From positions 24,152,627 through 24,216,626 of the forward strand of contig NC_058495.1 in the NCBI RefSeq assembly GCF_020382885.2: 64,000 bases of DNA, read 5' to 3'. The DNA comes from Scatophagus argus. Its lineage: Eukaryota > Chordata > Actinopteri > Scatophagidae. The notes beneath the pieces are model-generated. The model was not told where the DNA came from. It did no database searches and saw nothing but the letters and a program-made list of their open reading frames with translations. The position numbers and the translations under genes are program-made. How positions within the stretch are numbered: the first letter of the stretch is position 1; each line of letters begins with the position of its first letter. Shown here in pieces: positions 1 through 64,000 of this stretch.

Positions 1-108
1 TTTAGGTTCTATGAAGACCATGTGATCCAAAATGTCCAGATGTTAGGACAGCGTTATGCACAGTAGACTCTTTAAAACCCTGATGTTCTCTAAATCCTGA
101 TCCGACAG
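1..108 (+). other. End of a klhl10 intron
   Basis: The reading frame is not usable upstream of the acceptor at 107-108. The stretch is therefore read as the 3' end of the intron that separates the missing first BTB exon from the exon at 109. Confidence 0.6.
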
Positions 109-3006
109 CACCCTCTTCACTGGTGCCTGGGCGACCTCGAAGAAGAAAATCCACGCTATCCCTGGAGTGTCGCCCGAGATCATGCAGCTCCTCATCAATT
201 ATGCCTACACCAACTCTGTACCTGTGACAGAGGGTAACGTGGTGGAGATGTTGGAAGCTGCAGACCAATTCATGATCCCGGGAATTGTTCAGATCTGCTG
301 CTTCTTCCTGGAGGACCAGCTGTGTCCGACCAACTGCATCGGTATCTGGAGGCTGGTCGAGTTCTACCACTGCCCTGAGCTGAGGTCCAAAGTCTTCCTC
401 TACATCCTGCACCACTTTGAGGAGATAGCTCGTGTCTCACAGGAGCTCATGGAGCTTTCTGTGCTGCAGCTGATTGCTATCATTGAAGATGATCGCCTCA
501 ATGTGAAACGAGAAGACACAGTGTTTGAGGTTGTCCTCAGCTGGATTAATCACCTGCTTGACCAAAGACAATGCCACATGCCTGTGCTGCTGCCTAAGGT
601 AACTAAACAGGGAGCACAGGGTTGCACTTTTGCAGAAAGGTGGTGGTCTGTTCAAACATTTACGGTTACCTGTGATTATGTTTTTCAACTGATGTACAAA
701 ATATCCACAAAATGAGAGAAAACAAGTAGATGAGGGAGCACGGTTGTTTGTATTTACTTTGGACAAAGCCAGGCTAACAATTTACCCCTGCTTCCACTCT
801 ACAACAGAACTCCGGTTTGCCCTGACAAACAGGGTTTGAAAATGAGGCTGATCACATCCTGACTCCACCTTTGTAGCGACTTACCACACAGACAAATCAG
901 ACTGATATCTATCTGATTAAACTGTTTCTAACTCCTGCCTACTTATGTCTGTCCAGGTGAGGTTGGGCTTGATGACCATTGCTTACCTCCAAAACAGCGT
1001 GATGAACAATGCCTTGATAAGGGACTGCACCCAATGCCACTTCATCCTCAACGATGCATTGACGGCATTTCTAAATTTTAGGACCTATAGACACTCAAGA
1101 CATGTTTGCAATAACCCACTGGCCCGCCCACGCCTTCCTTCTGCCATTTTATTGGTCACCGGAGGCAAAGATGGCATCATTGCTTCGACCAGCCTCGAGG
1201 CGTATGATCCCCGAGCCGACTGCTGGATAACTGTGGCCACTGAGCGGATTTGGCGCTCTCACCACGGTGCTGCTGTCCTCAACAACTCTGTGTACTTAGT
1301 CGGTGGCTGCAGTCATGACCTTTACTTGAATACAGTGGCAAAGTTTGACATCGCCACCTGCACATGGCACCAGGTGGCCCGCATGAACTGCTGGCGCTGC
1401 TACGTCAGTGTCACTGTGCACAATGGGTGCATTTATGCCATGGGGGGCTACAATGGACATGTTTACCATAACACAGTTGAGCGCTACAAGCCTGACACTG
1501 ATCAGTGGACCATGATGGCACCCATGCATGCGAGAAGGTGTGGGGCAAGTTCCACAACTCTAAATGACAAGGTTGGTGAAGCAGAGATGACTGATTTAAC
1601 CATGTAACCACCAAAACTAATGAGTGAAATGGCGTGCTGCTTTTAACTTCATGTTCTCTAGTTTCTTCATGTTGGAGGCAGAAGGTTTGTTCTGTTTCGT
1701 TTTGCTTTTAAAGGCACGCTACACAGGATTGCTGTTCCATTCAAAGGTGCAGTATGCCTGATAGCTGAATGTTGACTCTCATTCCCAGGGCATCAAATAC
1801 CTTTGGCCAGTCCGTACAGCGTGGTGTATGTCCTCATGTTTGTCACATGTATTGAACTTGTTGTATCTGAGCAATAGCAATCTTTGTTTTTGCAGGTAAT
1901 CTCGGAATGAGGCATGTTTCTCTAAGGGTATATAACCTCGAAGGGACTTTTGAATATTTTTAGCAAGCCAGAGCCCTTACATTTTAAAAAGCAAAGTACT
2001 GTATCACATTGCAGACTTTGAGCAACTTAAAACTTAATATGACTGCGCTTGTAGTGGAATCTATATTAAATCTAAGTGTCCCAAATGTTTCTGTAGGTCT
2101 ATATTTGTGGTGGCTTCAACGGGCAGCGCAGCATCTCCACGGCTGAGTCCTATAACCCGAACAGCAACCAGTGGACCATGATCGCCCCTATGAGGTTCTG
2201 CCGAAGTGGCCTGGGGGTCGCTGCCTACAGAGGCCATATCTATGCAGTAAGTGTTTGGTATTAATATGCAGCTCAGATATTTGGCTGTACCATGTTAGTG
2301 GAGACTGTCACTATTTAAGTGCACAATATGTAATTTCTGCCACTCTAATGACTCTCTGCATAACTAAACAAAATATATGACAGAGGTCTCATCATTTTGA
2401 CATTAATGTCAGAAATTGTATCGTTAAAGAGAATTTTCTTCCAGTGGCCACAAGGGAGACTGGTTGATAAATTATGGTAGTATAAAGTAATGTTATGAAC
2501 TTTCCTTGTCATACTGTCATACAGAAACTCTTCAGTATCTCCTGCCAATATCTTCTCTCCCAGCTCTACTCTTTAACTTTGAGCTTGCTCGGGGTGTCAT
2601 CCACACTCCATATGTGTCCCTTTACTCTATTGAAACAATGGACCCGTCCTCTCTCTCCTAGGTTGGTGGCATGAATAATAGGACCTTCCCCCTGGCCAGT
2701 GCTGAGGTCTACAACCCCCTGACCAACATCTGGAGCACCGTAGCATCCATGTACAGCCCCCGCAGCTACTTTGGCATTGAGGTGGTGGACAACCAGTTGT
2801 TTGTGGTTGGCGGATATGATGGTGCTACCACTGTGTCAACTGTGGAGTACTTTGATGCAGAGGCTGGTATGTGGTTCATTACTGTTGACATTAAAATGTC
2901 TCGCAGTGGTCTGAGCTGCTGCGTGCTCCATGGACTCTACAGCATGGCGGGGAGCTTGTTCCAGCGCGGCACCCTGTCACTCTCCAACATGGAGGGAGCT
3001 GCCTGA
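109..3006 (+). CDS. klhl10: Kelch-like protein 10 (CUL3 substrate adaptor), 3' part, four exons
   Basis: Exons read as 109-598, 957-1571, 2097-2246 and 2662-3006 (stop TGA), all with AG/GT borders. Together they encode 532 residues plus one split codon. The protein has the end of the BTB domain (LFTGAW), the BACK domain (NCIGIWRLVEFYHCPELR, then VLLPK) and six kelch blades (for example YAMGGYNGHVYHNTVERY, VYICGGFNGQRSISTAESY and FVVGGYDG). The collinear match, including ARPRLPSAIL before the first blade and FGIEVVDNQLFVVGGYDG in the last, is to vertebrate KLHL10, a CUL3 E3 ligase adaptor needed for sperm maturation. Human KLHL10 is about 608 aa, so roughly 75 N-terminal residues in an upstream exon are missing from the window. 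Base 109 completes a codon split by the upstream intron. The paralogue (a or b) cannot be told. The gene is partial only because the window cuts it; no internal break was seen. Confidence 0.88.
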
Positions 3007-3031
3007 TGACTCACACTGAGTGTCATCTTTA

Positions 3032-3037
3032 AATAAA
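3032..3037 (+). terminator. klhl10 poly(A) signal AATAAA
   Basis: AATAAA lies 26 bases after the stop codon at 3004-3006, implying a very short 3'UTR of roughly 50 bases. Confidence 0.75.
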
Positions 3038-3382
3038 GATTTTTTCCCGCATTTTAAAAGAAGAGGAATTATTATTATTCCATTTATTTATATACCTTTT
3101 CATATGTTTGTTGTATGAATTTACTTAATACTTTTACCTTTATTTATATTATGGATACATACACACTAGTCACCTGCTTCTACATCAGTATGAGTAGTAA
3201 CAGATCACTGCTTTACCTATGGGACTTACACCAACACTACACTGGGTTTCTTATTTTTGTACGTACATTTTCACAGAAATATTTGCATAACTCATTTATA
3301 CAGTCCTTTTCCAATGTATATAGTGAATGTTGCTTTTTAGTGCAATTTCCTACATTCACATTTACATTTAGATTTACATTTT

Positions 3383-3660
3383 GGGCGTGGCCTAGAGGTT
3401 GGAGAAGCGGCTTGTGACCGGAGGGTCGCCGGTTCGATTCCCCCTGAACAGGCAGGAAAAATTCGGGTGTGGTGGAGTGATTAATAATGCACCCCCCATT
3501 AGCTGGCTGATGTGCCCTTGAGCAAAGCACTTAACCCCCAATTTGCAGCCCTGCTCCTGTGTGTTTCACTGCATGTTGCATGTGTGTGTGTGTTTCATTC
3601 AGTGATGGGTTAAATGCAGAGAAGTAATTTCCCATCTTGGGATTAATAAAGTAAAATAAT
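3383..3660 (+). repeat. tRNA-derived SINE
   Basis: The head has a pol III A-box-like stretch (TGGCCTAGAGGTTGG, about 3388-3402) and a B box (GGTTCGATTCC, 3431-3441). It is followed by a body with TGAGCAAAGCACTTAACCC, then a tail with TTGGGATTAATAAAGTAAAAT of the kind shared with teleost LINE 3' ends. An (ATT)n run follows directly. The head would not fold as an intact tRNA, so this is a SINE and not a tRNA gene. The family name is not assigned. Confidence 0.75.
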
Positions 3661-3663
3661 AAT

Positions 3664-3672
3664 ATTTTATTA

Positions 3673-3713
<41 letters not shown>
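3664..3713. repeat. (ATT)n microsatellite at the SINE tail
   Basis: About 50 bases of near-perfect ATT triplets directly follow the SINE body, a usual slippage product of SINE tails. From here to about 4100 the sequence is AT-rich with no gene seen. Confidence 0.85.
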
Positions 3714-3716
<3 letters not shown>

Positions 3717-4104
3717 AGTTTTCATTTTTGTTTCCTTCTTCTGTCTCTTGTACCACTGTAACATGTGAGTTCACTGATAAATATAAATCAATAAATGAAT
3801 AATTAAGAAAAATATCACAGTTATGGAGTCCCAGAATCTTTAATATTATTTTTTAAAAGATGTTATAAGATGAATAATCAAAAGAATAAGTACAATCAAA
3901 GTATACTGAAGACAGAAAAATGGCATTTTGATATAAAAACTGCTGGAATTAAATAAAAAAATATTTATTTGTAATATGTCTGAATATATATTTTAAAAAA
4001 ACAGCATTTCTGAGGTTTTTACAATCACCATCACACCGACAGACCGGCCACCATTAAGGCTCTGAATTGTGCCATAATTTCAGTGAAAGGGCGATCCTGA
4101 TCAG

Positions 4105-4332
4105 AGCCAAAATGGCGCTATTCAACCTTTAAAATAAGAAACCAATCAAAATAATGGAAATTTTTCTTATCCAATCAAAATCGACTTGGAGGGCGGGCTC
4201 TGTGGAACCGGGAGGAGCTGATTCGGGGTGTTGTGAATTCGTACAGCCAAGAAAGAGTGGGAGTTGTCGGACCGATTTGTTGTGCATTTTGTCCGTCGTT
4301 TTGCACCGATTATCAGCGCACCAGCCGCAACC
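4105..4332 (+). promoter_or_regulatory. appl1 core promoter and 5' leader
   Basis: Two identical CCAATCA boxes sit at 4142-4148 and 4171-4177, 29 bases apart, and a GC box GGGCGGG at 4191-4197. An AAAATGGCG element resembling a YY1 site lies at 4110-4118. No TATA box is placed. The arrangement is typical of a TATA-less NF-Y/Sp1 housekeeping promoter, which fits the broadly expressed appl1 whose ATG is at 4333. Transcription start is probably between 4200 and 4290 (inferred). Confidence 0.6.
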
Positions 4333-6520
4333 ATGCCCGGGATAGAGAAGCTGCCGATTGAAGAAACGCTGGAGGACAGTCCGCAGGTAACAGTTCTCTT
4401 CCGTGGAGGCTTCAGCTGGCATGCTAACGTTAGCCCCTTGTACTGCTAGGCTAACCGTCTTTGTAGGCTCAGTGTTTGGCAGCAACCAGCGAAGAGATGA
4501 CAAGTTCAAGCAACATGCTAACTGCTAACGGCCCAGATATCAAAGCTGTCAATCGGACAGTTTGAACGGGATATGCCGGCTGTGCATCGGCATCAAAATG
4601 TGACGGCTATACCGATCAGCTGGCGAGTGTTTCCGTCAATATTCGAGGTCAAAACGTGACACACCGTTCAGTGCAGGTTCGGACAGAAATGAACTATTAA
4701 ACGATGAGTTATCCGGGTACTTCCTTAGCCACTCGGCTAGCTTCCCACATAGTTTCTCCCAGTGGAAACTGTTAGTCTTTTAGCCAAGCAGCTGTGTCAT
4801 CCATCTGCTTTATGTTATCGTTAGATGTGAACATCGCACAGTGCAGAAAGCTGCAGGTGCACCGCTTCAGGTGGACTGAAACAAAGTGATGTTATTTCCT
4901 GCAGCAAATCCAGGGCAAAACACCTGCTGTGACATCACTGAATGGGGTGTGACCAGAAAGTGATAGGCCTGAGATTCAGTCTGTAGATATTGTTTAGTTC
5001 ATTTGTAGGGCAGTAATGAGGCGTCGTTTACTTTTACTCTGGTCTCATTGAACCTGACACTGGTGATTCTGGAGAGCTGCAATCACTTAAAAGCTTATCA
5101 ACAGGCTCAGTTAAGTCAGGATTTTCCTATCTAGCTGTGAGGCATACTATGTAAAGACAGGCAGCGTTGTTAAACACTGAGAGGAGTAAGTTAAAATCAA
5201 ACGGTGAAGTCCAGAGGAAACTTTGGTCTCTGCGGCAATGAAGTGCGATTTACAGCAAGGTGAAATAATTAGTAATTACTATCAGTACTGGTGCTCTCTA
5301 TCTCTTTATGAATTGACAGAATTAGACCATCCATCCAGCCCTTAGGAATACACCAAAATTCACACTCCTGTTTATCTTATGTCTCACTGTCACAATAACA
5401 GATGAGCTTGCTGGTTAGCAAAAGGACAGAAAGCTCAGTTTACATGGATGTGTTACATGTATGTTTGGATTTTGGCAGTTACACAAGCAAACCTGATGAG
5501 GTTTTACGGACTCACCAAATGATTAGCGGGGACTTTATTTTCCCATTTTTTTATTTTGTGTTTTGCATGTAGACGCGCTCCCTGCTGGGCGTGTTTGAGG
5601 AGGACACTGCAGCCATCTCCAGCTACTGCACCCAGCTCTATCAGGCCATGCACAGGATTTATGACGCACAGGTACACACCCGCACACGTGATTCACAGGT
5701 GTAGTGCCACCTATGCAGGAACGGGCAAAGCATACAGGAACGTGAACAAGTAACAGCTGATTGGAAGGTTTGTCTCCAGTTGTTCAGTGTTGTCTGCTGT
5801 TTTCTCTTCAAGAATGAGCTGAGTGCTGCGACACACCTGACCTCCAGACTGCTGAAAGAGTACGACAAACAGGTAGGCAGAGCCATCCGCCATCAGATCA
5901 GACTCATGAAACTAGCCGCCGACCCTATGACACTAGCCATCAGCTTTATAACAGAAACCAGCTACGTTGAAACATGAGCCGTCAGTCTTATGACTAATCC
6001 CATTCACATGAAACTTTAGCCACAGCCTTATCACAACCTTGTCCCAACCTTGTAACTCTAGCCACAGCTTGCCAACCCTTTCATAGCACTGGCAGTAGCC
6101 CAGAAACATTAGCCATCAGCATCATGATACTAGCCAGTGTAATTACACCAGTCGTCAGCCTTATAACAGTAGATGCTCTTCATTTAACGCTACAGCATTT
6201 CATGCTAACTGCTAATTTCATGCAGTGTAATCCATTCCTACGTGTTGTTGCTGTTGTCTGCAGCGTTTTCCTCTAGGGGGCGATGATGAGGTGATGAGCT
6301 CCACCCTGCAGCAGTTTGCAAAAGTCATTGATGAGGTGAGAGAGAAACAGACACAGCAGAGCTTGTTTCATCCTGCTGTATGTGCCACACGGGGAGATTT
6401 TACCTGACACGATATGACATCAGCATCAATTTACTGTTAATATCTGTGAGGAGGAGATTAAGAAACGCTGCACTCACTGCAGCCATTCTGCTGATTCATG
6501 GTGAGAATTTTCCTTAACTT

Positions 6521-6584
<64 letters not shown>

Positions 6585-9500
6585 CCTTTCTTTAGCTGAG
6601 TTCCTGCCATGCCGTCTTGTCCACCCAACTTGCAGATGCCATGATGTTTCCGATCACTCAGTTTAAAGAGAGAGATCTGAAGGGTAGGGAACACAAACAC
6701 ATGCAGTGCACTCATAATGTGACCCTGTCACAAATCTGTTGGCACGCTGTGTTTCTCACATATTTGTCAGATTAGCAGCACACACAGGTTTTGTTGTTAA
6801 CGCAGCACATGCTTCACAAGGCCAAACATAGCAGCCACATGGGCTTTTGGGTGAGGTCGCCCACTGATGTTGGTCGATCAGGTGTGGCTCGCAGTCAGTG
6901 TTGCAGTTCATCCAAAAGACGAGGGTGAAGTCAGTCTTCACTGAACTGACTGTTCCAGTTAAATCATGAGCACATTCAGAAAGAGAACTCCTGTAAACAT
7001 AATTATATGAACAAGGATGGCAATAATATCCCTTGAACTACAACCTCCTGTTCATTTTCTCTCCCCAGAGATCCTCACTCTTAAAGAAGTCTTCCAAATA
7101 TCCAGTGACGGTAAGTTAGTGCTGCTACTTCAGGCTATCAAACTCTGTCACACTTTATTATATTTGTAGAAGGATAAATGGCCGTAGCAAGTTTTCTGAG
7201 CCCCAAGAAATCATCTGTCAGTTAACCAACCCAACAATCCTACAACATCGGCAGCTGTTGCTGTGTTAGTGTCACTTTTGCTGATAAGCATCATGTAGTA
7301 TTAGTATTTAGTGTTAGTATTATCTAGTATTACTTCACTGAATATTCATCTTGGCTGTCACTCCTACAGTGGTGCTAAAAGCTGAGGTGCACAAATTTTA
7401 ATAATATCAAAAAGAGTCTGTTAGGTGAATTGAGATAAAGTGAACGTAAAGTTGTGTCAACAAACCGTCTATTCCTTTTTAAGCAGTTTTTTTTCTCAAT
7501 TTCTTTTTTTGGTAAGATTAAATTATTTAACATTTCTGGGTAACAAAGGATTGGTCAGTAGCTTATTTTGTGTTAAGAACCCAAAAGAATTCAGTTTTAT
7601 ATAATCTGAGAAAAAAAGGCTGCAAGTCGTCACATTAGAGATTAAGATTGAATGAACAACAGTTTGTCATTTTAAGTCAAGAATTCACTTCAGACAATTT
7701 GAACACAGTGGTATTTGTGTTTTTTGTGTTGTCTGTCCTAATGTGTCTGAAGATAAGACGAGAAGCTTGACGCACCACAATGTAAAATATCATAATCTAA
7801 AGAAACAAACTGTGCAGATCTGCGTGTCTGGCTCCAGATTGCCTGCACGTTACACTACACTGGCTTGTCTTAATTTGGGTTATTGTTTTATGTTCCTTTT
7901 CCATCCTGAAACACAGACGTAAAAAAAAAAAACTAGATACCAAAGTCTTACCAGCAAAAAGTCTTATCTTTCTTGTTTACAGATCACGACACAGCCATTA
8001 ACAGATACAGTCGTCTGTCCAAGAGGAAAGACAACGACAAGGTAATGACAAACACTCCTCAATTTAAGTTTTATCATTCACTACTTCAGTGCTTAAATGT
8101 GACGCCAACCATTCACACAATTTTGTCTGCATCTAAGGTCTGTGATTTCTAAATAAGAAGAACAATGTAATTTGGTTAAAGAGAAAGCTCTGAAACTTTA
8201 ATTTTGTGTAGTTAGGTTGTGTTCATAAGCAGTTATTGATTTCTGGAGGAAATACCTTGAAAGAACTTTCCTGTTTAAACAGTCAAAGCTTCATTCACTT
8301 GCCTGCAGACACACTTCGAGCTCATCTGCTGTGCACTCACAGGGAGACTCTGTGGGTTGTTCTAACAGTTCATTTGACTCAATGAAACTAAACAGTCTCT
8401 GTTTTTCTGACCACTTGTGCCAATTTACGTTTGAAAACTGTTGTAGCAATCTGTGTTTCAGAGTAAAACATTGGTCACTTGTGTTTTTGTCAGAGTAAGT
8501 GATCGTTGTGTGGGCCGTGAGGGAGATGAAGTGAACTCAAACCAGCAGCTGCCTGAAAGTTGAACGGCACACGGTGATACAACCCTGACACTCAAATAAG
8601 TTTTATATGTTATAGTTGCGAGCTGAAGCTGTGGAGGACGTCTACACGTCCCGCAAGAAACAGCACCAGACCATGATGCACTACTTCTGCTCACTTAACA
8701 CACTACAGTACAAGAAGAAGATGGCGCTGCTGGAGCCGCTGCTGGGCTACATGCAGGCCCAGGTACACACACGTCCACCGGGCCAGAACGGTCTGGTAAA
8801 AGTCTCACCATGTGTCTGCTGTTACGAGCCATGATGACAAACCAACCAATCAGGCCACAGCATGAAATGATGCAGAAAAAACCAGCCTGTGAGACACTGA
8901 GATGCTTAGCTTAGTGAGGGTTTCTTTCTTGTATAATTTTGTCTTTCTGTTAACATTGAAGCGCCTCAATGCATCAGACCTTCACTGCACAATCTGACAG
9001 TCTCAAAACTAATTATTAGAATATTAAACACAGTTGTGTCAGACCCATCTCAGACAGCGTGAGCTCAGTAAAGTTGAAAGGCTGTGAGTGACGAATGCCA
9101 TTCATTCGTCAACTGGTCCCACTCAATGTCTGATTGTGATTAGAAATGTGAGCTCTTCAGTGCAACAGCAAAAGTAAAAGAGAAATATTAGTTTTCCCGA
9201 CTGCATACACACCTGCTGATGTGTTTTTATCTGTGTTTCGTCTGTGCAGATCAGTTTCTTTAAGCTGGGCTCAGAAAATCTCTCCCAGCAGTGGGAGGAC
9301 TTCCTGGGAACCATAGGAACCAGTGTGCAGAAGTAAGAACCCGTTCCCGGTCTTACCCCAAAGAAAAGTTTTCTTCCTTGCCTTAAATACTTGGTGTTAT
9401 TTACTGAAAGACTTTATCAGTGTGTGTGTGTGTTTGCAGTGTGCGTCGGGAGATGGAGGAGGAGGTCACGCACATGCAACAGACCATCCAGGACATGGAG

Positions 9501-12500
9501 AGATCATGTGACTCGCTGTATGCTCCGTGTGACCCTGACCCCGCCCACTCACCTGTCTGTCGCAACTTGACCAGGAAACAGGGCTACCTGTACATCCGAA
9601 AGTAGGACACGCACACATAAACCTTTACATACAAAACTTTTATTTAATGCTCACAATCCCAATGCATGCAGCCTTTGCGTTGAATTATTTTGTTGTGCTC
9701 TTTTATTCTACCACTAGAGGGCACCAAAGTCAAACATTTTAAAATCCAACACAAAGCGGCTTGATAGCACAACTCCAGTTTATTCCAGCATGAATTTCAT
9801 GTTTTGTCCATCATTTCTATCAGTAGTGTTAACACTAACTGACCACATTAATAGCTGAGATGCGGGAACATGATGAGGTTTGAAGGTATGAAGTTTTTGC
9901 GTAATGTGCTTTGACTGCTGTGTGTTCGCGTTGGTATCTGGTGTTAAACAAGTTGAAAATGATCATCTTTACACTGAAGTGGTTGTTTGTGTCGTCTTCC
10001 GAGGAGTTAAAGTGGCTTTTCCGTCTGTGTCTCAGTAAGACCGGGCTGGTGTCGACGTCCTGGGAGCGCCAGTACTTCTTCACGCAGGGCGGTAACCTGA
10101 TGCAGCAGGGCCGCGGCGAGGTGGCGGGCGGGCTGGTCACAGACCTCGACAACTGTTCCGTCATGGCGGTAGACTGTGACGACCGCCGCTTCTGCTTCCA
10201 GGTCACTTCCTTCGATGGCAAGAAGTGAGAGGGCTGCCGCTTTTCACATTTCTCTTTCGTGAATACTCTCGAACGCTGAGCAGAGTAGATAAAACTGAGC
10301 TAAACTGTGCATTTTTTCCTCTTCTCGTCCTCTGCCAGAGTGGTGACCCTGCAGGCGGAGAGCAGGAAGGACTGCGAGGAGGTAAAGTGTTTTTCTGTCA
10401 CATGACCCGCTCTGTATTGACTGTCAGCTGCTCTGTTGTGTCCTCTCACCTTCTCTCCGATGCTTCCTCCACCAGTGGGTCGCCACCATCAACAACATCT
10501 CCAGAAGGATCTACCTGAGCGAGAACGCAGAGGTCCGTGTCCTGCTCCCCTCATTAGCTTTTATTTACCTGCCCACAGGTCACTGTGGAATTTTTGGCAG
10601 CCATCTTTACTTGTAGTTTAGCCTGTCGTCTGACCTCTGATTTGACCGCTGGTTCGGATCAGTCTGGTGTTGTGCTCATTCGTGGCTGTCCCCCCCCAGC
10701 TGGACAGACGACCACTCGGAGACAAATACACGTTCATATTCATGAGGGTGTTGTATGGTCTGGCACTTCCACAGCCACCACAGACCCACAAATCACCATA
10801 AATATTAACTATAACAACGCTGACTGCCGTCGGAGAGAGCTTCTCGTGTTCCTTTAGCTACGGCGGTCCTCCACACTGTACGTTATGCTGAAATTCAGTC
10901 CGACTGGTCACAAGCAGCAAATGACTTTGCGTCACACGTTCACACTTTTAGCATTGACAGCAAGTTTCTGGTAAACATGGACGACAGCAGCTGCTTAAGC
11001 TGTTTCTTTCCCCAGTATTTTGTACATTTATAAGAGAGCTGGCAGGACTGAAAGTGAAATTTTGATGGTTTTTGGCTGACACGTTCATTGATGAAATACA
11101 ACTAGAATGTTCGCGTGTCCATGTACTTGTGGTGACCATGTGGTGGATCTTTATCTAATATCAGAAGATGCCACAGCATGAAATAAGCACAGAAACTAAA
11201 GCAAAAAAAAAATGACTGAAAAGCAATTTGAATTCACGCGTTCAGGATCTTCTCCTATTGGTTGATGCTGACTGTGTTGTCATCCTACTGGCAGGAGCTG
11301 GCAGCCAGAGTGAACCAATCGGCTCTCGAAGCCGTGACACCGTCGCCGTCCTTCCAACAGAGACATGAGAGCATGAGACCCAGCAGGTGTGTTAAATACC
11401 TTACACACAACAAAGCATCTTAACCTATCAGCTGCCACATATTGTGAATCCGACCAATAAGATTTGTGTGGTAAAACCCGATGATCCTCTCCCTCCGTCT
11501 CTCCACTGCAGTAAAGGGCGTGTGGGCCGAGCGAGCAGCATCAGCTCTGTGGGCTCAGAGCCGTCACCTGCCCTCTCTGTGCTCTCATTGGATGCTCTGG
11601 TAGCCCCGGAAACCCCAATCCAGTTTGACATCATTTCCCCCGTCAGTGACGAGAGCTCGGGACAGAGCAAGGCGGCATCACAGTCCGGCAGGTGTGTGTG
11701 CGTTTTACAGATGCTTCAGTCAAGCTTTGGGGTTTTATATTGATATTTAAAGGGAAAGTTCACCCAAATTATGAAAAGAAAACATAGAAGACAGAAGTCC
11801 TGTGTCTTGTGTTATCTCTGCAGATGATTTTTTGTTGTCAAGGACTCCATCTCCTGTGCAATGAAAGTGAATGAAATTTAGTTTCACAGCTTTGAAAAAT
11901 GCAGTTTTAAAATGTTCAACAGCAGTGTCTCCTAGAAACGGACACGTGTGAATGACACCGTGTGAATATGTCTGCCATGCAGTGCCATCAGATTGTCCAC
12001 AATGGGATGTACTTTCTCCTAACAATCCCACAATGCATTGCCCAGAGTCTCTGTTACTCTGGATGATCTAACTTCTGCCGCAGGAAGCGTTCTGGTGAAA
12101 ACTGTCATCTGATTTGTGTCAGCGTTTTGAGAAAACGTTTCTGTCCTGTCTTGTGTTTTAGAAGCTGTTGGTTGGTGTTTAATATTCTGTGTGTGTGTGT
12201 GTGTGTGTGTGTCCACAGAAGAAGTAATCCGTTCGGAGAGTCAGGAGACAGCCCATCAGGGGACAGTGAAGGTACTGTCTGTCTGGTCTTTCTTTTTTTT
12301 TTTTTTTTTTTTTTTCCCACAGGTGATCCAAATTTTATATTATTAAGCTTTCAAACAATTTTTCATGCTTTCTGCCAAGTGATGCAATTTTATCACATTT
12401 TGTTAACGTGAAAATGTTCACGTAAGTTAGCGAGAGCTTCGTCCTCGGTGTCTTGTTGTTCTGCACCAGACTCTAATTGGCTCCCTGCAGTCCCCGTAGA

Positions 12501-14633
12501 TCACACTGTAACACACAGCCTGCAGATGTCGTAGTGCCTGTTATTCCCCTCTTCAGCCACACGGAGGCAGCATTGAGACACTTGAAAACTGTCTTGGACA
12601 AGCAGGGAATGGTTGTTTATCTGAATTTGGTTTTATATGAAAAGAAGCCTCCAGCTTGCAGACTGTCTGGTGGTTTTGTACAAACGTTTATCTGGTTAAA
12701 TTCCTCACTTGAGATTCTTCCTGTTTTGTGTTTAAAGCTGCTGATTCTGTACTTGAATTTGGACGCAGTCAGGTTCCTGCTAATTTCCATGCTGATGGAT
12801 ATTTTGTGTTGTTTTTCCTTTTCTTGTTGTCCAGGCTCCTCCACTAGTTCTTCATTATTCACTTTGTAAAGATTCTAATTTTGTAATTCAGTGGGATTTA
12901 TGGGATAATCTTGACCCATGTAGTTTAATTGTACATACAAAACTATAGAATAATAATAATAATATTTCAAAGAAAGGTAAAGCAACCTGGAAAGACGAGT
13001 GGGACTTTTGTTTTTTCCTGTTGTTCAGAATCGATCCTCCATCAGCTCTTCATCGTTCGCTTCCTGGGCTCCATGGAGGTGAGGACTGCTGAGTCTGCAG
13101 ACGTCATCTCTGAGACCATGAGGCAGATCCTGGCGGCCAGAGCCATCCACAACATCTTCAGGATGACTGAATCCCACCTGCTGGTCACCTGTGACTGCCT
13201 CAAGTAGGAACCAACACCTGCAGCTTTGCACTTATTGGTCACCAATAGGGACCCTTTGAATCATCGTCTGGAGACAGCAGGTGTCTCATCTGTTTCAGAG
13301 ACTCTGAAACTCAGAGACTCCCTAAGATGCAGTTTAATATATTCCTTTGGGCGACCAGCCGCCGAAATTATGTCCACTAAAAGTACTTTTTTATTAGCCG
13401 TTCACAGACTGAGATTGTTAAGTGTCGGGGGGGACATGTTGTTTTAACAAGTGTCACTCGTGGAGAAATCTCGCTCAGAAATCTCGCGAGAGTTTACTGA
13501 GATGAACTGCCACCAAGAGTTTATTTACAAATAAATATTGCTGAATATTTAGTGGAGTTAAACAATCTGCATGAGGAATCAACTCACCTCCCGCAAGATT
13601 TCAGAGCCAGTGGACTGAAGCGGGACTGAATTCACCACAGCTCTGATACTGAGAGGATATTAATACCAAATGTTTCTCAACATTTTCTATGCCGGAGAAG
13701 GTCTTCAGTGGTGATGTATGTGTTTTTCTTTTCAGGCTAATTGATCCTCAGACACAAGTCACTCGCCTCAGGGTAAGACGGCCTGTTTCTCAGCTCAGAT
13801 CATTTCAGTCTGATTAAGCGTCTGTAGTGAATCTTGTCCCTCTTCCTGTCCTCCTCCTGTCTCCTGCTGCAGTTCCCTCTCTCCACTGTGCTTCAGTGTT
13901 CGTCTCATCAGGACAACAAGAGGCTGTTTGGTTTCGTTCTGCAGCCGGCAGGCGGGCGGGGTGACAGCCGGGCCGTCTGCTACATCTTTGAGTCCAACAA
14001 CGATGGAGAGAAGGTCGTCTGTGCGTTCGTCTGTCAGTCTGTCTGTCCGACACTGTTCGGTCTGTCTGACCTGTCTGTCGTATTCGTGTGTTTCAGATCT
14101 GTGACAGCATCGGTCTGGCCAAGCAGATAGCCTTCCACTCTGAGATGGTGAGCCTCATTAGAAGCTGAAGCTCATGCTAACGCTAACTGATGCTGATGGT
14201 AATGGGTCCTCCAGCGTTGGCGGTTACTCATTTTTTACGTTTTGTTGTTGTTGTTGTTGCGCAGGACCGTAAGGCCGTGGAGAAGAAGAAGGAGCAGGAC
14301 AAGGCCAAAGAGAAGCAACAGGAAGAGCTCAGCAAACAGAGACAGATAGAGAAGGTGACCTTTAACCTTTAACCCACGAGCCTTGGCTTGGTTAACAAAT
14401 GCATTATGTGACCATCAGTCTCTGGTTCGGTAGGGACTCCTTTGGTATGTAACTCGTCTTTTTCTTCATTTTGCCTCCAGGATCTGGAGGAACAGAGCCG
14501 TTTGATCGCCGCTTCCAGTCGCCCCGTTAACCCTCCTGGCTCTGACGGACAATTCCTGGTGCTTAGCAACAGCCAATCGGAGGACAGCGATGCCGGGGAG
14601 GAGGGGAAGAAGAAGGGCGAGTCTGAAGCCTAA
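4333..14633 (+). CDS. appl1: APPL1, endosomal BAR-PH-PTB adaptor protein, complete, 22 coding exons
   Basis: Exons: 4333-4386, 5573-5671, 5813-5872, 6264-6335, 6596-6683, 7069-7110, 7983-8041, 8616-8762, 9250-9332, 9440-9601, 10036-10224, 10339-10381, 10476-10532, 11295-11386, 11512-11691, 12219-12271, 13029-13203, 13736-13772, 13873-14013, 14097-14147, 14265-14354, 14481-14633. All phases agree and give 2127 bases, 708 aa (human 709). The N-terminus MPGIEKLPIEETLEDSPQ is almost the human one. The BAR domain spans about 1-270, PH about 276-382 (GYLYIRKNKTGLVSTSWERQ), the linker SPSFQQRHESMRPS about 400-415, and PTB about 494-640 (LHQLFIVRFLGSMEV, ICDSIGLAKQIA). A lysine/glutamate-rich coil and a QSEDSDAGEEGKK tail end it. 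APPL1 binds Rab5 on early endosomes and links adiponectin receptor, AKT and nuclear signalling. APPL2 is a poorer match in the N-terminus and tail. The start has A at -3. Confidence 0.95.
5895..6190. repeat. Degenerate tandem array in appl1 intron 3
   Basis: Motifs like ACTAGCCATCAGC and CAGCCTTATAACA recur about every 20-35 bases with many mismatches (ACTAGCCGCC, CACTAGCCATCAGC, TCTAGCCACAGC, ATTAGCCATCAGC, ACTAGCCAGTG). It looks like an old, decayed satellite or minisatellite. No reading frame is preserved. Confidence 0.5.
6525..6582. repeat. (TC)n microsatellite forming the appl1 exon 5 polypyrimidine tract
   Basis: About 29 perfect TC units end 13 bases before the acceptor TTTAG at 6591-6595, so the repeat doubles as the splice polypyrimidine tract. 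Confidence 0.9.
12189..12315. repeat. (GT)n and poly(T) around appl1 exon 16
   Basis: A 24-base (GT)n run at 12189-12212 lies immediately before the acceptor of the 53-base exon 12219-12271. A 23-base T run at 12293-12315 follows 21 bases after the exon. This small exon is therefore bracketed by two slippage-prone tracts. Confidence 0.85.
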
Positions 14634-15081
14634 CAAAGCGCAGAGGATGCATGTTTTACCTCCCAGGCAAGTGCCAGCTGGTACTGTCAAAGCAACAGCT
14701 CAGGAATCAAAAGGAGGGGAACGCCACCCGCCCGCCTGGGCTGCCTGGGACTGAAAAACATGTGCTCCTTCTCTGCTGGACTCTGAAGTTTGTGGTGGAG
14801 CCTGGCACTCTAAAAATGGAGGATAAACTAAACGCACCCTCACTATATAAGAGGAGGAGAGGAGTAGGCGTGGAAACGTCTCATCATGGACTCGTGTTTT
14901 ATTCTGTGTTTAAAAAGATGCTGCTTTTTATAACGGCTCCACAAATATAGATTAACCTGATTATTTTATGAAAAGAGATTATGGCAATGAAAGAGGAGAC
15001 ATGGGAGAAAACATGAGGAGATCCAGCAGGGAAAGAGAGCAGTTCAGTGTTGTGAGAAAACGAAAAAAAGAGCACGAAAGA

Positions 15082-15119
15082 GAAGGAGTCTTATTTTGAA
15101 GAAGGAGTCTTATTTTGAA
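15082..15119. repeat. Exact 19-base tandem duplication in the appl1 3'UTR
   Basis: Two back-to-back identical copies of GAAGGAGTCTTATTTTGAA. Confidence 0.9.
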
Positions 15120-15638
15120 GAGCCCTTCCTGTTGTGATGTGTTCGTCTGACCGGTTCATTCTTTCCTTCCTTCCAGACAGTCCCTGGTTTTCATTCATTT
15201 CTACTTGCAAAAAAACAACTTGCTGCTTCATCGCCATCACAGCAGAGCTTCAGCAATTAGCCGATTCATTGATCGGTGAAAAATGTGCACCCAATTGATC
15301 TGTCGTTTTTCAAGCAAAAAATGTCAATTATGTAACATCTTGACTTCAGTCAGTTAATCGATTGTAAAAATGATTTCGAGTGAAGCCCCTCAGGGAACGC
15401 TGTGATGACTGTGGTGATGAAGAGCGATATCATCATCATCATCATGCAGTAAAGCAAACTGTAAAGTGTTGCAGTGGATTACGAAACTCGAGCAGCTGGT
15501 CTTCATAGTTTGCTTAGATGAACTGCAGGCGGCAACATCGTCCAGTCAGCACTGGATCTGATGAGTCGCAGGTCGAACGGCGTTCAGGATGTCATCGGTT
15601 AAAACTGGGCTCAATTCGGTTTAAATTGTTCATTTGTT

Positions 15639-15695
15639 CATTTTCTATTCCGCTTATCCGTCGGGGTCGCAGGGGACTGGAGCCTGTCCCGGCTT
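15639..15695 (+). repeat. Fragment of an abundant teleost interspersed repeat
   Basis: It contains CCGCTTATCC followed by GGGTCGCAGGGG and CTGGAGCCTGTCCC. From memory this is a core found many times per teleost genome. Only about 57 bases remain here. Confidence 0.55.
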
Positions 15696-16238
15696 GGTTG
15701 AAATTTTTTATATATATATATAAACAATTTTTAGATGTTTGGTTGCTAACAGATTCTTTTTAACTAAAGTTCACTGGTTGGTTGCTGCTTTCCAAAACAC
15801 CTCACGTTAGCGTTACAACCTGGTTACGGCTGGGAAACGTCGCGGATGCAAGCAAATCAGTTTTTGACTGTTTTGGCGTCGTCAGGCTAAAGCTTGTGAC
15901 TGCGTCGTGTCTCTGAAACACACAAACTGTTGGCAGTAATTACGCTGTTGTGTGATACAGAAACACTGATATTGAAGCCAAAACCATCTGCTGATATTGA
16001 TATTGACGATGATATTGACAAATTGAAGTTTCAGCTCAGTTTCTTTTAATCACGACCTCGATGTGTTTGAAGAAAAATCTCTATAACCTCCAGCGACTTC
16101 CAGTGCCAATGCTGATTATGTTTATGAATTTGCCTTTTTCTGTATTTGTTGAATTAATTGTAGAACATCATATCATTAGCTACGCTTTGTCCAGCGTCCC
16201 AGCTTTTCACGACGCTTGTTAGCATGTTGTCATGCCGA

Positions 16239-16280
16239 GAGCCGACATGGCTGCCGCAGGAGCCAACATGGCTGCCGCAG
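16239..16280. repeat. 21-base tandem duplication in the appl1 3'UTR
   Basis: Two copies of GAGCCRACATGGCTGCCGCAG differ at one position (G versus A). Confidence 0.85.
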
Positions 16281-17100
16281 GAGATTAGTGTTGAGACTAC
16301 TACAGAAGAAGGAAATGTTTCTTTATTCCAGAATGAGATGTGTGTAACTTCCTCTTAGAAAACGAACAGCTGCATGAAACATCAGCGAGACTCGTTCAGC
16401 ACAAGCACAAACCTGATCAGACGAGTTCGGGCTCAGCTTTTGTCTTCTCTGACGGTCTGATCTGCAACATTAGCTGTTCATTCAGTAAACTCTGAAGAAA
16501 TGTCACATTTTAACATGTAGATGCATGTAAGGACCAGTCGAGTCGGCGTGTTTCTGCCGACATCAAAATGTTTATCTCCACTCTCACAAACGTTTAGCTG
16601 CTTCAGTGTTTGGAGCCTTTTTATGTTTTTATCCTGCCTTCATCCTGACTGCAGGAAAACATCTGGATAAGCTTCAGTTCCAACATCATGTGCGTTACTT
16701 GTAGGGATGTCAGAGATCAGTCAGCTGTCAGCAGTCAGCTGTGACTGAAGGCCTCCCACGGTGATGATGTTTCCAAAAACCTAAATCAGCAGTTACTGGT
16801 GATGATTTTATTTTTCTGCATCTTTGTGGAGGACGTTTTCTTGCTGTAACGAGGTGAAGGACTCGTGTTGGCGGAGCTGCACTTTACTGACGCAGGAAAA
16901 CGCGCCTGATGGGATTGATGGTGTTGAACTGTACATATGTTTCAGTGGTGATTGTTTCAGTTACAAATAAAGCACTAACTCCACCCGCCTGAGTCACGCC
17001 GCTCGTGGTTTTCAGAGCGAGGAAGACTTTTACACGCCTGAAGTTATGTTCTGTAACAGCTAGCAGCTGACATTTTTCAGAACCTCGAAATGTCACTTTT

Positions 17101-17165
17101 TAAGATAAGAACTTTATTGATCCCGCAGGAAATTGTTGTGCAATACAAAGAAGCAAACAAAAGTT
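17101..17165 (-). mobile_element. 3' end fragment of a LINE, inverted
   Basis: AAGATAAGAACTTTATTGATC at the left edge reads on the minus strand as GATCAATAAAGTTCTTATCTT, after a CCTGCGGG stretch. This is the characteristic 3' tail of teleost L2/CR1-type LINEs and the SINEs that borrow it. It lies between the converging 3' ends of appl1 and the ARF gene. The rest of 17165-18178 is AT-rich with no gene seen. Confidence 0.55.
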
Positions 17166-18177
17166 ACAGAAAATAACAGATTTCAGATTTCATTTCATAC
17201 AGCAGAATTTTGTACAAATATTTACACACATGAAGGGATCTCAGTTCTAAATGTAGTCAAGTTCACTTCACAATGCAGTGCTGTTGTAGCGTGTCGCTTG
17301 TACGTTTTTTGAAAATGACAAAAATTGCGACTTGGACAGTTTTGAAATCGATATAAATTACAAGTTTGATTCGTTGTAGCTTCTTACGTGACACTTTGTC
17401 GTCGTCCATTTAACTGTTTTACAATTCGTTGGTTACAGTCAGGCCTGTTTCACCTGCTTGTTTTAGTTATCAATTTATCAGTTTCCACTTAGATAACAAG
17501 ATGATGATTGATAATTTTAGGTAGAATAGGCCAAATGATTTTTAACAATTATCCATTACTTTAAGCCATTTCAAGTAGCCAGTTTGCATGTATGTATTTT
17601 CTGGCTGCCCATTCATTTTAGCTGTTGATTTCATTTTTCCAATGCAATTCTTTTGAAGAGATTTTTAACAGTCTGTGCGGGTCGCATTTAAACTAAAATG
17701 TACACACAAACTGGCCACCAGAACGAACATTTTAATTGTAAAATAAATATAAACAAAATGAATTTATTATATAAATATACAAGTTCCCATAAACACAAAA
17801 CAGAAAAATAGAGCAGGCCATAACATTACAGAAATACCTAAACTGATTAACCAATTAGAACACACACACACACACAAAAATAAATTCACGCTTTTAAATT
17901 TGCCAGCGAACCCAGCAAGACTTTGGCCATAAAGTCGTATTTGACTTGTAAAGTCTAAAATAACAGATAGCAGGTAAACGGAACACTAACGACTGTGGTG
18001 TAATAATTTTCAAAGAGATGAAAATCTGAAGAAAACAAGTTGCAGTTAACTTTGTTTCCCAGCGTGGGGATCATCACATGCTTGTTCAACAACATAATTT
18101 GATTTTTGTTTGCTCTTTCAGTGCTGCTGTGTCATTTTATAAAACACAATCAATGAATTATTGTGATGATCGTCTCA

Positions 18178-18602
18178 TTTATTAATCAACTCTTCTCTAC
18201 GCTTTTCCTTCCTGGTGACATGGAGACATCGGCTCCAAAGATATGATCTCGCCATACTGCTTTTACTGTGATTATCAGAAACAATAAAAACACATTATTT
18301 TAAGGCTTTGTTGAGCCACTGCAAAGTAAGCAGCGCGGGAATGCTAAGGCGCAGGTGTTTGCCACTTTTTACGACGTTTGTTAACAGCAGTCTGAGGTAT
18401 TAAAATTCAACCTGATCTTTCTGATTCTTCCAAAATGACATGAACGCGGCACAAGCTGTAAATGTGCATCTTCCAGACAAAGTGGGAACGTGGAATTTTC
18501 CGAGTGCTGTGAACGCAGCAGTGAAATGTCACCTGGATCAGATGTGTGTAACAGAGCGACGTTCATGTTTCCCCAGCTCAGATCAGACTGCCCGATCAGC
18601 GT
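18178..18602 (-). other. Probable 3'UTR of the ARF gene
   Basis: The stop codon on the minus strand is at 18603-18605. The first minus-strand AATAAA read further on is at 18178-18183 (TTTATT on the plus strand), giving a 3'UTR of about 420 bases. The poly(A) choice is inferred only. Confidence 0.45.
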
Positions 18603-20839
<2,237 letters not shown>

Positions 20840-21075
20840 GTTTCAGATGTTTCGGATGTTTCAGGCTGAAACTTTCAAACCGCTCGTCGAGCCTCTCCGC
20901 CTGTGTCTGGGTCGGTGTGTGAGTGTGTGTGCATTTATAGAGCAGCGGTGTGCGTAACGGTGTGTGTGTGTTCTCCATGGTGTCATCCCGGCTGCTGTCA
21001 GCTTGGTACACGGTGGCAGCGGCTACGAGGCAACACGCAACACCGGAAAACAACACTTCCGCTCACACAACCTTC
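20840..21075 (-). promoter_or_regulatory. ARF gene 5' leader and promoter region
   Basis: Immediately upstream of the ARF ATG (at 20839 on the minus strand, with A at -3), this GC-richer stretch carries a minus-strand [11 protein letters not shown]-type site (complement at 21055-21062). No TATA box was seen. It is inferred as the promoter by position. Confidence 0.45.
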
Positions 21076-21461
21076 AAAATAAAGGCACAGCTTTTGCTCG
21101 ATTGACATAAAGGTATAGTCACATTATTTTTACTGGCGTGCAGCTGTTTGCGCTGCCTTGGTCTGTCTACTGAAGGCCAAACAAGAGGGACGCATTCACG
21201 TGTGCAGAGGTCAGAGTTCAGGTGTGCTCAGTCAACCCACAGAAACACTGCTGGACTGTGTTTTCAGATGTGGAAGATAATATTCTGTCCTGTTTCTTCA
21301 CAAAGTACGATCCAATCAAACCATCAGTGAACTGACTGACATTTTATTCAAACCTTGATATATCCTACTCCTCTGTGCCACCGCTCTCCACTGTTCTGTT
21401 TTAAAAACACAAGAGTGAGTCACACTGTTGCACTGGATGACATGTTCCTTCATCGCCATTT

Positions 21462-21462
<1 letters not shown>

Positions 21463-21499
<37 letters not shown>
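21463..21499. repeat. (AC)n microsatellite
   Basis: About 18 AC units in intergenic DNA. Confidence 0.9.
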
Positions 21500-21501
<2 letters not shown>

Positions 21502-22411
21502 TAGATCAATCCCGCTGAGTCCTCCTGTTGGAAATGCCAGAATGTACCAAATGTGTATTACTGTGCAGCAGAAAATAGTCCCCAATAAAAGCCGTGTTCT
21601 CCTCATTTAAAATATTGCCTGTTTTAGGAAATCAAGTTTCTTTTAAAAGAAATGAAACTAGAGTGACTAGTGGGTGGACTTCTATTGTAGAATTACAGGT
21701 TATAATACTCTGGTTCCTGTGTCTTCATACAAAGGACAGCGTAGCAGGAAGTGATGTTCTGTCTCTTCCTCTTGCTGCTGTCAGCAGAACTGACACAGTC
21801 TGTTTACTGTGCGTTGCCAGGTTGTCAACGCTGAGTGAATAATCTGCGTCTGTGTCTCATCTGTTCACTGCAGTTGTTGAAAGTTTACTGACGTGTTGGT
21901 TTGTAAGTTGCATCACACACACAAACCTTACCTGAAAGGTAATCTGAACATCTGATAAAGGGTTTATAAAACACTAAACATAACATTTCTGCAGGACATG
22001 AAGAAGGAATGAAGATAAGAGTTCAGAGATGTGTTTGTCAGCTGCTGTAGTGAAGTTAATTAGTTTGTGTCCTGTGTTGTTCTGTCTGTATTCTCGGTTG
22101 AGTTGTGTGTTTTTAATGTGTGTACTGATCAATAACTTCTGTCCTGTTGTTGTTACGTTTTACGTGTTTTAACTGGTGTATTGTAAATTAACTTATAAAT
22201 GCTGTGGTGTGAGGCATCGACATGCTCGTCCCTGTGCAATAAATAAATAAATTATTCATCTTTTTTTTTTTTGTTCGTTCTGATGAAAACTGGACAAACT
22301 TCCTCTGCTGACAAAAGCCACAAGATGCAATTTTGACCTCCAGAAGAAACGTGCTGACGTGTGGAGTTAAGTTTATCATCATTTCCACAGTCAGGAATGA
22401 AGCTTAAAGCT

Positions 22412-22413
<2 letters not shown>

Positions 22414-22449
<36 letters not shown>
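22414..22449. repeat. (GT)n microsatellite
   Basis: About 18 GT units in intergenic DNA. Confidence 0.9.
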
Positions 22450-22450
<1 letters not shown>

Positions 22451-24065
22451 CAGGAAACACACTCGTGAAGGATTTCCACTTCTGTATGAACAGATTTCAC
22501 AACCCACTGAAAGTTATTGCTCCTGTGTGCATTTCATTTATTAATATCACAGCTGCTCTGTCGTCTTATCAATCATTTATTATAGACGCAGATACAGTTA
22601 CAGATGCTTCATTAAAGGACCACACTGTGCACAGATAGATTATTAAACACATAATAAAAGAAACTTTAAAGAGACTGATGACAGATAAAACTTAAAGTCT
22701 GGAGGATTTTCACTTGTGTGAGGAGGACTTGAGAATCAGCAGCTGTTTAACGTGATGAAATTACAAAACACGCCACTGGTGGAAATATAAACCACTAAAG
22801 TGCGATTACAAAGGTGTCTTTCATCTTGAGGGACTGTCTGTCCAAGAAAAACAAAACAGCAGTGATTTATGCAAAATGCCTGAAGCATTTGTTTGTGTTT
22901 AAAGCGACCAAACCCCGCGGCTGCTGGAGCGTTTGTGGCGCACGCCGGCCGGGATCAGCACAGGAAACAGCGCGCTGCCGTTACGGTCATTATTAGTTCT
23001 GAAATGTTGTTGACTTGTTGTCTGGCAGGGCAGCACTGCGTCGTGTTTACATCCGCTAACAGCTGCTGTTTCATCAGATGATCACACACTTTGTGCTGCC
23101 CTTTGAAAAGGCTGATCCACCTTTGATATGCTGCAGCTTTCAGGAACCGAAGACGCGTTCACGTTTCTCTTCCGCTTTGCGCTGCTTTGCGATTGTTTGT
23201 GGCTTCTGTGCGTGTCTATGAAAGGAGAAGTTCATATAGAAAGGACAGGAACCGCTGCAGACACCACAACAAAGTCTCAACGTTTTTTAGAATTTGATTC
23301 CCCCCTTTTTTATTATTATTATTAATAATTGTTCCAGTATATTTCCCGTTAATGTTATTTTCCTACATGACATGCGTAAAAGCAGTTTAAAATCCTTTCC
23401 AAACACCGAATCCCTCATTTGTACGTTTCTCAGATGACAGTCAATCAGTATTGATGCACAGGCTTGCACCGTGTTTGTGGTTTGGGGAAATCACAGCAGA
23501 GTGAGACGTCACGTCCTCCTGGCTCAGCAGGCCTCCTCCGCTCAGGTGATGACAACACCGTCAGTGCTGCGTGTACAAAGTTCGGCTACTGCTTTAAAAC
23601 TTCACTTCCTTTATTTACAGACTACTGTAAAAAAAAGTAAGTTTAAGTAACTGCATAAATTGTTTCATTTCGTTTGATTTCATTCATGTTTGGTGTTTAT
23701 GGCAAACTGTGTTTAAACCTTATAACGTGTCATATTTTAACTGTTGTTTAAAATGTTTTGTCCACTTTGAAATGTGTGTCTTTAAGATGCTATAAATAAG
23801 ATTAAGACTATTATTATTATTTTGCTGTTTGTTATTATAATAAAACATTTACAAAAAAACCTTAAATCTGTTCATGCAGTTGTGGTTTTATTTATCACAG
23901 CGCTGAAAAGCTACGTTCAAACGAGGCTACAGATCAAAAGCAATTGGTCAAACAGCAGCACGTGATCACTTTTCACGGTCAGAAGAAAGCTGAGCGTGTC
24001 AGAACGGCTCGCTGTTGTCAATTTTAAATGCACGAATTCAATTCATTTCTGTCCCATCTGAGCTT

Positions 24066-24255
24066 AGAAAATTTCCCTCTGCTTTCACACATGCTGTGAT
24101 GCAACCTCTCTTAAAGAAACCCAAGCTTGATCCAATTTCAAAGCTGCCATTTTTATCTAAGGTGCCAGAGAAAGTGGTGTTTACTCATCTTTCAGAGTTC
24201 ATGTGTCATAATGACCTCTTTGAGAGATTTCAGTGTGGTTTTACAAAAACAATTA
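24066..24255 (+). mobile_element. Reverse transcriptase fragment of a non-LTR retrotransposon
   Basis: The plus-strand frame reads FPSAFTHAVMQPLLKKPKLD, then PISKLPFLSKVPEKVV, then a segment ending FERFQCGF. This is the familiar reverse-transcriptase region of teleost Rex1/L2-like LINEs. The usual few residues between LDP and ISKLPF are deleted and both sides are lost. It is a dead fragment. Confidence 0.75.
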
Positions 24256-24550
24256 CAAAAAATTATAGAGGTAAAACAAATTAACAATTTACAAAGTACA
24301 GCAAACACAATACAATATACAGCTATATACAAGTCCTCATAAGGGAGGAAAAGAGGACCATTGAATTATATAGTCTAATATATCATATTATATTATATTA
24401 TATTATAGATTTTGTTTATTGCATCCTATACAGTGTACAGTTTGTTGATTTTGTCTTTAATGATTCACTTTGGAAACCTGGCTTTTGAAAGGTGCTAAGT
24501 TATTATTATTATTATTGTTGTTGTTATTACATTCGACAGTCCCTCTGATA

Positions 24551-24842
24551 TGCAGGAGAGGAAGAAGTACTCAGATCACTGAGTAAAACTGGATTATAAT
24601 AAGTGCTGAACAAAGTCACTAACGCTGCGAGAGACGAATGTGGATCAAATGCCAGAGAGGGCCGGCTGGTGTGTGTTTTCTGTTTCTCTGAAGTGAAACT
24701 CACGAGCGGCTGCTGACGTCTGAACCAGGAAGTCAAAGTCCAGGAGCTGCCGTCTGCTCAGAGGGACGACGGCGGGACGGACGCTCCCACAGACGCTTCA
24801 CAGTGCTGGACTCGGGTCGGTCGGAGGAGGACGAGGATCAAG
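24551..24842 (+). promoter_or_regulatory. Upstream region of the pentraxin-like gene
   Basis: GC content and CpG density rise towards 24842 (GACGACGGCGGGACGGACG at about 24764-24782). It leads directly into the signal-peptide ATG at 24843, which has a purine (A) at -3. The start of transcription is not defined by a TATA box that I can see. It is inferred as promoter plus 5'UTR. Confidence 0.4.
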
Positions 24843-24940
24843 ATGAAGAGCAAGCCGCTTTACGTTCCCGCGGTGATGGCTGTGATGTCAGCACTGGTGA
24901 ATGTGGTGTCAGCTTCAGCATGGACGACAACAGGTGTGGG

Positions 24941-24983
<43 letters not shown>

Positions 24984-25804
24984 AGGAAAACTTTTGAGAT
25001 ATTTAAAAGTAGCTCCAGACTTCATCCTGACAGTCACCAGTTGTTGATCTTGTTGGTTAAATAACTTTATTTTGGCGTGTGTTCACAGAGGAACAAAGAC
25101 TGAAACATGTATGTTTGAGTGCTGCTGTCATGTCCAATAAGGCAAAGCACAAAGGAAACGTAGGAGCTGCTCAAAGATACAAACACGATTCAAAACTAAT
25201 AGCTGTGGATATTAGCAAAGAGTACCGGAATATTACACTCAAATCAAAGTAATAGTGTGAGGAAGAGGACGGGGACGGGGACAACATCACCGAGTCCAAA
25301 CCAACAAAGTCCACATCTGTAGGAGGCAGCTTACAGCAAACATGCAACCATCTTGTTCTAAAGTGTAGGCTCACTTTATTAACCTGGAAAAGAGACAAAG
25401 ACAGTCTGTCTCCGTCCCCGCAGCTCCACCCTCCTGCAGCTGGAGGGACACCAGCTGCTGCAGCAGATGTTGATTAAACTCCTTTTCTCCTGTTCCAGTC
25501 TCACATGTCAGTCAGGAGGGCTGAGGCTCCATGCGGCTTTGGACTTTTCCTCTCCTGAAAGGCAGTGAAGTACAACGTGTGGGCTTTTTAAAGTAAACCT
25601 TCCTGATTTTAAAATACTGCAGTAGAAGTACCCAGAAAAAAGGACAGAAAACACACAAAAATTCAGATTCATGTCCACACGTGTTAGAGTTTGAGCCGTT
25701 GAAGTTGATTTCTCATGAACTAAAAAGCCAACGGCTGTGGACAGAGTGTGGAAGCAAAAATCAAGTCTGACTTCCTGAAATATTCACACACACACGCACG
25801 CACG

Positions 25805-25835
<31 letters not shown>

Positions 25836-25858
25836 ACACACGCACACACACACACACG

Positions 25859-25890
<32 letters not shown>

Positions 25891-27730
25891 GTGAGAGAGA
25901 GAAGAGTAACTACGCACATTCAGTGTCTGTTTAACATTTAAAACAAAGTTTGTTTTTCACGGTGATGTGGTTTAATTTAGTGCGATTTAACAACATTAAG
26001 ATCACCTCGGGACAGATTATCCAAACCTTACAGTTAGTTTAACAAAGATGAGATGTTCCCTCACTCATGTCATGAAAACACACACCGCAGTTTATTTTGG
26101 CTCAATTCCACGTGAGCTGAACACGTGTCAATCCGCCGATGAAAACAGTCCCTGCAAACATGCGTCAGGAGATCCTCAGACAGAGCAGGGACGTCAGAAA
26201 GCGTAGACGAACCCGTTGCTGTTTTTGGTCTTCGTATCTCATTTTGTTCTGAATCACAAAAGCACAGCACATCACCAGACTTCTCCTTCATCTCCTCGCT
26301 GACGTGATGAGCCTTAGTGTTTAATCCCTTCGTCTTTCTCTCTCCAGCACCTTCTTTCAGGGCCAATTTAAATGGCAAGATGTTCACTTTGTCTTCCAAC
26401 GGAGGAGGAATATCTTTCTATCCAGCCTATTTTAACCCGTCATCAACTACTATCCCCCGCTACACCACCCGATCCATCCCAACCGCCAGACTGAGCACCA
26501 CCCAATTCACCACCACCGCCAGATTGAGCACCACCCGATTCACCCCCACCACCACCAGCACCACCAAATCCACCCACACCACCACCAGCACCACCCGATT
26601 CACCCCCACCACCACCAGCACCACCCGATTCACCCCCACCACCACCAGCACCACCAAATCCGCCCACACCACCACCCGATTCACCCCCACCACCACCAGC
26701 ACCACCAAATCCACCCCCACCTACCCTCCCTGGACCTCAGCACCTCCCGTCAGAGGTCAGTACCTTTACAGACCACATAACCAAACAGAAACGCAGTGTC
26801 AGCACATGATATCCAAACTCTTTATTTGATGTACAGATTTGCTGTCACCTTTTCTTAAGTTTTATTTCAATGCCACATCTATTACATGTTGCATTACAAT
26901 AAAACACTGAAACATGTAGCTGAAACATGCTCGCATTGGACGTGTTTGCATACATGTCACTAAATCATGACTGTGATGCTTTTTATGGTTTGTTCGGACA
27001 AACAAAGTCCTTGTTTAAGTCCTTGTTAAAGCCAGTGACAACTGGAAGCTTTGTCTCTCGTAGATGGTTATTAATTATTGACTGTTGTTATCGGTGGATA
27101 GCTACACCGACTACATGATATATTGTGTATTTGTTTGTTTATTTGCTTCTTTCTTTCTTTTAAATTCATGTTCTAAAACCACCAAACGACCGCTCTGTGT
27201 TCATCGTTGACTTGACTTGGTCAAACTTTGTGCTCCTCCCTGTGAACGCTGACCCCTGCAGGTGTATCCGTCTGTCTGCGATTCCTCACCGACTACCAGC
27301 AGTCCAGTAGCCCCACAATCTTCACGCTCAGTCCATCCAGCCGGAACCCACTGAAGATGGCAGTCAGTGTCAGTGGTGTTTACGTGCTGAGCTTTGACAG
27401 ATACGAGTACAACAGGCTGTACTTGCAACCCAACAAATTATTCTGGACACACATTGAACCAGAGATCTGGACCACAGTCTGCCTGACCGTGGACTCCATG
27501 AAGAATGTAGCGCAGGTGTTTAGCGGCCCCAGAATTAGCATCAGGAAGATGCTGCCCTCTGAGGTGAGGACAGCAAATCTTACGATGTGGGCAGCAATGT
27601 TGGCTCTCACAGCAAAAAGATGAAGCCTGCAATGTTTTCATATTCCATGTCTGCATTAATACTTTGCCCACAGGACCGCAATTTAACAACCTGCTGGACT
27701 TGGAATCTCATTTTATTATTATCTATCTGA

Positions 27731-27766
<36 letters not shown>

Positions 27767-27895
27767 CAGTATGCCTGGTCAGGTGAGCCTGTAATTTATT
27801 TTCCAGGTTTTGATGGTCAGGTGACAGACGTCCAAGTGTGGGATTATCCTATCTCCTACAGGGAAATCTACAACTACATGACCACCAGCGTCTAC

Positions 27896-27932
<37 letters not shown>

Positions 27933-28952
27933 CAGTTCTCTCTGTAGTGTATAAAGTAACAGTAAAATGTTGAATTGGCACATTTCATCGACACTCTGTT
28001 TCATATAAAGCACTGACGTATATAAAGATGGCTGGTGCATCTCCACTTGAAGCAAAATGAAGTATCCCAGATACAAGTGCTGCCATCTTGTTCTGGTGAC
28101 CTCGTTTGGAGCCAGAGTATATTCAGTAGTGCAGGGGAGGTGCAGGTGCGGTATCAAGTTCCCGCCCATAAGCCTGTCTGACCCAATCAGGAGCATGATG
28201 TTCCACCTGCTTTTTAAAGGATCAAATCAATCATTAAAACCAAACTGATCAGAAAAATGAACACTTGAACAAACATCAATGTGATAAGAACTACCTAAAA
28301 TGACAGAAACCATCTTTGGGGAAAAATATATTTGACGCCTATGGCCCATCTGCTAAGGCGGAGGGGGAGGAGCTTATGAGCTGTACTGCAGCCGACCACA
28401 AAATCCAGATGTTTGGGCTTCACTTTTTCAAAGCTCTCATGTCGTCCATCTCTATGCAGTCGATGGCGTAAAGTGGCAGAGCTTTAGCAAGCTAGTTAAT
28501 GCATTCTGTGGCTACATTTTTAAGCTAAAAATATTAGCATATTCATAGGCTCCAAAATTTTTAAGTAGAGAGAAAGAGTTTTAAGAATTTTTAACTTTTA
28601 CAAAATAAATAAATAAATAAACATTTTTTTGTGCTCATGATTAACTCTATAAACCACATTACTTCATCTTTAAATGTCCTTTCCTGTATAAATCATTACT
28701 GTTTTTATCAGCATAGTGTTAATTAACTTTTTGTTTTTTGTTTTTAGGCCTGACGTTGGCTCCGTCCTCACCTGGTCCTCCATCAGCTACTCTCCCAGAG
28801 GAAGGACACTATTGGAAGACATCTATGAGAGGCAGGCAAAACGCCTCGTCGGCAGAAGGGGGAGATGGCATCGTCCAAAGGGAGGGAAGAAGAAGACCAG
28901 GCTGTTTTCCAGCATGGGGGAAAGGAAGGATAGAAAGGAACAACAGCTGTAA
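24843..28952 (+). CDS. Secreted mucin-like stalk plus divergent pentraxin-domain protein, five exons
   Basis: Exons 24843-24933, 26348-26755, 27262-27563, 27770-27897, 28748-28952. Phases agree and give 1134 bases, 377 aa. Residues 1-26 form a signal peptide (hydrophobic [17 protein letters not shown]). Residues about 45-165 are a Thr/Ser/Pro stalk with 10-residue repeats [10 protein letters not shown], likely heavily O-glycosylated. Residues 167-335 resemble C-reactive protein. [11 protein letters not shown] carries the first disulphide Cys (171), [10 protein letters not shown] the second (240), and [17 protein letters not shown] matches the FEGSQSLVGDIGNVNMWD region. [14 protein letters not shown] matches the C-terminal NVLNW strand. 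The H-x-C-x-S-W signature and the LGQEQD calcium ligands are not recognisable. Residues about 336-377 are very basic ([14 protein letters not shown]). I recognise the fold, not the gene. An extracellular lectin or pattern-binding role is inference. Confidence 0.8.
24946..24977. repeat. (AC)n just inside intron 1 of the pentraxin-like gene
   Basis: The run begins 12 bases after the exon 1 donor, following a GCGCGC stretch. Confidence 0.85.
25787..25890. repeat. Compound (AC)n/(ACGC)n microsatellite
   Basis: About 100 bases of AC repeats with interspersed GCAC units in intron 1 of the pentraxin-like gene. Minus-strand frames through it are repeat translations. Confidence 0.9.
26500..26722 (+). 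repeat. Coding minisatellite (30-base unit) in the pentraxin-like stalk
   Basis: A 30-base unit around CACCCGATTCACCCCCACCA encodes [10 protein letters not shown] or the variants [10 protein letters not shown] and [10 protein letters not shown]. At least six units are visible. One has lost nine bases in frame, so the reading frame survives. The minus strand is very G-rich. Confidence 0.85.
27733..27764. repeat. (TG)n directly upstream of pentraxin-like exon 4
   Basis: The run ends at the acceptor TTCAG (27765-27769). Confidence 0.9.
27898..27929. repeat. (GT)n containing the exon 4 donor
   Basis: The donor GT of exon 4 (27898-27899) is the first unit of this run. Confidence 0.9.
28010..28470. 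mobile_element. Non-autonomous element (MITE-like) in pentraxin-like intron 4
   Basis: The left end has ACGTATATAAAGATGG and the right end CCATCTCTATGCAGTCGATGG, imperfect inverted repeats of each other. The interior (AAGTGCTGCCATCTTGTTCTGG, CCCGCCCATAAGCCTGTCTG, GACCCAATCAGGAGCATGATG across 28074-28202) is, from memory, a common teleost repeat. No coding capacity was seen. Confidence 0.6.
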
Positions 28953-29055
28953 TACAAACATATTTGGCTTGTGTATGAAAAGTATTTGTATCCTGTGTTC
29001 TGTTCTTCATATAATAACATAATTTACAACAATCAATCTACAATCAATAATTAAT

Positions 29056-29061
29056 AATAAA
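29056..29061 (+). terminator. Poly(A) signal of the pentraxin-like gene
   Basis: AATAAA lies 104 bases after the TAA stop at 28950-28952, giving a short 3'UTR. Confidence 0.6.
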
Positions 29062-31836
29062 CTAAAAAGAATGTGATTGTACATTACATACAAATTTACC
29101 AGCAGCGGAAATCACAAATCACTTAGTTGACTTACATTCACCATGAGGCCATAAATGCACCTCCTATTGAATGATTAAGTTGCTCAGTATCTGCTGAGCT
29201 TCTCCCAGTGCTATCCACAGAAATGCTAAGGGAAGCTGTGGTTGAAGTAATGTCAACTGTTAGCAGTGGAGCTAAACAGAAAAAAAAGTACAACTGAGGA
29301 TCTGAAGAATCATGAAGAATCCTCTCTGTCATTACTCTCACAGCAGCCTTCTTGGTCGTGTGGTATAGACATTAATATACAAACGAGAAGAAAGTGGTTT
29401 CGACACACAGCTATTTTCACAGCTAGCTTGTAAGCTAACCAGCTCACTTAGCTTACTGAAGTTAGCTTGCCTAATGAGTGCAAGCTAACGCGAGCTAACC
29501 TCATCTGCAGCCAAAAATATTAAAATATGAACCAATATTCCTCTTGCAGTGTTTGCAACATGTTTTTCACTTAACTTCAACTTCACTTTGTCTTGGTTAA
29601 TCATAAATAAAACATCCCCAAATGTTAAAAATGGCCACTGTGTGAATTTTTTTTTATTATGATACCGTGTCAAGCAAAAGCAAACAATGTCATGAAAGAC
29701 ACTCAGCAGTGAATATTTTCCAAAAAAGCTTCAAGTTACAATTAAGTTAAACATAAGACCATGATAAACGTCTTTGCAGTTGCTTATAAAAAACAAAATC
29801 CAACTGGAGGCCATCATGTGAAAACAGGTCAACGGGGAGCAATTTCACAACAGTGTTTTCATTGCAACGCTTCTCTTTAATACTTTTAAAGAAACTGACT
29901 GTAGTCCTTCAGGCCATCAGAGTGGTTTAGTGTAGTGGTTATATGGCTTCAAGAAAAACAATGACATCAGAGCAAAAATATTCAACATAATCGCCAATAA
30001 TTGTACCATCTTACGTCGACATTTTGAATTTGCAGTCTTTATCTGCCGCAGCACTTGATGGAAGACAAACATTTTGGCGCTTTGACAGAAAAATGCCAAA
30101 GCTAACAAGCTAATGTAGACTGGCTGATAGTTTACATGACCACTAACTTGTGGTTTACAAAGGCCGTAAATAAGGAAACCTTTAAACACACTACATGCTT
30201 TTCAGTCATGATTGATATCTCATGTACATGTACTATCAAACCCATCTTTTTGTGAGGGTGTTTTGTGATCTCACAGATGTTATTTCTCTGCTCTCTGTGA
30301 TGTTTTCCTTGTTTACAACCAGTGTTTACATTTAGTATTCAATTCACACATTGAATGCAGCTCTGCTCATCTTCTGTGCTGGGTGAGCAGGTCCGGGTAG
30401 TGATCGGCTCCACCTGGGGAAATACTGGATTTAGCTGTTGGTTTTCCCCGCTGCAAAGCTTTTAATCTTACTGGAATTAGTGAATAAATATATTCAAGTA
30501 TTGTACATTAAGATATTTGTGCTAGACTTAAGTGTGAGCCCTCACAGGATACCCAGCATTATTTTAAGTAGTAGCAGATGGTGAGGTAAATGATGTGTAC
30601 CTCTTTAGATACTTTGAGTATATTGTCACATTAATACTTCCCTTTTTTTTTTTAAATTGTAAAAACTGCCATCTGTAAGATCACAAAAATACATTCACCG
30701 ACAGGTTATTTTAATCTTTTGTTTTGAACTTTAAGCCTACCATAGATGACAAGAGCAGACACTGCAAAAAAACAAAAACATGATTTAAATGTGCTCTTAA
30801 TGATCCAACATCAATGTTTTCTGTCAATAGGGTCTTAATTTTTTATGAGAATGTACACATGGCCATTGACTCCAATAAATAAGCAGACCTGCAAAAAAGT
30901 TTTTGATTAAAATCAGTAATTAAAAAACAGAGACGTTCATGTTAATATTTTCAGGATCAGTTAAAAGCAATTCGAAAACATTTCCTTCCTAGAGTGTCCA
31001 CAAATTCAAAATGTCAACAACAATGTAATTATTCTAAAAAAGGTAAATGAACAACATGTCGGGCAACTCTTTATATCTCTGCATTTAGTAAGACATCCGT
31101 TGTAATAGTAAAATAATTATTGTACATCATCATATCTGGGCCGCCATCTCACTTTATATCATTATGTACAAAACTCTTCATTCTCGACAGAGTATGAGAA
31201 TAGGCCTACATAAAAATAATCCAAAGTTGTTAAAATATTTTTTTTTTTTTTTACAAATATAAAACTTACATGGTTGCCCAACAACCAGATGTCACAGGTT
31301 TTTCCAACCAGCACATATTGTTATATTTCTTTACAATTACCTGCTTGACCAGAATATCAAAGCATTTATACAACACGTTACATGATGGCTTAAAGGAAAA
31401 TGACCAAAAACATAAACAAAAATACACGTCCATGAGACAAGAGGCCCATTTAGACAAGTGATATTTTTAAAACTGAAAATATCAAAATAACTCAATGTGC
31501 ATTTATGTGGAACCACTAACAAATCTTCTGCTACCAATCATAATCATAGCAATTTAGACTTAATTAAAATAAATTCATTGACCTGTTAAGCTGTTATTGC
31601 TGTCATTCTGTGTGGATCTGCTGATTTTTCCTTTGTTAGGTGTCCACAGGAATGTTCAAGAATTCACATAAATCAGGCCTGAAGAAACGTTTGAGTTGAT
31701 TATTTTTAATTCCGAGCACCAAACTGATGATTTTGCATGTTTTGGCCTTTTGAGCCAATGGTATTTTTTTTTTTTTTTTTACAATCTGAATAATTGACAA
31801 AAATCAAATGATTCTATTCTCAAGGCTTAATTACTG
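29062..31836. other. Intergenic, AT-rich, no gene seen
   Basis: It lies between the poly(A) signal of the pentraxin-like gene and the candidate 3' end of dennd6a. No frame shows family resemblance. There is a local cluster of AGCTAAC/GTTAGCT words at 29409-29500. Confidence 0.5.
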
Positions 31837-33845
31837 TTTATTTTTATGATTTGACTTTACATGGATGAATGCAAATTAAACAAAGTCCATTGTCAATGAG
31901 CTAGAGCATGCAGGGAAATGATGCTTTCATAGACTTAGCAGTGCTAATTATCCCTTCATTGGAGGTTTGATGGGTTTCTTTTATTTTACGGGACTCTGTG
32001 ACTTTGTGGATGTTTTCATTTTTTAACAATGCATCCACGTAGTTCACAGGTTCTTCAGGAAACTAAACAGACTTCAGTCATGACGTTTTGTCTGATGACA
32101 ACGTAGATGAACCTGAGCAGGAAGGTCATCAGACTTTTTTTGTCAGCAGAGTAATTTCAGTTTAGTGTAAGAACGAAGGTTAAGCCTCGAGTTTCAGTTT
32201 AAGAAGCGCCTCATGGGGACCAGTCGTCATTATTTCAGACTGAGACTAACTCATCAAGTCTTTGGTTCTGCTCTCATTCCTGTAGGGAAGGCACCAGCAT
32301 CATTTTAACTCGTATCAGGAAGCAGCTCCATCAGTGAAATATCAGTAAAAACAAAGTCAGCTGTAGTGTTGGTTTGTTTTATCACTTTTCCAGAACCATT
32401 TAGAAAACACTGTCTGGTATGTAGCTGTATCACAGCAGGGCTTTTCTCTAGCAGTATCCATTCTGAGTTTTGTGCTGTGGTGAGACTGTTCATGACAGCT
32501 GGAATTTGCAGTTTACCTGTCGCTTAACTATGGAAGCTTCACATAATTATATCAGAGTGAGCACTATGGAATCTATTTTGATGACTTGGGAAAAGACTGA
32601 AACTGTTCATTAGCTTCTCAAAGACTTTAAGGCTTAATTAATCATCTGTTTGTTTACATTCATAGGAATAAATTCCAAATTCTAATCTAAGAAGACAAAA
32701 ATGGAAACCTAGCATCTTATAATTTTGACGGATCGTGAGTATTTGAATACTGATGTCACTAAATGTCCATCAGTTTCTTGTTTCTTTTTTGGCAGAAACA
32801 GGCCTCCATAGTTTCACGACTCAGCTAGCAAAAAACAAGTGACATGCAAGTTTTAGATTCAGTCGTCATAAAAATATGAATGTAACGACAACCCACAACA
32901 AGATTTTTTGAAAGGTTTGCTTAGACTGTTACGGTTGGCTACACATATATCATGTGACAGGGACACTGCATGGGCACACTGCTCTACAGCACACCAGACA
33001 TCAGCTGTTTACTGCACAGATGGTTAGTACACGGTCGCTGGTGCTCAATGCTTAATGCTGTTTGAGTGTGTAAGATTTTTGTAAAAATTCATTATAAAGC
33101 ACTACTTGGCTCTTCTTGTTCAGTTTGTTTGCATAAAAGTGTGAGACTGTGTGTGAAGGGCACAATGGTCCAGTTACCAATGAAGTGCACTTCTTTAAAA
33201 AAAAAGAAAAAAAAAACAACATAAAATGGATGAAAAACTCCAAAGTCAGTGCTGCCCGGCTGCAGCAGTCCATTGCCAACGTAAAATAAAAACATAAAAA
33301 TTAAACATGGCAGGAGGTCAAACTGCTGAGGGCCAAAGGTCAGCTGGGTTCACCTTCCTGCTCTTTCATTCACTAAGATGGCAAACCCTCTTGCACACAG
33401 GCTACCACAGGCTCATGTGAACCTTTAGTTCTGCAGCTGCGTGCTGAAATGCATCGCGCTCCTTTCCTGACCTAATAATGTCTCCTCGCAGTTTTTAAAT
33501 GCTCTCACCTCCTGAAAATCCTGCAGGCGAGGCAGCTCTGGCCTGTTCCGGCCGGTCGTTTGAATACCACATGATCACTGAGGGGCACGTTTGGTCTGAA
33601 ACCCACTGAGATGCCACAGGTTGAGTTTGGGTGGAAAAAAAACTAAATACAACAGACCTTTAACATATATTTAGGGGAAGAAAATGCACCGTGTGCTTTC
33701 CGTGTTAGACCAGAAGAGGTCCTCGCCCTGGGATTCAGTGCTAGTAAACAGGAGCGTCTCCACCAACTGGGAGGAGAACCCCTACCCCCAAACTTTAAAA
33801 CAAGCTCAAAACTGGGGTTAGAGTTGCAGAGCAAAGGCTTCAGTG
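31837..33845 (-). other. Candidate 3'UTR of dennd6a
   Basis: No further coding sequence follows the dennd6a stop at 33846-33848. Minus-strand AATAAA candidates are at 31980-31985 and 31837-31842, which would give a 3'UTR of about 1.9-2.0 kb. An internal A-rich stretch at 33197-33219 reads as T-rich on the sense strand. The end is inferred. Confidence 0.4.
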
Positions 33846-36800
33846 TCAGGGTGAGGAGGGCTTGTGGAGGATACCCTGCAGGTCTTCTGGTAAGGCCAGG
33901 ATCACGGCTTCAATGTGGGCCCTCAGTTTGGCCAAAGTCCCCGGTTGTACGGGGAGCTGCTCCCTCTCCGCCTGACTCTGCAGCAGAGAGCACCCGTCAG
34001 TCTTCACATTACTTGTAAACTCATACATATAATTAGTGCTTATTATTAACTGTTGTAATTTAAACCCAGAGTGACACAATCACACAAAGAGTTTTATGTC
34101 AAAATGCTGAAACTTCTAAAAGATCATCTGCAGTGAAAACTGTAGAAGTATTATCAGTATAAGCACAATTAGCACAGTGTGGGAGTATTGCAGAAGCTGC
34201 TATAGCAGTACGAGTTGAGACCCAAATCACTGCAGCATTGGCAGTGACAGTACTAGATGGTACAGTAACAGTAACAGCAGCAGTAAGCAGTATTTGTTTT
34301 TAAGCAGCCGTAACTACCGACACTGGAGTAGTGACAGACGCAGCACTAGCAGTATGAACAGTAGTTGCAGTACCTGACGTATAAGAAGTAATACTTGTAG
34401 CACTGCTGCAGATGATTCATGAGTCTTAGACGAATGTGTACTGACCAGTTTATCTTTCAGCTTCAGAACCAGATCAACAGTCTCCACCTCTGAGTGCTTC
34501 TGGACTCTCTGCAGCAGATCCTACAGACAGACAGGTGACAGACAGACACTAATGAAGGATGAGGAGCTTCCAGGTGTCATTCAAAGATAAAATCCAAACG
34601 GAGGCACTGTGACTGGAGCAGGGCAGACAGTCAGTCTGACAGTCAGTTGGACCTCTCTGATGGTGCCGAATGTCCGATCAACTCAAACTCTACACGTGCT
34701 GATCGGACATTTTAAGACCGTAACACAACACAACCCGGGACAGAACGTGTATGGCTGATTCAGCATCGGCTCGTTAGAAAAAGTCTGTGCACGTCCAAAA
34801 AATGACTAGCAGAATCATTCAGTATCTGAGCTCCACATCTCCCTCCAGCCTCACCTCCTCACACAGCGCCTCAAGGTGCAGGGCCTCCAGTTTCTGGGTC
34901 ATCTCTCTCCTCCTGTTGCGGAACCAGCCGTCGAAGTTGGGAGACTTGAGGAAATGCCTTCAAATGCCAACACGGAGAACAACATGTGATGTTGGGGATA
35001 CTGAGTTTTCCCACAACTGATTAGCTCCGATCACTTCAACTTTGTCATTCTTTGGTTCTGTGCTACTCTACTACGTTTCACTTTAAATGCTTACTAAGAA
35101 AGGTAGTAAACTTTCCTTTAGAGCCTGTTTGAACAGGTTGATTTACTAAATTATTAAAAAGCAGGTGAATGCAGTCAGACAAACCCACAAATATAAGAAG
35201 AAATTAATTTCCGGTTCTCTCTTCCAGCAGGATTTTCTACAGATATGAATTAATCAAACTGTGTGTGTGTGTACCTGTACAGTCCTATCCAGTCTCCCTT
35301 CAGTCTGGATGTGAGTTGAGGTCCAGCTTTCTCCAGTGTCTTCATGAAGTCCTGCTGGATGAACGGCCGGAGTTGAGGTGGACTCTTCCAGGGACTGATG
35401 GACTTCTGCAGAGGCATCAGACTGGCCACGTAGCGCTCCTGTAACACACTCACGGTTTCATTATTTCAGTTCAACCCAGCAGCAGCACTTACTGAACACA
35501 TGGAGTGATCCTCAGTACGGGGATTATAAAGAGTCCACGTGATGAAATACACTATATAGACAAAAGTATTGGGCCACCTGACCATTAAACCAGCAGGGAC
35601 TTTAATGACGTCTCATTCTAAACACACAGACAACTTTGCAGCTCTAACAGCTTCCATTCTTCTGTGAAGGCTTTCCACAACACTCATCCAACCATGTCTT
35701 TATGGAGCTTTGCTTTGTGCACTGGGGCACAGTCATGCTGGAATAGAAAAGGGCCTTCAACAAACTGTTGCCACAAAGTTGGAAGCATAGCATTGTCCAA
35801 AATGTCTTGGTATGCTGAAGCATTAAGATTTCCCTTCACTGGAAGTCATGGGCCCTGAGAAACAGCCCCGTAAAGAGGAGTGTCTGGATACTTTTGTCAA
35901 TATAGATGCTTGACAAGCCAAAGGGCACCCTGTCACTATGAGACACTGAAGAAACGACGGGTTATTACCAGAGGAATGATGAAGCTCTGTGTTAGTTCTA
36001 AGAAGTAGCGTCGAAGGATTGCATTTTGGGCCGCTGAGGGTCTCTTCTGTTGAACACCCTGAAAAACATGCAAGCAAACAAACAAAAACATCAACAATTA
36101 GAAATTCAAGAGAACTATCAAATATCAAGCTGCTCTGCACACTACAGCAGCCAACCGGTAAAGTTAGAGAGTTGTGATACTACTAGTTTAAGTACATTTC
36201 TCAGTATCAGTTTGGTAGCACAGCTGTTTTTTGAAACAACATACTGATGACGGAAGAAGTTCAAGGAGTTCTTTTTTCTAATAGTAAACAGCCAAACGCT
36301 CCATCACTAGAACAGCTGAAGAGTATTATTCATACTGAGACTTCTTCTTCGCCTCCGAGGAGGAACAAACCTTTTTATTTCTTAAAAGACAGGATTTCAG
36401 CTGGACTTAAACTTAATGTGAGGGGTTAATGGGTGTAAAGGAGGAGTTTTTCTACGACTTCATGTTTCCCTCAATATCTCCACCTGCAAAATTTCACCAC
36501 ATCCAGCTGCCCAAATGTTTGGTTTTCTCAGTTTTCTGTAATCAGACTGTTGGTCAGACAACAGTCAAAAAGATGCAATATGTGGTAAAATATAATCGAT
36601 TGATTAATTTATAATTAAAACAATTTTGGGTCACAGCTCCGCTCCACAGGGTACCTTTTGTACCTTTACAGCTGCTGCAGCCCTGACATGTAGTTATACT
36701 TCACCTACAGAGCCTGTGGAGAAACTGCTGAACATGCACATTTATAAACGCAGCTTCACATGACCACACTGAACACTGATATCCTGTCTGAGGGGGGAAG

Positions 36801-37141
36801 GGAGGACTGAGCTGAGTTTAAACGACTGTGAACAGTGTTACGCCAAAGAAGGAAAGTTCTCCAAAGTGATGCAGGCTTGAGGGCTGAAGTGTGCGGCTCC
36901 AACCAGTCAATAAAACAAGAGAAGGAAAGACCCTGTCTTACCTTCTGAAGCTGTTTGATGATTTCTTCATCTTTGTTGAGATACGGCTTATAGGCAGTGT
37001 ACACACCTGCAGAACACATGCACACACACACACGACAGGAAACAGAAACATGAGCTGGTCTGACAGCAACTCAACAGCTCCCCCTGGTGGAAAATCTGTA
37101 GAAGTGTGAGCGAGCTGCAGGACAGTTCTGCAAGCTTAAAA

Positions 37142-37184
<43 letters not shown>

Positions 37185-39863
37185 GAGAAAGAGTATGAAG
37201 CGTTTACCGGGCTTGGAGTCCAGAGTTTTGAGGTTTTTCAGTTTTTTGACTTTCATCTGCTTGGCCATCTCTCCTGCAAGGAACAAAGATCAGAGACACA
37301 GCTGAGAGGCAAAGACCAAACCAGTCAAAACAAACGCAGGAGAGGGTTTACACACAGTGCACATCTCTCAGCTCCTTTATGAGGCTTCTGCCTTCTGTAG
37401 TGGACTGCACTGCAAGGTTACAACATTTGCCTTTTGTTAACAGAAGACAAACATCACACTTGAAAACTTCTCGACTCTTGGCAGCATCATCTACCTGCTT
37501 GCTTCATGTCTCCGATGCGGATGATGTGCGGCCAGTGCTGCAGGGTTTTAGCAAAGAAGGGGTTGGTCACTCCCAGAATGACCGACGGCCTGCAGGAAGA
37601 GACGAATCCCAGATGACTCGACAAATATTAACTCGCTGCAGGCAAATACTCAGAAACAATTCTCGGAGCAAGGAGCCTGATTCAAACAGTAAAACCTCCT
37701 CTGCGTGGGTGGAGACATTTCAGGCAGATCTTTATGGAGTGTTTAACTTTCTGTGAGTAGAAGTTTCATTTCTTACTGCTGGAACATTTCAACACTGCGA
37801 TGAACACTAAACTCATCCAAACAGAGAGCTTCTTTCACCACAAATTATGGTCGAATGAACAGCGCCTGACTATATGACTAAGATTCATACAAAGGAACGA
37901 ATTCTGATATTTAAAAGACAAGCTTTTCATTGCTTATGGTTCTTTAATACAACTATTTTGTTCAAAACCACCACTGCTTTAATTGCCTTCATTACACTAC
38001 TGTCCTTTACATGCCTTGATCTCACACCAACAAAGCCAATTAACATGGAAATCGAAAGAGAGACTGCGAGTGAGAAAACAATCACATGAAATAGTGTCAG
38101 ATGTTCCAATACATGCAGACCTAAATGAACAAATTATATGACACCCGTTAAAACAGCCAGTCTGTTGCTCCACATGCCAGTGGCGTCTTGACATGTAATG
38201 ACACATTAAGGTACAACTTTCTGCACTATTTCCTAGTACTGATGACAATCAACACTGCCAACATTTTTTTTATCTCCCTGAATCACAACATCCCAGCTAC
38301 TGCAACTCAACTGTTTCTTCTGCCTGTACGGAGCGCCCAGAACCCGCCAGACTTACAAAAAGCTCTTCTTCTTACAAAAGGTCACCGGTTTAAAATCCCT
38401 CAACCTGAATGTGCCTGAGACCTTCTCCCCTCCGTTAGCCTCCCCTGCAGCGCTGAACTAAGCTGGGCACAGTGTGGTGGCTCAGCCGGTTCCTGGTTAC
38501 TCACGGAGCCTGCGTCCTGGTGGTGTACTCCTTAAACTCGCTGTCATGGATGGTGAAGTACGGCCGGAAGTCACTGCAGTAACGCAGAGGAGAGATACAG
38601 CTGCAGAAAGAAAGAGACAAACCATAATGTGAAGCCTGAATACCAAATAGTTTACTGAGAAACCACAATACTTGACCGAGACTTTTAAAACTGAATCAGA
38701 ACACACACTGAATTTGATCAGACTTCAAATTTGCAGTAAAACGTCAAGCTTCTGCACCTGCAGGCACAATGGCCTGCACCATCCCCAGCTCACCTGACCA
38801 ATGCCAACACGGTATCCGACGACTCCGCCGGTGATGGCGCCATGACGACGAGTGCCTCTCCCAGCAACACCAACTCCCACAGCATCTGGATGTGGAAGAA
38901 GACCGGGTAGAAACACCTGGAGAGAGAGAGAGAGAGGGACAGCGAGGGTGAAGTAAAGGTTTCAGGAGTTTTTCTGTCCCTACCAAAACGCATCATGGTG
39001 ACCTCACTGTAACAAAGGGGATATTTAGACTATGGTGATGTTACTCTCACTGATCTCCCAGGACAAATGATACCTAAGGGTATTATAGACTGATGAGGCT
39101 TTCTCGGTGGGGTTTCCATGTTTGTCTTCTGTGTACACATTTTCAAACAGAGCAGGTGCTGCCCTTTTGTTTAAGGTCAAACAGCTGTTACTTTATTCTG
39201 CTGTTTTTAATTGTTACAGTGTTATTCTTTTCTTTCTGTCGTGTTTCGTCTCCTAAGAGTCCTTTGGGATCCGCCTGTCATCAAGAGCGAAATAAACAAA
39301 CGAAATGTGGGCAGAAGGTGGTTATTGTCCATTTGTTGACCTGAACGCAGAACATGCAAACTAACACAAAGGGTGACAGTTCTGCCCACAAAAACAGCAA
39401 CATGACCTTTTAATCACTACCATGACTATTCATGCTGGTCACACTGACCGGGTGAGTTCTGTGAATCAGGGCATGAATCACCTGTAAGTGTGAGCAGTTT
39501 CAGTTTTGGAAATACAAATTGAATCTTGCAGTGAAGACTTTCTTGGAAATATCTGTCTTTATTTCGTCCCACAAAAACAACTTCAGGTCATCTTTTGGGT
39601 AGAAGGTGTCGGCAGGTAAAACGGAACCATCAGTACCACCACTGAACAGCAGGTGGTGACAGAGTGAGACACCAGTGTGAGAAGAGGAACATTGTGACCT
39701 GCAGGTCTCACCTGAAGAGGTCGACTTCATGGATGGTCGGGAGCACGATGGACACCTGACTGTCACTCTGAAACACAGACAGACTCTCTTTCAGCTGAGA
39801 TAATCACGTGCTGAGTGTGTGTTCACACATTTCATAAAGAGATTAACACGTGACACTACTTTT

Positions 39864-39910
<47 letters not shown>

Positions 39911-42900
39911 GCGTGTGTGATCACCTGTGCAGACTGGACGAGCTGTGACGTTCCTGGTTTGTCGTAACTGGTTGGTATGCGTACCTGCAGCAGCACAACA
40001 CAGTTTGGACACTCGTGAGAGACCAGATCAACACAGGTTACTGCTCAGATCGTTAACTCGATACTGCATCTGCTTGCTTGTAGCGCTCGTGTCGCTTGCT
40101 GGTTTTGCCCCAATGATTGTTTGCATACGGTGAGAATGTGAGTCATGAGTCCCTTGGTCATAGTATTCTGGGCATCACATCACGTGTTCGTGCTGCAAAA
40201 TATGATAAGACTATAATGAACTACAGTGTGCTGTACTACATTGGAGGTGGTCTGGTTGTGGTTGCGTTCTGAGCCGTGTTTAACGCAACTTCACCTGCCG
40301 TGACAGGCCAAACTGACACATCTACTGGTCTCCACCCACTGAGCTGGTGTGTGTGTGCGTGAATGAGTGAGTGTGCGAGTGTATACCTTGATGACCACGC
40401 CCATAATGGGCAGCGTGAGGATCCGTCCAGGGTGTGGGGTCGGCCAGCGGTCTATGTCATTACAAGCTGTCAATTAAAGCCACAAAACAACAGCGACGTG
40501 AATCTGGATTCAATCAAATGAAAACTTTCACACAGAGCTTCACTGACGGTCAGGAGGTGGAGCTTATGTACACTCAGTTGCTGGTATCTCAGTGCAGGTA
40601 CAGTTTTGGTTTAATCTGATCTGAGAAATCTGAGATTCCTGCCTTCATCCCAATACAGCAGATAATAACAGTGAACTGTTTTTTGTCAAAAAATGACATC
40701 AGACAAACAGTACAAGAAAGAGTGTCCTTGCAACTCCAGATGACTCACAAAATACACAACGGACAGTTTTAAAAGGATGTCGTTTAGAGTAGAACTTCCA
40801 ATGAAAACCACGTGTCCAAACGTGTTTCGAGGATTATCCAGAGTTACAAAAGAGTTACCGTCACTGGAAAGACACGATGCCCAATAAAATAACTTCCTTT
40901 CAGGGACACTTCATTATGGAGGGTGCAGAAATCACAGAGACAGTCAAAACCTCGACACACTACAGCAAAAACTATCTGCGTGAGGGAAGAAAGGAAATAT
41001 GTTTGGTATATATTTGATTCTGCTTCTGTGAGCCACAAGTCGTTGCTCATCTGAGGATCTGAGACTCTTTCCAGTGGTCAGAGGACACACACATTTTCTT
41101 CAGAATGCAGCCTGAGTGTGTGTGTGTGTTGTCTAACAAACCCGTGAGGCAGCCACACACAGACAGACAGGCAATCGGATAGACAGACAGACAGGCAATC
41201 GGACTGACCGGCCTCCAGGCAGGGCTCCTGTTTCTCAAAGTATTCTGGAGCCATGATCTTCAGCAGGGAGTGGAAGAAGGTCACGTAGGGCAGCTTACTG
41301 ATCAGCACCAGAGACTGCAGAGAGACGAGTTATATTCACAAGTTCACAACATATCGTTTTATAAGACACAAGCACTTCCTGTTAAAACCTGTGACTGCTG
41401 AAGTTTTCTGTTTATCTGAACGGCTACCCGAGATGCGATATTGTTAGGAGCACACTGCATACTGGGGATGCAACTAATTACTATTCTACTAATACTACTA
41501 ATAATACTAATTTTATTTTGATCAATCTTGCAATTGTTTCTGAACTCTACACTGATGGCTGATATTTAAAACTGAACTGCAGCCTGACACTGACCTTCTG
41601 GAAGTATCCTCTCTTCAGGGATTTGTCTCGCACCTGACGGAAGTACACGTAACCGTAGTAATGACCCTGCTCCCTCTGCAACACACACACACAAAATCAG
41701 AATAGTTTTATATCACAAAACCACACATGTGAGTCTGTAGTGCCGTGTGTGTGTGTTTTCCCAACCTTCAGACAGGGCGGTGCATCCCGGTCGGTGGTTT
41801 CCAGGAAGCAGCCGAGCGACGACTTCCTGCTGGAACCCTGACGGAAGCGGAAGCAGAACTGAGTGTCGCCAAGGCAACCTGGCAACAAAGCAGAGCAATG
41901 ATGTGGTCACCATGGGAACACGTTAACTGGCTTTTTGTCTGTACATCATTTATATACTTTGCATAAGCCTGCAGGTACTGCAAATGAAAACATTTTTTCG
42001 TCCAACGGTCAATTTTGAGGTTTTGACCCTATTTTGCTTCCATGTCTTCTTTCAGAACCGTGAACAGGAAATGTACAAAATGCACATCTAAGTGTTAGTT
42101 GAGTTTAGATTTCTACAACAACGTGCCAAAAACAAGTTTGGTAAAACTTTCAACGGTTTCAACAAGCTGGCCAGGAAGTCAAATGTTCCCTGATTAGTCT
42201 TGTCAATATTCATGTCCAAATGGCCATTTTACAACAAGCCAGAGGAGCTTGGGTCTGAGTCAAATATGCAGCGTTATTTATGAGATCTGTTTTCTGAAGA
42301 AGGCCAACTGCTGTATCATCCACTTATCTAAACCCATAAAATGACCTTGAACCTCAACTATCTGAAATCTGTGCATTCAATATGAAGCAAACCTCTTCAC
42401 TGCTAAAGGACCTGAAATAAAGAAAGAAAGAAATGAACCTGTTTTCATAATTTTACCTTTAATACGGTTTTATAAATGTTGTACTTATGAATTTACAATT
42501 TATCTGCAGTATGGACTTGTTGCAGGTGATTCAACTTGTCACAGCAGGAAGAACCGCCGGTACACGTAACGACAGCAACGACGGCTCAGTTCCATTAAGT
42601 GTCCCAGTGAGTGTGTGCCAGCACACACAATGACAGGACCTCCTCTGAGTGGAATGCAGCAGTCGCTAATCCACCCGAGACTTTCCTGCTACAATAAAAT
42701 GTCTGTTGTGCATCCAGCCTGCTCAACAGCTCTCTCCTCTGTAAATTACATGAATGACAACCACCGGATCTAAACTAATGTCACAGTCACTGTTATTGCA
42801 ACTCCATATACTGTACACCTGTGAGCAAAACTGAAGTTCTGCAACAGATTGAGCAACTCTGGCTAAAAGTAAAACTGCAGAAAATGTGACTTCACCAGAA

Positions 42901-45801
42901 AACAATTGTGAGAGCTGATATTTATTTTTTTGATTTAGATGTCTTTTACTGCAAATTAACCGTCCTTCTAATTTCCTCCTGACTTTTGAACAAACAGGAA
43001 AAGGAAACAGAAAAAAAAGGAAATAGGAAGCGTCCGATGAGTCATCAACCAGCCTTCAACCCCCACATGACCCCCACACACCCTTCTGCAGACGCACACA
43101 CAGAGTGTGAGAGAGAGAAAATGAGATAATGATAAGAGTTGAGGATATTTCAGATACAATACACACACACACTGCAGCTCACACTCTGCCTGCATTCCAC
43201 TTCACAGGAGACACACACACATCCCAGAGCTCAGCCAAGACTCCATGACATCATGCAGTCAGGGTGCGTTCAAGACCACCCAGCGTGAAACAGGCCATCA
43301 GGAGCTGAACCACATCTCAGAGCCTCAGTGTGAGAGGACTCAACAGGCTCCAAACTCTCTTCGCTTCATTTGTGTGTGTCTGTTGACCTCATTCAAAGTG
43401 TGTGAGACACCATCTGAACCTGTGACCAGCATTGCCTGGAACACCGAGTTCCTTGTTAGCAAAATGGAAGCAAAGAAAAGAAAATCACACTAATAAGAAT
43501 TTACTTTATCACTGCAGGCAGAAGAATTTGGAAGAAGACTGACCTAATTTTCACCAATCACTATGATTTGATTCGCTGATAAAGTGGGGGAGAATGGCTG
43601 TGCATTTTTATTTTTTTATGAAATACAACAAAAATGTGAAAAATGACAATCACAAGTTGTGTTGGGTTAAAGATGTTTCATGTCTGCTGGTTTGAGCCCA
43701 GTTTAAGGACCTGATCACAACTATAAAAAAATAGTGAGAATCTTTAGTTTCTGATGATTCCGTCGCTATTTTGCTCAGCAACCGTTTCACCGACACAAAT
43801 GATGTGAAGTGACTGTGGATATTCTCGATCCTTAATCAAAAATCAAAGTAAAGTAAAAAGAATAATTCTGATCAAGCTGTGAGACTGAGTTGTGAGCGAG
43901 AGGGGAGATCTACTGTGACTATACATTATTTTTTTTCAGGTTCCTGAATATGGTGCCTCTCCATTGTGTCAGGCTCTTCACTTTCCTGTGGCCATTCAGA
44001 CCAGGTAGAAAACACTTTAGCTTTGTTGAACTAATTCAAACAATTTCTGAACACAACTAACTACAACAACACGAACGTCTTCCAGGAGTGAAGAAAAACA
44101 TCATTATATCTGCATATTTAAACTGCTGTAGCATCTCCCCCCGCTCTATCACGACCAGCTTTTCACTACGCCTTCAAGGGCGACTGTTCTGAAGAGCTAT
44201 GACGCTTTTGCCTTCCGATGTGGTCAGACAGTACGTCATAGGCAATCTTTAATACGACACATCAACATAAAGTTAAATTAAAGTCCCTGCTGAGACGTCA
44301 GACAAAAGTTTACGAGACTGAAAGAGGAGCTCACCTGAGTTGGAGTCAGGAAAGGAGAGGTAGCAGATGCTTGTTTTCTGAAAGAACACAGACGTTGTTT
44401 GATTTTGTCCTCTCTAACGTGCGATTCATAAAAACCAATATAAATGACAGATAACCAACAGGAGGAAATCAATGATTATCATTACATATCATTCAAGAAA
44501 TAAATATGAAAAATATATTTAATCTCCCAATAACTCTACCCACTTGTAAGAGCTTCTAGAATTTAGTGTAAATAGTTTATCAGCACTCAATAACTTTATT
44601 TATAAAAATAATGTTAACATTAATCTTTCTTTATTCAAAATCCAACCCAGCCAGTGTCACTCACCTCTTTTTCTGACAGTTTGGAATGATGAGGATAAAT
44701 AACCTGCAAGAAAAATGAATAAAGTTACCACACAGCAGGAGCCCACATTTAAACACTGTGTTCAGCTCCAGCAAAGCAAAACAGCTGCACGTATTCAAAC
44801 TTGGACATCTTTACCGACATTTATTTGCCTGACTAATGTCACTGTTGTCTGCCACTTTGCACAGTTAGCAGTCACCATGTCACAATCTTCATCTTTTTAA
44901 ATATATTTTGTGAAAAACATCTTCTTCTTATCTTATCTTAACTGAAATCAACATAAACCATCAAAGAAAAACCTACATAACATACTGATCTATTTAAAAA
45001 TAATAAGTACGTTCTACAGTCTTTGTGTCACTCAGTTCAGAAAAGAAAGTGAAATAGAAAAGTCTTGCAGGAGTCTGAAACCAGTGAACCCACTGTACTA
45101 ACACATGCAGTCTATATTCTAAATTTGTTGTCAGTTTAACGATTACAGGTGGTTGCTCTGTTGGCCATGGAGTCCAACTGTGGGCTATAAAACCTGGAAA
45201 ATGTGTGTCTATCTTCGGAAGAGTTTCAGCAAAATGCCTCCATGTGAAATAGTAGGTGAACTGATCCTTTGGAATAGACTAACTGCAGGAGAACAAACGG
45301 TCCACTTCACAGCATCAGGTATCGAACTAGTTATCCTACTGTAAAAAATAACATTCTGTTGGTTTTACTGGAATTTGTTTGTGAACATGTCAGCGCTGTT
45401 AAGCCGAGGAATAACTAGACAAAGACCCAAACACACAGCTTCATGGACAGGTTTGCTCCACTCCAGGAATTAGTCCGAGCCATCCATGACTGCTAACTTA
45501 GGCATTTTCAGCTACAACGCAAAGGAGTTTTACGTGGCCCAGCTTTCCCGGGCTGGTCGTTCTGCCTCACCTCCACCGCTTGTCCCAGCTCCAGGTCAAA
45601 GCCGACCACACAGATACAGTGCAGCCAGGCGGAGAAGCGGTCCCAGGGTAGTAGGAGAGCTTCCTCCGGCTCATCGTCGCCTCCGGGCCCGGGGGGCAGA
45701 GTTATCTCCTCGGCCGGGGAGATGCTACTAGCGTCCTGGTCGTCCAGATCCTCCGGCTCTTCGACCTGCTCCCCCAGCTCCTCCGGGCCTTGCAGAGCCA
45801 T
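33846..45801 (-). CDS. dennd6a: DENND6A, DENN-domain Rab14 guanine exchange factor, complete, 19 coding exons
   Basis: Transcript-order minus exons: 45801-45571, 44703-44665, 44377-44335, 41878-41766, 41675-41595, 41314-41209, 40466-40387, 39984-39925, 39767-39712, 38916-38794, 38600-38505, 37589-37495, 37273-37208, 37006-36942, 36058-35969, 35438-35275, 34957-34855, 34520-34446, 33977-33846. Phases all agree; 1818 bases, 605 aa (human 608). An acidic N-terminus leads into [25 protein letters not shown], then [69 protein letters not shown] and [10 protein letters not shown], a collinear match to vertebrate DENND6A. The tripartite uDENN/DENN/dDENN protein activates Rab14 on recycling endosomes and controls ADAM10 traffic and N-cadherin shedding. 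The start has G at -3 and +4. The acceptor of the exon at 34957 is GAAG, weaker than its neighbours. DENND6B is less likely because of the APPL1/ARF4/SLMAP neighbourhood. Confidence 0.96.
34130..34420. repeat. Degenerate AGT/CAG trinucleotide tract in dennd6a intron 18
   Basis: AGTA, GCAGTA and TAGCAGTA words recur throughout this stretch, the remains of an old trinucleotide expansion. Confidence 0.5.
35550..35905 (-). mobile_element. Internally deleted Tc1/mariner element in dennd6a intron 15
   Basis: The ends are inverted repeats: CACTATATAGACAAAAGTAT at 35550-35569 and ATACTTTTGTCAATATAG at 35888-35905. On the minus strand the interior reads [20 protein letters not shown], then [14 protein letters not shown], the part of a Tc1 transposase holding the second catalytic aspartate (HDxAPVH). 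The N-terminal DNA-binding part, the first aspartate and the C-terminus are gone. The 356-base element fills most of a 530-base intron. Confidence 0.8.
37147..37182. repeat. (AT)n microsatellite in dennd6a intron 13
   Basis: About 18 AT units lie just before exon 13 on the plus strand, hence downstream of its donor on the transcribed strand. Confidence 0.9.
39865..39915. repeat. (GT)n microsatellite downstream of dennd6a exon 8
   Basis: On the transcribed strand this is a CA-rich run starting about 10 bases after the exon 8 donor. Confidence 0.85.
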
Positions 45802-46015
45802 GGCGACAGCCCGACAAGGACACTCAGACGCTTTGGAAAATGTTGTAGTTTTCCTAAGTTAGTTTACAAGTATTTCTAGTTAGTGCACCTCAGGTCACAA
45901 CAACAGGAGACCCGCATCAGCACAAGTAGCCACAGCTAGCTAGCACAGCACAGGAGCAGCAGCGTATGTACGTCCTGGTGACGGAACGTAAACGTCATCA
46001 CGTAAGGTCGAGTTG
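45802..46015 (-). promoter_or_regulatory. dennd6a 5' leader and promoter region
   Basis: The sequence upstream of the dennd6a ATG includes a minus-strand TGACGT CRE half-site (complement at 45992-45997). A second GTGACG lies close by at 45978-45983. CpG dinucleotides are frequent from 45560 to 45830. It is inferred as the promoter. Confidence 0.45.
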
Positions 46016-49000
46016 TATTCAAGTGTGATCGAGCTCCGTAAACCAGACCGTTGAAGACAAATTTCTTCAGGAAAGGTAAAGTTGAGAATAATAAAACAAA
46101 ATAAATTCTTGGTGAATAAAAATGATTTCTGACTATTTAAATCAACATTATGAAATAAAGTCTCAGTTGTTACTTGACTATAAGACTATTCAAATCAAAA
46201 ATTAAAAGCAGTGTCTTTTTGAAGTCAATACCATGAAATAGTAAATCAAAACGTAGACTTTCTTAATCAAATTTAAGATATGAAGTCACAATGTATTGGA
46301 TTTTTATCTTATTAGCAAAAGTTTAACTTGCTCAGTAAATGTTTTGACTGTTTATCACATACAGATGAATGGCTACCCACTGAGGAGGACTGCGATATAC
46401 GGTTTTGCACTTAGAAAATGTAGTAAGCGGATCTTTTGCTCAACTGCATTATAAGAACTAGGAGCAAGAATTGATGAGACTGTGAAATGACAAATGTGCT
46501 GCACTTTTTAAGTGATGCTGTTATTTTGAAATCTGTATTTATTGCAATGATTACTTAGTGTTTCCATTGTCATATTTAATGATATTCAGTACTGGAGCTT
46601 TCCATTATGCCAGACTGAAGTGTCAACTCATTCTAGTCTGTTTCCATTTAATCAGAATCAGTCAGTTTGGTGGAGTGGGTGGATCTGAACCTCGGGACCC
46701 AGGCAATATTGGCATGTATTCTGCTGAATCTGCTTTCCTTCCCTTCACACTGAGTGTAACTCACATCACTGAATGAATTACTTCTTCAATTACAGCCCGA
46801 CTCTCAGGAACAAGGCAGTAAATCAGCTTTATCTAAATCCTTTAACAGCTCCATCACTGAGCAAGCATATGGACGAAGTGGGGTTGCTGATAGAGGGAAG
46901 GGGTGCAGCCCCTGTTGGCCCAAGCTGTGACACAAATCCACCTTATTATAGGTAAGAAGATAGAAGGGAAGAAGCTAAGAAGCTAAACACAGTAAGATGC
47001 TGTTAAATCTCAAATAATATACAGACTGTTAGCACAGTGACAGCTGGTCCCCTGCCTGCTCTGTGGGAGGGCTGGGCACGGCTGCAGGGACCAGGACCAG
47101 GACCTGTAGCATGCACATGAAGGAGACCCGAACCAGGAACAGGTTAGAGTACAAATGCCAGACCAACCAACCCTCAGAAGCTGTGGAGATTTGACGCACT
47201 TACAGCTCTGGTCTTGACAGTCTGTGTTAACTGCTCAATCCTCCACTCTGGTATATTTGGAACAGACTGATAATCAGTCTGATCCTGAAGTGACCCTGCA
47301 TCAACCCTCAGGCCTCTCAGACCTGCCAGCAGGTCTACATGCTCATATGTACAGTTGCACCAAACATAAACAATGCAAGCTTTTGAATGATGACAGGAAC
47401 AAAGAAAAGAAAAAGAATATAATAGTGCAAAGATTTTAAAGGAAAGGGTGAACATTTTGGGAAACTGACTCATTTGTTTCGATGACGGGCTTGAACTCAC
47501 TTGTGTGAGTGTGAACATGAAGCTACAGACAGCATCAAGACCAAAGGCAAAGAAAACAAAATCTGCCCATCAGCAGCTCCAAAGCAGCAACTTCCTGAAT
47601 TCTTGTCATCGCTGTGAGGTGGCCGGACAAGTTACTGTTCCCAGCCAAGAAATATTTCAGCACACAGCCCTTTGTAAAGCCAAAACATGACATTTTAACA
47701 TATCACCCCCCCCGAAACAAGAAATAACACGTCCAGTTAGTAAGCTTCAGTGGTGCTATTGGGCATGTTTTGTGATCCCAGGACAGGGCCAGGTTAGCTC
47801 CCTGTGTTTCTTGTCTTTATGCTAAGCTAAACTAAGCTAATTCCTGGCTGTAGCTTCATATTCACTACATCAGATATGAATGACATATCAGCCTTATTTT
47901 CTAACTGTTGCCAAGGAAACCCAAGCCTGTGTATTCCCTTCAGACCTGGGCAAGTAGTCGCCCTATTTGATTTGAAAATGGATCATTACATGTCAGTGTT
48001 ATATGTTAAATCTGAAGTAAAAACATCATTTTACAAAAGAGGAAAACTGGCCACAATTACATGCAACATATCTTAAGTCAAATTTAAAAAAAAAATGTAC
48101 ATGTATAAATACTACCGGAAACAATTTTCTTTTTTTTGCACTTTTTTTTTTTTCAGCCACTGTTGATTTAAAGACATTTGTATCTAACATGACCAGGAAA
48201 AGCACTGAACACTGCAAATGTTAAATCTCAGACAAGAAGCAGATTCAACAGTTCAATCAACAGTTGGCACTTTAACGACCATCTGAGTCTTGAAACTTAA
48301 TTAAAAAAAATGAGAGGATATGTTATCTTTTAGCTGAGTAACTTCACAATTAATTATGACTGTTTCTGTGATATCTCCTGTTAAATGATGTCTACATTAA
48401 ACCAAAATATGCAGCAGTGGTGCATTGTGGTGTTTGCTCCTCCTGTGTTTAACTGCTCGACTGTCTCATGCAGAATTGATTTGGTCTCAGCTGTCAGTTC
48501 ACCAGAACACAGCAGGGACATTTCTGGAGCCATAAGCAGAATTTGATCTCTTCCCACCCGACCCCACCGCACCCCACCCCACCCAACGCCACCCTGCAGT
48601 CCCTGTTCATAAATCAAGGTATCAGGATAAAATCGTGGTGGAAGTGTAAAATATTGTCAATTGATGTTCTCATTACAATATTGTAAATGATACTAGAAGG
48701 TCACAGTAGTGGTAAATATGACCTGCTGAAAAGCAACATAACACAACATCAAGCACTGAGAGAACAGTTTAAAGGAACACGTGGGTTTTGAGGCAACCAA
48801 AGGACCCCTTCTTAAATCATAGAATTGCTTTATTCAAGCAGGAAAACCACAACCTTTTTGTAGATGTTGTTTGCTTGTTTTGATTGTTGTTGTTTTTATT
48901 TCACTTTTTGAATCATTTAGGCTGAGAGAGAATATGTTTTTGTATAACGGTATGATTGCTTTTCTTTGTTTTCAAAAATCACAACAATAACCCCTATGAA

Positions 49001-49739
49001 CAGTGTTGCTTTCACATTTGTAATGCATAATATGTTTAAATTTGGTTGGGCAATACAAACTTTTTACATTTTTGTTGCTCAAAGAACCCCTAAATTGTCA
49101 TTTGCTTTGTCTTGACATGTAGCTATATGGACCGAATTCAGTTATCTTTTTCAGTTTTGGTCAATATAGTTAGTATGCTGTATTATATGTTTTCATGAAG
49201 ACATGACTTTCATACCAGGTAGCCTTCATTTTTACCTTTATAATCATAATACCATAGTTTATGCAAAACACCACCTGTACAGGTTTATGCCAGCCTGAAA
49301 TGGAGCTTATTAAGCAAAGTATTGAACAAATTTTTAAGAAGACTTTCTGAGTATCCAACGAACTGCAATGCTATGGGATATATATACCGTAGTGTAGCGT
49401 AGTATGGAAAAATTCACGGCTTCTTACAGTCTTCTTAACACTCATCTTAATAAGACTTAAAACTATGATTTTAAAAGTAATATGTTTTGACTTAATATCT
49501 CGAAATCATGATTTAGTAAGTCAAAATTTAGATTCAAACCTTGAATTTTTGTAATCATTTCCAATTTTCCTGCAAGAAACAGACTTCCATAACGTCCTTT
49601 TAAAACGTTCAATTAGTTTCACATATTTCAGACCGATATTAAGACTACGTGTTTTTCCGAGTCAACTGATTTAATGAGCTCAGCGGTGAGCGGAGTTGAT
49701 GCTGCTCGGGCAGTGAACGCACCCCGCCTGTCTGCTCTC
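46016..49739. other. Intergenic region between the divergent dennd6a and slmap genes
   Basis: No gene seen. It contains one teleost repeat copy (47600-47880) and a C-rich CCCCACC cluster (48558-48590). Short frames have no splice or family support. Confidence 0.55.
47600..47880 (-). repeat. Teleost interspersed repeat, inverted copy
   Basis: CCCAGCCAAGAAATATTTCAG, then ACAGGGCCAGGTTAGCTCCC, then CTTTATGCTAAGCTAAACTAAGC and GGCTGTAGCTTCATATTCAC. From memory these are in the order, on the opposite strand, of a very common teleost repeat. Confidence 0.55.
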
Positions 49740-51304
49740 TAGTTACAGTATGGCGGCCGGGACTTGCGGAGGAGGACAACTTCTTCTAGATTCCTTCCAG
49801 AAAACTGTAGGAAGGCGACGGTTATAATTCTTAACCGTCACGTCAGACACGACCTGGACTGAGATACACGACAACAGCATAACTTATGGCTTTCACCGTG
49901 GCTTTTCCTGGGAGATCATCGGGCTGGTGTGATGCGTGAGGACCCGCAGTCAAGAAACTCCCCTGATTTTTCCGCGTCTGTTTCTCTCTTGACTGTCAGT
50001 TAGCCGGCTAGCTGCTTGGTAGCTCACCACCTTCATGCTAACGTTCGCTTGCAGGGCTCAATACTAGCCAAAATACGGGCTAGCTTGCAGCTTTATTTGA
50101 TCCAGGAGACAGGGATGGCATTTGCCCCCCATTTGGTAAGCGAACTGGTTGAAAGGGGTGGGGGGAAAACATTTGAGGACCTTGATGATAAGTTTGTCAG
50201 CACTCATTAGCCTAGCCTAGCCTAGCTTGCTGGTACAACGCCAGAAAGCGCTGGCAGAGAGTTAGCGCTTTGCCTGTCTAATAGCGAGCTAGCCAATTAG
50301 CATCGTAGTTGCACATGAAGACCTACTAATCCCCGCTCATCCCTGTTGACTGTTTTGAAGCTTCTGCAGTAACTAATTCAGGCGAAGAGCAGGGGCTGGG
50401 CCGCTTTAGTTGGCGAACCTTAATTGAATATAACTCAGGGGTGTTTTTGGCGTTCAGCCTTGCTAGGTGTCGTTAGCGGTCTTATAGGTATTCTCTGGAG
50501 GGAGTGGTAACGTTAGGTAGCTAGCTAAGGTTCCCTGTATCAGGGTAGCAATGTCACCTAGATTATAACAGGTTGTAAATAACAAATACATTACAGGTGA
50601 GACGTTATTAAACGTCAAACGCGCGTAAACCGGTTGGCGTGTTGCACATTGGGGTGTGGGTCCGCTATTAGCTTGCTGCAAGACGAGACTTAATTAGAAA
50701 GCGCGAAATAATTCAGCTCCCGATAGACATCAGATAGTCAGTTTCCTGGACTGATAACTCATACGGTCAGTAGTCACAATTATTGCCGTGAACTGTTGCT
50801 TGTTCTAGAGGGAACTACAGGTCAATTCTGTGGTGGCTGACTGGCTTCCTTCGCCTGTTTCAGTGCTGGAATAGTTTGATGGACGTGGAGGGCTGTTTGC
50901 CAGACTGTCAGAGCTATACTCAGTCATGTATGTCTTGACACATGGCATCCTGGTCTGTACATAGTGCCTGCTGTCAGCGATCTAAGTGTAGTTATGTAGC
51001 TTTGGACAGTCAGTGAAGGGAATGTCTTGTCTTTTTTTGTACCGGTTGATTTGTTTTTTATTTTAGCTTTTTCACACAGATGAGTCTTGTTGAATCAAAG
51101 TGGGAAAGTGGAGCGGCCTTGGCTGTGCGTAGTGGACAATGTTTATTAGTTAGTGCCTAGAAGCTTAGAAGACTAACAGTTCTGCCTACATAAAGGCCAC
51201 AGATATTGACTATTCATTGGGGATTGTGACCGAAGCCTGCCACTCTGGATCAAGAAAACCTGCCCCTCGTATCTGGTTGGAGTAATACTCTCAAGCCAAA
51301 ATCA
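49680..51304 (+). promoter_or_regulatory. slmap promoter and 5' leader
   Basis: GC-rich sequence around 49690-49830 carries CAGTATGGCGGCCGGG, a YY1-type ATGGCGGC element (49750-49757) usually found just after transcription starts. A long leader of up to 1.5 kb follows before the coding ATG at 51305. It may contain an intron (a possible donor TTGGTAAGC near 50131 and acceptor TTTCAG ending at 50862), but I cannot fix this. A 25-codon upstream frame runs 49750-49827. Confidence 0.5.
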
Positions 51305-51502
51305 ATGCCTTCAGCGCTGGCCGTGTTTGCCTGCCGACCCAACTCGCATCCATTCCAGGAGCGGCATGTATACCTGGATGAGCCAGTCAAGATCGGCAGG
51401 TCTGTGGCTCGGTGTCGCCCGGCCCAGAACAATGCCACTTTTGACTGCAAGGTGTTGTCCAGGAATCATGCCCTGGTCTGGTTCGACCACAAGACTGGCA
51501 AG
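51305..51502 (+). CDS. slmap: SLMAP first coding exon (FHA domain start); gene continues beyond the window
   Basis: The exon encodes 66 residues from [20 protein letters not shown] to FDHKTGK, followed by the donor GTAAGA. It is almost identical to the N-terminus of vertebrate sarcolemma membrane-associated protein. It holds the first half of the FHA phosphothreonine-binding domain: KIGRSVARC and LSRNHALV carry the GR and SxxH motif residues that contact phosphate. SLMAP is a tail-anchored coiled-coil protein that brings phosphorylated MST1/2 to the STRIPAK phosphatase, so turning off Hippo signalling; it is also found at centrosomes and in muscle membranes. The next exon (FYLQDTKSSNGTF in human) was not found up to 64000, so the rest lies to the right. 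Confidence 0.95.
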
Positions 51503-52862
51503 GTAAGAGTTTGACAAGCTGCTTTTATTATTGTGCTTTCCCCTCTGGATTGACTGAATTTGGTATAACTCTTCACAGGCTCTCTATTAACTATGTATTT
51601 TCATGAACTATGATTATTTAACAGTTGAGATGCAGTATCCAAAATACTCCAGCTTGCAAGTCTTGACAGTTAACCTCATGCACTATATTTTCACAAATGG
51701 TTACTTCAGATTGTCCTATTCATATTGCCAGCAGTGCTGCCGCAAGCAAACATGTACTCTTTTACATGATAACACCCTGGGGCAAGACTTTATCCTGAGT
51801 GTGAACTCTGGTCAGAGCTGAAAAGAGTAAGTTTGTTTTGTGTGTTCACATAAAGCATGTTTAGAGGGAAACATCACAATCTGGAGTGTGGCCTTCTGGA
51901 GACATATCCATTACTGAACTTGGAGGTAATACACAGTCCCAGTTGAGCACAGGAAATGTTCCCAAAACTCAAGGGATTATGGGTAGAAAGACACAGATGC
52001 TGTTCCTCATGCTAGTGAAGAAAAGCAGAAAAAGTAAAGTCTAGATCAGAATTGTATTTATTTTCTCCCCCCTGCTTTAAGACAGTCGGCTGACACCCTG
52101 TCCATTTGACAAGCTCAGTTTGAGACGTCTGTGTGCAAACTCTGCCTGTACTTATGCAGTTTGAACCTAAATGAACAAAATGCAACAAGTACTTGGGTCC
52201 TCCCAATTATGTCAACATAAACTGTAACCATACCTAAAGACATTCAGAATCTGTTTAGGGTATGATCCTTGTTGTTGTTTTCTGTTTCCACATTACTTGT
52301 GTATTTCAGGGACTAATTTTAAACAAAAATAGTGAAACTTTATGTGAACCTTTTTGTTGATGGAATGTTGGCTCATATTTTGTCAAATGCTTTGATTCAC
52401 AAGACATGTCTTATTCTGCCCCATTTCATCTCACAAATATTTTGAAAACAACGTTGTAATTTTTGAGAACATTTAAGGCAAATTTCTAATTTCGTCCTGC
52501 TTCAAGAAAACTAAAACCACAAAAATAATTGAAAAACAGCAACAGCAGCGCCCTGGGTTCATTTTCCAGGCAGGGGTTAAACTTTGTCCTGGACTAAATG
52601 CAGTTCTGTGCAGATATCCATTGAGAAATGTCCTTAGTTCAGTCAAGGACCAGACTTAATCCTTGTCTGGGAAGTCAACCTGTACTTTAATTGAATTCCG
52701 ATGATCTGAGATCCGAAGTAGATGGATTAAATCTATGTGTTGTAGCATCTGTCGCTCTGTCACTTCAGTTTCTGTAGTTTCTATGTAGAACAGGTTGAAC
52801 AGGCTGAGACAGCCGCGGGATTACCCAACTATGTGGCACGCAGGGACTTTGAAATACCCTCT

Positions 52863-52887
52863 GTGTGTGTGTGTGTGTGTGTGTGTG
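52863..52887. repeat. (GT)n microsatellite
   Basis: About 12 GT units in slmap intron 1. Confidence 0.85.
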
Positions 52888-53059
52888 GACACAGCATAAG
52901 CTATTTATAATGACACCAGTAGCGTCATCCTTTCCTCTCTTCAGGGATAAAACGTGTACACACACATGGATTGACCAATGTTACACACACACATACAGAC
53001 TAATGGGGATCAATTGTTTTTAAGCCTGTGCGTTGGTGACTGCCATCGCACTAGGCGTT

Positions 53060-53400
53060 ATGTTTTTGGGTTGCCTGTCCGTCCCATGAACGTCATTTCT
53101 CAAAGGCATGGCTTGAAGGCATTTCCTTCGATTTTGGAACAAACGTCGACTTAGACTCAAAGATGAAATGGTTAGATTTTGGTGGATGAAGGTCACTCTG
53201 ACCTTTCAAAGTATGTTTTTGGCCAAAAGTTTAGAATTCATACTCTTACTGATGACGGAGTTTTACACAAATGTCTTGATGAAGTGATGATTTTATATCC
53301 AAAAGAAGATCCAAGGTCATCTTTATTGTGACACTATAATGTTCTGTAAAATGCTTTGCCATCACATAATCCATTATTTAACACCACCAACAGAAGGGGA
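53060..53400 (+). repeat. Interspersed repeat copy 1 in slmap intron 1
   Basis: It contains TTAGATTTTGGTGGATGAAGG, AAAGTATGTTTTTGGCC and GATGAAGTGATGATTTTATATCC in this order. The same word order occurs in the copy at 62490-62760. Confidence 0.65.
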
Positions 53401-56400
53401 GGTTTTTGACGTCTTTGCACGTCCATAATTGGAGCATTGCAGTTCATGCTTTGGTTTTGATGACACTGAGATGCAGGTGATTATCTTTGTGCCATATGAC
53501 AAAGCTCCACATCAGTCCTTTTGTAAAAATAGTAGATAAATGAAGTCAGCGTGTTTTGTCAGTGGAAAAAGTCACTACGTAGAAAAGACAGTGATAACTT
53601 CCTTTTGGGTAAGGAAATGATATGATCTTTTATTCAATTCCCTCAACATCTTCATACACTGCATGTATGATATTAGTCTGTAGAAACAATGATGTAAACT
53701 GCAAGTTGACTGGCTGGGAATCATACAACCACAAGATGGTAATTCTGTTTTGTAGAGCTTTTTCACTGAAAACGGCTGACTGCTGTGACCAGGAGCGTCA
53801 CAGTTTTGAAAGTGAACCTGAACAATGAAGTTACCGAACAGACAGCTAAACAATGAGCTGAAACTCCTGAAAGGGTTCTTAAAACCCCAGAGCAGCTGCA
53901 GATTCAGGTGATATTTCTGTTAAGGTTTAACACCACAATGAACATGAACCCTTTAAACATGTCCAAATTTTCACTTTATTTAAGTTAAGTTTAAGTTTTT
54001 AAAAAATTTTTTTTGTAATGTTAATGTTGTGAAACTATGCTTCTCAATATTTTTTTGGTGCAACTTTGTCCACTGTTTTTTACTTTTTACCATTAGTCAG
54101 AAACTTTGGTTAAGCATCACATTGTAAGACTGTAATGTTGAAAAATTGGTGGTTAAGTAAAGTACAATTAATGCATTAGTTGATTGTATTGGCATGAGTA
54201 CATACGTAGTTGTAGGTCTTAGCCTTTTTGTAGGTCAATATTCTTTAAAGTTTAGGCTATATTTACACATTTATTTTCACAGCGTGAATTCACTACATAC
54301 ATAAGTGTGGTCAGAATTTGTGTTCAGCTTAAAATTAGGACACAGGATGAGCACATACAAATACAAAATACACTGCATTCAAATTATGGAAATTCATTAT
54401 AATTTTATGGAAACTGTTAAAGGGCAGTGGCTCAGTATTCACTCTTTCTTGCAAAACGCAAAGACACAGGATATAGACCTACATGACCTGGCTTGCTTAA
54501 CCAGTACCTCATAACTGAAGGTTCCTCTAAACTGTAGTGGAAATGTTGTTTACCACATGAATCTGCAGTTTAGTTTTGTTGAAAAACCAACCGACGGTTT
54601 CACTTTAATATCGTGTTGAAACAGTTTGGTGTTGATGCTTTCATTTGGATGTCCTGCTTTGTTACTTCAAGGTGTGTTGATCAGAATACGGCTCAGGAAC
54701 CAAAAGTAGAACAAAATAAAAGGTCAGTGAAAACTGTAAAAATATGCTTTACTGTAGCATCTGGTGTTTTTTTTTTCTGTTCACCGGTTATTCCTTCCAT
54801 CTTGTCTGTGTGTGATAAGTGTGCAGTGGAGAGAAACAGGTGTGATTGGTCACATCCTGTGATTGATGAACCAATCAGTTGGCTCAGTGAACCAGAAGGT
54901 TTCTTTATTATTCATTTTATTGTTCTGTACATCAGAGCAGGGTCTCCTTTTACTGTAAGGCTGTACTAAGACCAGATCAGACATTGCGGCAAAAACATCA
55001 TTCTTCCTATTATTTAGGTATGGATGGTGTGTTCAGGCTGTGGTCTGTGGCCTGCAGGGGATGCTGATTCAGGACCGAATCAACTTTAGGAGAAATGCAA
55101 CCTGACGTGGCGTTGTGGTGGACAGTAACTTAAGCAGGTGATCAGACCGGCTGGTCAGCAGTGTTGATAATTATAATGTTGATTATTATTAATCTTGGAA
55201 ACATGTCAACAACACTTTAAGTGGCAATTGTTCACTATTAAACTGCTCTGGCAGCAGGATCTAGGAGGAGAAATCGGAGCCAAGTCAGTTATCTTAAAAC
55301 AGCAGATGATTTCTCTACAAGGCATCATATAGCTAAAGTTCTTCCAAAATTTCACAGGATTTAAAGGAGCAGCAAAGTAGGGCCATTGTTTGCAAATGTG
55401 AGAAATGTGCAAAATTAACATAACCTTTTAACTGCACTTGATGTGTTTACACAAATGGGCCATGTGATGACACACCCACACCACTGCACAACCCTGCATT
55501 AATCGCTACAATGCCTGCCTGTATGAATATAGTTTAGATTGCAAGAGATTCCACAAAGATCCTTCATTGTTTGATTCTGAGGATCACTGGACTAGACAAG
55601 CTGTAAAAATCACAACATGATGACATCATGTCTTTTATGTTTTGGTCAGCTTTACTGTTTGCAGCCAGACTAAAATGTGATTAAAGATTGAGACCTGCAG
55701 CACAGTGATCGCATGTTACGTTCTGTAGCTTGCTGATATGGGGTCTCCCGCTGGCACGGTTGCCTTGACACTGACTACTGTGAGGGAAGGATGAACTAAT
55801 TGACATGAGCGCAGCTGGTGGGATGAAATCTGAAGAGCTCTTAGAGGAAAATAATGAAGTGTGTTCTTATTTAAACAGCAGCTATCATGGGAAGGTCAGA
55901 TTGGACACAGCCACTTCTATCTGAACTCTTAAAGTTTGGGAAGCACTTTGTCAGATGACCTGTGAGCCACGCAGCCAGACGGTTTCTCACACAAACAGAT
56001 GAGATGTCAGTGCCCTGTCATTTACTATTACAGCTTACTTCCTCCTTCCTCTTTAAGTTTCTCCAGATTCTAGCAGTTTTCCAGCTTTATCACCACGTAT
56101 TTTCCACATATAGTTCATTCTTTTAACATTGCTGCTACAGCAACCCTGCAATCAAGCCCAACTTAAGTTTATTTACATTCCACAAAAATGAGACAATAAG
56201 TATATAACCATACTAGAAGCCAAGAAAATGTAAATGCAGATGTACGATGTAAAGTTGTTTTGTCACAGTCCAGAATGTGTTTCAGATAACTTTCTTAACA
56301 TAGAGACATTGAATGCAAACTTTTTCTGCTATAAAATTGCCAATTGTGTGGTAGTCAGTACAGTAACAGTAACAATACTCAGCCTTATTAGACGTTTATG

Positions 56401-59400
56401 ACTGTGATATTTAAAAGTCGAAAAAACAGATGGATTTATTAATGTCACTAAAGGCTGCATTCCATGAGGGTTTTCCAGTCCCTTATATGTAATAGAATTG
56501 AGCCACAATTATAAACACATGTGCTTTCCTATCATGACCAGTCAACTTGTCTGTTTTCCAAAGCTGCCATTAAAGCAAGCAACACGTCACTAAGCCACTC
56601 AAAAACCTCAAAACAACCTGTCATTCGGTCGGCTGATCGGTGGTGTGCTCAGGGAGATACTCGGCAGATTAAACCAGATTTAGGACTCGGCACAGAGATC
56701 TCTGTGATAAAGCTGTATCACTTGGAGTCATCCAGCCACTCATTCATCCGGTGAGTGTGGACACTGAACCTTAACATGTGCCAGTTGAATGAATCAGACC
56801 ACGTTTATCCTCCTGGAGGTCGTAATTCTGACACGTCAGAACTGTGTTTGTTGACTACAGAGCCTTGACTCTGATGTGTTGGTGTCATCACTAGGTTATA
56901 TTAAATGCCATAAGATCATATAAATAGATTATAAATTAACATTAGCATGTTGGTGATGAGTTTATTCATACTAGCAGGTTTGCATGCCTGTTAGTTAGAG
57001 TTAAAATGTTGAATTGTGTGGCTTTTTGTCTCCTTATAGGTCTGCTGCTTGACTGTACATACTGCTGCATCAGTGCTGTAGCTGTGTGTGATTCAGTGTC
57101 GAAGCTAAATTCGTCTCCTCTCTACTCCGGCTTGTTTCCCTGCCGGGGGTTGATATGCCCCATGTAGTACCTCACATCAGGATCTGCACCGCTTTTTTGC
57201 AGTCCATCATCACGTTTGGTCAGCCCTCTATGGAGGATTTAGAGTGGGTTAAAAGTGAAAAGAATGCAGGGGAAATGCAGACTTTAATTTTAGTATGAAT
57301 GAATAGTTTAAGAGTGGGAAGGGTATTTCAGTGATTCGAGCTGAAAGGAGAGACAACCCTGCAAAGTTCAACACGATGCTAACATGTGTTGTAAAATTCA
57401 TCAGGGCTGTCCCCTGTATGCCAGCAGGAGTATTTATAAAATATCACTCTCATCTATTGGATGCTCTGTTGGCCTTAGCAAAGCAAACATCCAACAGCTG
57501 TAATGAAAGGTTATTTCAGCAACAATATTTGATCTTTTAGCACCAACCTCCTGAAATTTAACTCGCTGTAATTAAGTCAGGGTTGATAAACTCTGATTGC
57601 CTAACTTGGTGTTAAAGGATACTGCGAATAGTGAATAAGATGTGGGGTAGTTGATTTGGTCATCTCAGGAATGGAACCATTTTAAAAAAAGAAAAAAAAA
57701 GAATAAGTGCCTCCTGAAGTTACCTGGATGAGCCAGTTAGCTGGCTGTGTAGTAGAGCCCTCAGGGTGTTGTGTGCTGGGTGAAAAATTTTTGTCTAGTT
57801 GTTTGGTTATAATGAGAAAACACACTCACACACCCTGCAATAGATGAGTCATTAGATTATTGTAGGCCTCAGGTGAGGCCAGATGTACTCAGAAGCAGGG
57901 ATTCTCCTCTTCCTGTACCTTTAGGGTACAAGTGCCCCCTAACTGTCAGCGAGCACAAACCTACTCCCTATGAATGGACAAGTTCATTGCTGCATGACTG
58001 GAAAGGCAATTTGTCCAGGTGTCAGACTTGGTTGTTATGTTTGCTAAAATCTGAATAAATATGACTTGCATGAAAACACTCACAGTTAAGAGGGTAATTT
58101 GTTTGGAAAACGCACTGCCATCCCAAGCCAACACTGCAGCATAGTGCAAACACATCTGTAAGGCACAGGCCACATTCAGAGAAGCTGCCGATTTATCTGT
58201 TAGTGAGGGCAGGGATTTCATACAGCATCATTCACCAGCATCTTTAGTCCGTTTTTGCCCTTGGTTGTTGTTGATTTGTAATAAAGACGACCAGACAGGC
58301 ACCTGGTTAAGAGCAATGCTGACAGCAGAGCACAACTGTTGTCTGGTGTTAGTATTCCACAGCATGATACTGGCCTCAATCTGAATACCAACGCTATAAC
58401 ACAGACAGGACACAGCTCAGTAACTCTGAGTGTGAAGGAATAAGACACTTTTGGCAGCAACAGCACTCTGGCAAACAGCTCTGCCACTGTGCATGTGTGA
58501 GTTCATTGATAGGAACACTGAATCCAGATCCTGCAGCAGGACACCATGATGGAGCGCTAAAAGTAGGGGTGGGAATGTTTTAGGAATGTCACAGATTAAT
58601 TCTGATTATTGATGTCAGAATTAATTTAAATCTACGCATTGTTTTGAAATGTGCAGTCTGTCTGCTGGTTAGTGTTTAATCCTAATGCCTGACTCTTAAC
58701 TTTCACTCTCCTGAACTTGATCCTCTTTAAACATGCTAAACCAGAGGCAGCTTATATAACTTGTTCATACATGATGGAAGCCATTGGAAGCAGTGTCGTA
58801 TTGAGAGTGCACAGGTGTTAAAGCCCATTTAATAATTGTATGTCTGTTAAATCACCAACCATTGTGGAGCTCTATCTACATATCTTGTTGGTTGTGTGAA
58901 CCTCAGAAAGCCTGGTATGAAGGTTGGGGTGAGAAAGCCAGAAGAGCTAACATGTTAGCTTTTCATGCTGACCAGAATAAACACTAGTCAACAGGTGAAC
59001 CTCCAAATCTCTGAGGTGTCATTTCATATCATGATAACGGTATGTATCCTGGTTTCAAGAAAAGTTCAAACAAACAAGTCTCACTCCTTTTATGAACAGA
59101 TTCTTCAGATGCCTCTTGCTCCGTATTTACAGTTTCAGTCTCCTCCACATTTTCTTATTGCATTTGTTTTCTGTGGTGAGCAGTCCTGCAGGCCACATCA
59201 CATCACCTTGCGAGGCAGCTGGATTTGCGAGACCACATAAGAATCCAAACCTGATTTCCTATGTAGGCTGTCCTGAATATATAACAGAGATGCTCGGGGA
59301 TAGTGCCAACATGTGGGCACATTTCTACCACAGCTTATATGCCATCATATCACCTGACCCCAAGTGAACTAATTTGTTATACTACCTGTAACTCATCCTG

Positions 59401-62400
59401 AATATTCAGCTTTTCAGCACTGGAAGAAGTTTGCTGTTGACACTATCTGCCTTCATGAATTTATTGTTAGAAGTCACCACAAGCCACTAAAACACATGAT
59501 GCTACATCCAGACGTGTGCCTCATAAGTTTAGGTTAACTAGCTGAGCTACAGCATTGTTAGTGCTCTCAGTCAACACGTCTTCTGTTGATGATACCTCCT
59601 CTTTTGTAACTGGAGTACTACAAGCATTTGACTTTTCTCCCTATGAAACTCAATCCATTCAAAAACCTCTGCATCATTTAATAACACACACTAAATTATT
59701 TAAGTGTATTAAATGACTGATTGATCTGGTTGGCATCAGGACTGTTGCTGTTAATAGGCATAGTGCTATAAACGTTTGCTTCCAGTAAATTCCACATGAG
59801 GAGTTGTGAGACACAGCAGTGTGAAATGTTGCAGAAAAAGACATTTTAATGCCATTTTGTTCACACTGGATACCTTTTAAGTGGGAATGAAAGGAACCAT
59901 TCAGCCCTTTTAAAATGATTTAAATTAATCGACTAGCAGAATTGTAGACAATTAATTTTTCAGACTAACCAGTTAATTAGTTCTTTTTTTTTTATATGTC
60001 ACACCACTGAAGTGACAGAGCTGAAAATAGGAAGCTGAAATCTGTGGCTGAAACACACGCACGCCAACGGTCACCTTTCAAGGAAACACACTCTCTGCTG
60101 CAGGAATATGCTCACATGCTGACTGATAAAACCCTCTTTCTGTTTGCCAGTAGCAGCAAACCGCCTCTTTTGGAAATGGTGGCAGGTGTCCAGGCTTCAG
60201 CTGGCTCTCTGCACCGACACACACCGGCATCAACAAACTCTCCTACCCTCGCTCTCCATCTACAGCCTTTCTCAGACATGCACGCTAACCTGCAAATGGC
60301 AGTTTTACATGCCGGCATCGTATTTGAATATTTGAAAAGCACCCCAGGTTTATTTTGAGCAAAATTCAGACTCTGTGCTGAGGGTGCGATAACGAAGCAG
60401 CTTTAATGGCATGTTGTCAAGTCTTTCCCCATCATACATTACTTCTGCTTGGCTCTTGTGGAAGTTGCCAAATATCGCGTGAGCACTGAAGTGCTATCCA
60501 AAATGGTTCTATTATGTTTAAACTATAGATATCCTGAGCCAATCCTAAGAATCTGTATTACTGCTGATCTGGGCAAATTTACATTATATTGGCTAAAATT
60601 AAGACCGTTAAAAACCAGTCATTTCAGTCCTGTATCCTGTGGTGTTTTGTCCTCCTCAGCCATGCTGTTGAAGTGCTGCTCTCCTTTACCCCAGTGCAGC
60701 ATATTGGAGTAAAAATTATCATTCTGTGAATGCCAGGGAGTGGCTGAGATTGGTGAAACGAATAGATCTCTAATTACTATTGTTATGAGTAAAGAACAGC
60801 ATGCAAAACATGCAGGTAGGAGCTTCTCTCTTTTAACTGGTGCCAACTGTCACTTTCACTGGTTAAAATGATAAACATCACCAGCTGCAGCTTGTATCAG
60901 CTGTTAATTATAAGTGCATCTTCCAGTGTCAAAAGACACTTGTCTGTTGTCAAGTTTGTGTGCTTTCTCCAAACTGGCATCTGTACTCCACCAAAGATCA
61001 TTTATGAGAAGCCCCACTGGGTGAAACCACTGTCCAACCACAAGTGTCACTGTAGCTCCCACTACTTCCAATAAAGGTCTTCTCTTGAGCCAGTTGTGCC
61101 ATATCAATTTCAGGATTTGCATTCTAATCGCTCAATCTTTCATTCATATCTTAAAGGTGATTTAAGATTATATACTTTGCATTTTTGAATCTTCAATATT
61201 TGGGAGAAGTAGCTTATGAAAGCTGTAATTTCAGTGTGTTAGCTGCATAATGCCTGAACATTGAAGTAAGGCTATAAAAATCAGATCGGACAGTATTAAG
61301 AAATAAGGGCCAAAATAAATCTTGCTCAGGAAATCTCTAGCTTTAACAGTCCAGAGACCTATGCGTGAATGCAAAAAATAGATTGCTTAAACAGATGGAG
61401 GAAACCAGGAATGTTACAGGTTCCATGTGTGAAAGGTGACAGTTATTAATTGCTGGTGTGTTTTTCTCTCTCATTCTCCAGTCTAATAAGCCTCTATCCC
61501 AGTGCTAATATCAGGTTTATTGTGCCAGTCATGACTCGCTTCCTTCAGCGTGACTGAGTATGAAAGTGTGGAGAAAATGTCATGCATCAGCTCCAATCCT
61601 GTGGTGTGACCAATCCTTTGATATCCAGCCCCACAAAAGAGCCTCTTTAGACTTTTACTGGCACTAATATTTAACACAAATTCAGTGTTTTCTTCTTTGT
61701 CTGCCTTTTGACCTTCCTCTTGACTTTTGTGGCAGTGACTTCTGATGTTGACCTTTAGTTACTCATTAGTCTGTACAATAACAACTGACATTACACTACA
61801 TTACCTTCAAGCATAATTCCTGCCTTACTTCAGTATTTTCTGCTAAGTTGTGAGAGTTCACTAAACAAGTTCATCAAGTTGAGTAAGAAATCTGTTGTGA
61901 CTGGCCCAAGATTCTCAGTGTGTCAGATAAAGTATTTTATCATCTTTCCCAACTCAAGGAAAATCATCCTATCTGTGTATAGGAAAGTCACAGAGCTGTT
62001 CTTACCTGTTAGGATGGACAAGCAGGTACCAGCAGGTGGTAAATGATTGGATAAAAATCTGTTTCAGTTGATGAGGAACTACAGGATGTATGGCTTTGAA
62101 AAGCACTCCTTTTCAAAGATGTTATCTGGATAAAAGGTTCACATTTTTTCTGTCTCCCTTCAAAGAATACTTACAAAACTTGGTTTAAAAAAACAAAACA
62201 AAATAGAAATCAGCGCTGGCGGCAATGCCAGTGTTAGACTATCAAGTCTTGTGAAGATCTGCAGATGTTTGGTTTTATGCCATGACGACTGTCGCTTACA
62301 TTTACAAAATCTTCTTTCAAAAGAAGGCCACATGCTATCGAGGGTTAGGTAATTGGCATATTGTGATGTACTTTTGGAAGGTGTTACACTTAGGCCATAT

Positions 62401-62489
62401 GGTAAGTTAAAATGTAACAACTAATAACATATAAATTGTAACTTATTTCACTGGTCAATAAGGCACAAACTGTTCACATTCTTGTAAAC

Positions 62490-62760
62490 GTGAAATCTCT
62501 GGATCACCGTTAGGGAATTTCTTCAAATTTAGCAGAAATGTCCACTGTGACTCAGAGATTAGAATTTGGTGGTCAAAGGTAACTGTGACCTCGTAAGTAT
62601 GTTTTTAGCCTTAACTAAAGAATTAATGTACTGATTATCACACAGTTTCACACAGATATTCAATATGATGAAGTGATGACATTTTATATCTAAAAGGTCA
62701 ACTTCACCGTGGCATCATTATGTTTTCTGGCCATTATTCAACAGCATAACTGTTCGATGC
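62490..62760 (+). repeat. Interspersed repeat copy 2 in slmap intron 1
   Basis: It contains TTAGAATTTGGTGGTCAAAGG, TAAGTATGTTTTTAGCC, GATGAAGTGATGACATTTTA and CTGGCCATTATTCAAC, collinear with copy 1 and in the same orientation. Confidence 0.65.
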
Positions 62761-63925
62761 AGCTGGATGTGCACAAATCAATGCACATTTTAGAATATGC
62801 AACATCCATATTTTATGCACTTTTGTTGCAGCTCTTTGGTTTTGATGATATGTGTTGGTTTACAAATGTGTTGACTTCATTTTATACATACTCACAAAAA
62901 CTTAGACTTTTCTCAGTGTAATAATTTTTTTTCTCTTGCAGAGTGAACATAAAGCACACATGTTGTACTCTGAGGTCAAAGTATTTTTGCCACTTCTCAT
63001 GGTGGTTCTTAAAGACTTAACAAATACAGACTCAGAGTTTATCTGTCAGCTGACGACTAATATCTCTTTGTTAAGTCATTGTGTGTATGTGGGGATGTGT
63101 GTCTGTGCAGTGGCCAACCAAACTGGTGTCATGTGTCGACCTCCTGACTGGTTAAGTAGTTGTCGTGCCTGTTGGCTGCCAGCTGATGGTTCGTACCGTT
63201 TTTGGAGGCTGAGGGCAAATTAAAATCCAAACACAATTACATGGCATTCATTTAGCTGACGCTAATGAGGGAGGAGGGATGGAGGGAGAAAGGGAGGAGG
63301 AGGACAGAGAGGGATGAAGGGATGCAGTGTTTCTCCGAGAAATGTTCTGTTTGTGGGTGGCAGTGGTGCAGGAATGTCGGTGCTGGTGAAAAAATAGTCG
63401 AAAGTGTCGATAGGGTTGACTATTTCTCAATTCCAAAATTCCTTTTCTTCTTTGAGTACACAAAGCTCAATTAATTCTTTGCAATTTTTTTTTGTCAGCT
63501 GCAGTTCTTAACTGATTAGTTGTCATTGTCTATTTTTATAATTGATTGATTGATTTGCATAATCTTTTAAGAAGAAAAATGCTGATTTTCTTATATACAC
63601 ACACAACTAACTGATTAATCAAGAAAATAATTAACAGATAAATCAATATTGAAAACCGTCATCAGACCTATTTCACACAATCCATCAAAGTTTACAGATC
63701 CACTCCCTGCTTCAGTTTTGATCTATCATACTTACCGTAGTTGTGTGCACTTGTGCAGCAGACATGAAGGTCAAAAGAGGAGCTGTAGTAAATCAGATAA
63801 TTCTTTTGAGAGAAGTTGAAAGAGCAAAGGAAGCGATGGAGACAGTAGTGAACTGTGTGGATGTTGGCATGTGGCAGTTGACTTTACCAGCTGACTGAAT
63901 AGGGAAGGAATTTTTCCCTCTTACC

Positions 63926-63998
<73 letters not shown>

Positions 63999-64000
63999 TC
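63926..64000. repeat. (TC)n-(AC)n compound microsatellite at the window end
   Basis: More than 25 TC units pass into AC units and run to the end of the window, so the true length is unknown. Confidence 0.9.

Follow-up and report, generated by a model that had tools for sequence, protein, structure and literature searches.

The window analyzed here, a 64,000-nt stretch of the Scatophagus argus genome, contains a five-exon gene on the plus strand that looks like a real, unusual and, by prediction, secreted relative of CRP. Pfam families were found in four of the ten window ORFs scanned, and the surroundings of the gene include a BTB-BACK-kelch gene, the exons of an ARF-family GTPase and SLMAP (Table 1). 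The sequence-only reading had placed the gene in a block equivalent to a human one; this synteny is confirmed in part, as SLMAP and an ARF-family gene are found; the BTB-BACK-kelch gene lies outside the list of human genes given for it. ARFs carry GGQDKIRPLW in the switch region, and this region is divergent in the ARF-family gene at 19401-19940. Just upstream of the pentraxin-type gene, the plus-strand ORF at 23994-24284 appears by eye to be a fragment of a non-LTR retrotransposon reverse transcriptase, for which Pfam returned nothing up to an E-value of 0.01. No other pentraxin-like exon was recognized in the window, as the best tblastn matches outside the gene had E-values of 0.98 or more; NCBIfam gave no family up to an E-value of 1, Rfam gave none at its gathering scores, and none of 53 pattern matches in viral contigs was confirmed as a relative.

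Table 1. Features of the window, in order along each gene or neighbor (positions are those of the window).
Feature	Position	Strand	Content or evidence
BTB-BACK-kelch gene	101-3003	+	Pfam
ARF-family GTPase exons	19401-19940	-	Pfam Arf
Exon 1	24843-24933	+	Predicted signal peptide of 26 residues followed by WTTT; phase 1 at its end
Exon 2, first part, residues 31-62	26348-26442	+	Candidate pentraxin strands 1-2
Exon 2, Thr-rich array, residues 63-158	26443-26730	+	Composition, tandem array
Exon 2, end, WTSAPPVR	26731-26755	+	Recognizable pentraxin homology starts
Exon 3	27262-27563	+	Pentraxin strand 3 onward; both cysteines, residues 171 and 240
Exon 4	27770-27897	+	VIYF, then 14 residues; about 14 calcium-loop residues absent between them
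Exon 5, first part	28748-28823	+	Last pentraxin strands
Exon 5, basic tail, residues 336-377	28824-28952	+	Net charge +12; TAA at 28950-28952
SLMAP	51.3 kb	+	94-residue ORF, E 5.4e-42 to 6ar0

The spliced model joins the five exons into 1134 nt, corresponding to 377 codons and a TAA stop; all four introns are of the GT-AG type with phases 1, 1, 0 and 2, and the phase-consistent five-exon structure first proposed from the letters of the DNA is therefore upheld. When scored with an approximate donor matrix, the four donors reach 3.71 to 5.78 bits, higher than 98.6% to 99.7% of the GT dinucleotides in the window. The pyrimidine content is high in two of the acceptors (94% and 88%) and is 53% in each of the other two, the exon 4 acceptor being a TG repeat. 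A scan of positions 20001-26340 for an ATG followed by a hydrophobic stretch and a phase-1 donor gave two matches, both of which are exon 1 with nested ATGs, and the highest 19-residue hydropathy of the protein (residues 6-24) also lies in this exon; by these simple criteria a signal peptide and secretion are predicted, as had been claimed. Stretches of 19 residues that begin beyond residue 40 do not exceed a mean hydropathy of 0.84, and thus no transmembrane GPCR part is predicted in the chain, which has a predicted mass of 42.4 kDa with the signal peptide included. With codon usage learned from 451 codons of the BTB/kelch gene of the window, each of the five exons scores best, of its three sense frames, in the frame of the model; the exon 5 score is close to zero (-0.05), which amounts to no codon-usage signal, and an antisense frame of exon 2 outscores that of the model (0.42 vs 0.36). 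The 281 codons outside the repeat are free of stops, for which the chance in random sequence is approximately 1.4e-6.

The array in exon 2 is made up of 47 Thr, 12 Ser, 9 Pro, 8 Arg and 3 Lys, with no acidic residues (61% Ser+Thr, 9% Pro; net charge +11), and is encoded by a tandem repeat (26463-26721) whose periods are 30 and 51 bp. As a Ser/Thr-rich, Pro-containing tandem repeat it is mucin-like, in agreement with the sequence-only reading, and it would probably be O-glycosylated. Exon 2 has 49 Thr codons in total, of which 46 are ACC; this near uniformity speaks for recent growth of a minisatellite and predicts that the length of the array is polymorphic among individuals. The array is also open in a second forward frame, with stops present in the third forward and the three antisense frames; its openness is thus weak evidence for coding.

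Homology of the segment downstream of the array to the pentraxins is well supported by sequence comparison, which bears out the earlier proposal of a divergent pentraxin domain. Searching Pfam gives a match to PF00354 (Pentaxin) across positions 22-190 of the 194-position profile with an E-value of 4.9e-5 and 23.6 bits, a score that lies under the curated cut-off of 25 bits, and for each of seven reference pentraxins none of 400 shuffles equaled the real score. A profile built from seven pentraxins scores 31.0 bits with the whole protein and 34.5 bits with the head. Matches to sequences in the PDB are best for short pentraxins, such as zebrafish CRP (4PBO), and are weak taken alone (E 0.074-0.21). 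The only two cysteines in the predicted protein, Cys171 and Cys240, align with the Cys36-Cys97 pair of CRP and are kept as a putative disulfide. The head has a net charge of 0, the charges of the protein being concentrated in the array and the tail. The confident jellyroll hoped for from structure prediction was not obtained, as exon 3, modeled alone, gave six strands and one three-residue helix at a mean pLDDT of 41.8, which is unusable for fold assignment.

Classical short pentraxins are described as cyclic oligomers of 20-30 kDa subunits which bind phosphocholine in a calcium-dependent manner (PMC6503050); the chain predicted here lies above this mass range. The gap in exon 4 takes out the calcium loop, a loss of approximately 14 residues. 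When aligned to the calcium-binding residues of CRP, which we take to be 60, 61, 138-140, 147 and 150 (their letters were checked against the sequence), the protein has the same residue at one of seven (Asn61); five others fall in gaps and one is a Pro. The pentraxin signature H/SxCxS/TWxS (PMC5446266) is broken as well, the changes including W to V and one to T, and the ligand-binding head that the sequence-only reading envisaged is therefore not borne out, with six of seven CRP calcium ligands unmatched. Six or more of the seven reference pentraxins agree at 26 alignment columns; nine of these are kept here, ten are substituted and seven are gapped, in a comparison which used residues 159-336 and in which one of the gaps (CRP Phe11) precedes that part. 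The C-terminal tail is basic, as had been noted, with 16 Lys or Arg against 4 Asp or Glu in 42 residues; a stretch of its base composition stays open by chance at approximately 15%, so that the tail alone proves nothing, and it may represent sequence translated beyond a former stop codon that was lost.

In Pfam and profile searches, recognizable pentraxin homology begins at strand 3, after the array. In the structure of ADGRG4, strand 1 pairs with strand 12 (PMC10687090), and a complete sandwich would thus need strands 1 and 2 to come from upstream, where the sole non-repeat stretch is the segment that opens exon 2, downstream of the signal-peptide intron (residues 31-62). This segment holds NLNGKMF, comparable to NLSGKVL in zebrafish CRP and DLSGKVF in SAP. 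In pairwise comparisons with 5000 shuffles each, 0.3% of shuffles were as good for zebrafish CRP, 2.3% for SAP and 52% for human CRP, and when the three comparisons were summed 0.6% of 3000 shuffles were as good. With an N-terminal profile of three proteins the segment was equaled by 41 of 2000 shuffles and 121 of 3256 stop-free pieces of the window, and with one of seven proteins by 166 of 2000 and 79 of 3256, respectively. Other tests disagree: the Pfam score with the array omitted is 25.2 bits, compared to 25.4 bits when the segment is also scrambled by hand, and no gain is owed to the segment (replacing the array by X gives 24.5 bits, the unchanged protein 23.6). Placing the segment before the body of human CRP gives 286.1 bits, within the 284.3-287.1 bits of nine shuffles; the chimera with the real segment ranks second of ten for Pentaxin and first of ten for Laminin_G_3, in both cases by small margins. 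The full-domain profile of seven proteins leaves the segment alone unreported and gives 34.0 bits for head and segment together versus 34.5 bits for the head.

Codon 167, which is split by the phase-1 junction of exons 2 and 3, aligns with Asn32 of SAP, the residue that bears the SAP glycan (PMC3609861); the aligned place in this protein should therefore be exposed and tolerant of a sugar. In laminin-G domains, ligands bind at a rim to which the 2-3 and 10-11 loops contribute most and which lies opposite the N- and C-termini (PMC10687090). We tentatively suggest that a jellyroll is here interrupted by a mucin-like minisatellite arm that leaves from the strand 2-3 loop at the site of the SAP glycan, and has in addition lost calcium binding, so that a length-variable glycan arm would be held inside a pentraxin and not beside it.

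The sequence-only reading had described a head on a rod, and of that proposal the Thr-rich segment and the head stand. An arrangement of this kind, in which an N-terminal mucin-like rod is followed by a self-standing pentraxin head and the pre-array segment is merely a linker, would agree with Pfam and profile matches that begin only after the array, with the failure of the Pfam, CRP-chimera and full-domain profile tests to recognize the segment, and with an exon 2 that is symmetric in phase (1-1), like shuffled modules. The head would however be left without strands 1 and 2, the first of which is paired with strand 12 in ADGRG4 (PMC10687090), and their sole candidate, which precedes the array, is similar in pairwise comparison to strand 1 of both zebrafish CRP and SAP; with the tests in disagreement, the array may be a loop within the domain, and we regard a separate rod as rather unlikely.

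The reading we prefer, with a probability of roughly 0.45, is that the gene encodes a secreted, degenerate short pentraxin of the CRP/SAP type whose strand 2-3 loop has grown into a Thr/Arg-rich arm, whose calcium site has been deleted and which ends in a cationic C-terminus. An in-frame, ACC-rich minisatellite would have expanded the loop that in SAP bears the glycan on Asn32, resulting in a Thr/Arg-rich arm of approximately 96 residues that is probably O-glycosylated; the calcium/phosphocholine site would have been deleted, and a cationic extension gained at the C-terminus. The jellyroll would still supply the fold and possibly oligomerization. Judging from their charge, the glycan arm with its scattered Arg residues and the basic tail may bind polyanions such as sulfated or sialylated glycans, matrix, microbial surfaces or DNA. 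A product of this kind, presumably expressed in some tissue and perhaps oligomeric, would most likely be an extracellular cationic adhesive that works without calcium. If the gene is real and expressed, it would be an example of a fold from innate immunity that, through expansion of a repeat in one loop, came to serve as a cationic adhesive bearing glycans and independent of calcium.

Much of the same evidence can be read as decay, in which a CRP/SAP duplicate under relaxed constraint had its minisatellite expand, lost its calcium loop and stop codon, and is now functionless; the gene would then be an example of CRP/SAP turnover. The missing calcium loop and signature residues, the small number of conserved columns kept, the near-uniform ACC codons and a tail that may be open by chance all fit such a history. 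The stop-free run of non-repeat codons speaks against it, although a young pseudogene could match it, as do the intact splice sites, the retained cysteine pair and a model frame that is the best of three sense frames in exons 1-4, and we consider decay improbable, somewhat more so than a separate rod. That the exons belong to different genes, or that the array is an untranslated satellite beside a plain pentraxin gene, is very improbable, since the openness of the array in a second forward frame has to be set against an exon 2 with a pyrimidine-rich acceptor and a donor that is its only positive-scoring one (scanned from 26361 on), both phase-1 compatible with the neighboring exons, and with first residues that look pentraxin-like in the pairwise shuffles.

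In comparing the gene to known systems, it shares with the short pentraxins CRP and SAP a signal peptide, a pentraxin domain by homology and the Cys36-Cys97 pair; it is without their calcium loop and signature, whereas the CRP/SAP sequences compared are without a Thr array and a basic tail. It also has five coding exons, where most of the vertebrate CRP/SAP genes in a published survey have two or three and salmon CRP/SAP-1c has one (PMC5446266). The sequence-only reading knew of no described gene of this form, but the N-terminus of ADGRG4 (GPR112) likewise combines a pentraxin-like domain with a long Ser/Thr mucin-like stretch, and this domain, which has no calcium site, dimerizes without calcium (PMC10687090). 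ADGRG4 is a membrane receptor in which the pentraxin-like domain precedes the stalk (PMC10687090), while here the order is reversed and the product is predicted to be secreted. Fish also have a fusion to a pentraxin domain in non-mammalian carbonic anhydrase VI (CA6); this protein differs in being an enzyme with a C-terminal, single-exon pentraxin domain, and the text available from its source describes no mucin-like part (PMC5723433). The long pentraxins NPTX1, NPTX2 and PTX3 similarly join a pentraxin domain to an N-terminal extension. The name 'pentraxin fusion protein' traces to a Xenopus pentraxin-fucolectin fusion. For the 'pentraxin fusion protein-like' entries of ricefield eel and Hong Kong catfish, as far as their sources go, the likeness is in name only (PMC11106920, PMC11010891), and these fish proteins may be unrelated to the present layout. 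Among the matches listed from titles and abstracts of the open-licence literature, no described gene of such a layout was found beyond ADGRG4 and the CA6-pentraxin fusion. The predicted secretion, the likeness to CRP and an array before or inside the domain would together set the gene apart from the described pentraxin genes.

Several smaller features of the gene can be added. Exon 2 (26348-26755, 408 bp) is symmetric, and its skipping would therefore preserve the frame and yield a protein without the Thr array. The splice sites of exon 4 are flanked by TG/GT repeats at 27731-27769 and 27898-27930 (acceptor ...TGTGTTCAG, donor CAG|GTGTGTG), and these adjoining repeats might lead to variable splicing of the exon. 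The tail contains a minimal furin-like motif, RRGR, at residues 346-349 (28854-28865), where cleavage, if it occurred, would release a cationic peptide.
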